DNA of 64,000 nucleotides. Source: Alphaproteobacteria bacterium. Its GTDB lineage: Bacteria; Pseudomonadota; Alphaproteobacteria; Micavibrionales; Micavibrionaceae. The notes beneath the pieces are model-generated. The model was not told the origin of the DNA. It searched no databases and was given only the letters and a program-made list of their open reading frames with translations. Positions 1-64,000 of this stretch are shown in pieces. The position numbers and the translations under genes were made by a program. The first letter of the stretch is position 1. The number at the start of each line of letters is the position of its first letter. The stretch lies in the NCBI GenBank assembly GCA_020442425.1, contig JAGRKB010000010.1, forward strand, positions 1 through 64,000, in the 5' to 3' direction.

Positions 1-145
1 TAACATAACAATATATATTATACATAAAAATTTTATAATTATATTTGCCCCCTAAATTCCCCATATAAAAAATTAACTAGTTTTTATAATATAATTACAA
101 GAAAACATGATTCTGTAAAATAAATTACATAATTAAGATTTTTTA

Positions 146-175
146 TTGACACTTTACCATAATCGCTGCCATATT
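146..175 (+). promoter_or_regulatory. Candidate sigma-70 promoter for the first acyltransferase gene
   Basis: A perfect TTGACA (146-151) is followed after 18 bases by CATATT (170-175), a partial -10 match. It lies in a very AT-rich 205-base stretch in which no gene is seen, and 31 bases before the start codon at 206, which has the strong ribosome site AAAAGGAGGT. This is inferred from consensus only. Confidence 0.35.
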
Positions 176-205
176 TTTGACATAGTTATAAAAAGGAGGT
201 GTGCA

Positions 206-1348
206 ATGATTATACATAATGAAAGCGAGAATAAGGTCTCGGTTCGAGATCTACAGCCTCTCGCAGAAACAGTCGTAACAGGTCAACGAAAAATAGACAA
301 AGAAAGCAGGAGGAGAAACAAGCTCCTTCAATTTGTTAGAACCAACAAGGAGAGATACCAGTTAGAAAAAGCTGAAACTGGAGTCATTGACACTAAGTCC
401 CTCATCATCGGGATTCGATTGGTGAAATTTGAGAATCCATCTCCACTAATGCTAATGTCCGGTGGACTTTTGGGAGAAGCACTAGAAAAACGCTGTGAAG
501 TCTTCGCAATGATGAAAGGTTGGGAAGAGATTCCGGAGAATTTCTGAGAAACAGATATTTATGACCCGTTCGCAACACACTATATGTTGGTCGGAACAGA
601 TAGATCAGGCCGCGATTATATTCTGGCGTATACACGTATAGTGCAGGCTATGAGCGAACAAAAAGCAGCAGAGCTTGGAGTAGAATATATTGAAAACCCT
701 GAGTGCATACCATTGCAAGCCGCTATGAAATCAAAAGGCGGACGCCTAAGCCATGAATTTGAAAAAATGGCAAATGACGGCAAGATTGCAGAAATATCTC
801 GTCTCTTAAAGAACCCATATATGACCAATGTTTTGGATAACTTTGTACTCGGGGTAGGGAAATTAGGAATAAAAATTCCCGTAAAGTCGTCAGAAGTTTT
901 ATTGGAATTGGCAACTGCTGACTTCATGAGAAGCCATCCCGAAGTAAAGGGCTTTGGAGCCTTGCTTAAAGACGGTTTGTGCGGCAGCATTAAAAAACAC
1001 GCCTTTGCAGTAGAAAATGTTGGTGAGAAAATTGACTATAAAGGGATGAGGATGCCCATCTGCTTGAACCCGTACTCTACGGGCAATCGTATTGCTCGGA
1101 TGATTCTTTCGTGCGTCTTTAAAAGAGCGCTCAAAGGAACATTAAATATTGTACATCCGGATGTCTTTAAAAATCATGGAGTGGTGGGTGATGGGGTGTT
1201 AAGGCATTATCTCTCAGGAGAAGTTGCAGGAGATTGTAAAGTTAAACTATCTTCAGGCAAACTTTTAGAAATAGGAAAGGACGATGAAAGAGATAGGGTT
1301 TGGATATCCAACAACGCACAGAGAGTTTTGGAAGCTATACCTAATTAA
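206..1348 (+). pseudogene. LuxI/FeeM-type N-acyltransferase interrupted by one in-frame TGA
   Basis: The gene starts at ATG 206 behind AAAAGGAGGT and would encode about 380 residues, but codon 545-547 is TGA; the reading frame then continues unbroken to 1348 (ATG 584 is in the same frame). The family makes acyl-homoserine lactones or N-acyl amino acids from acyl carrier donors. Around the break the LuxI-type residues are present with the expected spacing: RxxxF, then W six residues after that F, then E-x-D-x-x-D starting nine residues after the W. The TGA occupies the position just before this E. Further conserved parts follow the stop: Y-T-R and E-I-S-R. The intact neighbour at 1581 has the same motifs with Leu at the stop position. 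The N-terminal ~75 residues are basic and unlike the neighbour. The simplest reading is a recent nonsense mutation; readthrough or a sequencing error cannot be excluded. Confidence 0.75.
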
Positions 1349-1396
1349 CATCAGATAAATTGCTTCAATATTCAAAACTAATGAATGTCGGCAGAT

Positions 1397-1430
1397 AAAT
1401 GGAGAGGTCTATTCCTCTCCATTTCCTGTT
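1397..1430 (+). terminator. Rho-independent terminator after the interrupted acyltransferase
   Basis: A perfect 11-base-pair stem, AAATGGAGAGG (1397-1407) pairing with CCTCTCCATTT (1414-1424), has a 6-base loop and a T-containing tail. The stem carries A/T-rich flanks on both sides, so it may work on both strands. The rest of 1431-1580 shows no gene. Confidence 0.7.
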
Positions 1431-1580
1431 TTAGGACATATATGGTTTAGAAATGCCTTCTAAGGTTACGATTTAAATAACCTATTTTTAGTTATACAGA
1501 ATCAAATCCCATAATGTTGGTTTTGTATTGAGCTTTCAAATCCTGAAGATCATACTACCCGTTAAGAGGGTATGTAAAAA

Positions 1581-2447
1581 ATGAGTAAGCACTTGGGTTT
1601 TGGAAAAAGATTAAATGCTAGCCAACATATCGAGCAATTTAGACTCGTTGTTTGGCAAGGGGAGTACTTGCCGGAAGACGCGACTGACGCGCATAGCCTA
1701 TATGAGGCCTTTCGATTAAGGCATCAGGTTTTTGCCGAGATGAAACAATGGGAAGAAGAAAATGCAGATCGGCTGGAAATCGATGAATTCGATCAAAAGG
1801 CCCAGCATTTTATGCTGATTGGAATTGATGCTCATAAGCAAGAACACGTCCTAGCCTATACAAGATTGATTAAAGGCAATCCGACTCCGAAAACTCCCGA
1901 AAATCAATCGGACTATAATTTGCCGATGCAAAAAGCGGATGTGAATTTGAAAAAATTTCACAAAGATATTCACGAAGGACGTTTTTTGGAATTATCAAGA
2001 CTGGTGGCTAATCCTGTTCTCAGAAACACACTCCGCAAAATAGATAACATGTCTATCCGCTCGAGCGACGTCTTGCTTTATTTGACTCTGGAATACTGTC
2101 TGAATTCCCCCGAGCCTGCAGAAAAAATTATTGTGATCTTGGAAGATTTCATGTGCCGTAGGTTGGATTTTTTCGGAATTATCTACGAGCGCATCGGCCA
2201 ACCTGTTGAACACAAAGGGACGCGTTACCCCATCATGATTGATCCTCATTCGGAGCAGAATATCAGGGCAAGATCAAAAATCGGCCAGCTTCTACGTCGG
2301 GAAACTCACGGGACGATGGATGTGTTCTCCGAAGCTCCGACAAAAGAGAGGCTGGGGCGTCATACTAGACATTCCCGCCTGCCAAAATTCCCCAGAAGAA
2401 TGGCAGTACAGCAAGTTTTCAAAGTCGATATCGGAATAAACGACTAA
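1581..2447 (+). CDS. LuxI/FeeM-type N-acyltransferase (autoinducer-synthase fold)
   Basis: The 288-residue product is a GNAT-fold acyltransferase of the LuxI/FeeM/PEP-CTERM-associated type, which transfers an acyl chain from acyl-ACP or acyl-CoA to an amine such as homoserine lactone or an amino acid. Visible hallmarks are RHQVF (R and F four apart), W six residues later, the E-I-D-E-F-D acidic motif nine residues after the W, AYTRL (the R70-type arginine of LuxI), and ELSR. It is longer than classical LuxI (about 200 residues), with a basic C-terminal tail, as in FeeM-like enzymes. No LuxR gene is adjacent, so signalling is not established. It is a diverged paralogue of the interrupted gene at 206-1348. 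A ribosome site (AGAGGG) precedes the ATG. Substrate and product cannot be read from sequence. Confidence 0.75.
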   Translation: MSKHLGFGKRLNASQHIEQFRLVVWQGEYLPEDATDAHSLYEAFRLRHQVFAEMKQWEEENADRLEIDEFDQKAQHFMLIGIDAHKQEHVLAYTRLIKGNPTPKTPENQSDYNLPMQKADVNLKKFHKDIHEGRFLELSRLVANPVLRNTLRKIDNMSIRSSDVLLYLTLEYCLNSPEPAEKIIVILEDFMCRRLDFFGIIYERIGQPVEHKGTRYPIMIDPHSEQNIRARSKIGQLLRRETHGTMDVFSEAPTKERLGRHTRHSRLPKFPRRMAVQQVFKVDIGIND

Positions 2448-2468
2448 ACAACACCATCAGGGAATGGT

Positions 2469-3392
2469 TTAGTGCTTCTTAGTCTTTCCCTTGTCCCCAT
2501 CCAATGGGGTCGGATCAAACAAAACAGGCTGAGGCGGTGCCGCGCAATCAAGAGGCATATCTTTCAACACGCTCCACTGCTCGACCCAACCCAAAACATG
2601 ATCGGCATTGTCAACCATCGTTACATTCATGCAATGACCATCCGCAACACTTTGCGCAAAGCTGTTATAAACAGCTGGCGGCGTTGTGCGATCCAGTTTT
2701 CCGAGGAAGTGGCGCTGGGGCAAATCAGCGACAGCAGGAGCAAAGTCAATCGGAGACAAAGATTCGTCTGAATAGACGACATTGTGAAGTTCTGCCGTAG
2801 TGCGTGGATCAAGATTTCCGGCAACTGTTCTCAAAGATAAAATGTCACTGCGCTGTGCTGCCAGAATAGTCGCAACAGCGGCCCCTCCATCATACCCAAC
2901 CAAATGGAAAGACGGTATGCCATAAGTCGCTTTGATATTATCCAGAACCGTCTGGTAATTGTCGATAACTTCCGGAGCAAAACGCTTGCCGGTCCAGAAA
3001 TCACTTGGACATTGGGAACCATGTTTCCAGCCTTTGTTATATTGGCATGGGCGCGCCAGCCAAATAACGTTAGCACCGGAATCCTGAGCAGCGAGGCGCA
3101 AAGCCACCGGATCAACCGGAGTAGGGTCGTCACTTACGGAAACATCATCGTAAAAAGCAACGCCATCCCCTTCGATATAAACAGTAGCGGGTTTGAATTT
3201 CTCATAAACACGTTCACGCGCTTCAATAATAAAATCCTGCGCAGGAATATTACGCTCCAGCATAAAGACAGGCAAAGCTGTCCGCTTGACAGTATCGTCT
3301 TTCATCACACTGTGTGTCCCACAGCCTGTCAAAAGGACGGCGCTAAGACCGACGGCCAGCAAAGAGCGTGTAAAAGTTGCTTGAAATGGCAT
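2469..3392 (-). CDS. Alpha/beta-hydrolase-fold lipoprotein with Asp at the nucleophile position
   Basis: The 307-residue product has a lipoprotein signal peptide with lipobox LLTGC (Cys about residue 24), so it is expected to be anchored in the envelope. The body looks like an alpha/beta hydrolase: a strand leading into a nucleophile elbow HLVGYDGGAA (about residues 165-174), a D-R-T turn near residue 230 and a catalytic-type NADH histidine near residue 262. The elbow has Asp instead of the Ser of GxSxG. Asp nucleophiles are known in haloalkane dehalogenases and epoxide hydrolases, but the rest of this protein resembles the Ser-type lipoprotein hydrolases, so the change may alter or abolish activity. 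AAGGGG stands 8 bases before the ATG. The gene is convergent with the acyltransferase at 1581. Confidence 0.7.
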   Translation of the reverse strand: MPFQATFTRSLLAVGLSAVLLTGCGTHSVMKDDTVKRTALPVFMLERNIPAQDFIIEARERVYEKFKPATVYIEGDGVAFYDDVSVSDDPTPVDPVALRLAAQDSGANVIWLARPCQYNKGWKHGSQCPSDFWTGKRFAPEVIDNYQTVLDNIKATYGIPSFHLVGYDGGAAVATILAAQRSDILSLRTVAGNLDPRTTAELHNVVYSDESLSPIDFAPAVADLPQRHFLGKLDRTTPPAVYNSFAQSVADGHCMNVTMVDNADHVLGWVEQWSVLKDMPLDCAAPPQPVLFDPTPLDGDKGKTKKH

Positions 3393-3474
3393 GGAGAATC
3401 CCCTTCAGAAAATTTCGAAGCAAGTCTAACATGGAAAATGATTAAAATCACCCCGAAAAGAGGGCTAATCTGAA

Positions 3475-4260
3475 CTAACTTTCTGAAATTTCAATGAGAA
3501 CAGGCGTATGGTCCGACGCTTTTTCCCAACCGCGCGGTTCGCGATCAATGCGGCAGCTTTCAAGCCGATCTGCCAAAGCAGGGGAGAGCAGAAAATGGTC
3601 AATTCTGATTCCGTTATTCTTTTGCCAGGCGCCTGCCTGATAATCCCAGAAACTATAGGACTCTGTCTCAAAGGGGTGCAAAACCCGAAACGCATCAACC
3701 AACCCGAGATTCAGTAACGCCCGCCATTTTTCATGGGTCTGAGGATGAAACAAAGCATCCCCATCCCAAGCTTTAGGATCATAGCAATCTTGATCTTCAG
3801 GAATAACGTTAAAATCTCCACCGATCAGAAAAGGAATTTGAGCCGCTCGTAATTCTGATACACGATTAAAAAGCCGATCCATCCACCTGATTTTATAAGG
3901 GAATTTTTCACTATCGATGCTCACAGGGTTTCCGTTAGGCAGATAAATGTCGATCAACCGTATCCCGTTCCAATCCAATTCAATATACCGCGCTTGCTCA
4001 TCACTCTCATCACCGCCAAGTCGAGAGTGAATAAGGTCAACGGGAGATCCTCCATTCTTTTTAACAAAGATGGCAACGCCATTATAAGCCTTTTGACCGA
4101 CAAAATAGGCGTCATAATCATCAGAGATTTCAGGTAAGTTTTCCCCTTTAAGTTCTTGAACCATAAGAATATCAGGTGAGCGTTCACTTAAGAAACGCTT
4201 CACATGATCCGCTCTGGCCTTAATTGAATTGACATTCCACGTGGCAATAAGAAGGGGCAT
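3475..4260 (-). CDS. xthA: Exodeoxyribonuclease III
   Basis: A 261-residue endonuclease/exonuclease/phosphatase-fold enzyme that cleaves DNA at abasic sites and trims 3' ends in base excision repair. The catalytic set is visible: WNVNSIKAR at the N-terminus, QELK (metal-binding Glu), GGDFNV (Asp and Asn), RIDHFLLS, and the C-terminal SDHTPV with the catalytic His. Length matches the family. It lies upstream of the lipoprotein gene on the same strand and just downstream of erpA (12 bases), suggesting co-transcription with erpA and the hydrolase at 4615. Confidence 0.95.
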   Translation of the reverse strand: MPLLIATWNVNSIKARADHVKRFLSERSPDILMVQELKGENLPEISDDYDAYFVGQKAYNGVAIFVKKNGGSPVDLIHSRLGGDESDEQARYIELDWNGIRLIDIYLPNGNPVSIDSEKFPYKIRWMDRLFNRVSELRAAQIPFLIGGDFNVIPEDQDCYDPKAWDGDALFHPQTHEKWRALLNLGLVDAFRVLHPFETESYSFWDYQAGAWQKNNGIRIDHFLLSPALADRLESCRIDREPRGWEKASDHTPVLIEISES

Positions 4261-4272
4261 AAGAAAACAAAC

Positions 4273-4605
4273 CTACATTGAAAAGGATTCACCACAGCCG
4301 CAGCCCGAAGTGGCATTCGGATTAACAATTTTAAAATGCTCGCCCATTAAGCCCGTCAGGTAATCGACCGTCGCCCCTTGAAGCATCGAGGCCGAGACGG
4401 AATCGACAACAACCACATCATCCAAAATAACGTCATCTTCGGCAGGAGACTCTTCCCACGATAAATCATAGCGAAACCCCGAGCAGCCCCCGCCCGAAAC
4501 TGCAACGCGAAGGTAAAGGGATGTCACGCCCTTATCAGCGCGAACATCCTCGATACGATTATAAGCTGTTGGAGAAACCGAAATTTGATGCTCTGCCTGA
4601 TCCAT
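4273..4605 (-). CDS. erpA: Iron-sulfur cluster insertion protein ErpA/IscA family
   Basis: A-type carrier that passes Fe-S clusters to target apoproteins. The product of about 110 residues carries the three conserved cysteines: one in SGGGCSGF and two in the C-terminal GCGCGESF. An ATG at 4611 sits directly on the ribosome site AGAGG; the ATG at 4605 has a proper 5-base spacing, so the latter start is chosen. The gene follows the hydrolase at 4615 by 9 bases or less and precedes xthA. In many alphaproteobacteria erpA, xthA and dgt are neighbours, which matches the location here. Confidence 0.9.
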   Translation of the reverse strand: MDQAEHQISVSPTAYNRIEDVRADKGVTSLYLRVAVSGGGCSGFRYDLSWEESPAEDDVILDDVVVVDSVSASMLQGATVDYLTGLMGEHFKIVNPNATSGCGCGESFSM

Positions 4606-4614
4606 TGACATCCT

Positions 4615-5307
4615 CTAAAAATTCATATCCCTAATCTGCCCGATCTCCAACAAGATTAAATCCTTGCCCGACTGAGAGAAGGTGCGGCTTGCCCGATCAA
4701 GATCTGTCTGAATAGGGGGGAACGTATTATAATGCAGTCCGACAATCTTGTTGGTTCCGACAAACTCGGCACAGCGCACAGCATCATCAATTCCCATCGT
4801 GTAATTGTCCCCAATCGGAAGCAATGCAAAAGCGATATCGTTTTGATCGCCAATAAATTTCATATCGTATGTCAGGGCAGTGTCTCCCGCATAATAGAAA
4901 GACGAAGACGACCCTTTCGGTGTAACAACAAACCCGCCCGGATTGCCTCCATAAGACCCGTCAGGCATAGACGATGAATGAACCGCATTCACATACTGCA
5001 CTCGTCCAAAATCAAAATCATACCCGCCGCCGTGATTCATGGAATGGCCGTTTTCAAAGCCTTTGGCAGCAAACCAGTTAATGACTTCAAAATTGGAAAT
5101 TAACTTTGCACCCGTGCGTTTTGCGATTACTTCGACATCAAGAACATGATCCTGATGACCATGAGAAATAAGAATAAAGTCGGCAGGAACAGAATTCACA
5201 TCTATATGAGAAGCCAAAGGATTGCCCGAAATAAACGGATCAAACAGCAAATGCACACCGTTGGTTTCAATGCCGAAACAGGAATGACCGTAATAGGTAA
5301 GTTTCAC
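4615..5307 (-). CDS. Metal-dependent hydrolase, UPF0173 (metallo-beta-lactamase fold)
   Basis: The 230-residue protein starts with MKLTYYGHSCF and has the SHGHQDHVLD zinc-binding motif (HxHxDH type), a later HSSSMPDGSYGG stretch with a metal-ligand-type His, YAGDTA with the bridging Asp, and a C-terminal GLHYNTFPP. This pattern is that of the UPF0173 family, whose physiological substrate is not known. The start is GTG at 5307 with AAAGGAGC at good spacing. It is probably the first gene of the unit hydrolase-erpA-xthA. Confidence 0.85.
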   Translation of the reverse strand: MKLTYYGHSCFGIETNGVHLLFDPFISGNPLASHIDVNSVPADFILISHGHQDHVLDVEVIAKRTGAKLISNFEVINWFAAKGFENGHSMNHGGGYDFDFGRVQYVNAVHSSSMPDGSYGGNPGGFVVTPKGSSSSFYYAGDTALTYDMKFIGDQNDIAFALLPIGDNYTMGIDDAVRCAEFVGTNKIVGLHYNTFPPIQTDLDRASRTFSQSGKDLILLEIGQIRDMNF

Positions 5308-5380
5308 ACAACGCTCCTTTGTAAATCTAATCGTAACAATCTAGTTAAACAAAAGAACAAAAACAAGGATTAAGCCGCGA

Positions 5381-7117
5381 TTAAGCGGGAATGGGCTTAT
5401 TATTGGATTGCAAAAGGACGGCAATTGGTCTTCTTTTTGGTGATGGGCTGGCGGCGGCTTCCGCATTCTCACGCCGTTTGGCATATTCAAGATGCAATTT
5501 TGTATAGGCTACCAATTTATTTGCCTTCTCAACATCATGTTTAAGATCTGCAGTTTCAAAGATTGTTCCTCTATCGAGTGTATTTGTATTTGCCAACATA
5601 TCTGATGCACGTTCAATAAGCCCCAAGAGAGTGACCGCATGAGTAAATCGTTCGGTTTTGGAATGGTTTCTATCGGAAAAAAGAATAGTTTTATCGAATA
5701 TGTCACGAGAGAGGCGTATCGCGTCTTCGGAGATTTCTGGGAGCCGAGTTTCAAATAAATCAAGATATTGATCCACAAGTAATCCATCAACAGCCGAAAT
5801 CGCTTCATCTACGGTACTTGTTTTTGCAACACAATGAAGCTCTGCTGCAACGGCTTTGGCTATTGACACTTCAAACGAATGGGCATGACGTTCCCGAATT
5901 TGCCCATAATGGAATTTATTTTGAGTTGAATAGATCCTATTACCTTTGTCATCTTCATCGGGAGAATTAGGATCAAGGTTATAATAAATTCCGGAGGTTT
6001 CAAAAGCTTGACTCTGGGCACAATCATTAAAGGTAAAAGTAAGCCCAACATCTTTTAATAGCTGCTCTTTGTAGGCCATACTCCCTTCAAGATGACGGTC
6101 CGCAGGGAAATCCGGCTCCAGCATTAATATTCCCAAATGCTCCAGCATATGACAAAACTCATGCGCCATTGATTCTTCAAAGTATGCAAAGTCATCAAGT
6201 TCGGGATTTGTAGAAAAAGTGATGCTTCCACCGGGTTTTTCAAAGCAATCACGAAGGTTTGGTTTGCTTTGAGAAAACTCTGCAGCATGGTTCAAATTCG
6301 GATTGCCCGAGACCTTCGGGCGATAAGTCAGTTCATAGGCACGACAGATGAGGTCTAGATAAAGACGACCATACTCTTCTTTTTGGGCATTTGAAAAGGC
6401 ATGGAATTTTTTTCGCTTCTCCAAAAGCTCTAAAGCAAGCTCAAACTCGGTAGTGATTGCATGTTGGGTCTTGGCTCTAATATCGCGATGTAGTTCATAA
6501 ACACACGGAGGAATGGGGGTTTGTAGTGCAATATGTTGAAACTCTACTTCTTTTGAAACAAGAGGTCTAAAGGCGGCTAGCAACGGAATGATATGATCGT
6601 GCAGTGGCGAGGAAAAACTCAAATGTTGTTTCCCTCTCCCCGCAGAATACGGGTCATCCAAATCAACATACGCAGGAAATGTTTCTATAAAAGAGTTAAA
6701 GGCAAAATCGAATAAGTCATTCAAATACATCAATAGAACTGAATTTCTTTTGAGAACCCCATCAGATCGCCTGTCAAAGAGGTTGCCGCCGCCGGATGTT
6801 TTATATTGAGACTTTAGGAAACTTAGATCAGACAGGTCATCAACGGTATCCAGCATCGCTTTGATATGATCTTCTTTGGCCCCGATAATCTCAAGGACGA
6901 TAGCAAATTCTATAGTTCCTTGATTGGAAAGGTGGGCGGCATAGTTGTTCCAAAAATTATCAAAAGCTCCCTCACAAGCGGAGAGCAAGTTCAAAAGAGA
7001 TTGCGCCGTATCCGTCTGGGAATATGTACGGCGCTCCAACGGATTGGAAAATTCGGTGCGAATATCCAACACAGGAAAAGGGGCAAAAGCCTGTCGAAAA
7101 TCATCTAAACTAAACAT
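5381..7117 (-). CDS. Unrecognised protein with an HExxH metallopeptidase-like motif
   Basis: The 578-residue product matches no family I can name. Its clearest feature is MAHEFCHMLEHLG (around residue 320), an HExxH zinc-peptidase-type motif, followed about 90 residues later by ERHAHSFE, which could supply a third ligand. The N-terminal half is helical and rich in aromatic residues, and the C-terminal tail is basic. There is no signal peptide, so it is probably cytoplasmic or exported by another route. No ribosome site is seen; a TATAAT on the minus strand (plus coordinates 7129-7134) lies 11 bases from the ATG, suggesting a very short leader. It sits between the erpA unit and dgt, genes that are often adjacent elsewhere, and so looks like an insertion. 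Confidence 0.6.
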   Translation of the reverse strand: MFSLDDFRQAFAPFPVLDIRTEFSNPLERRTYSQTDTAQSLLNLLSACEGAFDNFWNNYAAHLSNQGTIEFAIVLEIIGAKEDHIKAMLDTVDDLSDLSFLKSQYKTSGGGNLFDRRSDGVLKRNSVLLMYLNDLFDFAFNSFIETFPAYVDLDDPYSAGRGKQHLSFSSPLHDHIIPLLAAFRPLVSKEVEFQHIALQTPIPPCVYELHRDIRAKTQHAITTEFELALELLEKRKKFHAFSNAQKEEYGRLYLDLICRAYELTYRPKVSGNPNLNHAAEFSQSKPNLRDCFEKPGGSITFSTNPELDDFAYFEESMAHEFCHMLEHLGILMLEPDFPADRHLEGSMAYKEQLLKDVGLTFTFNDCAQSQAFETSGIYYNLDPNSPDEDDKGNRIYSTQNKFHYGQIRERHAHSFEVSIAKAVAAELHCVAKTSTVDEAISAVDGLLVDQYLDLFETRLPEISEDAIRLSRDIFDKTILFSDRNHSKTERFTHAVTLLGLIERASDMLANTNTLDRGTIFETADLKHDVEKANKLVAYTKLHLEYAKRRENAEAAASPSPKRRPIAVLLQSNNKPIPA

Positions 7118-7128
7118 AGGGCGGAATT

Positions 7129-7155
7129 ATTATAGAAAATAAAGGCGATTTGCAA
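7129..7155 (-). promoter_or_regulatory. Candidate promoter for the HExxH gene
   Basis: On the minus strand TTGCAA (plus 7150-7155) and a perfect TATAAT (plus 7129-7134) are separated by 15 bases. The expected transcription start is about 5 bases before the ATG at 7117, so the mRNA would be almost leaderless, agreeing with the missing ribosome site. Confidence 0.4.
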
Positions 7156-7195
7156 GAAAATACAGGGGCTTAATAAATAAAAACCCTTTGGCGTA

Positions 7196-7224
7196 TGGAA
7201 ATTTGATCCATTTCCCCTTAAAAT
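7196..7224 (+). promoter_or_regulatory. Candidate promoter giving a leaderless dgt mRNA
   Basis: TAAAAT (7219-7224) lies 6 bases before the dgt ATG at 7231, with TGGAAA (7196-7201) 17 bases upstream. No ribosome site precedes dgt. A 6-base inverted repeat GGAAAT/ATTTCC (7197-7202, 7210-7215) overlaps the region and could be an operator. Consensus match only. Confidence 0.35.
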
Positions 7225-7230
7225 CCGCCT

Positions 7231-8469
7231 ATGTCTAAAGAAACCGATGATTCTACTCAAGCCTATAATTATTGCGCATTGCCGCTTGCGGCATATGCTT
7301 GCCGTCCGGATAATTCCAGAGGGCGCATTCATGACGAGCCGGAAAGCCGCCACCGTACAGCCTTCCAGCGTGACCGGGATCGGATCATTCACTCTTCGGC
7401 GTTTCGTCGACTGAGAGATAAAACGCAAGTCTTCGTCGCCCATGAAGGGGATCATTACCGTACAAGACTATCCCACACACTGGAAGTCGCGCAGATTGCA
7501 AGAACATTGGCGAGAGGCCTGATGGTCAATGAAGATCTGGCTGAAGCCGTAGCACTGGCTCACGATTTGGGGCACACACCCTTTGCCCATATGGGCGAGG
7601 ACATCCTCAAAGTTTGTATGGAGAAATTGGGAGGTTTTGCCCACAACGATCAGTCTTTGCGCATACTGACTACGCTTGAGGAAAAATACCCGCAATGGGT
7701 TGGACTGAACCTGACATGGGAAACTCTGGAGGGTGTTGCCAAACATAATGGCCCCGTCCTTGAGCCAAAGGAAAAAGTCAGTCGAAAAAATTTGCCCATC
7801 GCTCTCTTCGAGTTAAGCAGACAAATGGATATGGAGCTGCATAACTATGCATCTATAGAAGCCCAAGTTGCCGCTATATCTGATGATATTGCCTACAATA
7901 ACCACGATGTTGAAGATGGTCTTGGAGCAGGTATGTTCACATTTGAGCAAATCGTAGAGGAAGTGGCTCTCCTTGAAAAAGCCCACAAACAGGTCATAAA
8001 AACCTATGGTGAAGAGATCGAAAGAAAATACATCGTCTCGGAAACAATTCGCGCCGTTATGGGAGATATGGTCGATGATGTTCTGACAGAAACTAAAAAG
8101 CGCCTGAAAAAAATTAATCCTCAATCTCCAGAAGATGTCGCAAAAGCAGGGATGCAAATCGTCAGCTTTTCCACAAAAATGGAAGAGCAAGTGAATCAGC
8201 TGCGCAAATTTCTATTCAAACATATGTACCATCACTACACGGTTCTGCGTATCAAAGAGAGTGTAGATCGTATAATACCTGATATGTTCAACGCCTTCCA
8301 GAGAACCTACCGGCTTCTCCCGCCAAAATGGCAACAAAGAGTGGAGCAAGCCGGAGGGGTAGACAATGAAATGGCACGCGCCCGCATCGTCTGTGATTAT
8401 ATCGCAGGCATGACCGACCGTTTTGCATTTCAGGAACATAAAAAATTGACAGATTTAACCCTAGGTTAA
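7231..8469 (+). CDS. dgt: dGTPase-like deoxynucleotide triphosphohydrolase
   Basis: A 412-residue HD-domain enzyme that removes triphosphate from dGTP and related deoxynucleotides. The signature HSSAFRRLRDKTQV is followed by RLSHTLEV (first metal His), ALAHDLGHTPFAH (HD pair and second His), and SDDIAYNNHDVEDG (distal Asp). The C-terminal half contains the usual helical region and ends AFQEHKKLTDLTLG. The next gene begins a few bases downstream, and the dgt-SPOR-nagZ-scpA order is a known alphaproteobacterial arrangement, although argS, which often lies between, is not present. Confidence 0.93.
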   Translation: MSKETDDSTQAYNYCALPLAAYACRPDNSRGRIHDEPESRHRTAFQRDRDRIIHSSAFRRLRDKTQVFVAHEGDHYRTRLSHTLEVAQIARTLARGLMVNEDLAEAVALAHDLGHTPFAHMGEDILKVCMEKLGGFAHNDQSLRILTTLEEKYPQWVGLNLTWETLEGVAKHNGPVLEPKEKVSRKNLPIALFELSRQMDMELHNYASIEAQVAAISDDIAYNNHDVEDGLGAGMFTFEQIVEEVALLEKAHKQVIKTYGEEIERKYIVSETIRAVMGDMVDDVLTETKKRLKKINPQSPEDVAKAGMQIVSFSTKMEEQVNQLRKFLFKHMYHHYTVLRIKESVDRIIPDMFNAFQRTYRLLPPKWQQRVEQAGGVDNEMARARIVCDYIAGMTDRFAFQEHKKLTDLTLG

Positions 8470-8483
8470 AAGTGGAGAGTAAA

Positions 8484-9308
8484 ATGGTTTCAAAAAAATT
8501 CGGAAAAAAATCCCCCAATCAGAATGATGCTTTCGATGACGAAAGCCTCTTGGATGTTCTTATCAAAAGAAAGGGAGGGGTTCCGATGCCACCCTCTATG
8601 GCAAAGCTATTGATGATGGTCGCGGGATTGGCGGTTGTCGCGACAATATCAGCCGTTGCCTTCGCCACATGGCCCGGAGATAAATCCCGTGTTGATGAGG
8701 ATACACTCCCGATCATGCGCGCCGAGGACTCGCCGTTTAAAATTCAACCCGAGGAACCGGGAGGGATGGTCGTTCCGAATAAAGACAGCACCATTTTTGA
8801 AACTCTGAATGAAGAGCCGGAAGAAAAAACAGTTGAAAATCTGCTGGATGAACCCGAGGAACCCATCAAAAAAGAAGAAGTCTTTGCCGCAGATGACAAC
8901 GAAGAGGATGAGATTGCCCAACTGGTAGAAGAAGCAACAGCCGAACCTGTACAAGAAGTCAAGCCAACTCCGGTCGTTAAAAAAGAAGAGCCTAAAGTCG
9001 AACCAAAAATAGAGCCTAAAAAAGAAGAGCCAAAAGTAGAGCCGAAACCTGCTTTAGAAATGACATCAGGTAAATCTTATGTGCAGTTCGCCGCCGTAAA
9101 AAGTGATGCGGATGCCAAAGCCAAATGGTCAAAATTGCAATCTCAATATAGCGTGCTGAAAACTCTAGCCCTGCGCGTTCAAAAAGCCGATCTTGGTGCC
9201 AAAGGAACATTTTATCGCGTACAGGCAGGGCCGATGTCACTTGATCAAGCTCAATCTGTTTGTTCAAAAGTCAAAGACTCAAAAGGCGATTGCTTGGTGA
9301 TCAAGTGA
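8484..9308 (+). CDS. SPOR-domain membrane protein
   Basis: A single-pass inner-membrane protein of about 274 residues. A short basic cytoplasmic segment precedes a membrane helix (LLMMVAGLAVVATISAVAFA, about residues 40-60); then comes a long acidic, Pro/Glu/Lys-rich linker with repeated KKEEPKVEPK units, and a C-terminal SPOR domain (SYVQFAAVKSDADA to the end, with the typical FYRVQAGPM). SPOR domains bind denuded septal peptidoglycan, so a role near the division site is likely. The ATG at 8484 with GGAGAG 5 bases upstream is preferred over GTG 8472. Its stop overlaps the nagZ start. Confidence 0.88.
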   Translation: MVSKKFGKKSPNQNDAFDDESLLDVLIKRKGGVPMPPSMAKLLMMVAGLAVVATISAVAFATWPGDKSRVDEDTLPIMRAEDSPFKIQPEEPGGMVVPNKDSTIFETLNEEPEEKTVENLLDEPEEPIKKEEVFAADDNEEDEIAQLVEEATAEPVQEVKPTPVVKKEEPKVEPKIEPKKEEPKVEPKPALEMTSGKSYVQFAAVKSDADAKAKWSKLQSQYSVLKTLALRVQKADLGAKGTFYRVQAGPMSLDQAQSVCSKVKDSKGDCLVIK

Positions 9309-10273
9309 GCGGAGGAGACCGCCCACTACCGTTAGCTGCTGTTTTTTCAGTAGAAGGTGAAAAACTGAACCACGGAGAGAAGTCTATTTTCTCCGCCGCG
9401 CAACCATTCGGATTTATTCTTTTCGGGCGCAATTGCAAAAGCTCAGATCAATTAAAAAGACTGACCGACGAATTGCGTACCTGTGTCGGCTGGGATTGCC
9501 CCATTATGATCGATCAGGAAGGCGGGCGTGTCGCCAGAATGAAACCGCCTGAATGGCCTGACTTTAAGGCGGCTAAAGTTTATGGTGAGCAAATCGAATG
9601 CGGCGCTGGGGATGACTGCCTGACAAAGGATATGACATCGCTCGCCAAGATGCTTCTGGAGCATGGCATTGATGTCAATTGCTCCCCCGTTTGTGATGTC
9701 CTGACCGACAAAACACATGACATTATCGGCGACAGGGCCTATTCCAAAAATCCTGAAATCGTAGCCAAAGCTGCCATCAAAACAGCAAACGCTTTTCTAA
9801 GCGCTGGTGTAACACCCATTGTCAAACATCTCCCGGGTCACGGGCGCGCACTCGCAGACAGTCATTTGGAGCTTCCAATAGTGAATGCTTCACCGGAAGA
9901 ATTAGAAAAAACGGACTTTTACCCGTTTTCCCAAATAGCCGAACAACCCAACGCCATGAGCATCTGGGGCATGGTCGCACACATTATATATAGCCAAATT
10001 GACCCTGATTTGCCCTCAACCCTGTCAAAAACAGTAATTAATGACATAATTCGAGGGAAAGTGGGCTTTGAAAGCTTGCTGTTTTCCGACGATCTGGATA
10101 TGAAAGCATTAGAAAACTATGGATCGATTGCGCAAAGAGCCAATCTGTCCTTGCAAGCCGGATGTGATCTGGCTTTATATTGCTGGGCAAAGCTTGACAT
10201 TATGGAACAATTGGCCGCTGAACTTCCGCCGCTTTCGGCAAAAGGGTGGAACAGGTGGCATGGAATAAGATGA
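9305..10273 (+). CDS. nagZ: Beta-N-acetylhexosaminidase NagZ
   Basis: Cytoplasmic glycoside hydrolase family 3 enzyme that removes GlcNAc from recycled muropeptides. Visible hallmarks: PFGFILFGRN, DQEGGRVARM, GIDVNCSPVCDV, the substrate loop KHLPGHGRALADSH and the nucleophile region FSDDLDMKAL. The preferred start is GTG 9305, overlapping the upstream stop (GTGA); a TTG at 9260 would add 15 residues that do not resemble the family. The product of about 322 residues has normal length. The 3' end overlaps scpA by ATGA, so the genes are translationally coupled. Confidence 0.92.
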   Translation: MSGGDRPLPLAAVFSVEGEKLNHGEKSIFSAAQPFGFILFGRNCKSSDQLKRLTDELRTCVGWDCPIMIDQEGGRVARMKPPEWPDFKAAKVYGEQIECGAGDDCLTKDMTSLAKMLLEHGIDVNCSPVCDVLTDKTHDIIGDRAYSKNPEIVAKAAIKTANAFLSAGVTPIVKHLPGHGRALADSHLELPIVNASPEELEKTDFYPFSQIAEQPNAMSIWGMVAHIIYSQIDPDLPSTLSKTVINDIIRGKVGFESLLFSDDLDMKALENYGSIAQRANLSLQAGCDLALYCWAKLDIMEQLAAELPPLSAKGWNRWHGIR

Positions 10274-11130
10274 CAGAAGACAACACCGTTCAAAAACCCC
10301 CTGTTGAGTTTGTCGAGGATCAACCATCATCCTCGGCATCAGAGCCAAAGGAAGATCACGATGCACTTCTTTTGAGCCTTGATACGTTCGAAGGGCCAAT
10401 AGATGTCCTCTTGCAATTGGCAAGGGATCAAAAAGTTGATCTGACCCAAATTTCAATCCTGCAATTGGCGCGTCAATATCTGGCTTTTATCGACCGCGCT
10501 CAGCAACTATCACTGGATATAGCCGCCGAATATCTGGTGATGGCGGCTTGGCTGGCCTACCTCAAATCAAAACTGCTTCTACCAAAACAGGAAACGGATG
10601 AAGAAGAACCATCCGCCGAAATGATGGCCGAAGCTCTGGCCTTCCAATTGCGCCGTCTGGAGGCCATCAAGGATGTCGCCGACAAATTGAAAAACAAAAT
10701 GCACCGTCAATTGACAGTGTATGAACGCGGCGAGCGCGAAAAATTCACAGCCCCTGAACCTGATAAATATTCCGTAGACCTATTCCAGCTTCTGAAAGCA
10801 TACGGAGACATTACACAGAGACAAACATCAACACATTACAAACCATTGACATTCCCGGTTCTCTCCATGGAAGATGCAATGGCGCGGATGGTTAAAATGT
10901 TGGGACGTCTACCGCGCGCTGGAAACTCAAGCGTCTGGACAACACTCAAGAGTTTCATCCCTGAAAAAATCACAGACCCTCTATTTGCCAAATCCTCAAT
11001 AGCATCACTGCTAACCTCAGCTCTGGAATTGGCCAAACAAGGGAAAGTGGAAATTCGTCAGGATGATACATTCCGTCCGATTTACCTGCGGGCCGTAGAA
11101 CGTGATCCCGTTGTAACAGAACAAGCATAA
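10270..11130 (+). CDS. scpA: Segregation and condensation protein A
   Basis: Kleisin subunit of the SMC-ScpAB condensin complex. After a short disordered N-terminus the family start is clear: LDTFEGPIDVLLQLARDQKVDLTQISI, then EYLVMAAWLAYLKSKLLLP and the C-terminal winged helix (VEIRQDDTFRPIYLRAVE). The ATG at 10270 overlaps the nagZ stop; AGGTGG lies 11 bases upstream. Its partner scpB is normally next but here is separated by a binding-protein gene. Confidence 0.93.
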   Translation: MTEDNTVQKPPVEFVEDQPSSSASEPKEDHDALLLSLDTFEGPIDVLLQLARDQKVDLTQISILQLARQYLAFIDRAQQLSLDIAAEYLVMAAWLAYLKSKLLLPKQETDEEEPSAEMMAEALAFQLRRLEAIKDVADKLKNKMHRQLTVYERGEREKFTAPEPDKYSVDLFQLLKAYGDITQRQTSTHYKPLTFPVLSMEDAMARMVKMLGRLPRAGNSSVWTTLKSFIPEKITDPLFAKSSIASLLTSALELAKQGKVEIRQDDTFRPIYLRAVERDPVVTEQA

Positions 11131-11166
11131 GCGAAGAAACCTGATAGAAACAAGAGAGGGAATAAA

Positions 11167-11994
11167 TTGAAAGCTCTATTTTTAAGTCTACTTTGTTTGT
11201 TGGGCACTCTTGGTGCATCCGCCCATGCTGAGAATGAAGACTCTGCGTATGACCGTATAATTGCCAAAAATGAAATCGTATGCGGTGTTTTTCCATGGGA
11301 GCCTTATAAGGTTTATAACCCGATAACCAAAGAATGGAGCGGGTTTGGAATCGAAATTTATCGCAGAGCCTTTGCAACACTTGATTTGAAGATAACTTTC
11401 AAAGAGCTGGTTCTAGGAAATCAGGTGCAAGATTTAAATTCGGGGCTTGTTGATGCCATCTGTGACGACGGCCCTTGGACGATGTCTGCCGGAAAGTTTG
11501 TGGAATATTCTAACCCAGTCTACTACAGTATTGTATACCCTTATGTTCGCGCTGATGATCAAAGATTTAAAACCAGAGCGGACATGAATGCCAAAGATAT
11601 TCGCTTCACGGGGATTGATGGCGATTTATCCAGTGATCTGTCACAACGTTTGTTTCCGAATGCAACCTTGACAAGTATGCCAGCTATCACAAGTGTAGCC
11701 CAGCTCTTCGTGAACGTAGAAACCGGAAAAGCGGATGTAACTCTTTGTGATCCAGCGGCTTTTTCGGTTTATGAGAAAACTAATCCCGGAAAATTAAAGC
11801 CTTTATTCTCAGGCAATCCTATGGGAAAATATAAAGCTGTTGTTTCCGTTAAGAAGGGTGATTTCAAAATGTGGAATCTGGTTAATCAGGCAATAGATAA
11901 CGCCCAGACGTTTGGAATCGCAGACGAGGTATTGGATGGTTTTGATCCTGATCACAAATTGCTGATGAGAGTCAGAAGTCGCGCAGAGTTCTAA
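11167..11994 (+). CDS. Periplasmic solute-binding protein (SBP_bac_3 type)
   Basis: A 275-residue secreted protein with signal peptide ending AHA (cleavage about residue 20) and an amino-acid-binding-protein fold: NEIVCGVFPWEPY, WSGFGIEIYRRAF, GLVDAICDDGPWTMS and a C-terminal second lobe with TSVAQLFVNVETGKADVTLCDPAA. Family members feed ABC transporters or act as sensors, usually for amino acids; the ligand is not determinable. It starts with TTG 11167 behind AGAGAGGG. No transporter genes are nearby. It interrupts the usual scpA-scpB pair, with 36 bases before and 44 after it, and may be an insertion into the operon. Confidence 0.8.
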   Translation: MKALFLSLLCLLGTLGASAHAENEDSAYDRIIAKNEIVCGVFPWEPYKVYNPITKEWSGFGIEIYRRAFATLDLKITFKELVLGNQVQDLNSGLVDAICDDGPWTMSAGKFVEYSNPVYYSIVYPYVRADDQRFKTRADMNAKDIRFTGIDGDLSSDLSQRLFPNATLTSMPAITSVAQLFVNVETGKADVTLCDPAAFSVYEKTNPGKLKPLFSGNPMGKYKAVVSVKKGDFKMWNLVNQAIDNAQTFGIADEVLDGFDPDHKLLMRVRSRAEF

Positions 11995-12038
11995 GTGATA
12001 ATTTTCTGCTTATAGGTAGGGGAGAAAGTAAGTATAGA

Positions 12039-12899
12039 ATGGACCATAAAATGATTGAAAATTCAGAAGTAAGTAATGTGGAAGAAACCGAAGAAGATGC
12101 GGTCGTAGAAATCCAAGCAGAGGCAGAAATAGAATCCGAAGAAGAGGAAGCGGAATTCGAAGAAGAAAACGCGTTGGTGGAATTGGAAGATCCAGAACAG
12201 CAAAAACGCCTGATTGAAGCGCTGATCTTTGCGTCTCCTGAACCCGTTACGTTGCGCACCATCCAGTCTCGTCTCCCTGATAGTGCAGACTGTGGGAAGC
12301 TGTTACTGGACTTGCAAGAAGAATATGAAGAACGCGGTGTCAATCTTGTTCGCCTAGAAGATGCATGGGCATTCCGCACCGCAGCCGATATCGGCCCATA
12401 TTTGTCTTTGGCAAAAAAGCAGGAGAAAAAACTCTCTCGCGCAGCTCTCGAAACACTCTCGATTATTGCATACCATCAGCCGGTCACCCGCGCCGAAATC
12501 GAAAACATCCGTGGCGTTGCCACCAACAAAGGAACACTGGATGTTCTTCTTGAAGCAGGATGGATCAAGCCCGGCCGTCGCCGTGAAACGCCGGGACGCC
12601 CTGTAACTTGGATCACCTCGACAACCTTCCTCGATGAATTCGGAATTTCCGAATTGAAAGATCTCCCGGGATTGCAAGAGCTTAAAGCTTCCGGCTTACT
12701 GGATATCCGACCTGCCATCGAAACCATTCCGGGTGCATCCGATCTATTTGAAGGGCAAGACGGCAAACTCGAAGTGGAAGACGATGAAAATAACCCGTCC
12801 GAAGACTACGAACATATCGGCGAGTTTGATCAAATCACTGAGTCCGAAAGTAATGAAGACAACAGTGAAGAAGACGAACAACAAAAAGAAAGCGCATAA
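12039..12899 (+). CDS. scpB: Segregation and condensation protein B
   Basis: Partner of ScpA in the condensin complex. The first 50 residues are extremely acidic (Glu-rich), followed by the tandem winged-helix core: [66 protein letters not shown] second acidic tail ends the protein, so both ends are disordered extensions beyond the usual length of about 200 residues. tatA begins 2 bases after the stop. Confidence 0.93.
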
Positions 12900-12901
12900 C
12901 C

Positions 12902-13096
12902 ATGTCTTTAGGTCCTTGGCAAATACTGCTTATACTGGCTCTGGTTTTTCTGCTCTTTGGCGCAGGCAAGCTGCCGCGCCTGATGGGGGATGTCGCAGAA
13001 GGGATCAAAGCCTTCAAACGTGGCATGAAGGATGAAACCGCGTCCAAAGATCAGGACAACAAAAACGCAAATAAAGACACAAGCAAAGAAGCGTAA
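12902..13096 (+). CDS. tatA: Twin-arginine translocase subunit TatA
   Basis: Small pore-forming Tat component that exports folded proteins. The 64-residue product has the N-terminal membrane helix ([20 protein letters not shown]) with the FGAGKLP hinge, an amphipathic helix ([20 protein letters not shown]) and a short charged tail. It is packed between scpB and tatB. Confidence 0.95.
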
Positions 13097-13099
13097 TCC

Positions 13100-13444
13100 A
13101 TGCTGGATTTTAGCTGGTCCGAACTTCTCATTGTTTTACTAGTGGCAATTTTGGCTATTGGCCCGAAACAAATTCCCGACATGCTTTATGGGCTGGGGCG
13201 TATTGTTCGCCGCATGCAATACGTTCGCTTTGCGCTCTCCAAACAATTCGATGATTTTATGATACGTTCCGACTTAAAGGAAATGCAGGATCTCACCAAG
13301 CAAATGGGCATGCCAAAAACCTCCATTCTGGATGAAATAGAAGAAGACGGGAGAATGGATGTTCCCCCTCAAAAAATTGAGAAAAAGCCTCAAGTTCAAG
13401 GGGACTTGCTAAGCGACATTCCGACCACCAAAAAAGAGGGGTAG
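13100..13444 (+). CDS. tatB: Twin-arginine translocase subunit TatB
   Basis: Component of the Tat receptor complex with TatC. The 114-residue product begins MLDFSWSELLIVLLVAILAI with the GPKQIPDMLYGLGR hinge, followed by an amphipathic helix and a Lys-rich tail. It starts 3 bases after tatA and precedes tatC by 5 bases. Confidence 0.93.
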   Translation: MLDFSWSELLIVLLVAILAIGPKQIPDMLYGLGRIVRRMQYVRFALSKQFDDFMIRSDLKEMQDLTKQMGMPKTSILDEIEEDGRMDVPPQKIEKKPQVQGDLLSDIPTTKKEG

Positions 13445-13449
13445 GGCAT

Positions 13450-14244
13450 ATGGATCAAAATAGCCAGCAACCACTCTTCGACCATCTTGCAGAACTACGC
13501 AAAAGATTGCTCTGGTCAGCCCTTGTGATGGTCGTGGCTTCAATAGCAGCCTATGTTTTCTCCAAAGATATTTATGGATTTCTGGTGAAGCCTCTGGCCG
13601 ATGCTATGGGCCCGAATGATAGTCAACGCCTGATCTATACCAACCTGACTGAAGCATTCTTTACCTATGTGAAAGTCTCTTTTTTTGCAGGAACCTTCCT
13701 GACATTTCCGTTTATTGCTCTGCAAATCTGGAAATTTGTATCCCCCGGACTCTTTTCTCATGAAAAGAAAACACTTTTGCCGTTCCTGATCTCGATCCCC
13801 ATACTGTTTTTCTCGGGCGGAGCTTTGCTATACTATTTTGTCCTGCCAATGGCGTTTAGCTTTTTCCTTAGTTTCCAGTCCGCCGCCGACCAGACCGTGC
13901 TCCCCATCATGCTTGAAGCCAAAGTTGGGGAATATCTGGATCTGGTGATGATGCTGATCTTCGCTTTTGGCTTATGTTTTCAATTGCCGGTCGTGATGGG
14001 ATTATTGGGGCGGGCAGGCGTTATTACACCGCAAACTCTAATCACTAAGCGTCGTTATGCCATAGTAATCATGTTCGCACTGGCAGCATTTTTGACCCCG
14101 CCGGACATCATTTCTCAGGTTTGTCTGGCTGTGCCTTTACTGGGTCTTTACGAAATATCAATCCTTCTCGTTAAATATATGAATAATAAGACAAAAAATA
14201 ATAATGATATAAACAACAATATAAACAACGATGACGCCTCTTGA
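13450..14244 (+). CDS. tatC: Twin-arginine translocase subunit TatC
   Basis: Multi-pass membrane receptor for twin-arginine signal peptides. The 264-residue product shows HLAELRKRLLWS near the N-terminus, LTEAFFTYVKVSFFAG, FPFIALQIWKFVSPGLF, and six hydrophobic segments, the last ending with IMFALAAFLTPPD. The C-terminus is an unusual Asn-rich run encoded by AAT/AAC repeats (14180-14235). The last 14 bases overlap zapE. Confidence 0.95.
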   Translation: MDQNSQQPLFDHLAELRKRLLWSALVMVVASIAAYVFSKDIYGFLVKPLADAMGPNDSQRLIYTNLTEAFFTYVKVSFFAGTFLTFPFIALQIWKFVSPGLFSHEKKTLLPFLISIPILFFSGGALLYYFVLPMAFSFFLSFQSAADQTVLPIMLEAKVGEYLDLVMMLIFAFGLCFQLPVVMGLLGRAGVITPQTLITKRRYAIVIMFALAAFLTPPDIISQVCLAVPLLGLYEISILLVKYMNNKTKNNNDINNNINNDDAS

Positions 14245-15343
14245 TAGATATCACCACTTGCTCTCCAGAAAGAAGATCGATCCCGATCCTTTGCAGGAAT
14301 ACGCCGCGCAATCACTAAGTCGTCTTTACAATGAAGTGCTGGACTACGAAGACAAACGAAAAAGCTGGCGTCAAAAAATAGCCTTCTTCAATTTAAGAAA
14401 GATGCCCCCAAGAGGAGTGTATCTTCATGGCCCCGTCGGGCGAGGAAAATCCATGTTAATGGATATATTCTATGACTCTATCCCGCTGGGAATAAAAAAA
14501 CGCCGCGTGCATTTCCACCAATTCATGATCGAAGTTCATGACTACATCCATTCTCGCAGAGCCATTGAGGGAATTATCGAAGATATGGATGCTGCCTTGC
14601 CGTCATTGGCTCTTGTGATCTCAAATCGATCGCGCGTCTTGTGCTTTGATGAATTTCATGTGACAGACGTCGCGGATGCCATGATTTTATCCCGTCTTTT
14701 CACCGCTATGTTTGAGCAGGGAATTACTGTGGTCATGACGAGCAACTGGCCTCCGCAGGATTTGTATAAAGGCGGGTTACAGCGAGATCGCTTTATCCCG
14801 TTTATCAATCTGGTGAACGAACGCATGGAAGTTGTGACGGTCGACAGTCCCGTTGATTATCGGGCAAAAAAGCTTAAAGAAATGTCGGTCTACTTCGCGC
14901 CGCTCAATTCTGATACCCATAAACGGGTTGACGAATTGTTCCATAGCCTGACCGAAGGAACGGAAAGCTTGCCCGATCTTATCAACGTCAAAGGTCGGAC
15001 GATACAGGTTCCTGTTGCCGCCAAGGGCGTAGCCCGTTTCAGCTTCTCGCAACTATGCGAACGACCATTAGGCGCCGAAGATTATCTGGCAATCGCCAAA
15101 CGATATCATACAGTTTTTCTGGAGAATGTCCCTCGTCTAGGATATGACCGCCGCAACGAAGCAAAACGATTGATGACTTTGGTTGATGTTCTTTATGATA
15201 ACGGTCGTAATCTCGTGATGCTGGCCGAAGAAATGCCTCAGAAACTTTATACAGGTCACGATCATGCCTTCGAATTCCAGCGCACGATTTCACGACTGCT
15301 GGAAATGCAGTCTGACGCCTATTTTAACCGCCCAAAAAGCTGA
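14231..15343 (+). CDS. zapE: Cell division ATPase ZapE (AFG1 family)
   Basis: A 370-residue AAA+ ATPase. It has Walker A in LHGPVGRGKSMLMD, Walker B in VLCFDEFHVTD, a sensor-1 region VVMTSNWPPQDLY, and the family C-terminus (SQLCERPLGAEDYLAIAKRY, followed by the YDRRNEAKR region). In E. coli ZapE associates with the Z-ring; mitochondrial homologues act in protein quality control. It overlaps tatC by 14 bases, which suggests coupled translation. Confidence 0.9.
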   Translation: MTPLDRYHHLLSRKKIDPDPLQEYAAQSLSRLYNEVLDYEDKRKSWRQKIAFFNLRKMPPRGVYLHGPVGRGKSMLMDIFYDSIPLGIKKRRVHFHQFMIEVHDYIHSRRAIEGIIEDMDAALPSLALVISNRSRVLCFDEFHVTDVADAMILSRLFTAMFEQGITVVMTSNWPPQDLYKGGLQRDRFIPFINLVNERMEVVTVDSPVDYRAKKLKEMSVYFAPLNSDTHKRVDELFHSLTEGTESLPDLINVKGRTIQVPVAAKGVARFSFSQLCERPLGAEDYLAIAKRYHTVFLENVPRLGYDRRNEAKRLMTLVDVLYDNGRNLVMLAEEMPQKLYTGHDHAFEFQRTISRLLEMQSDAYFNRPKS

Positions 15344-15361
15344 TTCTAACGCACTCGGCAC

Positions 15362-15389
15362 TTGAAGTTTCATCGCTCTCGGCTAGAAT
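15362..15389 (+). promoter_or_regulatory. Candidate promoter giving a leaderless mRNA for the DUF2336 gene
   Basis: TTGAAG (15362-15367), a 16-base spacer and TAGAAT (15384-15389) are followed by the ATG only 6 bases later at 15396. No ribosome site precedes that ATG. The expected transcription start coincides with the start codon. Confidence 0.45.
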
Positions 15390-15395
15390 TACTTC

Positions 15396-16595
15396 ATGGG
15401 ACTATTTTCTTCATTATTTGGCAGTAACCGCTCAAAGCCAACCGATAACGGCTCTGCCTCTTCATTCGAAGAAGAAAAGAAGATCGCTCTGAATGGCTCC
15501 GAAGCCCAACGTCGGGAACTGGCTGTCTCACCCTCCACAAGCCGTGAAATCCTGTGCTATATGGCAGTCAAGGATCGGAACGAGGATATACGTTTTATTC
15601 TGGCGGAACGTCTCGCAAAATTATTGCCCGACCTTTCTACGGACAAGCAAGGGAAAGTATACAAATATATCGTCGAAGCCCTAAGCGTTCTGGCGCTGGA
15701 TGAAGTCATTAAAATTCGTGTTGCACTATCATCAGTTCTAAAAGACTATGCAGACGCTCCTCCCGATATTGTCAAGAAGCTGGCACGCGACATCGAGCGT
15801 CAAGTCTCGGAACCGATCCTAAGATATTGTCTGGCACTTCCCGATGAGGATCTACTAGATATTTTAAAAACTGCCCCAAAAGACTGGGCCATCGAAGCCA
15901 TCGCCGAACGTCCCGTTATCTCTCAACCCGTCTCAGGAGCAGTTCTTGATACAGGGAATATCAAAGCTGGCCATCGCTTGATTGAAAATAGCGGGGCAGA
16001 CATTTCCCTCGATGACCTGAAACGCATCGTGGAAAAAGCAAAAGATTATCCCGAATGGCAAAAACCGATAGCAATGCGAAAAAATCTTCCCAAGGAAATT
16101 ATGCAAGAACTAACAGGGTTTGTAGAAAAATCTGTGAAGACTATACTGTTGGATGCCACGGATTACTCTCAAGAAGAAATGGATGAAATAACAACGAATG
16201 TTGTCCGGCGCGTAGAGTTCGCAGATGAAAAAAGAGAGAAAGTCCAAGACCGCGTTTTGAGGTATTATAAAGAAGGGCGGCTGGATAACGAAATAATTCA
16301 AGATGCTTTGTCAGTTAGAGATACGGATTTCGTTATCTGTTCCTTGGCGGCTTTGATAGGAACCACAGCTCAGACCATCCGCGAAATTATCCAGATGAAA
16401 TCCGCCAAAGCCGTCGTAGCGCTAGCTTGGAAAGCGGGCCTATCGATGCGCACAGCTCTAAGATTGCAGCAGGAACTCGCGCAAATCCCACACACAGACA
16501 TTATTTATCCAAGAGGGGGAACGGATTATCCGCTGACAGACGATGATCTAAACTGGCAACTAGACTTTATGAATCTGGGGCAAACACAAAAATAG
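15396..16595 (+). CDS. DUF2336 domain protein
   Basis: The 399-residue product resembles alphaproteobacterial DUF2336 proteins: a short polar N-terminus, a helical HEAT-like region (REILCYMAVKDRNEDIRFILAERLAKLLPDLS; DEVIKIRVALSSVLKDYADAPPDIVKKLA), a YSQEEMDEITTNVVRR segment and a helical end. No catalytic motif is visible. In other alphaproteobacteria such proteins occur near flagellar or regulatory genes, but their function is not established. It stands alone after zapE. Confidence 0.75.
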   Translation: MGLFSSLFGSNRSKPTDNGSASSFEEEKKIALNGSEAQRRELAVSPSTSREILCYMAVKDRNEDIRFILAERLAKLLPDLSTDKQGKVYKYIVEALSVLALDEVIKIRVALSSVLKDYADAPPDIVKKLARDIERQVSEPILRYCLALPDEDLLDILKTAPKDWAIEAIAERPVISQPVSGAVLDTGNIKAGHRLIENSGADISLDDLKRIVEKAKDYPEWQKPIAMRKNLPKEIMQELTGFVEKSVKTILLDATDYSQEEMDEITTNVVRRVEFADEKREKVQDRVLRYYKEGRLDNEIIQDALSVRDTDFVICSLAALIGTTAQTIREIIQMKSAKAVVALAWKAGLSMRTALRLQQELAQIPHTDIIYPRGGTDYPLTDDDLNWQLDFMNLGQTQK

Positions 16596-16718
16596 ACATT
16601 TTTCAGTTCGACAAAGGGATTAGGGGGATTAGCGGGGGGATTATTCATTTTTAGCCGTTAACATAAACAGATCGACATTTTGAAAGAACATTAAATTAAA
16701 AACTTCTGGAGAGAGAAT

Positions 16719-17093
16719 ATGAATAAATCGCATAAAATCAATATGTTAGCAGTTTCCGTGTTGGCTCTAACCCTTTTTGCATTGCCTCAAGTGGCACAAG
16801 CGGAAGGCGGAAAAGCCGACTATAAAGCAAAAATTCAGGCCGCCCATCAAGAGAGGGTAGCAGACGCTAAAGACCGCCATGAAGAGCGCGTCGAAGAGGC
16901 CAAAGAGCGCCACGAGGAGCGTGTCGAAGAGGCTAAAGAGCGCCACGAGGAGCGTGTCGAAGAGGCTAAAGACCGTCATGAAGACCGTGTCGAAGAGGCC
17001 AAAGAGCGCCACGAAGACCGTGTCGAGGCCATAAAAGAAAAGCACCAGATGAAAATTCAGGATCGAAAAGATAAAATTTCAGCACACAGATAA
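16719..17093 (+). CDS. Secreted charged coiled-coil protein with 11-residue repeats
   Basis: The 124-residue product has a clean signal peptide (hydrophobic MLAVSVLALTLFALP, cleavage after AQA about residue 28). The mature part is almost wholly Glu, Lys, Arg, His and Ala and is built of five hendecads of the type RHEERVEEAKE, ending with a basic segment. An 11-residue period fits a right-handed coiled coil. I do not recognise a family; a periplasmic spacer or surface-binding role is only a guess. The ribosome site GGAGAGAG is 4-5 bases before the ATG, and a terminator follows, so it is a single-gene unit. Confidence 0.75.
   Translation: MNKSHKINMLAVSVLALTLFALPQVAQAEGGKADYKAKIQAAHQERVADAKDRHEERVEEAKERHEERVEEAKERHEERVEEAKDRHEDRVEEAKERHEDRVEAIKEKHQMKIQDRKDKISAHR
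16872..17036 (+). repeat. Five tandem 33-bp repeats inside a coiled-coil gene
   Basis: Five units start at 16872, 16905, 16938, 16971 and 17004. Units two and three are identical; the others differ by a few, mostly synonymous, bases. The in-frame unit length means copy-number changes would lengthen the protein without breaking it. Confidence 0.9.
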
Positions 17094-17117
17094 TTTTCTG
17101 ATAAATCAATTAACTAG

Positions 17118-17150
17118 AAAACACCCTTGTCGTGGATAATGGGTGTTTTT
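17118..17150 (+). terminator. Rho-independent terminator after the coiled-coil gene
   Basis: AAAACACCC (17118-17126) pairs with GGGTGTTTT (17141-17149) across a 14-base loop and is followed by T residues. Confidence 0.8.
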
Positions 17151-17212
17151 TAATTGCATAATTCGCCTTGAGTGGCTAAAAATTAAAAAAAAGACCAAAC
17201 AGGGGTAATTAA

Positions 17213-17968
17213 GTGTTTCATTCAACACCGAACGAAGATGATGATATTTCACCGGATGTCATCCCAATTAGAACCAGAGAATCTAATCGCCCTAAATTAA
17301 AGGGGAAGATGGAACAGATCGTTCACTATCAAAATGAAAATGACTTTCCTGAACTACACAGATGTTTCTCTCAACTGTGGAAAGACTTGATACAAGATAG
17401 AATTAGTAGAAGAAATCTTTACAGAAATGAAGCCATACTTGCTCAAGAATTTATGATCTCGGTTATCGCTAAATTGAGTGAAACCCAACCTGAATTGGCA
17501 GAACATATAACCAACTCGATGTGGAGAGATTTTTCTGAAGACGCAAGGCGATATGAGGACTTGAAATCAACTGCTTGCCAATCACAACTCATTGCCCAAG
17601 TCCGTCTTGCTCGTCAGAACCTTCAAAAAAGAGAACAGGCAATGTCAAAAATTCAGGAAACAATGCTTGTTCTGGATAGAAGTGGTGATAATGAGCACTT
17701 CCAAACTCTCTTATTGGTGGCGGCAAGAGATTGGGGATTTATGTTCCACTCTTATGTTTCGCCCGTAGATAGACTGGGTCATGTAAGGGCCTTTAGAAAC
17801 GCCGCAGGAAATTGTTTGGAATCTCCAACATTTTTGACATCATTTCTGGATCGTTTTATTGATGGGGCTGGGGAAGACGGTCGGGGAGGGAAGATAATTC
17901 TCACTGAACCAGAACTCAGAAGTCTAGGTGTTTCTGTATTGCCTCAAATGTCCGGAGGTCCGGCATAA
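17213..17968 (+). CDS. Unrecognised soluble protein
   Basis: The 251-residue product starts with GTG 17213 behind AGGGGT. It has a disordered acidic N-terminus, a helical middle (SQLWKDLIQDRISRRNLYRN; QLIAQVRLARQNLQKREQAM) and a Gly-rich stretch before the C-terminus. No family, signal peptide or membrane helix is recognised. Its stop is 2 bases before an ATG (17971) with a strong ribosome site inside this gene (GGAGG 17954-17958), so it probably forms an operon with the HTH-containing gene downstream. Confidence 0.65.
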   Translation: MFHSTPNEDDDISPDVIPIRTRESNRPKLKGKMEQIVHYQNENDFPELHRCFSQLWKDLIQDRISRRNLYRNEAILAQEFMISVIAKLSETQPELAEHITNSMWRDFSEDARRYEDLKSTACQSQLIAQVRLARQNLQKREQAMSKIQETMLVLDRSGDNEHFQTLLLVAARDWGFMFHSYVSPVDRLGHVRAFRNAAGNCLESPTFLTSFLDRFIDGAGEDGRGGKIILTEPELRSLGVSVLPQMSGGPA

Positions 17969-17970
17969 TC

Positions 17971-18135
17971 ATGCACTCATCCGGTACAGCATTTCCTAAC
18001 TCTTCAAGGGCTGCAAATGAGGCAGAGCAATATTTTCGCATTCCTACCCCCAAAAGTTCCGCGAAGCCAGACAATGTCCCGAATATTTGGACGATAAAAT
18101 TTTGGCGGGAAAGAATTGCATTCAGGCGTGGATAG
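17971..18135 (+). CDS. Short ORF, probable N-terminal part of the frameshifted downstream gene
   Basis: This 54-residue frame has a good start (ATG 17971, GGAGG 12 bases upstream) directly after the previous stop. It encodes a Ser/Pro-rich, disordered segment ending NIWTIKFWRERIAFRRG. It runs out of frame across the beginning of the 18087 ORF, which itself lacks a good start. Joining the two by a single-base shift in the overlap would give one protein reading FWRERI...AWIEHLGLDD. It may therefore be the true N-terminus of that gene. Confidence 0.45.
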   Translation: MHSSGTAFPNSSRAANEAEQYFRIPTPKSSAKPDNVPNIWTIKFWRERIAFRRG

Positions 18136-19397
18136 AGCATCTGGGATTGGATGATACGACTGCCGCATCTTATTTAGGAATTTCGAAAGCACAATTTCTG
18201 GCAACTCGCAAACATCCCGAAATGCCTTTTTCCTGTCTAACACCGGAAATGGTCATACGATTTTGCCGAAATATAAAAGTTCATCCGGCGCATCTGGGGT
18301 CATTAGTTCCGGACTATTGGAAGACAATGCCTCCCTATATTACGGCGGCCAATATTCTAATCGCCAATGACGTGTTTAACCAATATGGATCAAAAGACAG
18401 GGCATTGGCTCGCTATGCTCTGGATGTTGAACAACAAAGATTTACACGCTCCTTCAGAAATTGTGAAGAATTCTCAGTCCTTTCAAATGAACTTCTTGAA
18501 TTAGATGCTTACGATTTAACCCTGATTTACAATGCAGCCAGCAAACAAGGTTCAACGCCACAATCAACGTTATATCAGGGCGTGATGATGGCTCTTGATA
18601 TCGCGTGTGAGGATAAATTCCATGCACAGAACGAAGAGAAAACTCGTAAAGAAGCGGCACTAGACGAAATATCTTTTTGTTACGCTGATAGTTTTCTAAG
18701 AGCTGTCACCCTCATGGGTAAGTTATTTGTTCTTCCGGTAGAACAGGAAGGCCAGCACCAAGAGAGTCAAGGCATCAAGAAAAAAAAGACAATGAGTGGG
18801 GCAATCAATAGAATTCGTAATATGACATTGTTCCCCAGAATTCCGGAGCCGATAAAACAGCCATCGGCCAGTGCTGAATGGGCCGCAAGAAAGAGGGAAG
18901 AGGCCCAGTTGGTTTTTGAAGAGAAAAGACTTTCTCGAAGTAGAAGAGCGAGCGGACAGTTGCAAGACTTTGTACGAAAATCCGTTCAACAACTCTACTA
19001 TGATGATTGTCTTATCGAGATCAGAAAATTTTTATCTCAAATGGGGCGTCAGGACTTGGCATGTAAAGTCAGGCTCGAACTAGTAAAGGATAGGGAAGCG
19101 CTCGTAGAATCTCTATTTGAGTCTTTTATGGCCTGCGCAGAATATCAAGACGCAGCAAAATCTTTGCAAGATGATATAGGAAGACTGGAAAAGGCAATTG
19201 AAGAGACGGGATATTTTGTTAAACAAGAGCCAAGAGGCTACACAATCGATAGGCTGCATATCAATCGAATAAATACTATACGAAGTCTCTTCGCCAATCA
19301 TTTGCTGATTCATATGAGCGAGGGTCGCGCAGACCGCAGACAGTCTCAAAACACATGGTCATCCAAGCGCCCACGCTCAAGACCATCTCCGTCATAG
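18087..19397 (+). CDS. Unrecognised protein with an N-terminal XRE-like helix-turn-helix
   Basis: The open frame encodes 436 residues from TTG 18087, which has no ribosome site. Residues 10-70 resemble a Cro/XRE-type DNA-binding domain (AWIEHLGLDDTTAASYLGIS then LTPEMVIRFCRNIKVHPAHL). The rest is helical and charged with no recognised family. Stops lie just upstream in this frame, so the true start is probably the ATG at 17971 in another frame, followed by a lost base within 18087-18135; no canonical slippery heptamer is present there. A transcription-factor role is inferred from the HTH-like segment only. Confidence 0.6.
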   Translation: MDDKILAGKNCIQAWIEHLGLDDTTAASYLGISKAQFLATRKHPEMPFSCLTPEMVIRFCRNIKVHPAHLGSLVPDYWKTMPPYITAANILIANDVFNQYGSKDRALARYALDVEQQRFTRSFRNCEEFSVLSNELLELDAYDLTLIYNAASKQGSTPQSTLYQGVMMALDIACEDKFHAQNEEKTRKEAALDEISFCYADSFLRAVTLMGKLFVLPVEQEGQHQESQGIKKKKTMSGAINRIRNMTLFPRIPEPIKQPSASAEWAARKREEAQLVFEEKRLSRSRRASGQLQDFVRKSVQQLYYDDCLIEIRKFLSQMGRQDLACKVRLELVKDREALVESLFESFMACAEYQDAAKSLQDDIGRLEKAIEETGYFVKQEPRGYTIDRLHINRINTIRSLFANHLLIHMSEGRADRRQSQNTWSSKRPRSRPSPS

Positions 19398-19418
19398 ACT
19401 ATAAAATGAAAATAAATT

Positions 19419-20747
19419 CTAGCTGTCCAGCGTCAGAGCTGGAGGCTTCATATCGGCTGATGGTGTTTGCGAAGACGGTTTCGGAGCTTCTGCCAAAGCC
19501 GCTGCAGGATTTGTTAAATCTTTCCCGACAGTGGTCAGATTATTGACATAGATGTCTTTCAGATATCTGCTTGTCTCGACATGCCAAGCACTTTTAACTT
19601 GAGTACCCAATCGGGCAGCACGATCAACATTGAACTGATACCATTGTTTGAAGGTCAGATCTTTTGCTTCGACACCAAGTTTTTCAGCTGCAAAATTCAA
19701 GGACCCTTGTCCTCCGTTATAGGCAACCAGAGCTAAACGTTGATCGCCATATTTGCGCGTCAGTTGTCCCATCATCTGCGCAGCGGCACGAATGGATTTG
19801 ATAGGATCATTAAAATCGGCTTGGGTTTCTAGTCCATATTTCCCGAGCTTGTCAGGCATCATTTGGGCAATGCCCCGCGCACCTTTATCGGATTTTGCAA
19901 GCGGATTAAAACTGGATTCTCGCCACAATTGGTTGGGAAACATATTTGGATCAAGGCCTTCTTTACGCGCTGCTTCTTGAGCGATAGCGACATAAGAAGC
20001 CACTTTCGAATCTTTTTGTATGAGAGCAACCAGTGACGGAGTCAAACCTACAGGGCCGGAATAATCAACCATACCTTCGTATTTCGACAGGTTGCGATCA
20101 ATCATTTTACTTTGCGCCGTGGCAACATCGTAAGATTCCATACGCGAGGGATCAACCTTACCACCCTCAGCGGTTAGGAATTTTGCAATTGCTCCATCAC
20201 CGATAAAGAAACGGTCATTATCATCGTCATTGTTTCCACGAACGCGCAAAACAATCAAAGAAGCCGTGCGCGCATCGGAGATATCAGCACGAGCAATATC
20301 ATCAGCACTAACTTCACCCTTGGCTTCCAAATCTTTAGCAGAATAATATCGGTATGAGCTGCTACCGACCAATCCCAATTCTTCGAGCATAGTACGAATG
20401 CTCTCGGCCAGATTATTCTGCCAAATAGCAGCAATTTGGCGTTCGGTTTTCTTTTGCTGGGCATCAGGGTCATGGTCATCACCATCTTCTGACCCGCTGG
20501 CATGCATATGCTTCATCATATCATGAAAAGCTTTATTTCGAATGGAGTGCCCGTTATCAAAATAATCTTGGCCTGTATTACTAATCAGAACATGAGATTT
20601 AGCATCATGATCTTCCACCTCGTCATCAGCAACGGGGGAGGTCATCTCTAGCATCATTTTCTGGAAAGCAGTGTCGTGCTCGGAAGACAAAGCAGGCTTT
20701 GTCGAGCCATGTATTGTGTCGTCTTCTCTTTGATGATCTTTAATCAT
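19419..20747 (-). CDS. SLT-type lytic transglycosylase without an obvious signal peptide
   Basis: The product of about 442 residues ends in a soluble lytic transglycosylase domain: LWRESSFNPLAKSDKGARG (catalytic Glu in RES), IAQMMPDKLGKYG, ALVAYNGGQG. These enzymes cut peptidoglycan between MurNAc and GlcNAc. The first 200 residues are acidic, His/Asp-rich and unlike a signal sequence, so delivery to the periplasm must use another route, for example the flagellar export system or a type I system, or the start is misplaced. The ATG at 20747 with AGGTG 6 bases upstream is preferred to GTG 20753. The gene converges with the HTH gene. Confidence 0.82.
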   Translation of the reverse strand: MIKDHQREDDTIHGSTKPALSSEHDTAFQKMMLEMTSPVADDEVEDHDAKSHVLISNTGQDYFDNGHSIRNKAFHDMMKHMHASGSEDGDDHDPDAQQKKTERQIAAIWQNNLAESIRTMLEELGLVGSSSYRYYSAKDLEAKGEVSADDIARADISDARTASLIVLRVRGNNDDDNDRFFIGDGAIAKFLTAEGGKVDPSRMESYDVATAQSKMIDRNLSKYEGMVDYSGPVGLTPSLVALIQKDSKVASYVAIAQEAARKEGLDPNMFPNQLWRESSFNPLAKSDKGARGIAQMMPDKLGKYGLETQADFNDPIKSIRAAAQMMGQLTRKYGDQRLALVAYNGGQGSLNFAAEKLGVEAKDLTFKQWYQFNVDRAARLGTQVKSAWHVETSRYLKDIYVNNLTTVGKDLTNPAAALAEAPKPSSQTPSADMKPPALTLDS

Positions 20748-20985
20748 GCACACACCTGTTTTTCTTTAATTAGCCCTATCTTACCTGATTTGTGGTAGAA
20801 AAGTCAATATTTTCAGGGGATACATATATATGATCCTATATGTTGCAGGAGCCAAATTCCAAATATTATGAGAATAATGCCAAAGATTAAGTAATATCAA
20901 AGGGATAATAAAAAATCATTTCCATATTGACTTGGTGGGCGTGGGTCGCTAAACAAACGATACAAAGCTTAAAAGGGGAAAAAAC

Positions 20986-21492
20986 GTGCTCAGTACGATT
21001 CTTGTAACACATCATAAAGCAGAACAGCATCATGACGAAATGATGGGGGCTACCCATCACTTAGCTCAAGGGTTAAGTAAGCCAAGTTGGGAAGGATCAA
21101 TCGCCACATTGGGAATAGGAGTGCTAGGATCTCTTTCTCTTGTTTTTTCCGGTGCAAATATGATGCAATCCAGCCCAATTCTCTCCCATTTTAATATGGT
21201 CTCGGGCGCGGCCTTGGGGGCAGGGATTGTGGCAGCATCGCTAACCACTGGCCTGTTCAAAGCAACCGGCCAATGGGCGCAACAAGGTACTTTGGCGCAC
21301 AAGGATAAAATTCTGGAGCAATGGAAAGAAAGATTCAACGCGCTTGGTGTGGCTCTTTATACCTGTGCAACAATCATGACAATGGGCGAAGCGGCGCTTT
21401 TGACCAGAAATTATCTCCAAAAACAAAACATCGAAGTAAAAACAATAAGCAGAACAGAGGATCAACATGCCGCAGCACCAATTAGACGCTAG
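20986..21492 (+). CDS. Unrecognised membrane protein
   Basis: The 168-residue product starts at GTG 20986 behind AAAAGGGG. Three hydrophobic stretches are visible: around TLGIGVLGSLSLVFSGANMM, VSGAALGAGIVAASLTTGLF and LGVALYTCATIMTMGEAALL. The N-terminal HHKAEQHHDEMMGATHH is His-rich. No family is recognised. Its end overlaps the next gene by 26 bases. A TTGACT (20925) with a weak -10 region lies upstream; 20754-20925 shows no gene. Confidence 0.6.
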   Translation: MLSTILVTHHKAEQHHDEMMGATHHLAQGLSKPSWEGSIATLGIGVLGSLSLVFSGANMMQSSPILSHFNMVSGAALGAGIVAASLTTGLFKATGQWAQQGTLAHKDKILEQWKERFNALGVALYTCATIMTMGEAALLTRNYLQKQNIEVKTISRTEDQHAAAPIRR

Positions 21493-22351
21493 GAGAATCG
21501 ACGATGTTTTTATTCCGGAGCCGATTGAAATTACAAACAGTGAATTTCGTGAAAGCTGTAGAATAAAATGTGCTCTAAGCCCTAACATGCCGCGTTTAAA
21601 AACAATTGCGGCAGTCGGAGTATACTGCGCCGAAATTGGTGGAAGCGACGTTGATAGTCAACGGTTAACAGCCGCTTTAACCTACTGTTTAAGGAGCGGT
21701 ATTTTAATTGATCCTGATTTTGAAATTGATATCGTAAATTTCCGGGATCGGCGAAACTTTTTGACCGAAACGAGTTCTATTGATTTGGTCTTCATCTCTA
21801 ACATTCTGAATAAAAGACTAAAGGGAACGTTCGATATAACTGCAGAAACTAACATGCCCGAAGGGACTAGTTTCCGTGCGTTTTATGGCTTTGGATTGAG
21901 TAAAGGGCACGGCATGTCGGATTGGGTCAAGCGCATTGAACAAAGCGGTGCAAAATTGGTCGTTACCTTTGGCGGATGTTTAGAGATTGGAACTCATGAT
22001 CTTTCAGGATTTAATGGAGCACAACAAGTTCCATTAATTGAAACACCCGAAACGAGTTTCGGATTATATAACGAAATTATAGCTCCGAAAAAAGATCAGC
22101 TTGGAGGATATCAATTTGAACCATTGGGAAGTCTAAAGGAGATTTATGGGGAGAGGGCAGAAGCCTATGATTTACCCATGCCATGGCTAGGGATTTCTGC
22201 TTCTCCGGATTACATCGAACAATTAAGCAAAGCCTTCGGGACAGAAACGGCACTGACTGAAATGTCACGTGTCATTAGAGCATGGCCTCATAAAACAGCA
22301 GGCAGGCAATTGTTCCTAAAAGCTGATACTAAACTTGCCCCACAGTTTTAA
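21467..22351 (+). CDS. Unrecognised soluble protein
   Basis: The 294-residue product starts at ATG 21467 with AGAGGA upstream, inside the end of the preceding membrane-protein gene, so the pair is translationally coupled. Segments such as LKTIAAVGVYCAEIGGSD and GAKLVVTFGGCLEIGTHDL suggest alternating strands and helices of an alpha/beta fold, but no catalytic motif is certain. The 3' end overlaps the convergent flhA gene by 23 bases. Confidence 0.6.
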   Translation: MPQHQLDARRIDDVFIPEPIEITNSEFRESCRIKCALSPNMPRLKTIAAVGVYCAEIGGSDVDSQRLTAALTYCLRSGILIDPDFEIDIVNFRDRRNFLTETSSIDLVFISNILNKRLKGTFDITAETNMPEGTSFRAFYGFGLSKGHGMSDWVKRIEQSGAKLVVTFGGCLEIGTHDLSGFNGAQQVPLIETPETSFGLYNEIIAPKKDQLGGYQFEPLGSLKEIYGERAEAYDLPMPWLGISASPDYIEQLSKAFGTETALTEMSRVIRAWPHKTAGRQLFLKADTKLAPQF

Positions 22352-24485
22352 TTTTAGCTTTGGCATGAATTTCATTCTGTGACATCACAGAAGTCTGAGG
22401 ACGGAAGCGTTCAATCACAGAGCGTACATAAGGGCGGATCAACGGAGAAGTGAGCAGCACAGGACTTTCTCCGGTCTGAGCAAATTTATCAAACACGGTT
22501 CGCACATCAATAATAAAGTCTTGTAACAGAGACGGCGCCATCGCCAATTGACGTTCCTCTCCACGCTCTCCGATTAAGGACTCGGCAAACCCTTGCTCCC
22601 ATTTCGGGGTGAGGGTTACAAGCGGAACGTGACCATGAACATTGATATTGCTCTCGCAAATCTGACGCGCCAGACGTGCACGAACATGCTCGGTAATCAT
22701 CATGACATTTTTTGTATAGGTTGTGGCTTCGGCAACCCCTTCAAGAATAGTGGCGAGATCCCGAATAGAAACCCGCTCATTCACAAGATTTTGTAAGACA
22801 CGCTGCAATCCGCCGACAGAGATTTGGGACGGAATAACATCACTAACCAGTTTTTGGTAATCCTTCGGTAATTCATCGAGCAAGCGTTGTGTTTCGGTAT
22901 AGGACAACAAGTCTGCCATATTATCTTTAATGATCTCGGTAATGTGCGTCGTAATAACCGTCGCCGCATCAACAACCGTATAGCCTTTGAAGTGGGCTTC
23001 CTCACGATAACGTTGATCAACCCACATAGCAGGAAGTCCAAAAGTTGGTTCAACCGTATTCTCTCCCGGAAGAGAGATAGGCTCACCCGTCGGGTCCATA
23101 CACAGCAACATCCCCGGACGGACTTCACCGCGCCCCGCTTCAATCTCTTTAATCCGAACCGCATAACTTCCTGCCGGCAATTGCAAATTATCCTGAATAC
23201 GAACACTGGGCAGAATATATCCCATCTCTTCAGCCAATTGACGACGCAGACCCTTGATCTGGTCAGGAAGTCTCACAGAATTTTCACTGCCCTGAACCAA
23301 AGGCAACAGCGCATACCCAAGCTCCAAACGAATAATATCAATCGCCAGAGATTTGGAAATCGGGTCTTCTTCAGGAAGGGCGGCTTGTGCCTGCGCATGC
23401 ACGACCGCAGCTTCGGTTTCTTCACGAACGCGCTGCTGCTTGAAAGAAAAGTAGGAAACGCCCCCTGAAACACAGGCCAACGCCAGAAACGGCAGCAAAG
23501 GCATACCGGGCATCAAACCAATAGTAAAAATCAAACCGGAGGCCATCGCCGTCGCCCGAGGATAACGCCCGAATTGATCCATCAAAGCTTCATCGGCAGA
23601 AACTTCAACACCGGCCTTGGAAACCAGCAAGCCCGCAGCAACAGAAACAATCAGGGCAGGGATCTGGGAAACCAGACCATCACCAATCGTCAACAGGGAA
23701 TAGTTGTTCGCTGCTTCTGCCAAGCTCAAATCCTTGGCAGTCGTCCCGATAATAATACCGCCCAACAAATTGATGAAGGTAACAAGCAAACCGGCAATCG
23801 CATCCCCGCGCACGAACTTCGCCGCACCATCCATGGCCCCGAAGAATGTACTTTCTTGTTGCAACTCCGAACGTTTTCTCTTGGCCTCATCCTCTGTAAT
23901 CAAGCCAGCCGATAAATCCGAGTCAATCGCCATTTGTTTACCGGGCATTGCATCCAAAGAAAATCGTGCAGCCACTTCGGCAATACGCCCCGAACCTTTG
24001 GTGATAACGATAAAGTTCACAATGACAAGAATGGCAAACACAATCCCGCCAACAACATAATTCCCTTGGATCATAAAGACCCCGAACGCTTCAATGATCT
24101 TACCAGCAGCCTCGTGCCCCTGATCGCCATTCGACAAGATCAGACGGGTAGAGGCAAGGTTCAAACCCAAGCGCAAAGCTGTAGAAATCAGAAGAATTGT
24201 AGGGAAGGTTGAAAATTCAAGAGGCCGCTTGATAAAAAGCGTAATCATCAAAATCATCACCGAGAAAGTGATTGAGACGGACAATCCCATATCCACCAGA
24301 GTAGGCGGCATCGGAACCAGCATAAACATCAGGATAATGATAATCCCGAGCGCCAAAGCCACATCACCGCGAAGAATACTCTTCATCGCTGATTTTCCTG
24401 AAATTCCCGAGACTGCTGGCGGATTGGCCATAGAGTTATGAGGTACCTGTTTGATTCTACTTATATCTTCACATTTTACCGACAT
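22329..24485 (-). CDS. flhA: Flagellar export gate protein FlhA
   Basis: Core gate subunit of the flagellar type III export apparatus. The 718-residue product has eight predicted membrane helices in its N-terminal half (first: GDVALALGIIIILMFMLVPM), the FHIPEP-like loop region RFSLDAMPGKQMAIDSDLSAG, and a large cytoplasmic domain ending in RPYVRSVIERFRPQTSVMSQNEI. The start at 24485 has no clear ribosome site; an alternative is ATG 24431. Normally adjacent to flbD, here it is separated from flbD by two plus-strand genes. Confidence 0.95.
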   Translation of the reverse strand: MSVKCEDISRIKQVPHNSMANPPAVSGISGKSAMKSILRGDVALALGIIIILMFMLVPMPPTLVDMGLSVSITFSVMILMITLFIKRPLEFSTFPTILLISTALRLGLNLASTRLILSNGDQGHEAAGKIIEAFGVFMIQGNYVVGGIVFAILVIVNFIVITKGSGRIAEVAARFSLDAMPGKQMAIDSDLSAGLITEDEAKRKRSELQQESTFFGAMDGAAKFVRGDAIAGLLVTFINLLGGIIIGTTAKDLSLAEAANNYSLLTIGDGLVSQIPALIVSVAAGLLVSKAGVEVSADEALMDQFGRYPRATAMASGLIFTIGLMPGMPLLPFLALACVSGGVSYFSFKQQRVREETEAAVVHAQAQAALPEEDPISKSLAIDIIRLELGYALLPLVQGSENSVRLPDQIKGLRRQLAEEMGYILPSVRIQDNLQLPAGSYAVRIKEIEAGRGEVRPGMLLCMDPTGEPISLPGENTVEPTFGLPAMWVDQRYREEAHFKGYTVVDAATVITTHITEIIKDNMADLLSYTETQRLLDELPKDYQKLVSDVIPSQISVGGLQRVLQNLVNERVSIRDLATILEGVAEATTYTKNVMMITEHVRARLARQICESNINVHGHVPLVTLTPKWEQGFAESLIGERGEERQLAMAPSLLQDFIIDVRTVFDKFAQTGESPVLLTSPLIRPYVRSVIERFRPQTSVMSQNEIHAKAKIKTVGQV

Positions 24486-24578
24486 TCACCACTTGGTTCA
24501 ATGAAATAGGGTGCTCACACAAAAAGGAATTAAATCATTGACATAAGCCCGCATCTGGGTGCATAAGCTCAAATATAT

Positions 24579-24608
24579 TTGACAAATATGTAAAACAGGG
24601 CCATATAT
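24579..24608 (+). promoter_or_regulatory. Candidate promoter for the small membrane-protein pair
   Basis: A perfect TTGACA (24579-24584) is followed after 17-19 bases by a CATATATA stretch (24602-24609). It precedes ATG 24641, which has an excellent ribosome site GGGAGGT. Confidence 0.45.
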
Positions 24609-24640
24609 AACTGCTGAAAATACAGCGGGAGGTAATCGCT

Positions 24641-24826
24641 ATGGATTTTTTGGATAAACCCAACCCAATTAAGATTGTGTTTCATACTGTGGCAATATCA
24701 CTAGGGCTTTACGCATTCTCCCAATTGCCCGAAGACGAATATAGTGTTCAGAACAGTGCGCCTGAACAGAAACAGAGTGCCCCTATGCCATCAACGCCCC
24801 CTCAATTTCAGCCTCTGCCAAGGTAA
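24641..24826 (+). CDS. Unrecognised small membrane-associated protein
   Basis: The 61-residue product has one weakly hydrophobic segment (IKIVFHTVAISLGLYAFSQL, residues 9-28) and a Gln/Pro/Ser-rich tail. The strong ribosome site (GGGAGGT, 8 bases before ATG) and its own promoter argue that it is translated. It is immediately followed by the next gene. No family is recognised. Confidence 0.55.
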   Translation: MDFLDKPNPIKIVFHTVAISLGLYAFSQLPEDEYSVQNSAPEQKQSAPMPSTPPQFQPLPR

Positions 24827-24832
24827 TTGAGA

Positions 24833-25495
24833 ATGAAAACATCACTCTCAAAAATAAAAAGAAGAAAGAAACACCCTCGTGATAAATCAGCCTTTGTTGG
24901 TTTAAGAACCTCTCAATTATTAAAAGAAGAAAATGAATATAGCGAAGTACAAATTCCTCGAACGACCCGTATGCTGGCTGATCGGAGAATTGCAGCTTTT
25001 ATTACCGCAGTGATTACAGCACCTCTGGCCTCAATCGGCATCTACTTTGATCGCAGTGCAGATGATCCCAATTTGAAACCTGAATGGGAGCGCACAGCAA
25101 GAGGCGTCTGTTCAATCAACGCCCCAAAAGTCATGGCCATCCCTATAACGGCTCAAGAATATAACGCAAGAGACGAAGCTGTAAAACTTTGTTCACACAC
25201 CTTTACTGAAGAAAAACTCGCAGAAATAAAAGGCCACAATAATACTGTGGCAAATATTTGGTACGGAGTATCTGGAGTCCCGGGAGCATTTAGTGCCTAT
25301 TATTCATTAATGGCAGTATTCTCTGCTGTGGCACTTCGCCGACAAAAAAAAGAACTCAAAGCCGTAGTTGAATGCATCCAAGAAAGATCAAAGATACTGG
25401 ATATTGTAGAAAATGGGCCAAAAGAAACATTAGTAGACTTTAAATATCCGAATCCACCGTCTGGGATCAAATTACTTAAGCCTCCGGAACGCTAA
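24833..25495 (+). CDS. Unrecognised membrane protein
   Basis: The 220-residue product starts at ATG 24833, preceded by AAGGT; a TTG at 24827 would add two residues. After a basic N-terminus it shows two membrane segments (IAAFITAVITAPLASIGIYF and the YYSLMAVFSAVALRR region) flanking a loop with two cysteines, and a basic C-terminus. The gene follows the 61-residue gene by 6 bases, and its last 20 bases overlap flbD on the other strand. It interrupts the flbD-flhA order. Confidence 0.6.
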   Translation: MKTSLSKIKRRKKHPRDKSAFVGLRTSQLLKEENEYSEVQIPRTTRMLADRRIAAFITAVITAPLASIGIYFDRSADDPNLKPEWERTARGVCSINAPKVMAIPITAQEYNARDEAVKLCSHTFTEEKLAEIKGHNNTVANIWYGVSGVPGAFSAYYSLMAVFSAVALRRQKKELKAVVECIQERSKILDIVENGPKETLVDFKYPNPPSGIKLLKPPER

Positions 25496-26855
25496 TTCCT
25501 TCATCGCGATATTGTGTAAGCTTGTTACGGAGGGTTCGGATAGAAATCCCCAGAATGTTGGCGGCATGGGTACGGTTGCCCAAACAATGATCCAAAGTGT
25601 TTAAAATCATCTCGCGTTCAACATCTGCAATCGTGCGGCCAACTAAGGCCTCGACACCACCGGTATTTTGAACAGCCTTAGAGGAATCCGCAGAAGAAAC
25701 CCCCGCAGGATCAGGCGCATTGGTCGGAGTAGCCGCAGGAGACGCTTGTGCAGAGGCCATGCCGGCAATATGAACGGCATCAGCCTCAATCTCGTCTTGC
25801 ATAGAAACAAGCACCGCGCGGTGCATTGTATTTTCCAACTCCCGAATATTTCCGCGCCAGTGATGAGCTGCAATCTTGGCAGCCGCCTCGGCAGAAATTT
25901 TTTTCCTGTCCATTCCATTCTGTTCAGAGAATTTATCGATAAAGAATTGAGACAATTGAGCGAGATCTGTCTTACGCTCGCGGAGGGAAGGCAGACGGAT
26001 ATTGACAACATTCAAACGGAAATAAAGGTCTTCGCGAAACTCGCCCTTGTTAACAGACTCTTCCAGATTGCGGTTAGAGGTCGCAATAATCCGCACATCG
26101 ATTTTCACGGCATCATTGCTTCCGATGCGAGTAATTTCGCGCTCCTGTATAGCCCGCAAAAGCTTGGCTTGCAGCAGAGGGTGCATTTCAGAAACCTCAT
26201 CGAGCAATAACGTGCCGCCATTGGCTTCCTCGAATTTGCCTAAACGCCGCCCGACAGCTCCTGTAAAAGCTCCTTTCTCATGACCGAACAATTCGGACTC
26301 GAGAAGGTTTTCAGGAATAGCCGCACAGTTAACAGCAATGAAAGGGCCATTCAATCGCTTGGATTTTCGGTGAATATAACGGGACATGACTTCCTTACCC
26401 GTACCGCTTTCACCCGTAATTAAAACAGTCGCTTCAGAGGGGGCAATTTTATCAGCCATCGCAACGACCGGCTTCATCGCCGGGTCACCCGCAATCATAC
26501 TGTTACTCTCTTCGGTCACAGCCTCGATCACGGCTGCGATCAATTCCGCATCTGGAGGAAGAGGGATATATTCTTTAGCACCTTCCTGAATGGCTTTCAC
26601 AGCAGAGCGGGCGTCAGACCCGATCCCGCAAGCAACAACCGGCACATGAATGCGCTCGGTTTTAAGGGCTGTAATAAACTCACCAATTTTTTGCTTCACA
26701 TCGATCATCACAAGGTCAGCGCCTTTGCCGTTCCTCAATGCCCCAAGAGCCTGGTCAGCGTCCTCGCAGTGAATAACCTTCGCTCCGCGTTGCAAAGCAA
26801 TTTTGCCCGCCGCAGAAATATACCCTTCCAATTGTCCGATGATCATTAAGCGCAT
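25476..26855 (-). CDS. flbD: Sigma-54-dependent flagellar transcription activator FlbD
   Basis: A 459-residue bacterial enhancer-binding protein. An N-terminal receiver-like domain (residues 1-115, with an Asp in LVMIDVK) precedes the AAA+ domain with Walker A GESGTGKE, the sigma-54 contact loop GAFTGA and Walker B GGTLLLDEVSE, then a C-terminal Fis-type HTH (NRTHAANILGISIRTLRNKL). In Caulobacter FlbD with FliX activates middle and late flagellar promoters; fliX and three sigma-54 promoters are in this window. Confidence 0.93.
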   Translation of the reverse strand: MRLMIIGQLEGYISAAGKIALQRGAKVIHCEDADQALGALRNGKGADLVMIDVKQKIGEFITALKTERIHVPVVACGIGSDARSAVKAIQEGAKEYIPLPPDAELIAAVIEAVTEESNSMIAGDPAMKPVVAMADKIAPSEATVLITGESGTGKEVMSRYIHRKSKRLNGPFIAVNCAAIPENLLESELFGHEKGAFTGAVGRRLGKFEEANGGTLLLDEVSEMHPLLQAKLLRAIQEREITRIGSNDAVKIDVRIIATSNRNLEESVNKGEFREDLYFRLNVVNIRLPSLRERKTDLAQLSQFFIDKFSEQNGMDRKKISAEAAAKIAAHHWRGNIRELENTMHRAVLVSMQDEIEADAVHIAGMASAQASPAATPTNAPDPAGVSSADSSKAVQNTGGVEALVGRTIADVEREMILNTLDHCLGNRTHAANILGISIRTLRNKLTQYRDEGISVPEA

Positions 26856-26894
26856 GTAATATAGATTCCTTATTTTCGAACATGATAGGGCAAG

Positions 26895-26915
26895 CCCCCT
26901 GATTTTCCAAGGGGG
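26895..26915. other. Hairpin between the flbD start and the upstream gene
   Basis: CCCCCT (26895-26900) pairs with AGGGGG (26910-26915) across a 9-base loop. No T-tract follows on the minus strand, so it is not a convincing intrinsic terminator; it may be an RNA leader element of flbD. Confidence 0.4.
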
Positions 26916-26951
26916 AAGAACAAAACGTTCACATAATATGAAGGGGAGGGG

Positions 26952-27362
26952 CTATTCTGTAACCAGACCCTCAACGGAAGGTTCCACAGCAAGGCATTGT
27001 CCTGATTGGCAGGAAACGGTGGGTTCCAAGAGAATGTCACAGGTGCTGGTCATCCCCAATGACATGTTGCGCCTGTGATCTTCGTCATTATATTGCTGAA
27101 CCAGATCAATCAGCTTGTCCTCGTCAGCATGAGGGGACGAATAAATTAGAAAAGACTTAAACCCGCCACAAGGTTTATCGCCATAGCCTATAGCATGGCA
27201 GTCTGTATCTGTTTCACAAGAAAGGTTTTGGGTCATGGATTTAATTTCTGTTTCAAGCGCGACAAGCGTTGTTAAATTATAGGGCTCAATCATATCAGCG
27301 CGAGCTTGGTGGGAGAAAACACTGGTAACAAGCAGGAATAATACAAGAGGTAGTTTTTTCAT
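26952..27362 (-). CDS. Secreted cysteine-containing protein of unknown function
   Basis: The 136-residue product has a signal peptide (LPLVLFLLVTSVF, cleavage near ARA about residue 22). The mature part carries five cysteines in the pattern CETDTDCHAIGYGDKPCGG, then C and SCQSGQC, typical of small disulfide-bonded periplasmic proteins. I know this pattern from uncharacterised proteobacterial proteins but not a function. It sits inside the fliN-flbD interval on the same strand, so it may be co-transcribed with the flagellar operon. Confidence 0.65.
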   Translation of the reverse strand: MKKLPLVLFLLVTSVFSHQARADMIEPYNLTTLVALETEIKSMTQNLSCETDTDCHAIGYGDKPCGGFKSFLIYSSPHADEDKLIDLVQQYNDEDHRRNMSLGMTSTCDILLEPTVSCQSGQCLAVEPSVEGLVTE

Positions 27363-27371
27363 AGTGATATA

Positions 27372-27728
27372 TTAGCTCTGCTCGGATTTCACAATCTCGG
27401 TCATGGTAATCCCCAAACGGTCTTCCACCACCACAACTTCGCCACGCGCAACAAGGCGGTTATTCACGTAGATATCAATCGATTCTCCAACCTTACGATC
27501 AAGCTCGATCACCGCACCACGACCCAGTTTCAAGAGTTGTGAAACTTTCATCGAGGAACGGCCGAGAACAGCAGAAATCTGAACCGGAATATCATAGATA
27601 GCCGTGACATCACTCGCCATCGGCTCTCCATATTCGAAAGGATTTTCCTCTTCCGGAATCCCCTCGGATTGAATTTCATTCAGATCAAAATCCGAGGAAC
27701 CAGCATTTGGATTTTCGGGATCGGTCAT
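27372..27728 (-). CDS. fliN: Flagellar motor switch protein FliN
   Basis: Component of the C-ring that binds CheY-P-controlled FliM and FliH. The 118-residue product has an acidic N-terminus and the SpoA domain: YDIPVQISAVLGRSSMKVSQ, LLKLGRGAVIELDRKVGESI, VNNRLVARGEVVVVEDRLGI. Its ATG overlaps the fliH stop (ATGA). Confidence 0.95.
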   Translation of the reverse strand: MTDPENPNAGSSDFDLNEIQSEGIPEEENPFEYGEPMASDVTAIYDIPVQISAVLGRSSMKVSQLLKLGRGAVIELDRKVGESIDIYVNNRLVARGEVVVVEDRLGITMTEIVKSEQS

Positions 27729-28426
27729 TGATCTTCTCCTTCATTCGTAACGTCATCTTGCAAGGGAGGCTCAGCGGCCTCTGATTCTGTATTGTGACTT
27801 TTTTGAGGCAAAGGAGCAAGTACATCTTCTAACGCACCCACAATCGCCCCGACCAAAGCGTCCTGATTTCTCAAGGCGCCACCATTTTCCCAGGATAATC
27901 TACAGCTTCCGGGCATCAGTTCGGCTCCGGACTTTAGGATAAGTCGACCTTCCGAGGATTCGAGCAGCAGCCCGATCTGGGCTTCGATATCATTCAGGTC
28001 AGCTTCCGGAACTTCCATGATAATCCGTGCCCGATCTTGAATTTCGATTACATCACGGATAGTTTGGACAACTTCATCAATACTGTGCTTGGCAGAAAAA
28101 GACGGAAAGATTCGTGTAAAAATTTCTCGGGCAAGATGAACAGCTTCCTCTTCAAAACGCTTTTCCCGCATCTGCTCAGCCAACAGCAAAGACTTAATCT
28201 GATCGTTCAATCCCGAAACTTGAGAGGCAATATATTGTTCCCGCGAGACCCGAGCCTCTTCAAAAGCCTGTTCGCGTCCTTTTAGAATGCCCTCTTGCTC
28301 GGCGGCCTCCATTTCATCCATATTGAATGTGGGAGGGGGGGGAGGAAGATCAATATCATCCACCCGCTTAGCACCGCTATCGAAATTGTTGAGATCAAAA
28401 AAATATTTCTTACGTTCGTTGGACAC
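27725..28426 (-). CDS. fliH: Flagellar assembly protein FliH
   Basis: Regulator of the export ATPase FliI. The product of 233 residues has a Pro-rich region near residue 27, a Glu-rich helical middle (EGILKGREQAFEEARV, which resembles the GxxxG-type repeat region) and a FliH C-terminal domain (IFPSFSAKHSIDEVVQTIRD, then SCRLSWENGGALRN). GTG 28426 has GGAG at 5 bases, so it is preferred over GTG 28432. Order fliF-fliG-fliH-fliN supports the call; fliI is not in the window. Confidence 0.85.
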   Translation of the reverse strand: MSNERKKYFFDLNNFDSGAKRVDDIDLPPPPPTFNMDEMEAAEQEGILKGREQAFEEARVSREQYIASQVSGLNDQIKSLLLAEQMREKRFEEEAVHLAREIFTRIFPSFSAKHSIDEVVQTIRDVIEIQDRARIIMEVPEADLNDIEAQIGLLLESSEGRLILKSGAELMPGSCRLSWENGGALRNQDALVGAIVGALEDVLAPLPQKSHNTESEAAEPPLQDDVTNEGEDQ

Positions 28427-28468
28427 ATTCACTCCAAAATTCTACCAAAGAACAAAGCCGCAAAATCT

Positions 28469-29491
28469 CTAATAGATCATAGCGTCTTCGTCATTATTCC
28501 CCTTGGCCAGAACAATCTCACCACGAGACTCAAGGTCCTTGGCAACATTGACAATATATTGTTGTGCCTCCTCAACGTCCTTGAGACGCACAGGACCCAT
28601 AGCCGCCATATCCTCTTTCATGATCTTGGCGGCGCGCTCTGACATATTCGAGAAGAACAAATCTTTCAGTGTATCGGTAGCCCCTTTGAGAGCCGTCGGA
28701 AGCTTGTCTTTATCGGCAGCACGAATAATCGTCTGGATCGAGGTAGGATCAAGACCGTTAAGATCTTCAAAGGTAAACATCAACGCACGGATTTTCTCGG
28801 CAGCATCCGGCGCAGTCTCTTCCAAAGACCCCATGATACGGCTCTCGACAGAACGTTCGAGATTGTTGAAAATCTCGGCCATCAACTCGTGAGAATCTCG
28901 ACGGGTTGTTTTGGCAAGGTTCGCCATAAATTCAACACGAAGGGTTTTCTCGACATCATCCAAAACTTCCTTCTGAATGGCTTCCATCCGCAACATACGG
29001 TGAATAACTTCCAGAGAAAATCCTTCAGGCAATAAAGCCAAAACACGGGCAGCGTGATCGGTTGAAATCTTGGATAACACCACAGCCACAGTTTGTGGAT
29101 ATTCTTTTTGAAGAAAGTTCGCCAGAATTTCTTCATTCACATTGCCAAGCTTTTCCCACATCGTCCGACCGGCAGGCCCACGGATTTCTTCCATGATCGT
29201 GCCAATCTTGTCTTTGTTTAAACCAGCTTTGGACAGCAAGCGTTCAGTGCTTTCATACGTCCCGACCAAAGAGCTGCTGGATGACATCTGCTCGGCAAAC
29301 TCCATAAACAGACGCTCAACAACCGAAGAACTGACCCGCCCCAAATTGGCCATGGTTTGAGAAATTTCAAGAATCTCCTCCTCATCCATATTTTGGAAGA
29401 TACGAGCTGTATGTTCTTCACCTAACGATAAAAGAAAAATCGCCGCCTTCTCAACACCGGATAAAGTTCTAAAATCCTCTTTAACGCGCAT
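28469..29491 (-). CDS. fliG: Flagellar motor switch protein FliG
   Basis: Torque-generating rotor protein that connects the MS-ring to FliM/FliN. The 340-residue product shows [20 protein letters not shown], the middle domain with [14 protein letters not shown], the conserved [14 protein letters not shown] and the C-terminal charged helix ([18 protein letters not shown]). It starts one base after the fliF stop with AGGAG upstream. Confidence 0.97.
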
Positions 29492-31213
29492 CTAGTTATT
29501 CTCCTGAGCCATCCAACTACGAAGAACAGAAACTGTTTCTTCCGGATACGCTGAAATAATATCTTCGACTTTCTTGAGGGTCGATGCCTTGACACGACCT
29601 TCAACTTTTTGAACATCAATCATGGCATCATCATCGCCGGCTTGGGAGAGTAAAAACTCATCAGCCCCATTAGGGTTGGCCATCCCACCGGGCCCGGACA
29701 ACGCGCCGAGAGTACCACCCCCCATTCCTGGAGGCATTAGAGCAGGGTTGCCCCCGACAGAGCTTCCCAAAAGTCCGGCGCTATCCATCGAGGGATCTTG
29801 AGCGCCTTGTGGATCCGACATTTCATCAGCAGCTAGCAAACGTCCGACCATCGGCTGCAGAACGAGAAGCACAACCAGAATAACCATCACGACAACGGTT
29901 AGAACTTCAGCAAAATCAAGAATTTCGGAACGATCAAATCCGAGAATTTTTCCTTCCAAATCTTCAGGCTCGGTAGAAACATCGGCAAACTGCATATTGA
30001 CGACTTCAAGCTTGTCACCGCGAGTTTCGTCATAACCGATCGCGGATGAGATCAAAGTGGTTAAGGCCTGAACTTCTTGTTCTGTTCGAGGCTTATATGT
30101 TTTATTGCCTTCGGCATCGGTTTCATATGTTCCGTCAATCAGAACTCCAACAGAGAGTTTGCGAACTTCTCCTGTCTCTCGCACAATAGAACGCACAGTT
30201 TTGCTAATCTCGAAATTGGTGGTCTCTTCCGTCCGCGCCGCAGAGGCTGTAGGCCCGCCGCCATTCAGCAAATCGGCATTTCCACCGGGCACGTTATTTT
30301 CAACAGAGACAGAGCTGGAGCCAGCATCAGTCTCCGAGCTGTTATCGGCGATCGTCTGGGTAGAGCGGATAACTTGCCCGTCAGGATCATAAATTTCCTG
30401 ATTTTCACTCAATCGGTCAAAGTTCAATTCTGCGACGACATTTGCGCGTACATTTCCGTACCCGACTGTACGACCGACCAAATCCTCGATCACGCGCGTC
30501 ATGTGCTGCTCATATTTGTTTTTGGCATCCTGAGCTTTATTGGAGAGCAAAGTAGAATCATCCTGATCGCCCCCTGCCAATAGAACGCCCTCGGAATCCA
30601 CAATCGAAACATTTTTGGTTTTAAGTCCGGGAACCGCAGAAGCAATAAGAGACTGGATCCCCTGAACTTGATCCCGATCAAGATTACCGCCGCCGCGAAG
30701 CTTCAAGAAGACGCTGGCACTGGCAGGACGGCTCTCACGCTGAAACAATTCCCGCTGAGGTAAAACAAGGTGAACACGAGCGCTACGCACAGGCTCGAGA
30801 GCGGAAATAGTCCGCCCCAGCTCCCCTTCAAGAGCGCGAACCTGATTAATGTTTTGAACAAAGCTTGTGGTCCCGAAACTGGATTGCTTATCAAACAACT
30901 CATATCCCAAAGAAGCACCATTGGCCAAACCGGCTTGAGAGATCATAACGCGAGCGCGCCCGATATCTTTCTCGGAAACTTTGATAGTCTCACCATCCGC
31001 AGAAATTTCATAGGAGATGTTGGCTTCTTCAAGCTTTGTAGAAATAGCTGCAGAATCTTCAGCAGAAAGTTCTTTGTAAAGCATCTTCATACGCGGCGCA
31101 GACACCTGCATGGAAATGTATACAAAAAATATCAATAGCCCAATCAAAACAGCGCCCATGATGCTGAGGCGAGCAGGGCCTAGTTTTTTGAGCGTCTCTA
31201 AAAAGTTATTCAC
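29492..31213 (-). CDS. fliF: Flagellar MS-ring protein FliF
   Basis: Membrane ring protein that nucleates flagellar assembly. The 573-residue product has two membrane helices (LSIMGAVLIGLLIFFVYISM near the N-terminus; VLTVVVMVILVVLLVLQPMV near residue 455), ring-building domains (QRELFQRESRPASASVFLKL; VGRTVGYGNVRANVVAELNF) and a cytoplasmic C-terminus that binds FliG (VLRSWMAQENN). First gene of the fliF-fliG-fliH-fliN unit. Confidence 0.97.
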   Translation of the reverse strand: MNNFLETLKKLGPARLSIMGAVLIGLLIFFVYISMQVSAPRMKMLYKELSAEDSAAISTKLEEANISYEISADGETIKVSEKDIGRARVMISQAGLANGASLGYELFDKQSSFGTTSFVQNINQVRALEGELGRTISALEPVRSARVHLVLPQRELFQRESRPASASVFLKLRGGGNLDRDQVQGIQSLIASAVPGLKTKNVSIVDSEGVLLAGGDQDDSTLLSNKAQDAKNKYEQHMTRVIEDLVGRTVGYGNVRANVVAELNFDRLSENQEIYDPDGQVIRSTQTIADNSSETDAGSSSVSVENNVPGGNADLLNGGGPTASAARTEETTNFEISKTVRSIVRETGEVRKLSVGVLIDGTYETDAEGNKTYKPRTEQEVQALTTLISSAIGYDETRGDKLEVVNMQFADVSTEPEDLEGKILGFDRSEILDFAEVLTVVVMVILVVLLVLQPMVGRLLAADEMSDPQGAQDPSMDSAGLLGSSVGGNPALMPPGMGGGTLGALSGPGGMANPNGADEFLLSQAGDDDAMIDVQKVEGRVKASTLKKVEDIISAYPEETVSVLRSWMAQENN

Positions 31214-31656
31214 TACTGTTTCCCGTTTGTGAGTGCCGGACGGCTAGGATGATTGGTGTTTCGGAATCGCGAATCGTCGCGGATATACTAGGGTATTGTG
31301 GCGTGTTTCCGAAATACTTCAACTAAAATCCCGCAGACTGGGCAGATTAAATTCAGTTATGTTGCATATCGTATCTATTTTACAGGCATGGACTCTCTAT
31401 ACGATCATCCACCTTTCAGTATAGCAGGAATCTGCGAATCTTTCCATAGAGGATGCAGAAAAAGCTAACAAATTCAAAGTCGTATAGTTATGTGAATCGC
31501 CTGCGTTTGTGGGATGGTGTGAAGCCGAATCGTTCTGCGGGGTTGTGGCCTCTATTTTGATGAGGTCGAGGTATGACACTATAGGTGTGTCTCCTGTATC
31601 TGTTGAAAATTAACGGTTTCTTTACTAAAAAGTTGTTTTCTAGCAGGTGAAAAATA
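31214..31656. other. Intergenic region upstream of fliF, no gene seen
   Basis: This stretch separates the divergent fliF and FlaG-like genes. I find no supported gene and no sigma-54 core for fliF. An 8-base inverted repeat TTTCGGAA/TTCCGAAA (about 31260 and 31307) spans the expected fliF promoter area and could be an operator. Confidence 0.4.
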
Positions 31657-31685
31657 TTGACCTGTACACGCAGGTGGGGTATCAT
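31657..31685 (+). promoter_or_regulatory. Sigma-70-type promoter for the FlaG-like gene
   Basis: TTGACC (31657-31662), exactly 17 bases, then TATCAT (31680-31685): each one base from consensus. It precedes the start at 31770 by about 80 bases. Confidence 0.6.
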
Positions 31686-31769
31686 GATAATAGGAGTAGA
31701 TGTATATTATGGACTAAAATCTATAAGACGCATCTAAATGTAAAAGGGACAAAAGGTAAGGGAAGCGAA

Positions 31770-32261
31770 ATGATAGAGGCAGTCAATGCCATATCGACAA
31801 ATGCACAGACCCTGCGCGCAGTAGCGGAGCAGACTGCGACGACTCAGTCGTTCGCATCTAATCCGGCAAGAGTGCAGGCGGCTGCTGTCATTGCTCCATA
31901 TCTAAGTCCGCATGTCGATTTAAATGGCGGATCAAGTAAGCCGATCTTTATCGTGCGAGATTCTGCAACCGGTGAACATGTTCGTCAGTTCCCTACAGAA
32001 GGACAGATCCGCGCTTATCAGCGTGCCAAAGACTCTCAAGCGCGTGCGCAAGCTCAGGCATTGAGCCAAGCCCAGTTCAAGAGCCAGGAACATCAGGCCG
32101 ATCTCGTTGAGAGCAGCGTACAGTTCCGCCAAGCTCGTCAGGAAGTAAAAGTGGAGCAAAAACCACAGCCTCTACCCGGAAGTGGTTCGGGCGGTGGAGT
32201 GTCAGAAGCCTCACCTACAGTGTCCGTTGGTAAAGGGTCGTCGGTAGACACAAATGCCTAA
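31770..32261 (+). CDS. FlaG-like flagellar protein
   Basis: The 163-residue product starts at ATG 31770 behind AAGGTAAGGGA; the longer upstream frame would read through the promoter and is not preferred. Residues around 50-80 (KPIFIVRDSATGEHVRQFPT) match the FlaG signature, in which a DxxTGExxRQxP segment is typical. The rest is Gln/Ala-rich and disordered with a Gly/Ser-rich tail. FlaG proteins affect filament length in polar flagellates. The position opposite flbT supports a flagellar role, but homology is limited to the motif. Confidence 0.6.
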   Translation: MIEAVNAISTNAQTLRAVAEQTATTQSFASNPARVQAAAVIAPYLSPHVDLNGGSSKPIFIVRDSATGEHVRQFPTEGQIRAYQRAKDSQARAQAQALSQAQFKSQEHQADLVESSVQFRQARQEVKVEQKPQPLPGSGSGGGVSEASPTVSVGKGSSVDTNA

Positions 32262-32302
32262 CATGTAAAATGTTCCATGTGAACAGTTGAATGGTACGAA
32301 AC

Positions 32303-32330
32303 AAAAGCCGCCCACATGGACGGCTTTTTT
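32303..32330 (+). terminator. Rho-independent terminator between convergent genes
   Basis: AAAAGCCG (32303-32310) pairs with CGGCTTTT (32321-32328) across a 10-base loop, followed by T residues. The A-rich left arm means it could also serve flbT on the minus strand. Confidence 0.8.
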
Positions 32331-32364
32331 AATTTTGAGAATGTGGTCTTTCCCTTGGGGCTGA

Positions 32365-32772
32365 CTATTGGGGATTAGAAATATCAACACCGCTGGCAGC
32401 TAAAATCTCTTCTTCATGGGAGATCAGATCGCGAGCCTCTCGCAATGCTTTGTAATAATGGCCTTCAACAATATTGGAATTAATGCGGGCAAAATAAAGA
32501 GCAGTGCTTGGCACAGCAGATTGAATCATGCGAAGCAGTTCGAAATATTTCGGGTGATATTCTCTCGGGTTGCGAGCCAAATACATACATTGAATAAGAA
32601 AATAAACTTTCTTGCATGGCGTAACCGCATCATCCTCTTGCATAACGTCTTTTTCACGCAAAATCGGTGTATCACCGGAAATATGAAGGCGGGTTCTCTG
32701 CTTATCATTTGTTAAAACAGCAGAGCCAATTAGAATCTTTTCTTCAGGTTTTAAATCAATAATCAGTGCCAT
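32365..32772 (-). CDS. flbT: Flagellin synthesis regulator FlbT
   Basis: Post-transcriptional repressor that binds the flagellin mRNA leader in Caulobacter. The 135-residue product shows LKPEEKILIGSAVLTNDKQR, DTPILREKDVM, AVTPCKKVYFLIQCMYLA and HYYKALREARDLISHEEEIL, matching the family. It follows the 263-residue gene by 42 bases on the same strand. Confidence 0.88.
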   Translation of the reverse strand: MALIIDLKPEEKILIGSAVLTNDKQRTRLHISGDTPILREKDVMQEDDAVTPCKKVYFLIQCMYLARNPREYHPKYFELLRMIQSAVPSTALYFARINSNIVEGHYYKALREARDLISHEEEILAASGVDISNPQ

Positions 32773-32814
32773 AGTTTATAACTTCCATTGTTAATTTAAG
32801 AGTGGCTTATTACT

Positions 32815-33606
32815 CTATTGAATCTTAAGGGTTTCCAGTTGAACGGATTGCGTCTCAAAGGCCATGGATTCCTCAGCGTTAAAATCCTGACACGCTTCAA
32901 TCAAAGGCAAAAGAGCCGCTTGATCGGAAGCAGAAGCCGTTGGAGAGGAAAGATGATCCTGCGCTTGTGTTAAGTAAGACATCGTAATCTCGCAAAACTC
33001 GCGTCTTGTTTTGATCGTCGCTATATCTGAAGAAATCATATTTTTGAGAGTGACGGCCAAGTCAATGCCGTTTGCAATATCAATACGGGAATTCTGGATA
33101 CTGTGAAGACTGGTAAAGTCAGGGTCTCGAATTCCAAGCCCTTCAGGCGTTAAGTCAAGTCCGAGTGTATCAAGGCAGGATTTTCCGGCCACATCAAAAC
33201 GAATAGACAGGGTTTCACCCTTTAACAAATTTACATCCTTGCTTTCGCCGGCTCTGGAAACCAGCTCCCGCAAACGGGAGAGGGTGCGTTGGTACCATTC
33301 GGCACATTCGGAAATTTTGTCTCTGTATTTTTCCAGACCGTCTTTTTCTTCCGCCATATTTCTGGCGCGAATGGTCTGTCCGCCCGCTTCTTCCAAAAGG
33401 GCAATGACATTTTGTGTCTCTGTCAAAGAATGCTCTAGAAGGTCAAGATTGTTCTCGAACCCTGACAAAATTTTCAAACAATCACGGCGGGAAGATTTGA
33501 TGTGAGCAAGAATAATCTTATCTGCACCCGCAGCAGAGCTGGGAGCTTCTCCGATTCTGGAAAGAGTCTTTTCTAATGTCGAGGATAAAAAAATCTGGTT
33601 TGTCAT
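32815..33606 (-). CDS. Unrecognised helical protein, possibly flagellin-like
   Basis: The 263-residue product has long helical N- and C-terminal parts (ILSGFENNLDLLEHSLTETQ; MISSDIATIKTRREFCEITM) around a short middle domain, an arrangement like flagellins and hook-associated proteins. The N-terminal IRARNMAEE segment resembles the helix after the D0 domain. Cysteines are unusual for flagellin. It has an AGGAGG ribosome site and lies directly upstream of flbT. The flagellin-like idea is inference from layout and context; the protein could be an unrelated helical partner. Confidence 0.45.
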   Translation of the reverse strand: MTNQIFLSSTLEKTLSRIGEAPSSAAGADKIILAHIKSSRRDCLKILSGFENNLDLLEHSLTETQNVIALLEEAGGQTIRARNMAEEKDGLEKYRDKISECAEWYQRTLSRLRELVSRAGESKDVNLLKGETLSIRFDVAGKSCLDTLGLDLTPEGLGIRDPDFTSLHSIQNSRIDIANGIDLAVTLKNMISSDIATIKTRREFCEITMSYLTQAQDHLSSPTASASDQAALLPLIEACQDFNAEESMAFETQSVQLETLKIQ

Positions 33607-33675
33607 GTCCTGCTAGTCCTCCTTTCTGGGGGCAACGGCTAACCGGGCGTAATCCTCACGCCTAGCACAGAATAC

Positions 33676-33696
33676 ATTATACTCTAATATAGAGTA
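33676..33696 (-). promoter_or_regulatory. -10 box and overlapping perfect inverted repeat
   Basis: On the minus strand a perfect TATAAT (plus 33676-33681) lies about 70 bases before ATG 33606. A perfect inverted repeat TACTCTA-ATA-TAGAGTA (33680-33696) overlaps its upstream edge, in the spacer between -10 and -35. Its position is that of an operator. Confidence 0.55.
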
Positions 33697-33710
33697 ATTA
33701 ACAGATCCTT

Positions 33711-33743
33711 AAAAAAGAGTGCCCGGAACATCCGGACACTCTC
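33711..33743 (-). terminator. Rho-independent terminator of the flgI-flgJ-flgN-fliK operon
   Basis: On the minus strand GAGTGTCCGGA pairs with TCCGGGCACTC across a 3-base loop (one G-U pair) and is followed by six T residues. Confidence 0.88.
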
Positions 33744-33803
33744 GAAATCAATAAGAAAGACGCAGAAACGCAAATCCAAAAAAAAACTACTATTCAGAAG
33801 GTT

Positions 33804-35495
33804 TTAGGCCAGAATATTATAATGAACCTGTCCGGTTTCCGGGTGGATATGAATACCCAATTCTGTATCAATAATCTCCACACCATTGGCATTCACCATC
33901 CCATCAACGAAAGCACCATCCACACCTGAAAGAGCAAAAGATGTGTCATGACGCGAGGAATGTTGAGCCTGACCATTCTGATGTTGCATCGCTTGTTCAA
34001 AGGCGGAACTGTCTTGAGACATATCAAAACTTAATGAAGAGTCATCCATCTTAATACCGGCTTGCTCCAAAGCTTCACGCAGATTATGCACATCCCGCTT
34101 GAGAACCTGTAACGCATCATCATTATCCGCAACAATGCGAACCTTCATGGCTTCGCCTTTTTCAAGGCTAAGGTGAACTTGCACCCGCCCCAATTCAGGA
34201 GGGTCAAGCTCCAGAGAAAGACTTTGATTCTTAAGCTCCCCATTCTGAAAGTTGTTGGTAAGACTCGCAGAAACCTGTTGAGACGCGCCATGAGCCGCCG
34301 CCGCAGAAGAATGGCTAAGGACAGGAGAGGTCGCTGCATTTAATTGAGAGGAGGTGTTTTGCATGGCTTGTAACAAGGCTGTATCAGACGCACTCAGCTC
34401 GAAAGACGAATGTGCAGACAAGGAACCATCCTGCATAAAACGATCCGACGCACTCGAGAGTACGCCATCCAAATCCATTGCACCGCCAAAGGAAGAAGAA
34501 CTACTGCCATGAGCATGAGCATGACCATGAGCAGAGCCACCACTCACATAACCTTGAGACTGAAATCCGGCTTTTCCATTCTGGGCTGCTTCAAAAGGAG
34601 CAAGCGGAGAATAAAGGGCATCATCAGAAGATGGTGTAGCAAAAGCAGAAACCGCCTTGGCGCGATCACTGGCGTGTTCCGAAAAACCTTGCGGAGCAAT
34701 TTTGTTTTGCGGATGGGATGTTAAAAGAGCAGAAAGCAATGAAGGGTCAAGCGAGTCCTCTTCGTTCAAATCCTCATCCGAAAGTACGTGCTCGGTATCA
34801 TTCAAAACAGCCTCTTCGGAAATCTCAAATACATCGGAATCGAAATCTTGCGTTTGATCCGCATCGGTAAACTTAACCAGAAAAACTTGTACGCCTGTTT
34901 CCTGATCCTCACTTAATAAGTCGTCACCAGTTATAGAGCCATTAGTTTGTTCGTTAATAGTGTAGAGGGAATTCTGATTGGATAATCCGGCGAAAGCATT
35001 CGAGATCTGTTCGGCCAAATCTTCCATATTAGAGGGCTGTAACGGAGTTGCGACCAACAACACATTGGCATGGCTCAACGCATCCTGATTGGAACTAACT
35101 AGAGAGGATAACTCTTCTAAAGAGAGTGTCGCAACACCGTTTCCGGAAAGAGTCTGACCAAACTCGCTGGAAGGCGTGCCGGGTGTTAAAGCAACAAGAA
35201 TGGCATTGGACAAAACCCCGTCATTCTTGATGGCAGCCAGTAAGTCTTCAAGGTCAGCATCAGACCCTAGCTCGGAAATAAAGTTCTGCAAGGAATTTTG
35301 ATCCGGCGCAAACAAAATGACATTGGTTTTCGCCTCGGGATCGATATTGGTATCAGCCAGTTTTTGTCCTTGAAGTAGAGAGAAAATTCCCGCAAATGCA
35401 GAAGAAGCATCGGCAGAATCTCCCGTTCCAAGGGCTCCACCGGAAGACAAAGAGGATACAGGGAAACCTGACGCAGGAAGGATAGAAAGAGCCAT
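33804..35495 (-). CDS. fliK: Flagellar hook-length control protein FliK
   Basis: Export substrate that measures hook length and switches secretion specificity. The 563-residue product is a long low-complexity, Ser/Ala/Gly/Asp-rich ruler with a His/Gly stretch (SAHGHAHAHGSSSSSF) and a C-terminal switch domain: LSLELDPPELGRVQVHLSLE, VLKRDVHNLREALEQAGIKM. Starts behind TTGAGGAC. Last gene of the operon; a second FliK-like gene lies at 59253. Confidence 0.85.
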   Translation of the reverse strand: MALSILPASGFPVSSLSSGGALGTGDSADASSAFAGIFSLLQGQKLADTNIDPEAKTNVILFAPDQNSLQNFISELGSDADLEDLLAAIKNDGVLSNAILVALTPGTPSSEFGQTLSGNGVATLSLEELSSLVSSNQDALSHANVLLVATPLQPSNMEDLAEQISNAFAGLSNQNSLYTINEQTNGSITGDDLLSEDQETGVQVFLVKFTDADQTQDFDSDVFEISEEAVLNDTEHVLSDEDLNEEDSLDPSLLSALLTSHPQNKIAPQGFSEHASDRAKAVSAFATPSSDDALYSPLAPFEAAQNGKAGFQSQGYVSGGSAHGHAHAHGSSSSSFGGAMDLDGVLSSASDRFMQDGSLSAHSSFELSASDTALLQAMQNTSSQLNAATSPVLSHSSAAAAHGASQQVSASLTNNFQNGELKNQSLSLELDPPELGRVQVHLSLEKGEAMKVRIVADNDDALQVLKRDVHNLREALEQAGIKMDDSSLSFDMSQDSSAFEQAMQHQNGQAQHSSRHDTSFALSGVDGAFVDGMVNANGVEIIDTELGIHIHPETGQVHYNILA

Positions 35496-35549
35496 AATAA
35501 AGTCCTCAAAAGGTAAAGAGTGTAATTGTTTTTCGTCTACTAAAAATTT

Positions 35550-36167
35550 CTAAACAGCTTGGTTGATGGCAGTTGCCAAAGGTTTTGCAGAAAGATGGGA
35601 ATCAAGCTTTCCTGTGCGTCCATATCCGTTACTGTTTTTGTTAACGGTTGCACGCGCCGCTTCAAGCAAACGCTCTTGAATACGACGCACACTTTTAGAG
35701 CGAGCCTCGCAGGATCGTTTGGATTGCAAGGCTAAATCCTGCAAAGCATTGTGGGTCACAAGCAATCGTGATTTCAAAGCCTCGTCACAAGTCCCCATCT
35801 CTTCCTTACGAACAGAAATTTGAGAAATGCCATTTTCGCAATCACGAACAAGACGGATTTTCTCCGGCTGTAACATCTGGAATTTGTGCATATCGCCAAC
35901 ACCCAAGACATCAATTTCTTGCGTGTAAAGAATGACAAGCCGTTCCATTCTATCTAAAACAGATTGAAGCAATTTGTCAGTCGGCATCGAAGACAGAGTA
36001 ACACTGTTTTCTTTCCCGCTTTTTTTCGTGAGGGTAGAAGGTTCTAATGAAGGGTCTTCAACGCGAGGAGGTCGCGAAGAGGTCGGAGGGGTTGCCTCAG
36101 TGCTGTTTCCCGTCCGTGCAGACGATGATCGACCAGTTGCTCTTCGGGATAATGTTTGTCTCATCAT
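35550..36167 (-). CDS. flgN: FlgN-like flagellar export chaperone
   Basis: The 205-residue product has a polar Ser/Thr-rich N-terminus and a helical C-terminal part (LQSVLDRMERLVILYTQEID; EKIRLVRDCENGISQI; RLLEAARATVNKNSNGYGRT) like FlgN, the chaperone of hook-filament junction proteins. Position between flgJ and fliK supports this. Its ATG overlaps the flgJ stop and has AGGAGG upstream. The length exceeds classical FlgN because of the N-terminal extension. FliJ-type coiled coil is the alternative. Confidence 0.6.
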   Translation of the reverse strand: MMRQTLSRRATGRSSSARTGNSTEATPPTSSRPPRVEDPSLEPSTLTKKSGKENSVTLSSMPTDKLLQSVLDRMERLVILYTQEIDVLGVGDMHKFQMLQPEKIRLVRDCENGISQISVRKEEMGTCDEALKSRLLVTHNALQDLALQSKRSCEARSKSVRRIQERLLEAARATVNKNSNGYGRTGKLDSHLSAKPLATAINQAV

Positions 36168-36532
36168 TATTGACCTCCTGTCTTATGCGAAGATGGGGAT
36201 AATTCTTGTTCTTGTACTTTTAAAAGTTCGGCTTGAATATGATCGGCAAGGCCAATGCCACCTTGATTGGCAATGATCTTCCCGTACTCCTGAACCATCA
36301 TGCCGCGAAAAACTTCTTCTCCCTTACCACCGCCGAATGTGTCATCAACATCGATCATCTCGAACATTGGCTTTAGCATTTCAGAGATGAAAACGGCTTC
36401 AAATTCTTTGGCAGCCTGAATGGATTTCTCCATTTTCAATTTGTCCGCTGACCGCGAAATTTTATCAATCGAGGCCTGACCTTTCGCTGTTTGCACCAAA
36501 TCTTGTGCTGCTGATACTCCTAAATTATTCAT
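36167..36532 (-). CDS. flgJ: Rod-binding protein, FlgJ N-terminal type
   Basis: The 121-residue product contains only the rod-binding domain: AKEFEAVFISEMLKPMF, DTFGGGKGEEVFRGMMVQEY, NQGGIGLADHIQAELL. The peptidoglycan hydrolase domain of enterobacterial FlgJ is absent, as usual in alphaproteobacteria. The rod must therefore pass the cell wall with a separate lytic enzyme, for which the transglycosylase at 19419 is a candidate by inference. Confidence 0.85.
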   Translation of the reverse strand: MNNLGVSAAQDLVQTAKGQASIDKISRSADKLKMEKSIQAAKEFEAVFISEMLKPMFEMIDVDDTFGGGKGEEVFRGMMVQEYGKIIANQGGIGLADHIQAELLKVQEQELSPSSHKTGGQ

Positions 36533-36561
36533 CTTATTCTGCCTGTTGTTCCGTCTACATA

Positions 36562-37728
36562 CTACATAGTCTCGATTTCAGCCTGCAAAGCACCTGCGGC
36601 CTTGATCGCCTGAAGAATGGTAATAATATCGCGTGGACCCACACCGAGCTTGTTCAATCCTGTCACCAAGTCCTGCAAGGTCACACCACTCTCGAGAATG
36701 GCGAGTTTGGCATCAGCTCCTTGATTGACTTCAATGTCAGAACGAGGAACGACAACCGTCTCACCATTCTCTGAGAACGGGTTGGGTTGGGACACTTGGG
36801 GTGTTTCGTTAACTTTAATGGTCAGACTGCCTTGGGCGATAGCAACAGTGCTCACGCGCACTTCAGACCCCATAACAATCGTGCCGGAATTCTCATCAAT
36901 AACAACGCGGGCAATCTGGTCAGGCTGGATCGGCAATTGCTCAATATCGGTAATCAGATCAACCATGCCGCCGGGATAGTTGCCTGATTTGCGAAGCGTC
37001 ACAGTCGCATCATTGCTGGCATAGGCCAACTCCGCTGATGTAAAGCCATTGATCGCCTGAGCAATCCGGCGAGCCGTCGTAAAGTCAGGATTTTTTAGAG
37101 CTAGACGAATTTCATTCAATCCATTCAGATCAAATTCGATTTCACGCTCGACAATGGCACCATCTGCAATACGACCGCGCGTAGGGGTGTTTTGTGTAAC
37201 CGTTTGAGCATCCCCCGATGCAGAGAAACCGGAAATTGCCACCGGGCCTTGAGCCACGGCATAAACTTCCCCATCCGCTCCCATCAAGGGTGTCACCAGC
37301 AAGGTTCCACCCTGAAGATTTTTCGCGTCGCCCAATGTGGAAACAGTCACATCAATACGGGAGCCTTGCGTTTGAAACGGAGGCATGGTTGACGTGACCA
37401 TAACTGCAGCAACATTACCGGTATTCAGATTTTCACCCTTAACATTAACGCCCAAACGCTCAAGCATTGCGATCAAGGATTGTTGGGTAAACGGAGAATT
37501 GTTGAGCTTGTCGCCCGTGCCGTTCAAGCCGACAACCAGACCATAACCGATCAGAACGTTGTCACGAACACCTTCTATATTGACGATATCCTTGATACGG
37601 GCAGTGGCTGCATTGGCTTGCGTCGAAACCGATACATAAAAGATTGCCGCCAACCATAGGCAGGAGAGAATAATCGTCAGTCTCTTCATCAATTTGATCG
37701 ACTCTTTTCTTGATGTCTTGTTGTTCAT
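36562..37728 (-). CDS. flgI: Flagellar P-ring protein FlgI
   Basis: Periplasmic ring protein around the rod. After a signal peptide (LTIILSCLWLAAIFYVSVS, cleaved after ANA) the family sequence is unmistakable: ARIKDIVNIEGVRDNVLIGY, GLVVGLNGTGDKLNNSPFTQ, VAAVMVTSTMPPF and a C-terminal LNKLGVGPRDIITILQAIKA. ATG 37728 with GGGTGG 5 bases upstream is preferred over GTG 37737; ATG 37686 would give a more usual short signal peptide. First gene after the sigma-54 promoter at 37827. Confidence 0.95.
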   Translation of the reverse strand: MNNKTSRKESIKLMKRLTIILSCLWLAAIFYVSVSTQANAATARIKDIVNIEGVRDNVLIGYGLVVGLNGTGDKLNNSPFTQQSLIAMLERLGVNVKGENLNTGNVAAVMVTSTMPPFQTQGSRIDVTVSTLGDAKNLQGGTLLVTPLMGADGEVYAVAQGPVAISGFSASGDAQTVTQNTPTRGRIADGAIVEREIEFDLNGLNEIRLALKNPDFTTARRIAQAINGFTSAELAYASNDATVTLRKSGNYPGGMVDLITDIEQLPIQPDQIARVVIDENSGTIVMGSEVRVSTVAIAQGSLTIKVNETPQVSQPNPFSENGETVVVPRSDIEVNQGADAKLAILESGVTLQDLVTGLNKLGVGPRDIITILQAIKAAGALQAEIETM

Positions 37729-37826
37729 CTTTTCCACCCGTTTCGTTCACTCTATTTGGTTTGCTACGGTCTAAATTTTATTTTCTATATTTCTGGCGTC
37801 AAATTAGGACGATCCAACAGGACATA

Positions 37827-37842
37827 TGCGAGATCCGTGCCA
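37827..37842 (-). promoter_or_regulatory. Sigma-54 promoter of flgI-flgJ-flgN-fliK
   Basis: On the minus strand the site reads TGGCACGGATCTCGCA, with the invariant GG and GC ten bases apart, followed by T. It lies 99 bases before the flgI start. FlbD encoded in this window is the likely activator. Confidence 0.85.
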
Positions 37843-37935
37843 ACAACACACCTTTTTGTATATTGTTTTATATCAATGGGTTAGGTTGACTATACCACTG
37901 GGCAAAACTTGCCGAATGAACCGCTGGGAAAATTT

Positions 37936-37944
37936 TGATATAAT
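37936..37944 (+). promoter_or_regulatory. Extended -10 promoter for fliX
   Basis: TGATATAAT contains a perfect TATAAT (37939-37944) with the extended TG. No good -35 is seen. It is 65 bases before the fliX ATG and divergent from the sigma-54 promoter of flgI. Confidence 0.5.
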
Positions 37945-38009
37945 AAAACTGTCACCTAGAGGCGGCAAAAAGATCAATTCAAAGCAATAAAAACAAGTCC
38001 GGATACGTC

Positions 38010-38459
38010 ATGAAAATTGAAGGCCCAAGCGGCACAAACAAGACATCATCGAGCAAAAAAACTGGAAAAGCAGGGTCCGTCGGATCATCCAGCTTTGGCT
38101 CAATGATATCATCGAGCGAATCCGAAGCTCCGGCTCATGCGGCCGCAGCAGGCGCAATCGCAGGAATAGACGCGCTTTTGATGGCACAAGAATCCGAAGA
38201 CCCTACCGAACGCGCGGCACGCAAGCGTATGCATGAACGCGCTGAAGACCTTCTCGGAGAACTGGATAAAATCAAAATAGGAATGCTGACGGGAACACTG
38301 TCTGTTGGAAATTTGATTGATATCGCCGATGTCGTAGCCTCCCACCGTGAAAAATTGAAAGATCCTCAACTCTGCGCTTTGTTAGACGAAATTGACCTTC
38401 GGGCCCAAATCGAGATTGCTAAGATGAAAAATGCACTCGATGCCTCGACAATTTTCTAG
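38010..38459 (+). CDS. fliX: Flagellar assembly trans-acting factor FliX
   Basis: In Caulobacter FliX binds FlbD and couples its activity to assembly of the early flagellar structure. The 149-residue product has a disordered Ser/Gly-rich N-terminus and a helical C-terminal half (RAARKRMHERAEDLLGELDK; IKIGMLTGTLSVGNL; HREKLKDPQLCALLDEIDLR) typical of the family. It is transcribed alone, divergently from the flgI operon. Confidence 0.88.
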   Translation: MKIEGPSGTNKTSSSKKTGKAGSVGSSSFGSMISSSESEAPAHAAAAGAIAGIDALLMAQESEDPTERAARKRMHERAEDLLGELDKIKIGMLTGTLSVGNLIDIADVVASHREKLKDPQLCALLDEIDLRAQIEIAKMKNALDASTIF

Positions 38460-38590
38460 GAAAAACAGCAATTTTATACAAAAAAAGTGGATGAAGCCGC
38501 TCCAGAGACGCTTCTGCACTTGAAATTCGAGCCTAAATTGCATAACTTTTTGCACGTTTTCAATTTCTTGCTCTAGTAAAGGTAGTAAGT

Positions 38591-39022
38591 ATGTCCAAAG
38601 CAGGTAGCGCACTCGTCCCTCAAAACTACAAGCCGTCCGACGACGAAGAATTCATGAATCCGGTCATGAAAGAATATTTCCGTCAAAAGCTGATTTCATG
38701 GAGAGAAGAACTTCTGAAAGAATCAGAAGAAACAATCCATAACACGCTGCAAAGTACAGAATTGCAAAAACCGGATATGGCAGACCGTGCCTCTGCGGAA
38801 ACCGATCACGCGTTGGAACTCAGAACCCGTGACCGCGAACGCAAACTGATTACAAAAATCAACGAAGCGCTTCTGCGGATCGATGATGACACATACGGGT
38901 ATTGTGAAGAAACCGGAGAGCCAATCACCGTAGGCCGCTTGGATGCCCGCCCGATTGCAACACTGTCTCTTGAAGCTCAAGAACGTCACGAACGTATGGA
39001 ACGCACGCATCGCGACGAGTAG
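38591..39022 (+). CDS. dksA: RNA polymerase-binding transcription factor DksA
   Basis: Stringent-response cofactor that enters the RNA polymerase secondary channel. The 143-residue product shows NPVMKEYFRQKLISWREELL, the coiled-coil tip region DMADRASAETDHALELRTRD and the zinc-finger region YGYCEETGEPITVGRLDARP, ending RHERMERTHRDE. Only one cysteine remains in the finger, as in other alphaproteobacterial DksA, so zinc binding is unlikely. Followed by a strong terminator. Confidence 0.93.
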   Translation: MSKAGSALVPQNYKPSDDEEFMNPVMKEYFRQKLISWREELLKESEETIHNTLQSTELQKPDMADRASAETDHALELRTRDRERKLITKINEALLRIDDDTYGYCEETGEPITVGRLDARPIATLSLEAQERHERMERTHRDE

Positions 39023-39059
39023 AGTAAAGTAGAGTAGAGTTTTATCTATACCAATAAAC

Positions 39060-39090
39060 AAAGACGCTGGAATTATTCAGCGTCTTTTTT
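39060..39090 (+). terminator. Terminator of dksA overlapping the end of a minus-strand gene
   Basis: AAAGACGCTG (39060-39069) pairs perfectly with CAGCGTCTTT (39078-39087) across an 8-base loop, followed by T residues. Its right arm lies in the last codons of the gene at 39073-39252. Confidence 0.88.
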
Positions 39091-39252
39091 CTTTTTTGGA
39101 GATTTGGGTTTATCTAATCCGCGCTTCATCGGCTCAGGCACGCGGCCCTCGCGGACTTCCTCTTCCAGCAATCGCTCGGCAAGAGTAGGGTCATCTTCAT
39201 CAGAAGGCTTTTGACCCAGAGACCATAAAAGCTTATCTCGTTCTTTTCCCAT
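39073..39252 (-). CDS. Small charged protein of unknown function
   Basis: The 59-residue product (start MGKERDKLLWSLGQ) has an acidic middle (DEDDPTLAERLLEEEVREG), a segment RVPEPMKRGLDKPK and a Lys-rich end. Such short charged proteins downstream of dksA are conserved-looking but uncharacterised. The frame is clean, with codon use like its neighbours. No strong ribosome site is seen. The C-terminal codons double as the dksA terminator stem. Confidence 0.55.
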   Translation of the reverse strand: MGKERDKLLWSLGQKPSDEDDPTLAERLLEEEVREGRVPEPMKRGLDKPKSPKKKKDAE

Positions 39253-39275
39253 TTATAAATCCTGCTCCACAGATT

Positions 39276-41570
39276 TTAATGTATTAGATTTCCATGCCAA
39301 CTAAAAGGCATTTCTTTTGCTCCATATTGTGGCGAATGCGTTGAATTTGTAGCCTTATTTTCCGCAATTGTATGAATTTCGGAAACCGGAGAAAAACTCT
39401 CGGTGGGAGGCGGGGCTTGACCCACAGCAGCTTGATAGGCAATGAGTGAGGTAAGAATAAAAGAGCTGACGTGGCCTGCAGTCGCTTTAAATTTATCTAC
39501 AAGCGAAGCCACTCTGGTTGCCGAAATCTTTGTCTCGAGAACTTCGCGTTGCTGTTGCAAATAGTATCCGGCAGTTTTTCCTGTCAAATCTACAGGACGG
39601 TAAACAGTGGTTACTGGAATACCACGAATCTCTCGTTCCTTCTTGATGCTTCTGACATCTCCAAGATTTTTGCCATCCAGCTTTGATGAATGTTCTTCAT
39701 CCGGCTCGATATTTTTTTGCTCTAGATAATCATGAATAGGGACAGCGGAAAGCGTCTCTGTAAGTTTTTTAATATCTTTTGCAACCTCTTTCATAAAAGA
39801 ATCATTGATTACGCGCAGGTTATCATCAGAGTCAAAAAAGGCCGGACGAATGACAAGATGAAATTCGGCAGCTCCATAATGAGCAATCTGAAAGTCTCCG
39901 TTTTTTAGACCTGCATTTTTCAAAGCTTTTACGATAATTTCATGAGCCATATCATGCAATACAGCGTTGGCTCCATCATGTCCCAATTCATTATTCAATC
40001 CTGCCAAATTCTGGAACCCGATGCTCAAGCTATAAGGACGCAGTCCTGGCAAAGAGAGATGCTGCTCAAGTTTTTTTGAATCATTGTAAAAGATCTCAAC
40101 CGTTTCGGGTAAATCATTAGGCATCCAGACATCCGCCGTCGGATCTTTGCTGGTTGTACGCAATGCGTAATTTCTGATTTGCTCCTTCTGATAGTCACTT
40201 TGAACCGCAATGTCCCGTTCTTTCAACTCTGTTCTCAATGCCTGAAAACGGCGTTCGGCAGGCGTTGAAAACAAGGGCGCATGTTCGATGCTTCTAAGAA
40301 GATAAGCAGGAACAACAGGACTAAACGGATGAATAACGCTGTGTTCCAAAAAATCAATTTTTTGTTCCAGAGCTGACATGCGATCTTGAATGGTAAACGA
40401 TCCTTTAGGTTTAAGGGCATCAAAATGTGTTTTAAGATCGACAGCAGCCTTGCGAATGTTATTCATGGCTATTTGAATAGCACGCTCAATATCACCTTTT
40501 GCCTCATCCGGCATTTGAGATGGGCTTGCAGCAAACAATGTGCGGAAAGGCTTCTCGTATGTGTCGTCAGGAACAATACCCAGGCGATCATGCCCGATAT
40601 AATTTTTGTTATGCTTAATTTCTTCGTCAGCGCGGTGAATAACCTTAGCCGGATTAATAGCTCTCATATCCAGAATAGCTATAGCCGCACCAAATCCACG
40701 CTTCCAATCATCGTCAGGGTATTTAAGATGAGCATGATCGTGTAAACCAAGTTCTGCCATTCTATCTTCGATTTCTCTATGGATTTTATGTTTGATTTTC
40801 TCGATATTGTCAGAGTTAATACCCTCAACGATCAGTCGCAATTCATCGCCACCGGCGCGAATAGGAAGAATTGTTCCACCATTGGGAAGAGCATCTTGAA
40901 GATTTTTCTGAATAGTCAGTGCGATAAGGCGAGCCGTGCGATCCGTAAGTTGTATAGCTTGTTTCTGCGTGTCCTGAAAAAGTTCCAACATCGCAAGCCC
41001 ACGCTCTCCGGCACTGCCTTGAAGCATTGCCTCAAAAATTTCAGGATGTTGAGCGCGGTTTTCTATGATAGAAATCAATTCATCCCTCAACGGGCTATCC
41101 GTCTCTCTCAGGATTTGAATTTGGTGAAAATCATTGGTTCCTCCCATATTGGAGAAATCAACCTCAATCAACGCAACATTTTTATTGTGAGTTCGGGCAT
41201 ATAAATGCCCTAAAGCAGAAGCTAAACCCAAATGAGGCTTTTGTAAAAAGCCGGTCATGACGTCTGGTTGATACCGGGAATGATCCAGCTCCTCAAAAAT
41301 TTGTAAAAGATCATCAGAGGCATCACCCAGATATTTCTGAGTCAGTCTAGATCGGAGTTCTGCAGGATGTAAAAACCCCTCGCTTTCAAAAATATGTAAG
41401 ATATCTCTTAATACGTCTTCAGCGCAGCGAGGGGCAGTAGAGGTGGGATTGTCTTGTTGAGAATCTTCAACAAAACTCATCAGGAAAGAGCGAAGCTCTT
41501 TCTTGTAATAAATCTCTTCTAAATCCGGCAAGTCTTCGGAAGAAAGTGAGAGATCAGTCACCATACGCAT
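39276..41570 (-). CDS. Protein with two degenerate GGDEF-like domains
   Basis: The 764-residue product contains two regions resembling diguanylate cyclase (GGDEF) domains. The first (about residues 125-335) has VALIEVDFSNMGGTND, the signature-like IRAGGDELRL and FGAAIAILDM followed by an IHRADEEIKHNKN helix. The second (about 510-590) has LSIGFQNLAGLNNELGHDGA, with YGAAEFHL in place of GGDEF. The second has lost the catalytic Gly pair and Asp, and the first has GGDEL rather than GGDEF, so it may retain activity. A hydrophobic stretch near residue 700 (SSFILTSLIAYQAAVG) could be a membrane anchor. No EAL domain is seen. Domain assignment is by eye. Confidence 0.6.
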   Translation of the reverse strand: MRMVTDLSLSSEDLPDLEEIYYKKELRSFLMSFVEDSQQDNPTSTAPRCAEDVLRDILHIFESEGFLHPAELRSRLTQKYLGDASDDLLQIFEELDHSRYQPDVMTGFLQKPHLGLASALGHLYARTHNKNVALIEVDFSNMGGTNDFHQIQILRETDSPLRDELISIIENRAQHPEIFEAMLQGSAGERGLAMLELFQDTQKQAIQLTDRTARLIALTIQKNLQDALPNGGTILPIRAGGDELRLIVEGINSDNIEKIKHKIHREIEDRMAELGLHDHAHLKYPDDDWKRGFGAAIAILDMRAINPAKVIHRADEEIKHNKNYIGHDRLGIVPDDTYEKPFRTLFAASPSQMPDEAKGDIERAIQIAMNNIRKAAVDLKTHFDALKPKGSFTIQDRMSALEQKIDFLEHSVIHPFSPVVPAYLLRSIEHAPLFSTPAERRFQALRTELKERDIAVQSDYQKEQIRNYALRTTSKDPTADVWMPNDLPETVEIFYNDSKKLEQHLSLPGLRPYSLSIGFQNLAGLNNELGHDGANAVLHDMAHEIIVKALKNAGLKNGDFQIAHYGAAEFHLVIRPAFFDSDDNLRVINDSFMKEVAKDIKKLTETLSAVPIHDYLEQKNIEPDEEHSSKLDGKNLGDVRSIKKEREIRGIPVTTVYRPVDLTGKTAGYYLQQQREVLETKISATRVASLVDKFKATAGHVSSFILTSLIAYQAAVGQAPPPTESFSPVSEIHTIAENKATNSTHSPQYGAKEMPFSWHGNLIH

Positions 41571-41742
41571 TAAATCCTGTTCAGATATTTTTTCGTTGTC
41601 ATAATGGATTATAGGGGGCGAGTCTTAAAATTATATTAGCGATAAAAAAATAGTAATATTATATTGTGCAGAGCGGAAATTACGTATCGTAAGTAGGGAG
41701 CGAACGCGAAGCAATCCAGACGTTCTATAGTCATTTGAAATA
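41571..41742. other. Upstream region of the GGDEF-like gene, no gene seen
   Basis: AT-rich sequence with no supported gene. It should hold the promoter of the minus-strand gene at 41570; I cannot point to a clear -35/-10 pair. Confidence 0.3.
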
Positions 41743-41914
41743 AAAACCCGTCATCCCGTTGGCGCGTGTCCATGGACACGCTTGCACCCCGGCCTTCGCC
41801 GGGGCAGGCTGCCGGGATCCGAAACCGCGTCCGGCAAAGCCGGACACATATGGATTCCGGATATGTCAGTTTTTTCTTCGAAAAAACACTTCCGGAATGA
41901 CGGTCTCGGGTTTT
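41743..41914. repeat. Mosaic palindromic element
   Basis: Outer arms AAAACCCG (41743-41750) and CGGGTTTT (41907-41914) enclose five nested hairpins: the perfect 18-bp palindrome GCGTGTCCATGGACACGC (41764-41781), CCCCGGC/GCCGGGG (41787-41804), GTCCGGC/GCCGGAC (41829-41845), ACATAT/ATATGT (41846-41866) and TTTTTTC/GAAAAAA (41870-41886). GTCATCCCG near the left end and GGAATGACGG near the right end recall dispersed palindromic repeats of alphaproteobacteria. Confidence 0.75.
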
Positions 41915-42043
41915 AATTTCTAACAACTATAATGGATCGCCACGCGCCTTTCAGGCACTCGCGATGACAGTAGAGGTTTAAACGTTCTATTCACGCGAAG
42001 TGCCGAAGAGCCGAAGAAACACACACACAATCCCCCCCCGCAG

Positions 42044-42109
42044 CCCCGTGCTTGACACGGGGTCTTTTTACCCATCTTCTATCAGACAGACCCCGCATTA
42101 AATGCGGGG
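42044..42109. repeat. Pair of GC-rich hairpins
   Basis: CCCCGTG/CACGGGG (42044-42062, 5-base loop) and CCCCGCAT/ATGCGGGG (42091-42109, 3-base loop) are two copies of the same kind of element, in opposite orientation relative to their GAC/GTC flanks. Similar CCCCG...CGGGG hairpins are dispersed in many alphaproteobacterial genomes. Confidence 0.7.
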
Positions 42110-42133
42110 TTACGTTTCCAAGGAACCATAAAG

Positions 42134-42205
42134 CCTCACGCAGAAGTCTCAGAGGAACCGGTTTCTCTGCATTCTCTGTGAGTTCTCCGCGACCTCTGCG
42201 TGAGG
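42134..42205. repeat. Third palindromic repeat type
   Basis: CCTCACGCAGA (42134-42144) and TCTGCGTGAGG (42195-42205) are perfect 11-base arms around a CT-rich interior with the palindrome AACCGGTT (42156-42163). The interior repeats the theme TCTCTGC/TCTCTGTG/TCTCCGCG/CTCTGCG. Confidence 0.65.
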
Positions 42206-42256
42206 GAATACTATTCAGGATAACTAAAGTATTTTCGGGCTTAACTATAAAAACTT

Positions 42257-42290
42257 TAAAAAAGAGCCGGTTGTCTTGCGACAAACCGGC
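42257..42290 (-). terminator. Terminator of the flgF-flgG-flgA-flgH operon
   Basis: On the minus strand GCCGGTTTGTC and GACAACCGGC form a stem (one bulge) with a 4-base loop, followed by TCTTTTTT. It is 50 bases after the flgH stop. Confidence 0.88.
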
Positions 42291-42340
42291 GGGGAGTTGG
42301 GTGGGTAAGGGTAACTTAAAAACTCAATCGAACTCAGACA

Positions 42341-43105
42341 TCAGAACGGGAACAAAATGTCATAAAGTTGTGTCCCGTAACGAGGCTGTTGTACATCGGT
42401 AATTTGTCCGTTGCCGCCGTAAGATATTCTGGCCTCTGCAATCTGTTCATAAGAAACAGTGTTGCTGGTACTGATATCTTGCGGACGAACGATTCCGGCT
42501 AATTTCAAAACGCGGTTTTCGAAATTGACGCGAACTTCCTGCGACCCTTGAATGACCATATTTCCGTTGGGCAAAACCTGTGTCACAGTAGCCGCAAGCT
42601 TCATCTCGATCTTTTCTTTTCGGTCAGTTGCTCCGTCACCTTTATAAGAGGAATCCGCATCGGCACTTGTTAAGCTGGACGTGTTAAGGGTTTCAGGAAA
42701 AACCTGTGTCAACTGCGTCTCCATACCGAGCAAATTAGGAAGGGCGGCGCCTTCGGATGTTTTGCGAGAGCGGTCAGATGTGTTCTCCATTTTGCCTTTG
42801 TCATCAATATCAATCATAACTGTCATGATATCGCCAACAGTCTTGGCACGTTGATCTTTAAAGAACCCTTGCTGCGCACCAGTCCAAAGAGAGTTACCTC
42901 TCTTGGCTACAACTTGTGGCTCCGGCATGGGCATGCTTACGGGTCTGTAATCCTTTTGATAGGTTGGGTTGTTAATCGCGGATTGCGGAGGAGCTTCCCC
43001 GATATTCTTGACACGATCCACTGCAGAGCACGCAGTCAACGCAGTACCTGTCAGCGCGATCAGCAAGAATTTTCCTAACTGTTCTCTTGCTATATTCTGT
43101 TTCAT
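42341..43105 (-). CDS. flgH: Flagellar L-ring lipoprotein FlgH
   Basis: Outer-membrane ring protein. ATG 43105 has AGGTGGG 4 bases upstream and gives a lipoprotein signal with lipobox LTAC. Family motifs: SLWTGAQQGFFKDQRAKTVGDI, TVMIDIDDKGKMENTSDRSR, LAATVTQVLPNGNMVIQGSQ and a C-terminal VRPQDISTSNTVSYEQIAEA. The length of about 254 residues is typical. Last gene of the operon. Confidence 0.95.
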   Translation of the reverse strand: MKQNIAREQLGKFLLIALTGTALTACSAVDRVKNIGEAPPQSAINNPTYQKDYRPVSMPMPEPQVVAKRGNSLWTGAQQGFFKDQRAKTVGDIMTVMIDIDDKGKMENTSDRSRKTSEGAALPNLLGMETQLTQVFPETLNTSSLTSADADSSYKGDGATDRKEKIEMKLAATVTQVLPNGNMVIQGSQEVRVNFENRVLKLAGIVRPQDISTSNTVSYEQIAEARISYGGNGQITDVQQPRYGTQLYDILFPF

Positions 43106-43147
43106 GATTCCCACCTTTCTTGTCATTTTTGACTTATAAACTTGGTT

Positions 43148-44140
43148 CTATTGAACCTGTACCATCTTGTCGCCAACCACTTCGGCGCGCAAAGATTGAT
43201 TACTGCTGAGATTTACAACACGGATCACATCGCCTTCGGCGCCGGGTTGCATTGCTTTTCCTTTTGCTGTGAGTTGTATGGCTCCGGCATTAAAGCGGAT
43301 CAGGATTTCATCACCGCGATCCACCAATTGAGGAGAGATCAGCTCACGGCTTTTAACAGGCGCTCCGGCATCAACCATACGGGCAGGGGTTTTGCCGATC
43401 ATAGCGTCCGGATCAGTGACCGTATCATATCCGATAGTACGGGCACTCACAGGAAGCCATTCAATGTCGGCAGCACCGATAATATCTCCAGCTTTGAGGG
43501 AGGATCTTAACACAGGAACGTTCTGGACCTTATCGATCACTCCACTCAAAGACAGGGTTTTAACAGGGTTGTCGGCATTTGGAGCTGCGACAACCGCAGT
43601 AAACACATCGCGTCCGGGAGTATAACTCAGGCTGGCCACTTCTATTGTTGCAGGAAGATCGCCTGCAAGGGTAATAGACGGCACAACATTACCGACACGC
43701 AATTCAAAATCACCGTTCACACCTTTGTCAGCCAAGGCGGCTTTCAAGATATCAGTAATCTGCTCGGAAGAAATAGTTTGTGAGACGCGGGTCACCACAA
43801 CCTGATCCATCGCAGACATCGGACGCCAGTCAATATCATAAAGAGTAGCGACACGCTTTAAAGTCGTGGCATTGATAATCATGGTTTTACCAGGTAGGGG
43901 AGAGGCGCCCAAAACAGCATCTTGTCCTTGAGGAAGATCGGTAAACAAATCGCTCAGATGAACAACGCGATCATTCACAGCGGCTTCAGCCTTTAATTCA
44001 GCCGCACTGGCAGACGGCATGTTGAGAAACAGATAAATCAGCGCATAACCAATACCGATCATCAGAGCGAGACTCTTGAAGGTCAGTCTGCACATATAAA
44101 GGATACTCTGTTTGGTTTGTTCGATCTGGTATTTTGTCAT
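43148..44140 (-). CDS. flgA: Flagellar P-ring assembly chaperone FlgA
   Basis: Periplasmic factor needed to assemble FlgI. The 330-residue product has a membrane/signal segment (LALMIGIGYALIYLFLNMP), an SAF-like domain with VPVLRSSLKAGDIIGAADIE, MIGKTPARMVDAGAPVKSRE and the C-terminal GDVIRVVNLSSNQSLRAEVV. Starts behind AAGGGAAAAG. The N-terminal half (about 120 residues) is an additional domain seen in longer alphaproteobacterial FlgA. Confidence 0.92.
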   Translation of the reverse strand: MTKYQIEQTKQSILYMCRLTFKSLALMIGIGYALIYLFLNMPSASAAELKAEAAVNDRVVHLSDLFTDLPQGQDAVLGASPLPGKTMIINATTLKRVATLYDIDWRPMSAMDQVVVTRVSQTISSEQITDILKAALADKGVNGDFELRVGNVVPSITLAGDLPATIEVASLSYTPGRDVFTAVVAAPNADNPVKTLSLSGVIDKVQNVPVLRSSLKAGDIIGAADIEWLPVSARTIGYDTVTDPDAMIGKTPARMVDAGAPVKSRELISPQLVDRGDEILIRFNAGAIQLTAKGKAMQPGAEGDVIRVVNLSSNQSLRAEVVGDKMVQVQ

Positions 44141-44197
44141 TTTACTTTTCCCTTACTCTTGAATTCCATTAACGTTTTGTTAATCAATGAGACCAAA

Positions 44198-44380
44198 TTA
44201 GCCGATCAATCCTTGCAGCATGTCAGAGGCTTGAGCCAAACGGTCAAATGTTTCAAAAACAGTACCGGTTCCGCCTTCAACAAACACAACGACCACACCG
44301 GCAAGGCCGACAACGGTCAAAATGCTACGCAAGCTTTGAAAGACGATTTGAGATTCTGTCGTGTCAAATTCGAAATTCAT
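44198..44380 (-). CDS. Small single-pass membrane protein in the flg operon
   Basis: The 60-residue product has one hydrophobic segment (ILTVVGLAGVVVVFVEGGTG, residues 20-39) between an acidic/Gln-rich N-terminus and a Phe/Asp-rich C-terminus. A good ribosome site (GAGAGGT, 7 bases before ATG) and its location between flgG and flgA on the same strand argue that it is real. I know no named flagellar protein of this form. Confidence 0.65.
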   Translation of the reverse strand: MNFEFDTTESQIVFQSLRSILTVVGLAGVVVVFVEGGTGTVFETFDRLAQASDMLQGLIG

Positions 44381-44488
44381 GATATTTACCTCTCTGTTAC
44401 TCGTTGTTTTGGCCTTATCGGCTGTTTTTTCCTACCTTTTCAGTAATGCAAGAGCTGCGCCAACTCCTGCATTATGAATAATTATTTC

Positions 44489-45274
44489 TTATCGGAGCTG
44501 ATTAACCGTATCCATCATCTCGTCAGAGGTGCTGATAACGTTGGAATTCATCTCATACGCTCTCTGTGCGGTAATCAGCAGGGTAATTTCCTTCACAGAA
44601 TCCACGTTGGATTGCTCCAGCAACCCTTGGCGGAGGGTTCCGAGGTTATCGTCACCCGGAGCGCCGACAATGGCAGCTCCCGAAGCTTCGGTCTCAAGGA
44701 ACATGGTATCTCCAACAGACTCCAGACCGGCCGGATTGACAAAGTTGGCAAGCTCGATCTGCCCTAAATTCTGCATATTGGTCTGTTGCGGCAACTGAGC
44801 AAGGACTTCACCGACCGTGTTAATCTCGAGAAAGATAGCATCAGGTGGAACGGTAATCCCCGGAAGAACGCGATATCCTTCTGAGGTAACCAGTTCGCCG
44901 TCCTGATTTTTCTGGAAAGCGCCGGCGCGAGTATAAGCAGTATCACCATTCGGCAACTCGATCTGAAAAAATCCGCGACCGTTAATCGCCAAATCCAGAT
45001 CACCATCCGTAATCTGCAGAGTTCCTTGCTCGTGAGTACGATAGGTCGCAGACGGCTTAACCCCGAGCCCCAAAGACAATCCGGAAGGAACAATATTTCC
45101 GGCGGTAGAGGAGGTTGCCCCCGGCCGATTGATATGCTGATACATCAAGTCCTTGAACTCAAGCCGCTGTTTCTTGAAACCAGTCGTGGTCATGTTGGCG
45201 ATATTGTTGGATATGGCATCCACATTCATCTGCTGCGCTAGCATGCCTGTTGCACCGATATCTAAAGCTCTCAT
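44489..45274 (-). CDS. flgG: Flagellar distal rod protein FlgG
   Basis: The 261-residue product starts MRALDIGATGMLAQQMNVDA with ISNNIANMTTTGFKKQRLEF, then the body (GDLDLAINGRGFFQIELPNG; YTRAGAFQKNQDGELVTSEG) and the conserved C-terminus LLEQSNVDSVKEITLLITAQ. Secreted by the flagellar export system to form the distal rod. AAAGGAG precedes the start. Confidence 0.97.
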   Translation of the reverse strand: MRALDIGATGMLAQQMNVDAISNNIANMTTTGFKKQRLEFKDLMYQHINRPGATSSTAGNIVPSGLSLGLGVKPSATYRTHEQGTLQITDGDLDLAINGRGFFQIELPNGDTAYTRAGAFQKNQDGELVTSEGYRVLPGITVPPDAIFLEINTVGEVLAQLPQQTNMQNLGQIELANFVNPAGLESVGDTMFLETEASGAAIVGAPGDDNLGTLRQGLLEQSNVDSVKEITLLITAQRAYEMNSNVISTSDEMMDTVNQLR

Positions 45275-45336
45275 CTTTTTTCTCCTTTAGGTCTTACCCA
45301 ATTCATTTATCTATTACTGTTGTTTGTCCGAAGTTT

Positions 45337-46071
45337 TTAAGCTGATCTCTCAGCCAGTTTTTTAATGGCATTCACTTGACGTTCATGCTCGTTATTAATC
45401 ATCCGCATAGTGGATTGGTAGGTTCTCAGGATATCAATCATGCGGGTCATTTCCTGAACCGGATTGACGTTTGATCCTTCCAGAAACCCTTGTTTCATAA
45501 TGGTTTCCGTTGCCGCCCGACCTTCCTCTTTCGAAGAGTACAAGCCGTTTCCGGCAGGGGTGAGGGATTGAATATTTTCGAATTCAACGACAGAAATACG
45601 ACCGATAATGTTTCCGTCCGCAGAAACATCTCCGCTATCTGTAATCACAACTTCTCTTGAGCCTGCCGGTATGGCAATCGGATTGCCACCTGGCCCTGAA
45701 ACCAGAAATCCGGCAGAAGTAATCAACTCGCTATTGCCATTCAGGGCAAAATCTCCACCGCGTGTATATTGAATGTCACCGCTCGGCGCCATAACTTCAA
45801 TAAAGCCAGGCCCCATCAGGGCTACATCATAGGTTCCGCCGGTCGCAGAAACAGAACCGGGGGCGGTCGTATCATATTGCCCCATATCATGAACCATCGA
45901 CAAAGAATCTTGGCCAGTATAACCGCTGCTTTTCGCGATATATTCTTCAAACATCGGGTTTTGCGCCCGATATCCGGAGGTGTTGGCGTTGGCAACATTG
46001 TTGGCGACCATACTCATGGCATGATCCAGAACAAGCTGCCTCGACAATCCGACATATAAACTGTTTTCCAT
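45337..46071 (-). CDS. flgF: Flagellar proximal rod protein FlgF
   Basis: The 244-residue product begins with the rod-protein N-terminus (MVANNVANANTSGYRAQNPM), contains VALMGPGFIEVMAPSGDIQY, YTRGGDFALNGNSELITSAG and ends FLEGSNVNPVQEMTRMIDIL. First gene after the sigma-54 promoter at 46148. Confidence 0.95.
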   Translation of the reverse strand: MENSLYVGLSRQLVLDHAMSMVANNVANANTSGYRAQNPMFEEYIAKSSGYTGQDSLSMVHDMGQYDTTAPGSVSATGGTYDVALMGPGFIEVMAPSGDIQYTRGGDFALNGNSELITSAGFLVSGPGGNPIAIPAGSREVVITDSGDVSADGNIIGRISVVEFENIQSLTPAGNGLYSSKEEGRAATETIMKQGFLEGSNVNPVQEMTRMIDILRTYQSTMRMINNEHERQVNAIKKLAERSA

Positions 46072-46147
46072 CGTATCTTCCTTTTCCCTTTTCCCTGTCC
46101 GCCAAGGCCATTTCTAAAATGCAGCCTTTTCGGCTCAACAGGTGTAT

Positions 46148-46163
46148 TGCGAAACCCGTGCCA
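46148..46163 (-). promoter_or_regulatory. Sigma-54 promoter of flgF-flgG-flgA-flgH
   Basis: The minus strand reads TGGCACGGGTTTCGCA, with GG and GC ten bases apart and followed by AT. It is 77 bases before the flgF start. It closely resembles the sites before flgI and flgB. Confidence 0.88.
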
Positions 46164-46405
46164 ACCCGCATTTGGTAGATGAAAATACAGAAAATCAGGG
46201 TGTTAGAGCGATATTCTGTTTGCATTCTGACTGCTCTATAATCAAAGAAGCGTAAGAAAAATATCTTTTGTAGGGTGGGGCATATGGTTATGACTATGCA
46301 ATATTTACCCTAATGCAGGGCCAAGCGGCATTTTTTTCCCCCTAATGAAAAAGTACAAAGGCAGAAAAATTCTCCACAGGGGCAATAGGATAGTGAATAA
46401 GCGGT

Positions 46406-46434
46406 TTGAACAGTTCTTGCTGCTTCTATAGAAT
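46406..46434 (+). promoter_or_regulatory. Candidate sigma-70 promoter of the fliL unit
   Basis: TTGAAC (46406-46411), 17 bases, TAGAAT (46429-46434). The predicted leader of about 120 bases contains stable hairpins before fliL. Confidence 0.5.
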
Positions 46435-46446
46435 AAGAAAATCAGT

Positions 46447-46509
46447 GATTCCCTTCGGGATTTCCCTTCGGAATTTCCTTTGTGAGTTTCTATGCAGGCC
46501 TATCGGCCT
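46447..46509 (+). promoter_or_regulatory. Structured leader of fliL
   Basis: Two adjacent small hairpins with the CUUCGG motif (TCCC-TTC-GGGA and TTCC-CTTC-GGAA) are followed by AGGCC-TATC-GGCCT (46495-46508). None is followed by a T-tract, so they are not clear terminators. The stretch 46164-46405 shows no gene. Confidence 0.4.
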
Positions 46510-46559
46510 ATTATCACGACGAAAACGGAGCAATTTGAAATAGATTTGGAAGTGACTTT

Positions 46560-47147
46560 ATGAGCGAAGAAGAAGCCGATAAAGAAGAAGCCGGTGTATT
46601 AGGCGAATCTGGTGACGTAGAGCCGATTGAAGAAGGCGGCTCAAAGAACAAAATGATTTTGATGATTGCTATCCCTATTGTCTTATTGTTGGCTGGGGGC
46701 GCTGGCCTCTATTTCACAGGAACGCTGGATAAGCTGCTAGGCAAGGAAGAAGCTACAACCGAAGAGCACGGCGAAAGTGACGGCGAGGGCGAGCATGGAG
46801 AAGCGGCGGGCGAAGGAGAACACGGCGAAGGCGGCCACTCGGCCAGCACAGTCTTTATGAAGATCCCCGACCTGATTGTAAACCTGACCAGCACAGGACA
46901 GCCCCGATATTTGCGCCTTTCAATTCAATTGGAGCTTGCAAGTGAAGAAGATATGAAAAAGGTCGAGATGGTTATGCCGCGCGTCATTGACCAATTCCAG
47001 ACCTATCTAAGAGAGCTGCGCGTTGAGGACTTGCGCGGCTCCAAAGGAATTTATCGTCTACAAATGGAATTACTGGCGCGTGTCAATGCCGCAGCCTATC
47101 CGGTCGAGGTCAAAGATGTGCTTTTCCAGGAAATTCTGATACAATAA
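46560..47147 (+). CDS. fliL: Flagellar basal body-associated protein FliL
   Basis: Single-pass inner-membrane protein that supports stator function. The 195-residue product has an acidic N-terminus, a membrane helix (MILMIAIPIVLLLAGGAGLY, residues 31-50), a Glu/Gly/His-rich linker and the periplasmic FliL domain (IPDLIVNLTSTGQPRYLRLS; YPVEVKDVLFQEILIQ). It is followed by fliM. Confidence 0.93.
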   Translation: MSEEEADKEEAGVLGESGDVEPIEEGGSKNKMILMIAIPIVLLLAGGAGLYFTGTLDKLLGKEEATTEEHGESDGEGEHGEAAGEGEHGEGGHSASTVFMKIPDLIVNLTSTGQPRYLRLSIQLELASEEDMKKVEMVMPRVIDQFQTYLRELRVEDLRGSKGIYRLQMELLARVNAAAYPVEVKDVLFQEILIQ

Positions 47148-47248
47148 CCATAAAAATAAGGATCTGGCCTGTTTCTTGTATATAGAGTCCCAAGAAGTAG
47201 AAAAGATTTTAAAAAACAAAGAGATGTTACCGGAAGGATGATCTGCTG

Positions 47249-48373
47249 ATGAGTGAAACAGATCAGATGAGTGAAGAAGAGCGCCGTATGATGGAGGAAT
47301 GGGAATCCATGTCCGGAGACGGTGGTGATTCCGGCGCTGCTGCTGCTGCAGATTTGGCCATGGATGAGGTTCCGTCTGTATCCGCAGGCGGCGGCGATGA
47401 AGAAGGGCCGGGCGGCGCCAGAATTCTTAACCAAGCGGAGATTGACTCCCTTTTGGGATTTGATAGCGATGGCCCCGAAGAAGAAACATCGGGCGTAATG
47501 GCGCTGATTAATGCAGCGCTTGTCAACTACGAACGTCTGCCGATGTTGGATATTGTCTTTGACCGCTTGGTCAGATTGATGTCAACCTCGTTGCGTAACC
47601 TGACCTCTGATAACGTGGAAGTTTCTCTCGACCAGATTTCAACAGTGCGCTTTGGTGATTACCTCAACTCGATTCCGCTGCCTGCGATGCTGACAGTCTT
47701 TAAAGCAGAAGAATGGGACAATAACGGCTTGATCGTGGTGGACAGTGCTTTGATCTACTCCGTTGTGGATGTTTTGCTGGGCGGTAGAAAAGGAACGCCA
47801 TCCATCCGTGTTGAAGGGCGTCCCTACACAACCATCGAAACCAAACTGGTTGAGCGGATGCTGAATGTGACTTTACACGATATGTCCACAGCCTTTGACC
47901 CATTGTCGCCTGTTAGCTTTAAACTGGAAAATATTGAAACAAACCCGCGTTTTGCCGCTATCACTCAGGCCGGAAATGCTTGTGTTCTGGTTCGGATGCG
48001 CATTGACATGGGTGACCGTGGCGGACGGATTGAAATCCTGATCCCATACGCAACTTTGGAGCCTGTTCGCGAACTCTTGCTGCAAATGTTCATGGGCGAG
48101 AAATTCGGACGGGACTCGATTTGGGAAACCCACTTGACCAACGAACTTTATTTGACCGATGTCCACTTGCAAGCCGTCATGGGCGAAAAAACTGTGATGC
48201 TCAGAGATATGCTGAATTGGAAAAAAGGAACATTGCTGATGTTCAACACCAAGCCAAGCGACGAGATTGAAATGCGCTGTGGAGACTTCACAATGTTTGC
48301 AGGCCCGATGGGGCAAAAAGAAGGCAATATAGCCGTACGAATAGAAAAATATATTCCGCCTGAAAAAGAGTAA
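47249..48373 (+). CDS. fliM: Flagellar motor switch protein FliM
   Basis: C-ring protein that receives CheY-P. The 374-residue product has the CheY-binding peptide ILNQAEIDSLLGF about residues 62-74, preceded by an unusual acidic and Gly-rich extension. The core shows SLRNLTSDNVEVSLDQISTV, LIVVDSALIYSVVDVLLGGR and ALVNYERLPMLDIVFDRLVR; the SpoA domain lies at the C-terminus. Confidence 0.96.
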   Translation: MSETDQMSEEERRMMEEWESMSGDGGDSGAAAAADLAMDEVPSVSAGGGDEEGPGGARILNQAEIDSLLGFDSDGPEEETSGVMALINAALVNYERLPMLDIVFDRLVRLMSTSLRNLTSDNVEVSLDQISTVRFGDYLNSIPLPAMLTVFKAEEWDNNGLIVVDSALIYSVVDVLLGGRKGTPSIRVEGRPYTTIETKLVERMLNVTLHDMSTAFDPLSPVSFKLENIETNPRFAAITQAGNACVLVRMRIDMGDRGGRIEILIPYATLEPVRELLLQMFMGEKFGRDSIWETHLTNELYLTDVHLQAVMGEKTVMLRDMLNWKKGTLLMFNTKPSDEIEMRCGDFTMFAGPMGQKEGNIAVRIEKYIPPEKE

Positions 48374-48422
48374 GCAGGGGGAAGGCAATGCGTAACCAGA
48401 TAGTAAAAAAAGAAAGTCTACC

Positions 48423-49064
48423 ATGTCCGGGTTGATGTTGGGATTTGATCTAATAATTATCGCGATGCTAGGCGCGACGATTTTTTATGCCGTGCGTTTA
48501 AGCAAACATCTCAGCATCTTCAGATCAAACCGCTCGGAAATGGAACGTCTGATCCGCGAGCTTTCCATGCAGATCACGCGCGCTCAAGAAGGAATTTCTA
48601 CCCTTGACGAAATCTCGTCCACCACCGGAGATGATTTGAGAAAGATGGTCGCCAAAGCCCAAGGCTTATGCGATGAACTCTCTCTTATGACAGAAGCCGG
48701 AGACTCACTGGCAGAACGTTTGGAAAAGCTGGCCACAAAAAATAGAGAAATTGCAGATGATATCGGACAAAACGTTGTAGGGTCAGTCTACCCTGGGCAA
48801 CGCAGCTCCCGTTTATCTTCATCATCTCACGTGACACCATCCTCTTCCTCCTCCTCTTCAGCGTCTTCTTCCCGTTACGAAGAAACTCTATCCAAAGCTG
48901 ATAAGAAACGCGTTATTCCGTCACTGGAGCCGTCCTTTGCAATCCGTGATCCGGACTATGAGGGATCGGCGCCTGACAGTTTTGATGATAGCGATGATGA
49001 TTCTTTTCTAAGCAAGGCAGAAAAAGAATTGGCCGCAGCTCTAAAGGGTCGCACCAATAAATAA
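48423..49064 (+). CDS. DUF6468-type flagellar-cluster membrane protein
   Basis: The 213-residue product has one N-terminal membrane helix (GFDLIIIAMLGATIFYAVRL), a coiled coil (RSEMERLIRELSMQITRAQE; LAERLEKLATKN) and a Ser-rich disordered tail. Proteins of this layout sit between fliM and motE in alphaproteobacteria and are called DUF6468; the function is not known. Neighbour spacing is 49 bases from fliM and 24 bases to motE. Confidence 0.7.
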   Translation: MSGLMLGFDLIIIAMLGATIFYAVRLSKHLSIFRSNRSEMERLIRELSMQITRAQEGISTLDEISSTTGDDLRKMVAKAQGLCDELSLMTEAGDSLAERLEKLATKNREIADDIGQNVVGSVYPGQRSSRLSSSSHVTPSSSSSSSASSSRYEETLSKADKKRVIPSLEPSFAIRDPDYEGSAPDSFDDSDDDSFLSKAEKELAAALKGRTNK

Positions 49065-49088
49065 TAAAACGTTAGGATAAATATTGAG

Positions 49089-49886
49089 ATGAAATCTGGT
49101 CTCGGAAAAAAATTATTTGCCAAACTCCGCCTGTTACCGATTTTAATTGCGGTAGCCTCCCTTGCATTCATTGTAAGGGTAGGGGATGCCGTAGTCACAA
49201 TGCGTGATCTATCAGGATCGGCCTTCGCAGAAGAAAAAGCCGAGAACCACGAAACTCCTGAAGAACCCGTAAAAGCCTTGGACAGCTCGGCAGAGGCTCA
49301 AGGAACCCAGCCCTCTAACGATCATCTGGCATCTTCAGACGAAGGGCAAGGAGTAGATGGTCTGGGGCCTGACGATATTAAAGTTCCGTCTATGGCACCG
49401 AATGAACCGGAAGATATAGATGTCGATGTCATGAAGAAATGGGAAGACGCCAACGATATCGACACAGAATATTCCGAAATCAAACAGGACATGTATAAGG
49501 AGCTGGTCGAACGCCGCCGTTTGCTGGATGAACGGGAACAGACTTTGGAAAAGCGTGAAGCTTTGCTGGATGCCGCAGAAAAAGAACTGGATCGCAAATA
49601 TAAGGAAATGACCGGCATGCGCGACGAAATCCAGTCTCTATTAAAGATGCAGTCCAAAGAAGAAGAAGCGCGGATGGATTCGCTGGTGAAAATTTATACC
49701 GGTATGAAACCAAAAGACGCCGCTCGTATTTTCAATACTCTGGATATGGATATTCTGGTGGACGTCATCGGTCGTATGCCGGAGAAGAAATCAGCCCCTA
49801 TTTTGGCAGGGATGGATGCCGACCGCGCTCGGGCTCTCACAACATTATTGGCAGAGCAAAAGAAACTTCCGGAAATTCCACAATAA
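49089..49886 (+). CDS. motE: Flagellar motility protein MotE-like
   Basis: Periplasmic or membrane-anchored chaperone-like factor; in rhizobia MotE is required for MotC folding. The 265-residue product has an N-terminal signal/anchor (LLPILIAVASLAFIVRVGDA), an acidic linker, a coiled coil (LVERRRLLDEREQTLEKREA) and an MgtE-N-like domain (YTGMKPKDAARIFNTLDMDI; IGRMPEKKSAPILAGMDADR). The fliL-fliM-DUF6468-motE order supports the call. Confidence 0.8.
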   Translation: MKSGLGKKLFAKLRLLPILIAVASLAFIVRVGDAVVTMRDLSGSAFAEEKAENHETPEEPVKALDSSAEAQGTQPSNDHLASSDEGQGVDGLGPDDIKVPSMAPNEPEDIDVDVMKKWEDANDIDTEYSEIKQDMYKELVERRRLLDEREQTLEKREALLDAAEKELDRKYKEMTGMRDEIQSLLKMQSKEEEARMDSLVKIYTGMKPKDAARIFNTLDMDILVDVIGRMPEKKSAPILAGMDADRARALTTLLAEQKKLPEIPQ

Positions 49887-50125
49887 CAAAGGCCTGTCAT
49901 AGATACGTATGCAAATTTCGGTCTCGGAGACTATTAAACCGGTACGAAATTGGGTAGGATAGAGACCTAAATCTGTGTGTCCCTGAGTTATAGACAGAAC
50001 TAAGTATTTTATTAATCTTTTCGTGAAATTATGAGCATCTGAACAGGCGATTACGCCTGAAAACTAACAATTGAAACTAACAATTCTGATACGATTTCAA
50101 GTATCACTTTCTAAGGAGCATAGAA
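49887..50125 (+). other. Leader region of cheY with direct repeats and a hairpin
   Basis: No gene is seen. A perfect hairpin CAGGCG-ATTA-CGCCTG (50044-50059) is followed by two 12-base direct repeats AAACTAACAATT (50061-50072 and 50074-50085). AAGGAGC precedes cheY. These may be regulator sites or an RNA leader. Confidence 0.4.
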
Positions 50126-50512
50126 ATGTCCGTTGATAAGAATATGAACGTCCTCATCGTAGACGATTACAAAACCATGCTACGTATTATCGGCAACCTG
50201 TTGAAACAACTGGGGTTTAACAATGTAGACGAAGCCACGGATGGAACGATGGCTCTGGAGATGTTTAAAAATAAGGATTACGGACTGGTAATCTCCGACT
50301 GGAACATGGAACCAATGTCAGGCCTTGATTTGCTGAAACAGGTTCGTACCTTGCCGGCCAATGCAAACGTTCCTTTTGTGATGGTGACCGCAGAAAGCAA
50401 AACAGAAAACGTAATTGCAGCCAAACAAGCTGGCGTTAGCAACTACATTGTGAAGCCGTTCAACGCAGAAACGCTAAAAACCAAATTGGTTACTGTACTG
50501 GGTGATTTCTAA
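50126..50512 (+). CDS. cheY: Chemotaxis response regulator CheY
   Basis: Single-domain receiver that controls motor rotation by binding FliM when phosphorylated. The 128-residue product has the acidic pair in LIVDDYK, the phosphorylation Asp in VISDWNMEPM, Thr in MVTAES and Lys in VKPFNAE. Next to cheZ, this is a complete CheY/CheZ output pair. Confidence 0.95.
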   Translation: MSVDKNMNVLIVDDYKTMLRIIGNLLKQLGFNNVDEATDGTMALEMFKNKDYGLVISDWNMEPMSGLDLLKQVRTLPANANVPFVMVTAESKTENVIAAKQAGVSNYIVKPFNAETLKTKLVTVLGDF

Positions 50513-50546
50513 TCCTAATATCATCGATCTGGGAAGGGAAGAGGAT

Positions 50547-51143
50547 ATGGAAACCTCTAACAAAGAAATTCGCCGCGATAAGGTCATAAACCTGATTAAC
50601 TCTGTTATCGAAAAGGTTGGGGCTCAGGGGGAAATATCTCGAGAACATATCTATGACGAACTTAAAAGTTTGCACGATATTATTGAGGCAACACGTTCGG
50701 AAATCAACGCAACGCGGGCCACGGATATTTCCGGAACACATATTCCAACGGCAACAGATGAACTAGACGCCGTGGTTGAGGCAACAGAAGTGGCCACAGG
50801 CACGATTATGGATTCTTGCGAAGCTGTAACTGAATATGCAGAAAATCTTGATCCGGCGCATAAAGATTTTTTGGTCGGTGAAATTACGAAAATTCTCGAA
50901 GCCTGTACCTTTCAGGACATCACAGGACAACGGATTACCAAGGTTGTCAAAAGCTTGAAAACAATTGATGAGAAAGTAAATCATCTTCTGGAAGTGTTAG
51001 GCGACAAATTGCCGACACACACCGACGCTACGGAAGCCGAGGATACAAGATCCGGAGACGAAAAACTTCTCAATGGCCCTCAAATGGCAGACAAAGCCAT
51101 TTCTCAAGATGAAATCGACAAGCTCCTCGAAGATTTATTTTAA
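50547..51143 (+). CDS. cheZ: CheY-P phosphatase CheZ
   Basis: The 198-residue product from ATG 50547 (GAAGAGG upstream; the GTG at 50502 would overlap cheY) has the long helical hairpin and the phosphatase motif ACTFQDITGQRITKV, whose Gln inserts into the CheY active site. The C-terminal peptide SQDEIDKLLEDLF is the CheY-docking tail, and resembles the FliM peptide in this window. Coupled with cheY by 34 bases. Confidence 0.92.
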   Translation: METSNKEIRRDKVINLINSVIEKVGAQGEISREHIYDELKSLHDIIEATRSEINATRATDISGTHIPTATDELDAVVEATEVATGTIMDSCEAVTEYAENLDPAHKDFLVGEITKILEACTFQDITGQRITKVVKSLKTIDEKVNHLLEVLGDKLPTHTDATEAEDTRSGDEKLLNGPQMADKAISQDEIDKLLEDLF

Positions 51144-51177
51144 GGGCCTCAAAAAACAAGAGACAATAAATGGAATT

Positions 51178-51203
51178 AACCCCTTATATTTTGGGGGTTT
51201 TTT
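51178..51203 (+). terminator. Terminator or attenuator after cheZ
   Basis: AACCCC (51178-51183) pairs with GGGGTT (51194-51199), followed by a run of T residues to 51203. It lies before the preferred start of the TPR gene at 51260. Confidence 0.55.
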
Positions 51204-51259
51204 CGTTTTGGAGCAGGGGTCTTATTGCTCTGATCCAAGAGCTGTGGCACTTTCAGTAT

Positions 51260-54200
51260 ATGAACCGAATCTGGCGTCATCTGTCATCTGTCATGACAAT
51301 TGCGTTACTGACTTCTACGGCCACAACCAGCCTTGCTGTGGCCGAGGCGATTGCTGCTGATTTGAGAGTCAACGTTCGCGGCAACGACCACGAAGACTAC
51401 ACGCGCCTGGTTTTTGAAGGCGCAACAGCCACTCCTGAATACGAAATCAAGCAAGAAACTATTCAAGGAAAACAAACGGCAAAAATTTTGTTTATGGAAG
51501 CCGTAAGTCTGGATATCAGTTCTCCTCCTCCGGAATCGCTACCGCGTATCACGGGCTATAATGTTGGTCGCCAGAGCGTCACGATCGATTATGAAGACGG
51601 CATTAAGCTCAGCCATTTTACGCTGGGGAAAAAGCTGATTCTGGATTTTAAAGGTGCTGCGAAAACAAAACCGAAAGTCACAGCAAAAACTGAGGCGATT
51701 GAATCCAAACATCCTGTGAAAGAAGCCGTAAAAGAAATAAAAAAAGAGGAAGAGGCTCCGACAGAACTGACAAAAGCAATTGCTTCTGATAAGCCCGAGA
51801 AAAAAGAACACGTCGAGTCATCCGAAAAAGAAAAAAACGTTAGCGAACAAGTCGAAAAAATTGAAAAAGAAGTTTCGACAAATGACGCTTTGCAAAAACA
51901 TGTCGTAGTTGATGACGGTAAGCCAAACACCGCACCGCATGCGGAAGAGAAAAAGTCCCCTCCGGAGATCAAGCTTGTTCCACATTCGATTAATGTTGCA
52001 GGCACAACAGCGTTTGCCTTGGCTGTCTTTGAGAAAGGCGAGGATTTGTGGTTCGTGATTGATAAACCGGACGTCGCCGTGCCCCCTCAATATGAAGGAC
52101 CGAACAGCGCAAAATTTGATGGTTTTAGAAGATTCACTACAGGCGATGCAACCGTCTTCAGAACAAAACGCCCGAAAGATTATACGTTAAGTGCAAAAGG
52201 GGGCGGTCTGGTCTGGGAAGTTAAGTTGACAGGCCCGACAGAAGGAAAATTTGAACCAGTACCAATTGGCCGCGAAGAAAAAGATATTGGTGGTGATGGC
52301 CCAAGCCTTGAATGGCCATCCTATACTCTGCACAGAACAACCAGAATAACAGATCCCGACACAGGCGAAACCATTTGGATTGGTCTGGTCAATAGCCCTC
52401 AAGACTTTTCAGGAAAGGCTCAACGCTTTGCCGAAATGGAATCCTTGACCTCGGTGATCGGATTAGCCGTCCTATCAAAAGTGGATGATTTAACCGTACT
52501 GGCCGTTGACAACAAAGCGATCATAACCCGCCCCGAAGGTTTGGCCCTTTCCATGAAGAAAGATTTGCTGCCCTATAAAAGCAAAGAGAGAGAGGAAGAC
52601 GGGGACGGGAACAAAGATGGCGGCGGACGTGTCTTTAATTTCGAAGAATGGTTGGGTGGAGATTCAATGGATGATCTCTATGAAAACCAAAGGCTGATCC
52701 TCTCTGGATTACAAGAACAAACAGAGTTGAAAAAGTCAGAAGGGATGTTGTTTTTAGGACGCATGATGCTCTCTCATGGGTTCGCTCCGGAAGCCAAAGG
52801 GTTCTTTGATCTGGCAGAAGTCTATACACCGGAACTTTCAAACAACACAGAATATAAGGCTTTGCGCGGAGCGTCAGAAATGATGTCCGGGCATTTTACC
52901 CCAGCATTCCAGAATTTGAACAATCCAATTCTGGATAAAATTGATGAGGTTAGAATATGGAAGGCCGCCGCCCTCTCCGGACTGGATGATTGGCAACAAG
53001 CCGCCAAAACACTTCCAGAAAATTTGGAATTGATAAACACATACCCGAACGCCATTTTCTATCCGATAGCTTTGCGCACGGCAGAAATTGCGCTAAGGGA
53101 AGGGAACCGCCGCAAGGCCGAAAAAATTCTCGAGATGATCGATGAGCGCAAAAAAGATGGCGAGTCAATGGCTTTGGCTTATGCCTCATCTTTCCAATAT
53201 CTCAATGGAGAATTGGATCGTCAAAAAGGAGATATCGAAAGCGCAAAGATACATTGGTCGGAATTGGAAACGGGAAAAGATGATCTCTACCGCGCCAAAT
53301 CCCGCCTCGCAATGGCGACGCTGCGCTACGGAGAAAAAGAAATAACAATTGATAAAGCCATCGATTCCCTCGAAGGCCTAAGATACGCGTGGCGCGGAGA
53401 TGAGCTGGAGACATCGATCAATTACAATCTAGGGAAACTTTATTTGGAAAAAGGGGAGCCTGTAAAAGCCTTGGGTCTGATGCGCATGGCCAGCAGCTTG
53501 ATTCCGAATTCCGAAATGGGAAAAACGATTAATCAAGTGATGCATGCGACCTTCCGTGATTTGTATATGACCGACAAAATTCAGGATTTGTCCCCTCTGG
53601 AAGCTCTGACCATGTATGATGAATTCGCAGAGCTTGTCCCTGAAGGCGCAGAAGGAGATCGTCTGGCACGTCAATTGGCAGAACGTCTTGCCGATGTAGA
53701 TTTACTACCGCGCGCTATCAATCTTCTCAAAAATCAGGTTGATAATCGCCTCTCGGGATTGGAGGGAGGAACAGTTGCTATTCGTCTTGCTTCGATGCAA
53801 GTTTTGGATAACAAAGCCGTAGATGCTTTGACGTCCCTCGAAAAGGCCACAGAGTTTTTAAAAGATATCCCAACAGAAGAGGCAGAACCAAAACGCCGCC
53901 AGATTGCCCTTCTTAAAGCCAAAGCCTATTCCTTGATGAATAAGCCTCAAGAAAGTTTTGCGGCGCTCAACGTCCTCTCTCAGGATGAAGATGTTTTGCG
54001 CCTTAGAGCCGATATCGCTTGGAAATCAAAAAGATGGCAAGAGGCGGCAGACTCGTTGGAGCAATTGGTAGCCCGTCAGGAAATCTCTCTAACCCGCCCG
54101 CTAACAGAAGTTCAGGCAAAACTGGTCATGGACTGGGCCGTTGCTCTCTATCTGGCTGATAACCGCTATGTGCTGGCAAATTTAAGAGAACGGTTTTCAA

Positions 54201-54499
54201 CCCTGATGGGACAAACGTCACGCGCCCGCGAATTCGAAGTCATTACGCGCCCCAGACAAAATATTCTGCTGGCAGATAGGGATACAATCAAAGGCATCAT
54301 CGGAGAAACCGATATGTTCCGAGACTTCCTTGATAGCTTGAAAGAAGATTTAACCGGCCCCGTGACAAATAAGGAGACTAATAAGGCAACAAACAAGACA
54401 GCAGGCTCATCGCCTTCGTCTAAAACGCCGACAAACCTGCCCGAGTCTCTAAAAGAGACTCCTCCACAAATTCAGATTGATGAAGTATTAGCCGATTAA
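51260..54499 (+). CDS. Large secreted TPR-like protein in the motility cluster
   Basis: The preferred start ATG 51260 gives 1079 residues with a signal peptide (HLSSVMTIALLTSTATTSLA, cleavage about residue 34); an ATG at 51170 would add 30 residues encoded across a terminator-like stem. The mature protein begins with an AMIN-like beta region (ADLRVNVRGNDHEDYTRLVF), a Lys/Glu-rich linker (about 150-250), a beta-rich segment and a long C-terminal helical repeat part with TPR-like pairs (LFLGRMMLSHGFAPEAKGFF; LRLRADIAWKSKRWQEAADS). Similar long TPR proteins follow flagellar genes in alphaproteobacteria; the function is unknown. Confidence 0.7.
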   Translation: MNRIWRHLSSVMTIALLTSTATTSLAVAEAIAADLRVNVRGNDHEDYTRLVFEGATATPEYEIKQETIQGKQTAKILFMEAVSLDISSPPPESLPRITGYNVGRQSVTIDYEDGIKLSHFTLGKKLILDFKGAAKTKPKVTAKTEAIESKHPVKEAVKEIKKEEEAPTELTKAIASDKPEKKEHVESSEKEKNVSEQVEKIEKEVSTNDALQKHVVVDDGKPNTAPHAEEKKSPPEIKLVPHSINVAGTTAFALAVFEKGEDLWFVIDKPDVAVPPQYEGPNSAKFDGFRRFTTGDATVFRTKRPKDYTLSAKGGGLVWEVKLTGPTEGKFEPVPIGREEKDIGGDGPSLEWPSYTLHRTTRITDPDTGETIWIGLVNSPQDFSGKAQRFAEMESLTSVIGLAVLSKVDDLTVLAVDNKAIITRPEGLALSMKKDLLPYKSKEREEDGDGNKDGGGRVFNFEEWLGGDSMDDLYENQRLILSGLQEQTELKKSEGMLFLGRMMLSHGFAPEAKGFFDLAEVYTPELSNNTEYKALRGASEMMSGHFTPAFQNLNNPILDKIDEVRIWKAAALSGLDDWQQAAKTLPENLELINTYPNAIFYPIALRTAEIALREGNRRKAEKILEMIDERKKDGESMALAYASSFQYLNGELDRQKGDIESAKIHWSELETGKDDLYRAKSRLAMATLRYGEKEITIDKAIDSLEGLRYAWRGDELETSINYNLGKLYLEKGEPVKALGLMRMASSLIPNSEMGKTINQVMHATFRDLYMTDKIQDLSPLEALTMYDEFAELVPEGAEGDRLARQLAERLADVDLLPRAINLLKNQVDNRLSGLEGGTVAIRLASMQVLDNKAVDALTSLEKATEFLKDIPTEEAEPKRRQIALLKAKAYSLMNKPQESFAALNVLSQDEDVLRLRADIAWKSKRWQEAADSLEQLVARQEISLTRPLTEVQAKLVMDWAVALYLADNRYVLANLRERFSTLMGQTSRAREFEVITRPRQNILLADRDTIKGIIGETDMFRDFLDSLKEDLTGPVTNKETNKATNKTAGSSPSSKTPTNLPESLKETPPQIQIDEVLAD

Positions 54500-54527
54500 A
54501 CGGGACTACTGATTAAACGGGACTACT
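54494..54527. repeat. 17-bp tandem duplication over two convergent stop codons
   Basis: GATTAAACGGGACTACT occurs at 54494-54510 and again at 54511-54527. The first copy holds the stop of the TPR gene (54497-54499), the second the stop of fliP on the other strand (54523-54525). Confidence 0.9.
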
Positions 54528-55380
54528 GGCCGACTGGCGGCGCGTCAATAATTCCTGTCGGAAGAGTTCCGGTCAGATTATTGGCATCCATGGTAAAGCT
54601 CTTGATCAAAGAGCCACACACCAGATTCCATCCGTCAGCCAGAACAAAGAACACGATCTTGAACGGCAGGGAAATAACAATCGGCGGCAACATCATCATC
54701 CCCATAGACATCAGGATCGAGGCCGTCACAATATCAATGACCAGAAACGGCAAGAACAACATAAAGCCGATCTCGAACGCGCGACGCAACTCCGAAATCA
54801 TAAAAGCAGGAATCACCACAGACAAAGAGACATCTTCTGCTTTCTCGACGGTTGGATTACCCGCCGCTTCCATAAACAGCTTCAAATCCTTTTCGCGGGC
54901 ATGTTTCAACATGAATTCTTTAAACGGGTCAGTGGCTTTATAAAAAGCATCCACTTCATCCATCTCTTCATTCATCAAGGGCTGAATCCCTTTTTCGTAC
55001 GACTGCTGGAAAACCGGAGCCATAATAAAAAATGTCAAAAACAAGGCGAGCGAAATCAAAACCGTGTTGGGTGGTGATTGTTGCAATCCGATAGCAGAGC
55101 GCAGGAACGATAACACCACAACTATACGGGTAAAGGATGTCATCATAATCAGAATAGACGGCGCCAGAGACAAAACCGTCAGCAAGGCCATCATCTGGAT
55201 AATACGTCCAGAGACAGAACCGTCGGCCTCATTGTTCATATCAAGGCTGATGACCTGTGCAAAAGCAGGAAGGGTATATAAACCCGCGACCGCAAAACCG
55301 GTAAAAACCAGCAAAAATTTCAAAGAGAAAAACTGCGAGAAAAACTGCGAGAAAAACTGTGATAGAATTTTTTTATGCAT
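54523..55380 (-). CDS. fliP: Flagellar export gate protein FliP
   Basis: Core pore subunit of the export gate. The 285-residue product starts at ATG 55380, overlapping the fliO stop, and has a signal peptide (FLLVFTGFAVAGLYTLPAFA). Motifs: MMALLTVLSLAPSILIMMTS, FTRIVVVLSFLRSAIGLQQS, PNTVLISLALFLTFFIMAPV and LPFKIVFFVLADGWNLVCGS. The signal region holds three tandem SQFF units encoded by 12-bp repeats. Confidence 0.95.
   Translation of the reverse strand: MHKKILSQFFSQFFSQFFSLKFLLVFTGFAVAGLYTLPAFAQVISLDMNNEADGSVSGRIIQMMALLTVLSLAPSILIMMTSFTRIVVVLSFLRSAIGLQQSPPNTVLISLALFLTFFIMAPVFQQSYEKGIQPLMNEEMDEVDAFYKATDPFKEFMLKHAREKDLKLFMEAAGNPTVEKAEDVSLSVVIPAFMISELRRAFEIGFMLFLPFLVIDIVTASILMSMGMMMLPPIVISLPFKIVFFVLADGWNLVCGSLIKSFTMDANNLTGTLPTGIIDAPPVGQ
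55325..55360 (-). repeat. Three tandem 12-bp repeats in the fliP signal sequence
   Basis: Units start at 55325, 55337 and 55349 (plus-strand GAGAAAAACTGC, last base of the third differs) and encode SQFF three times. Unit length is a multiple of three, so copy number could change without a frameshift. Confidence 0.9.
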
Positions 55381-55666
55381 CGCGACCATCTGTTGTCTGG
55401 GGAGCGGTGAATCCGGCTTCGACAACAGTTTCGCCCGATTGCCCCAAAATAACAAGATGCTCGGTATCATCTCTCCTCAGAATAATTGCTTTTCGGCGTG
55501 GATCAAGCGGGAGAACTTCAACAATCTTCAACCGTCTTTTGGTCGCAGGCGTTAAAGGGATAGGCCCGTTCAATCCCAATTTTTTCAAAACAAGCCATAA
55601 TCCGCCCATTAAAGATATTACAAACAGCAACGCTAGCAAAAAGCGGACAATATCGAGTGATTCCAT
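55373..55666 (-). CDS. fliO: Flagellar biosynthesis protein FliO
   Basis: Small membrane protein that stabilises FliP during gate assembly. The 97-residue product has an N-terminal membrane helix (IVRFLLALLFVISLMGGLWL) and a cytoplasmic FliO domain (RRLKIVEVLPLDPRRKAIIL, RRDDTEHLVILGQSGE). It lies between the fhlB-like gene and fliP with 5 bases and an 8-base overlap respectively. Confidence 0.85.
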   Translation of the reverse strand: MESLDIVRFLLALLFVISLMGGLWLVLKKLGLNGPIPLTPATKRRLKIVEVLPLDPRRKAIILRRDDTEHLVILGQSGETVVEAGFTAPQTTDGRDA

Positions 55667-55671
55667 AGCAG

Positions 55672-56082
55672 TTAGTCTTCTTTCTCTGGGGAGGCATTCA
55701 CAGGTTGAGCCACAGGTTGAGCCAAGTCCGATGCATCAAACAAAGCGTCAAAGGGATTGGGCTGGTTATTAGCCTTATAAACATAGGACATAATTTCTGC
55801 GACAGCTAAAAACGCCTCGGAAGGAATTGGACTTTCAAGCTCGATTTTGGCAAGCATATCCGCCAAAGCGGCATCTTCACGAACTTTAACCCCATTGGCA
55901 AAAGCAAGCTGCAAAATCTGCTCGGCAATTTTTCCCCGTCCGGCCGCCGCAATTCTGGGGGAAAGGTCGCCCTCATCCCCGACGGTCAACGCTACAGCCG
56001 TCTGATTCTTTGGTTTTTTGCTGATATTTGAAGGGGTTATACCATTTTCATGAATATCAGTGCGGGTCGGCTCATCTGGCAT
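55672..56082 (-). CDS. Stand-alone FlhB C-terminal-type export switch protein
   Basis: The 136-residue product resembles the cytoplasmic domain of FlhB/EscU without the membrane part: AVALTVGDEGDLSPRIAAAG, GRGKIAEQILQLAFANGVKV, REDAALADMLAKIELESPIP, EAFLAVAEIMSYVYKANNQP. The NPTH autocleavage site is not seen. Such FhlB proteins can partly replace the FlhB C-terminus elsewhere. Full-length flhB is not in the window, although it often follows fliR. Start ATG 56082 lies inside the sigma-54 promoter of flgB. Confidence 0.8.
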   Translation of the reverse strand: MPDEPTRTDIHENGITPSNISKKPKNQTAVALTVGDEGDLSPRIAAAGRGKIAEQILQLAFANGVKVREDAALADMLAKIELESPIPSEAFLAVAEIMSYVYKANNQPNPFDALFDASDLAQPVAQPVNASPEKED

Positions 56083-56092
56083 GGTTCTCGCA
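56077..56092 (+). promoter_or_regulatory. Sigma-54 promoter of flgB-flgC-fliE
   Basis: TGGCATGGTTCTCGCA has GG and GC ten bases apart and is 51 bases before the flgB ATG. Its ATG (plus CAT at 56080-56082) is the start codon of the divergent fhlB-like gene, so the promoter overlaps a coding sequence. Confidence 0.85.
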
Positions 56093-56142
56093 AATCATTA
56101 AAGGAATTTATAGATCCACAAGTAAACATAAGGGTAAGGATC

Positions 56143-56562
56143 ATGACAATTGAAAATATCGGCCTTTTTCAGGCTATGAACGCAAAAATGAGATATTTGG
56201 CTCAACGCCAGTCCATTATTTCCCAGAATGTCGCAAATGCGGATACTCCGGGCTATGTTTCTCAGGATTTAAACAAAGTAGATTTCTCACGCATGGTTGA
56301 TCGTATCGGCGGATCAGGCAAGCGCCAGTCCGTGAGCCTTGAAGTTTCAAGCGCAGGACACCAGCTTCCGGATGGCCAGGCCGTCAATCCAAGAGAAGTA
56401 AAGAACAGAAAACCGTTCGAAGTCTCTCCTGACGGCAACGCGGTTATTTTGGAAGAGCAAATGATCCGCTCCAGCGAAACCCAAATGGATTACAACCTGA
56501 TGGTCAATCTATACCGAAACAACATCGATATGATGAAAACCGCATTGGGAACCAAAAAGTAA
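56143..56562 (+). CDS. flgB: Flagellar rod protein FlgB
   Basis: Proximal rod subunit. The 139-residue product from ATG 56143 (AAGGGTAAGGA upstream) starts MTIENIGLFQAMNAKMRYLA and has the rod motif QNVANADTPGYVSQDL; the C-terminus MDYNLMVNLYRNNIDMMKTA is typical. An upstream ATG at 56050 lies before the promoter and is rejected. Confidence 0.93.
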   Translation: MTIENIGLFQAMNAKMRYLAQRQSIISQNVANADTPGYVSQDLNKVDFSRMVDRIGGSGKRQSVSLEVSSAGHQLPDGQAVNPREVKNRKPFEVSPDGNAVILEEQMIRSSETQMDYNLMVNLYRNNIDMMKTALGTKK

Positions 56563-56586
56563 TAGGGAAGGAATGGGGATATAAAA

Positions 56587-57000
56587 ATGGCTGATTTATT
56601 AAACACAATGAAAATTTCCGGAGCAGGGATGCGCGTTCAAAGTGAACGTGTTCGCGTGATTGCTCAAAATATGGCCAACGCTGACACAGCGCCTAGCAAG
56701 CCGGGTGAACTACCATATACCAGAAAAACGATCACATTTAAAAACCAACTGGACCGTGAAGTCGGAGAAAAGCTGGTTCAAGTTGATAAAATCGAGCAAG
56801 ACACGTCCAAAGACTACGTCATGAAATATATGCCGGGTCATCCCGCCGCTGATGCAGACGGCTATGTTATGATGCCAAACGTCACAAGCCTCATAGAAAT
56901 GATGGATATGCGCGAGGCATCAAAATCATACGAAGCCAACTTGAATATGTACACACAAACGCGAGATATGGCATCGAAAACTATTGATATATTGAGATAA
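56587..57000 (+). CDS. flgC: Flagellar rod protein FlgC
   Basis: Proximal rod subunit, 137 residues. It begins LLNTMKISGAGMRVQSERVR with VIAQNMANADTAPSKPGELPY, contains YVMMPNVTSLIEMMDMREAS and ends ANLNMYTQTRDMASKTIDIL. It follows flgB by 24 bases. Confidence 0.95.
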   Translation: MADLLNTMKISGAGMRVQSERVRVIAQNMANADTAPSKPGELPYTRKTITFKNQLDREVGEKLVQVDKIEQDTSKDYVMKYMPGHPAADADGYVMMPNVTSLIEMMDMREASKSYEANLNMYTQTRDMASKTIDILR

Positions 57001-57078
57001 TAGTCTCATTTTAACCATTGATGTGGTAAAATAAACAAGCGTAAGAAGAAGTGTAACAAGGATCAAAAGAGGACAAAA

Positions 57079-57411
57079 ATGGCAGATATGATTTCCAATC
57101 CGGCAGCCGCAGCCAGTGCCTATGCCAATATGGCGAAAAATGCCTCCCTGTCCGACGGAGCCAGTGATGCTTCCTCGACATCTTCAGCTCCTAAAGCCTC
57201 CTTCGGAAACTTCCTGGAAGATAGCGTCCGCAGCTCGATTGATACATTGAAACAAGGCGAACGCGCGTCCGCAGCCGGTATCACAGGAACCATGGATCCG
57301 CTGGCAATTACGCAAGCTGTCACAGCCGCCAAAATGACGTTGGAAACCGTTTCCGCTGTCAGAGACGCAGCCATTGAAGCTTATAATAAAATTCAAAGCT
57401 CTGCGATTTAA
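57079..57411 (+). CDS. fliE: Flagellar hook-basal body protein FliE
   Basis: MS-ring/rod junction protein. The 110-residue product has a disordered N-terminus and the family C-terminus: FGNFLEDSVRSSIDTLKQGE, MDPLAITQAVTAAKMTLETV, RDAAIEAYNKIQ. The flgB-flgC-fliE order is canonical. Confidence 0.93.
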   Translation: MADMISNPAAAASAYANMAKNASLSDGASDASSTSSAPKASFGNFLEDSVRSSIDTLKQGERASAAGITGTMDPLAITQAVTAAKMTLETVSAVRDAAIEAYNKIQSSAI

Positions 57412-57488
57412 TCATTAAATCTGTATATTAAAAATGAGGCTCCACTTTCAGGTTTGCCTCGTCCGAGAATCGCGCCTACAATACCCCC

Positions 57489-57755
57489 ATGAATGAAGAA
57501 GAAGTCATCGAACTGGTTCGCGAATCGATTATGCTTAGCATTGAACTAAGCGCACCGGTCATGCTTGTTGGACTGGTCGTTGGAACGTTAATTGCCTTGG
57601 TTCAGGCACTAACACAGATTCAAGAAGTCACATTAGTCTTCGTCCCGAAGATTTTGGCGATATTCTTTGCAATTTTTCTTGGACTGCCAATGATGACTGT
57701 TTCATTGATCGAATTCATGAATTTCCTCGCTGACAGGATCATCGCAATCAAATAG
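57489..57755 (+). CDS. fliQ: Flagellar export gate protein FliQ
   Basis: Small gate subunit of 88 residues with two membrane helices (IELSAPVMLVGLVVGTLIAL; VFVPKILAIFFAIFLGLPMM) and the conserved QALTQIQEVTL between them. No ribosome site is visible before ATG 57489. It may be co-transcribed with fliE. Confidence 0.93.
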   Translation: MNEEEVIELVRESIMLSIELSAPVMLVGLVVGTLIALVQALTQIQEVTLVFVPKILAIFFAIFLGLPMMTVSLIEFMNFLADRIIAIK

Positions 57756-57782
57756 AAAGGCCCGAGGGGAAGTGCAAGCATC

Positions 57783-58556
57783 ATGGCCGAAGGCGATCTC
57801 CAGACATTCTTAACGACAGGTGTATTCGCATTTATGCTGACCTTTGTTCGCTTGGGTACGGTTTTGCTATTAATGCCTGGTATCGGAAACGCCTACGTCC
57901 CCGGAAATATCAAGCTCCATTTTGCTTTGGCTTTTTCATTTGTCCTCTTTCCGTTTATTCAGTCCAAAATCCCAAGTCCGCTTCCGGGAACTGTGATGCT
58001 CTTTACGTTAATTGTCATGGAATTTGTCATCGGTATGTTTATCGGAACAATTGCCCGAATTTTGCTCTCCGCACTGGATATAGCAGGGATGATAATCTCG
58101 ACCCAATCCTCGCTCGCCAATGCCCAGATTTTTAACCCGGCCTTCTCTGGTCAAGGATCAATCATTGGCGGTTTTATTACCTTGGCGGGAACATTGCTGA
58201 TCTTCGTAACCGATTTACATCAGCTAATTTTTTCAGCAATGATAAATTCCTATGATTTGTTTCCCATAGGAAAAGTTCCGGATATCAGTTCAATGGCAAG
58301 CCTCATGGTAAAGGAAACATCCTACGCCTTCATGATTGCCATTCAAATGACGGCTCCGTTTCTGGTTGTGGTAATGCTCTTATATATCGCAATGGGTATC
58401 ATGTCGAAATTAATGCCTCAAGTGCAGGTCTTTATGATCGCCCTTCCGATCCAGATTTGGTTGGCCTTGGTGCTGCTGGCTTTAACCGTATCGACAATGA
58501 TGCTGGCTTGGCTCACATGGTTCACCAACGGCATGTCGATCTTTATCCCGCAATAG
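57783..58556 (+). CDS. fliR: Flagellar export gate protein FliR
   Basis: Gate subunit of 257 residues with about six membrane helices. Motifs: FAFMLTFVRLGTVLLLMPGI, FVIGMFIGTIARILLSALDI, GMIISTQSSLANAQIFNPAF and IMSKLMPQVQVFMIALPIQI. Starts 28 bases after fliQ. flhB, which usually follows, is not downstream. Confidence 0.95.
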   Translation: MAEGDLQTFLTTGVFAFMLTFVRLGTVLLLMPGIGNAYVPGNIKLHFALAFSFVLFPFIQSKIPSPLPGTVMLFTLIVMEFVIGMFIGTIARILLSALDIAGMIISTQSSLANAQIFNPAFSGQGSIIGGFITLAGTLLIFVTDLHQLIFSAMINSYDLFPIGKVPDISSMASLMVKETSYAFMIAIQMTAPFLVVVMLLYIAMGIMSKLMPQVQVFMIALPIQIWLALVLLALTVSTMMLAWLTWFTNGMSIFIPQ

Positions 58557-58574
58557 CAAGACAGATCAAAAAAG

Positions 58575-58820
58575 CTACTGGAGAGAAGGGAAGGATCCTG
58601 ACGGATTTCTGTAAACGCATAGAGCGGCTTGACGCGCGGAGTCCTCATTACGCATTGCCAGCTCTGATAAAAAAGCCTCAAGAACGAAAGCTCTCACATT
58701 TTGTGGAATAGCTCCATCAAGGCAATATTGCCGAACACGACAATTGATAAGGTTCTGATCCCTTGAATCAAGAACATCATATAATCGGGAAGCATAATAT
58801 TCGGAACGCACACAACTCAT
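58575..58820 (-). CDS. Possible small protein of unknown function
   Basis: The 81-residue frame has amino-acid use that looks protein-like (GAIPQNVRAFVLEAFLSEL; NEDSARQAALCVYRN) and is preceded by AAAGGGG; this fits GTG 58811 better than ATG 58820. No family is recognised. It lies in a 400-base gap between convergent fliR and the rpsU terminator; the remainder of the gap shows nothing else. Confidence 0.4.
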   Translation of the reverse strand: MSCVRSEYYASRLYDVLDSRDQNLINCRVRQYCLDGAIPQNVRAFVLEAFLSELAMRNEDSARQAALCVYRNPSGSFPSLQ

Positions 58821-58859
58821 ACCCCTTTATTGTCATAAAATGGAAAAGATTGCAAATTA

Positions 58860-58892
58860 AAACCGCCAAAAGCTAAATAAGCAAGGCGGTTT
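58860..58892 (-). terminator. Rho-independent terminator of rpsU
   Basis: On the minus strand AAACCGCC and GGCGGTTT (plus 58860-58867 and 58885-58892) form an 8-bp stem with an inner GCT/AGC pair, followed by T-rich sequence. Confidence 0.8.
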
Positions 58893-58954
58893 CAACAAAA
58901 AGATAATCCGTTTAAAGTTAAAAACTTAAACTACAAGCGGAGAAAGGCTTATAA

Positions 58955-59161
58955 TTAGAAGCCTTGACGCTCACGACGCTTACGGTCCAGTTTGCGCCAA
59001 CGACGCACGGATTCAGCCTTTTCACGTTTCTTCTTCTCGGAAGGTTTTTCGAAGTCACGACGCATTTTCATTTCACGGAAAATACCTTCGCGCTGCATTT
59101 TTTTCTTCAACACACGCAGAGCTTGCTCAACGTTATTGTCACGTACTGATACAGTTACCAA
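58955..59161 (-). CDS. rpsU: 30S ribosomal protein S21
   Basis: Small-subunit ribosomal protein that affects Shine-Dalgarno recognition. The 68-residue product ([40 protein letters not shown]) is typical of the alphaproteobacterial form. The start is TTG 59161 behind AAGGGGTGAT, an unusual start for a ribosomal protein. It is followed by a terminator and preceded by a different minus-strand unit. Confidence 0.96.
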
Positions 59162-59252
59162 CTAAAATCACCCCTTTCCGGTCTAGAATAGGCGGACTTT
59201 GTACCATGTTGGGGAATCAATGCAAGCAAAAAAACAGAAAAAAGCACAATAA

Positions 59253-61421
59253 TCAGGCATTTAGAGAGGATAATTCCAATTCTTCTCCAAAATCAACCCA
59301 TTGGTCAGCCTTGAATTGGAAGCTCAGCTCGCCAGTCAGCCGCGAACGTTCAACCGCACCGGCATAGAGTTGCTTCATTCTGGTCTGCATAGGAGAGCTT
59401 AAAGGCGTGCGGGTGCGCATCACAAGATCAAGGCGAGTATTCTTATCAGAGCTAACGTCACTCCCTTGCAAAAAGCCGTCAATCTGGACATCACCCATGC
59501 GGGAAAGATTCAGGTCAAATAAAAACCGCAAACGCCTTTTCTTGCGAATATCTTCTTCGCTTTGCTCATCACTCATATCTTTATAATAAAGAGGAACCTT
59601 ATAAATATTCTGATCGGCGACAAATGGGAGGTAAACCCCACGCCAATCACCTCCCACACTGACTGCCATTTCCTGCCGCCCCAATCGGGTTAGCTCACCG
59701 GTAATTGTATCCATCAAAGAACGCCCGCGCGACGTTTGACGCAGCAAATCCAGCGCAGTGGCAGGCATAAAACTCTCGAGATCGCCTCCGCGAAAAACAC
59801 TGAGAAACAGACTGGCCAACGCGCCAAGATTGGCAGGATGCGCAGGAGAGGGGAGCATATTGCTAAAAGCCGCAGCCGCTTGCGTACCTGAAGCTGCCGC
59901 ACTGCCCGATTGCAGTTGCTGCATCTTTAGATAATCAAGGAGATCCTGCAATTGCCCCCACACGGGGTTTTTCGGCGCGCTCATTTGATCCGTTAAATCA
60001 GTTCGTAACGCCAAAAACAATCGGGGAAGCTCTTGGTCGGCATCGATGCCAGTCTCACCGGATACAAGAAGATTCTGAGCGTGAAACTGCATAACATAGT
60101 GCTGCGTTGCTCCGGTTCCGGGAGAAAACATGGCCAAAACAGGCAGGTTTTGAGATGTTTGCCCAACAACCTGAGCAATGCTGGTGAATCCTGCCCCATT
60201 TTGCGGTGCATTTTGTATTTGGGATGGCGTATGGCTGATAAAAAACTGTGTCTTTAGCTCGCCGCCCTCGGAAGATAAAGGCAAAGAGTTGAGAGAGGGG
60301 ATTTGCAAAGGTAATGCCCCACTTTGAAGCGCCGAGGGTAACGCTGCCGTTCCAGATTGGGCCGCAACCGAGGACGAAGCCTTCGGTAGGAAACTGGAGG
60401 CCAAAACATCACCGCTGAAGGATAAAGGCGAGGGGGGCCGCCCCCCAGCTAATGACGCCGCAGAGGGCGATGGCGATAAAAAATGCGAGGCTAAAATCTG
60501 GGCATCTACGGCCATAGTCGGATTAAAACGCGCAACAGCTTGCGTCAATTTTGCCGCGTCATTACTCAAAAAACCTTGGATAAATTGGTTAGTGAGTCCA
60601 GACCCTTGCAGAATTTTGTTTATATTTTGAATTAATGGCAAAGACACGTCTTTTGCAACACCAGCCAATAAAGTCGGAACATCAATTTGAGAGAGCAATC
60701 CCGCAATACTTCCACGCAAGGCCAAAGTATTTTCATCCTGATGGGAAGAAGAAAGTGCGCCATAAACCCCAACCAATCCCGAAACTATGTCAAGCGAGGG
60801 GAGCGCGGCTCGCAAATTTTGAACTCCCCCCAAAACAGTTTCCTCTAAGGCAGCAGGAGGAATAGGGGTTAATCGCACATACTGCCCAATCTCCAGATTG
60901 CCCTTGGCAATCGGGATCGCGCCTTGTGTATCTGCCAAGGCAGAAGACCGCGAGTTTAAAACATTTTCCATCGTGCGCGGATCAATCGGCGCATTTCGAT
61001 CGAGTCGCGCAGCCAAACGCCCGCCTTCTTGAGACAGCGTTTCCGCAAGACGAGATAACTGGGGAGGGGCGCTAGAAGACTCTTTGGTTTGTTCATTGGC
61101 CTGACGAGAATTAGGTGCTGAGTCAGGACGAATATGAGCCTGCTGAGGAGTGCGGCCCGCCGGAATTTCAATTTCGATACGCGCCCCCTTGGGCAGTGAA
61201 CCTCGATCTCTTAAAACCAGCTCGACAATTCCTCGCTCGGTTTCAACCAAAACATTACCCTGCGCGGACTGCCCCGAAACTTCACCGCGCACAGTGACGG
61301 GCGACGAATTATTTTTTAAGGAGGCTGGCAGTTGTATCAATTTCACGGCCACAGCCTGCACAGCTGCTTTTGCGCTTTGCGCAGCCTGTACAGGAGGTAG
61401 AAAGGGCGGACTGGTAGACAT
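59253..61421 (-). CDS. FliK-like flagellar hook-length control-type protein
   Basis: The 722-residue product starts with VQAVAVKLIQLPASLKNNSS and has an OB-like segment (GNVLVETERGIVELVLRDRG), a long low-complexity middle (Ser/Pro/Gln/Leu-rich) and a C-terminal domain with FLFDLNLSRMGDVQIDGFLQ, RLDLVMRTRTPLSSPMQTRM and LTGELSFQFK, which resembles the FliK C-terminal core of alphaproteobacteria. It is downstream of flhF-flhG in the same direction. The window also has a classical FliK at 33804, so this may be a second ruler-type or FliK-related protein. Confidence 0.65.
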   Translation of the reverse strand: MSTSPPFLPPVQAAQSAKAAVQAVAVKLIQLPASLKNNSSPVTVRGEVSGQSAQGNVLVETERGIVELVLRDRGSLPKGARIEIEIPAGRTPQQAHIRPDSAPNSRQANEQTKESSSAPPQLSRLAETLSQEGGRLAARLDRNAPIDPRTMENVLNSRSSALADTQGAIPIAKGNLEIGQYVRLTPIPPAALEETVLGGVQNLRAALPSLDIVSGLVGVYGALSSSHQDENTLALRGSIAGLLSQIDVPTLLAGVAKDVSLPLIQNINKILQGSGLTNQFIQGFLSNDAAKLTQAVARFNPTMAVDAQILASHFLSPSPSAASLAGGRPPSPLSFSGDVLASSFLPKASSSVAAQSGTAALPSALQSGALPLQIPSLNSLPLSSEGGELKTQFFISHTPSQIQNAPQNGAGFTSIAQVVGQTSQNLPVLAMFSPGTGATQHYVMQFHAQNLLVSGETGIDADQELPRLFLALRTDLTDQMSAPKNPVWGQLQDLLDYLKMQQLQSGSAAASGTQAAAAFSNMLPSPAHPANLGALASLFLSVFRGGDLESFMPATALDLLRQTSRGRSLMDTITGELTRLGRQEMAVSVGGDWRGVYLPFVADQNIYKVPLYYKDMSDEQSEEDIRKKRRLRFLFDLNLSRMGDVQIDGFLQGSDVSSDKNTRLDLVMRTRTPLSSPMQTRMKQLYAGAVERSRLTGELSFQFKADQWVDFGEELELSSLNA

Positions 61422-61519
61422 GTCACCAGTATAACAGAAAAGCCTTTACAAACTATACCGAAGAAAAGATACTTCCCTCAGGCAATTACCCAACCTGAGG
61501 GATTCTGGTTTCAAAATTC

Positions 61520-62374
61520 TTACCCGCGACCGGCTCTCATCAAGGCTTTCGCCTCTTCTAGCATAGCCTTATAGGCATATTGAGCAATTTTTTCGATATC
61601 ACCTGCCGCTTCACAGTTTGGAGAACGGGTCAGCAAAGGAGTCTGGTGGCGAATGGTTTCTTTAACCTTCGGATCTTGCCGAACCATGCCTGCCAAAGGA
61701 GGAGATAGGCGCAAGAAATTCTCGCAAGCCTTGAGAAGGGTCTTGTATGTCTTCTCGCCCTCGGCCTTGCTGCTGGCCATGTTGACCACAATAGATACGT
61801 TTTTGGACATACCCGCTGCAGACCCGAGCTTGATAAAGGCATAAGCATCGGTCAAAGAAGTTGGCTCGTCGGTGGAAACCAGTAAAGTGCGGGTCGCACA
61901 GGCCGAGAACATACGAACCGTACGATCAACTCCGGCACCAAGGTCGATAATGATGGCATCATACTCATCGGATAATTCAATAAGCATATCGCGCAACATT
62001 GCCAAACGCTGACTAGGGAGAGCGGACAGAGACGCCTGACCGGAGCGACCGGCAATAATGTCAAACCCTCCATCCTCATAACGTTGAACGACTTTATCCA
62101 AAGACAGGCGGCCACGGATCACATCGTTCAAATCACGCTTGGGCATCAAGCCTAATTGAACATCCACGTTGGCCAATCCCAAATCTCCATCAAAGAGAAG
62201 AACCTTTTTTCCCATCCGGCTCAAGGCATGCGCCAGAGAGATCGAAAAGAATGTTTTGCCGACACCGCCCTTACCGGAAGCAACCGCGAGGATATTCTTT
62301 CCTCTCGGGAAGGCTCCGCCGGAAAGCTCCGTGCCGGAAGATATATTTTGTGCGATTTTGGTATCTGTAGCCAT
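61520..62374 (-). CDS. flhG: MinD-like ATPase FlhG, flagellar number regulator
   Basis: ParA/MinD-family ATPase that limits flagellar number, often by acting on FlhF. The 284-residue product has the deviant Walker A in GKGGVGKTFF, FDGDLGLANVDVQLGLMP, and IIIDLGAGVDRTVR. ATG 62374 has AGGA 8 bases upstream; ATG 62383 would overlap the flhF stop. It lies directly after flhF. Confidence 0.92.
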   Translation of the reverse strand: MATDTKIAQNISSGTELSGGAFPRGKNILAVASGKGGVGKTFFSISLAHALSRMGKKVLLFDGDLGLANVDVQLGLMPKRDLNDVIRGRLSLDKVVQRYEDGGFDIIAGRSGQASLSALPSQRLAMLRDMLIELSDEYDAIIIDLGAGVDRTVRMFSACATRTLLVSTDEPTSLTDAYAFIKLGSAAGMSKNVSIVVNMASSKAEGEKTYKTLLKACENFLRLSPPLAGMVRQDPKVKETIRHQTPLLTRSPNCEAAGDIEKIAQYAYKAMLEEAKALMRAGRG

Positions 62375-62379
62375 TATCG

Positions 62380-63510
62380 TCATCCTGTCGTTTTGTGGCG
62401 TGAATATGAGGAGGTAGAAGAAGTAGAAGAAGTAGAAGAAGTAGACGTAGAAGAGGAACCGTCCGAACGATAGTCAGATTGTGCCGATTTTGTCGGAAAG
62501 AAAAAGGAGGAAAATAGTCGCGGGGTCAAAGGCTCTAATCCTTGAGCAACGCTTGGGGTGGCACTCATATCGGCGAAAGCCAGCCCGCCTTGTTGAGCGG
62601 CGCATAGCAGTCCACCAAGGCGACGAGCAATATCCATGCGTGTAGCAACCATGCGTCTTGCACCAAGCGCGGCAAAAACACGAGCCATCTCGCCCGTTTC
62701 AATAGCGTCACCAGCCGCCGCGACTGTCAAAATAGGCTCTATCCCGCCAACGGCAATCATGCGCGAGAGAGGAGTCATATCATGAGGAGAGAACGGATTG
62801 ATACCAGGTGTATCAATCAGGATTTGATCGACGCGTCCGGATAACTCTCCTAACAAACGACGAAGCTCATCCGCAGATCGTGCCGTCTTCAACTCAATGC
62901 CCAAAAGCTTTGTAAAAGCCTGAAGCTGTTCAACGGCACCGGCTCGAACAACATCGGTTGTGATAACGGCAACAGAAAGATCATCCAGAACAACGCGCGC
63001 GGCTTGCTTGGCAACGGCTAATGTTTTTCCGGCCCCAGGCATCCCGACAAACATCAATGCTTTTTTATAGGCACCCGTAGGAAGGGGCGTAAAGTTAAAC
63101 AAAGAATCCAGCGCCCCGACAAAAGCAACAGACGGCTCATCAACGCTTAACACTTCTGCACAATTTACAATTTGATCCAGAATTTCTTCAGGGACGCTAT
63201 GCGCCAGCATGACATCAATAATGGCTTCCGCGAGGCTTTCATCTTGATCGACTTCTTCATCATATTGAAGCCATTCGTCATCCTCGGCAAAATCCTGATC
63301 CATGCCATGGCTCAGCTCGAAAGCAATCGCTTCGGCGCGGGCACGGGCGGAAGTGGCAGGGAGATCATCTTCAATAGCAGCGGTAACGCGAACGGACTTT
63401 CCGCCGTTCTCTTCACGAGTTGCGATAATTATAGCATCTTCTCCAAGAGCTTCGCGCACTAACTGCATTGCTTCGGTCATAGTTTTTGCATAAAACGACT
63501 TGAGTCGCAT
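62380..63510 (-). CDS. flhF: SRP-type GTPase FlhF, flagellar placement factor
   Basis: Signal-recognition-particle-like GTPase that marks the flagellar pole. The 376-residue product from ATG 63510 starts MRLKSFYAKTMTEAMQLVRE with ALGEDAIIIATREENGG, then has a P-loop GMPGAGKTLAV, VITTDVVRAGAVEQLQAFTK and DTPGINPF in place of the usual DTAGR. The C-terminus is a Ser/Thr repeat tail (STSSTSSTSSTSS) from a 9-bp repeat. The upstream extension to 63615 is unlike the family and rejected. Confidence 0.9.
   Translation of the reverse strand: MRLKSFYAKTMTEAMQLVREALGEDAIIIATREENGGKSVRVTAAIEDDLPATSARARAEAIAFELSHGMDQDFAEDDEWLQYDEEVDQDESLAEAIIDVMLAHSVPEEILDQIVNCAEVLSVDEPSVAFVGALDSLFNFTPLPTGAYKKALMFVGMPGAGKTLAVAKQAARVVLDDLSVAVITTDVVRAGAVEQLQAFTKLLGIELKTARSADELRRLLGELSGRVDQILIDTPGINPFSPHDMTPLSRMIAVGGIEPILTVAAAGDAIETGEMARVFAALGARRMVATRMDIARRLGGLLCAAQQGGLAFADMSATPSVAQGLEPLTPRLFSSFFFPTKSAQSDYRSDGSSSTSTSSTSSTSSTSSYSRHKTTG
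62414..62458 (-). repeat. 9-bp tandem repeats in the flhF C-terminus
   Basis: Three perfect units of GTAGAAGAA (62414-62440, plus strand) and degenerate further units to 62458 encode a Ser/Thr tail in flhF. In-frame expansion or contraction would change tail length. Confidence 0.9.
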
Positions 63511-63679
63511 GGGAGGGTATTCCAGACTGATTCGCTTACAGTATAGACAATCTGCCGATTCCTGACCAGAACAATATGCGAAAAATATAAGAAGGCGCAC
63601 CCTATCTGACCACAAAATAGTTAATTGAATCTTAACAAGGATTTAAGAGTTCCATATATGTCACAAAAATCTAATCATG

Positions 63680-63708
63680 TTGACATAATAAAATACCCAT
63701 GATAGGGT
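63680..63708 (+). promoter_or_regulatory. Candidate promoter of the partial gene at the right edge
   Basis: A perfect TTGACA (63680-63685) and a weak TAGGGT (63703-63708) are separated by 17 bases. The downstream ATG at 63747 has GAGG at 6 bases. Confidence 0.4.
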
Positions 63709-63746
63709 CTTTTGCCATATTAAAACAGACACTATTTGAGGAAAAA

Positions 63747-64000
63747 ATGTTCCCGACCAAAAACATATCGTCCATGCCTGCAGCCGACGCGCTAGAGGCT
63801 TTGGGGGTAATCAACCAAGACATGCCATATACAAGTTATAATGCGGACGATATGGAACGTGTTATGAAAGATGCTTTATCTCATCCTGATGAAGGCGTTG
63901 TGGTCAGAGCACTTGAAATTATTCCCCACACAAATGAAAGAGCGAGGTTTATTGAGGATATCAATCAGCATGCCATGTTTGGAAATCCAATAGAGATAAG
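63747..64000 (+). CDS. Partial CDS of unknown function, continues beyond the window
   Basis: From ATG 63747 (GAGG 6 bases upstream) an open frame of 84 residues runs off the end: MFPTKNISSMPAADALEAL, then MPYTSYNADDMERVMKDAL, VVVRALEIIPHTNERARFIE. No family is recognised from this fragment. It is divergent from flhF. Confidence 0.65.
   Translation, partial: MFPTKNISSMPAADALEALGVINQDMPYTSYNADDMERVMKDALSHPDEGVVVRALEIIPHTNERARFIEDINQHAMFGNPIEI

Follow-up and report, generated by a model that had tools for sequence, protein, structure and literature searches.

A putative LuxI/FeeM-like N-acyltransferase gene interrupted by a single TGA in a Micavibrio-like bacterium is probably a recent nonsense pseudogene

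The PEP-CTERM/exosortase system-associated acyltransferases of TIGR03694 are N-acyl amino acid synthases, and such synthases were reportedly linked to exosortase in a paper of 2011. The two acyltransferase genes described here, the broken gene A and its intact neighbour gene B (Table 1), resemble these proteins in the N-acyltransferase region, and TIGR03694 is the best curated model for both and the only curated match of gene A. However, their scores of 42 bits (A) and 80 bits (B) lie below the cut-off of 112 bits, and no match to exosortase (PF09721) was found in their own genome (G000). The TIGR03694 member from N. meningitidis synthesises N-acyl amides (PMC9762135). The LuxI-type AHL synthases (PF00765) share with gene A the R..F, W, E-x-D-x-x-D, and R-type motif residues, but a Pfam scan of gene A gave no match, and the only LuxR-type receptor gene of the genome (L110:4852-5601, on G000:C101) is a LuxR solo that has no adjacent LuxI-type gene and does not lie beside the acyltransferase genes. 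Within the genus, another LuxR-type receptor is present only in G001, where a LuxI-type gene adjoins it. The third system for comparison is the bacterial nonsense pseudogene, which, like gene A, has a lone in-frame stop in an otherwise intact gene, an intact homologue in a relative, and intact paralogues in the same genome; gene A differs from the usual case only in that a break recurs in one other member of its subfamily.

A structure model of gene B (moderate confidence, mean pLDDT of 61) matched AHL synthases first, including TofI, RpaI, BjaI, LasI, and EsaI, and then FeeM. Considering the curated-model scores, this structure model, the lone LuxR, and the lack of an exosortase match, gene A is best called a putative LuxI/FeeM-like N-acyltransferase, one copy of a gene that evolves fast. 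The sequence-only reading had named the gene LuxI-type; LuxI does match, but more weakly, and the curated models place the family closer to the exosortase-associated N-acyl amino acid synthases.

The window (the whole analysed stretch of 64,000 bases) forms the first part of contig C98 (80,872 bases). The draft genome has 2.2 Mb and 117 contigs, is probably a metagenome assembly, and belongs to an uncultured bacterium related to the predatory Micavibrio. Translation confirmed that the frame of gene A, 380 codons from the ATG at 206 to a natural TAA stop at 1346-1348, is open apart from one internal TGA. The proposed position of this stop, one residue before the conserved Glu with a spacing of W+9 to E, was also borne out: Trp106 and Glu115 are nine residues apart, and the acidic motif reads E115-T-D117-I-Y-D120. 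Gene A aligned with seven homologues (eight rows in total) without gaps from W106 through D120, which means that no frameshift or pair of indels is concealed at the TGA and that the stop is a plain substitution. In the relatives, the TGA column holds Ile, Met, Leu, or Thr and is thus mostly hydrophobic. The homologue in Alphaproteobacteria bacterium SZUA-429 (G010) matches residues 56-316 of gene A, spanning the TGA, with an E value of 5e-53; this homology on either side, together with the long frame past the stop, indicates that the continuation is not due to chance. The downstream YTR and EISR motifs are preserved, as had been claimed, and all 16 columns that are invariant over the eight rows are intact in gene A. 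The TGA precedes E115, D117, D120, R144, and E196, which with others are invariant in the family, and the premature in-frame stop therefore cuts off conserved functional residues.

Table 1. Features of the acyltransferase locus, with coordinates in the window.
Feature	Position	Strand	Basis or remarks
Promoter-like site: TTGACA, 18 nt, CATATT, with TG before the second hexamer	146..175	+	Consensus scan
Shine-Dalgarno-like AAGGAGG/AGGAGG region before the ATG	194..199	+	Read from the sequence
Gene A, putative LuxI/FeeM-like N-acyltransferase broken by one TGA	206..1348	+	Translation, homology, alignment
Premature TGA in the reading frame (codon 114), directly preceding E115 of E-x-D-x-x-D	545..547	+	Translation, alignment
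Terminator-like hairpin, 11 pairs, 3' of gene A	1397..1424	+	Consensus match only
Gene B, intact paralogue	1581..2447	+	Acetyltransf_5, 41 bits, over cut-off; Autoind_synth (PF00765), 24.2 bits against a cut-off of 24; fold like AHL synthases and FeeM
Lipase-like lipoprotein gene (named by inference from sequence)	2469..3392	-	Conserved neighbour of the acyltransferase subfamily

Apart from the stop, gene A has the appearance of a coding gene. Its codon scores are similar before and after the TGA and are positive in this frame only, and its identity to the G010 gene is 40% before the TGA and 42% after it. The nearest relative of gene A is only 38% identical. The one departure from the columns invariant in the other seven rows is a change from His to Cys at residue 97, and gene A has no more such departures than other members of the family do; no further lesion by which decay could be proved was found in it. 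The promoter-like site has 10 of 12 consensus matches, a score that shuffled sequences reach about as often. Neutral change, with a transition/transversion weight of 2, would be expected to add 44.8 stops per substitution per site to the frame, so that the single stop observed limits neutral decay to at most about 0.1 substitutions per site. The sequence-only reading had left the break as recent, recoded, or an error. With one stop, an otherwise intact frame that shows coding bias before and after it, preserved expression signals, and this bound on decay, "recent" is the best supported of these, whereas recoding found no support, as set out below.

Genes A and B adjoin the lipase-like lipoprotein gene, which occurs throughout the genus (11 of 11 genomes). 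Acyltransferases of the same subfamily adjoin this gene in G010, G005 (Micavibrio sp. UBA6212), G004, and G002 (CG1_02_46_17), of which G010, G005, and G002 are metagenome-assembled; in G006, there is no acyltransferase at this place, and dcd and murA follow the lipase-like gene. In the tree, the six lipase-adjacent genes group together in a supported clade (100/99), in which gene A is sister to the gene of G010 (100/97). The latter (on G010:C156) belongs to another species of the genus, has 38-40% identity to gene A, is free of the stop, and provides the intact homologue by which a nonsense pseudogene is recognized. The genome itself holds two intact relatives of gene A, namely the neighbouring gene B and another copy, the third, which lies on contig C117. 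In the tree, genes A and B are old, diverged copies. No relatives of the acyltransferase were found in viral contigs, phages, or plasmids, and a search of the source genome for apt found none. In three genomes of the genus, a contig breaks close to the acyltransferase locus (window 1-205, the end of G010:C156, and the end of G004:C29), and a repeat or variable region may lie there. The lipase-like gene of G002 is split by unread bases, which points to an assembly gap and not to a broken gene. Two distant paralogues of the lipase-like gene with about 36% identity (L041:2273-3115 on G010:C155 and L042:2379-3209 on G008:C55) were each flagged with one stop.

A second break was found in UBA6212, where the orthologue of the G002 acyltransferase (L013:5822-6673, G005:C1, minus strand) carries one in-frame TAG. 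It sits at a conserved Trp position (Trp in G002 and in the family), eight codons before the position of the TGA in gene A. The dN/dS of the G002-G005 pair is about 0.30 overall (YN00; 0.21 with NG86) and about 0.25 after the stop (YN00; 0.17 with NG86), low values which indicate that constraint on the G005 gene lasted until recently. Family hits were collected from 142 genomes of the order, and of these hits only gene A and the G005 gene have an internal stop. Gene B had been flagged with a TAA, but this TAA precedes the start of the gene, and the stops flagged for the family members in G112, G096, and G116 lie outside the genes. Two of the six members of the lipase-adjacent subfamily are therefore broken and none of the other family hits is, which suggests that the subfamily copy is often, and recurrently, dispensable and does not suggest a mechanism. 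The chance that two independent nonsense changes fall this close is about 4%, and their proximity was a post hoc observation, so that no special mechanism is implied. In the window, 20 pairs of same-frame neighbours of at least 100 codons are split by a single stop. A Pfam scan of six of them identified one as two adjacent flagellar export genes and assigned no family to the other five, and none of the six was thus shown to be a broken gene.

All of the evidence favours an ordinary loss of function of recent date, or a local sequence error, at gene A over a new reading of the code, and we suggest, with a probability of roughly 0.74, that a recent nonsense mutation made gene A a pseudogene. Next in rank, although unlikely, is an error in the consensus at the TGA, or a variant carried by a minority strain, with gene A intact in most cells. 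The full integrity of the rest of the gene agrees with this, as does the position of the TGA: only 545 bases separate it from the end of its contig, a region in which assemblies are less reliable, and the genome is in 117 contigs. However, the change is a substitution, neither an indel nor located in a homopolymer, and the similar lone stop of UBA6212 comes from a different species whose genome was assembled independently, and it lies 7 kb from the end of its contig. It is very improbable that gene A gives two proteins, one being the N-terminal fragment and the other beginning at an in-frame ATG at 584, 36 bases past the TGA: no Shine-Dalgarno-like sequence is present at the usual distance before 584, and the second protein would lose the family-invariant E115, D117, and D120. 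This is the least probable of the explanations considered.

Readthrough of the TGA at a useful rate, either by natural UGA leakiness or by a dedicated mechanism, would supply a little full-length enzyme. The preserved frame after the TGA and the lone stop nearby in another subfamily member are what such a product would call for, but we regard it as quite improbable, only slightly less so than the production of two proteins. Gene A and the G005 gene differ in both the stop codon and the residue affected, and neither position holds a stop in the intact relatives. A change of the genetic code is excluded, in agreement with the earlier claim, because ordinary genes here end in TGA: it terminates 8 of the 48 ORFs of at least 150 amino acids in the window, including a tatC-like gene (13450-14244, named from its sequence) that has another stop directly after it. 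Model matches for tRNA-Sec in the genome scored under the curated cut-off and fell on ordinary tRNA places. The tRNA-Trp is of the ordinary CCA type, and no stop-reading (opal-suppressor) anticodon was found among the tRNAs read, an incomplete set in which 2 of 27 places lack an ARAGORN call. No stable RNA structure was found just after the TGA (z between -0.62 and 0.37). Selenoproteins and programmed UGA readthrough go together with a tRNA-Sec or opal suppressor and with RNA structure after the UGA, neither of which these searches recovered, and selenocysteine, a suppressor tRNA, and structured readthrough are thus without support at this TGA.

Under the pseudogene reading, one substitution would have converted codon 114 into TGA, and translation from the intact start would yield a fragment of 113 residues. 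This fragment would stop short of E-x-D-x-x-D, so that both the acidic motif and the complete C-terminal portion of the acyltransferase fold would be missing, and it should be inactive. The two intact relatives, gene B and the C117 copy, may let the cell tolerate the loss. We infer that the cell does carry the TGA, that the fragment has no activity, and that gene A is dispensable.

That loss of the lipase-adjacent acyltransferase has been selected repeatedly in Micavibrio-like bacteria is a further proposal, which we consider improbable, though less so than readthrough. At least two species carry stops of independent origin at the catalytic motif of this subfamily, separated by eight codons; if the proposal is true, there would be lineages that are naturally signal-mute (or lipid-mute), or a low-level enzyme controlled by a stop. 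Gene A alone would be an ordinary recent pseudogene, and the parallel break in UBA6212 is a new observation of small added value. A literature search returned little on acyl signalling in this lineage, which is related to the predatory Micavibrio. If the recurrence in UBA6212 holds, it would suggest that an acyltransferase making a signal or a lipid is frequently lost there.
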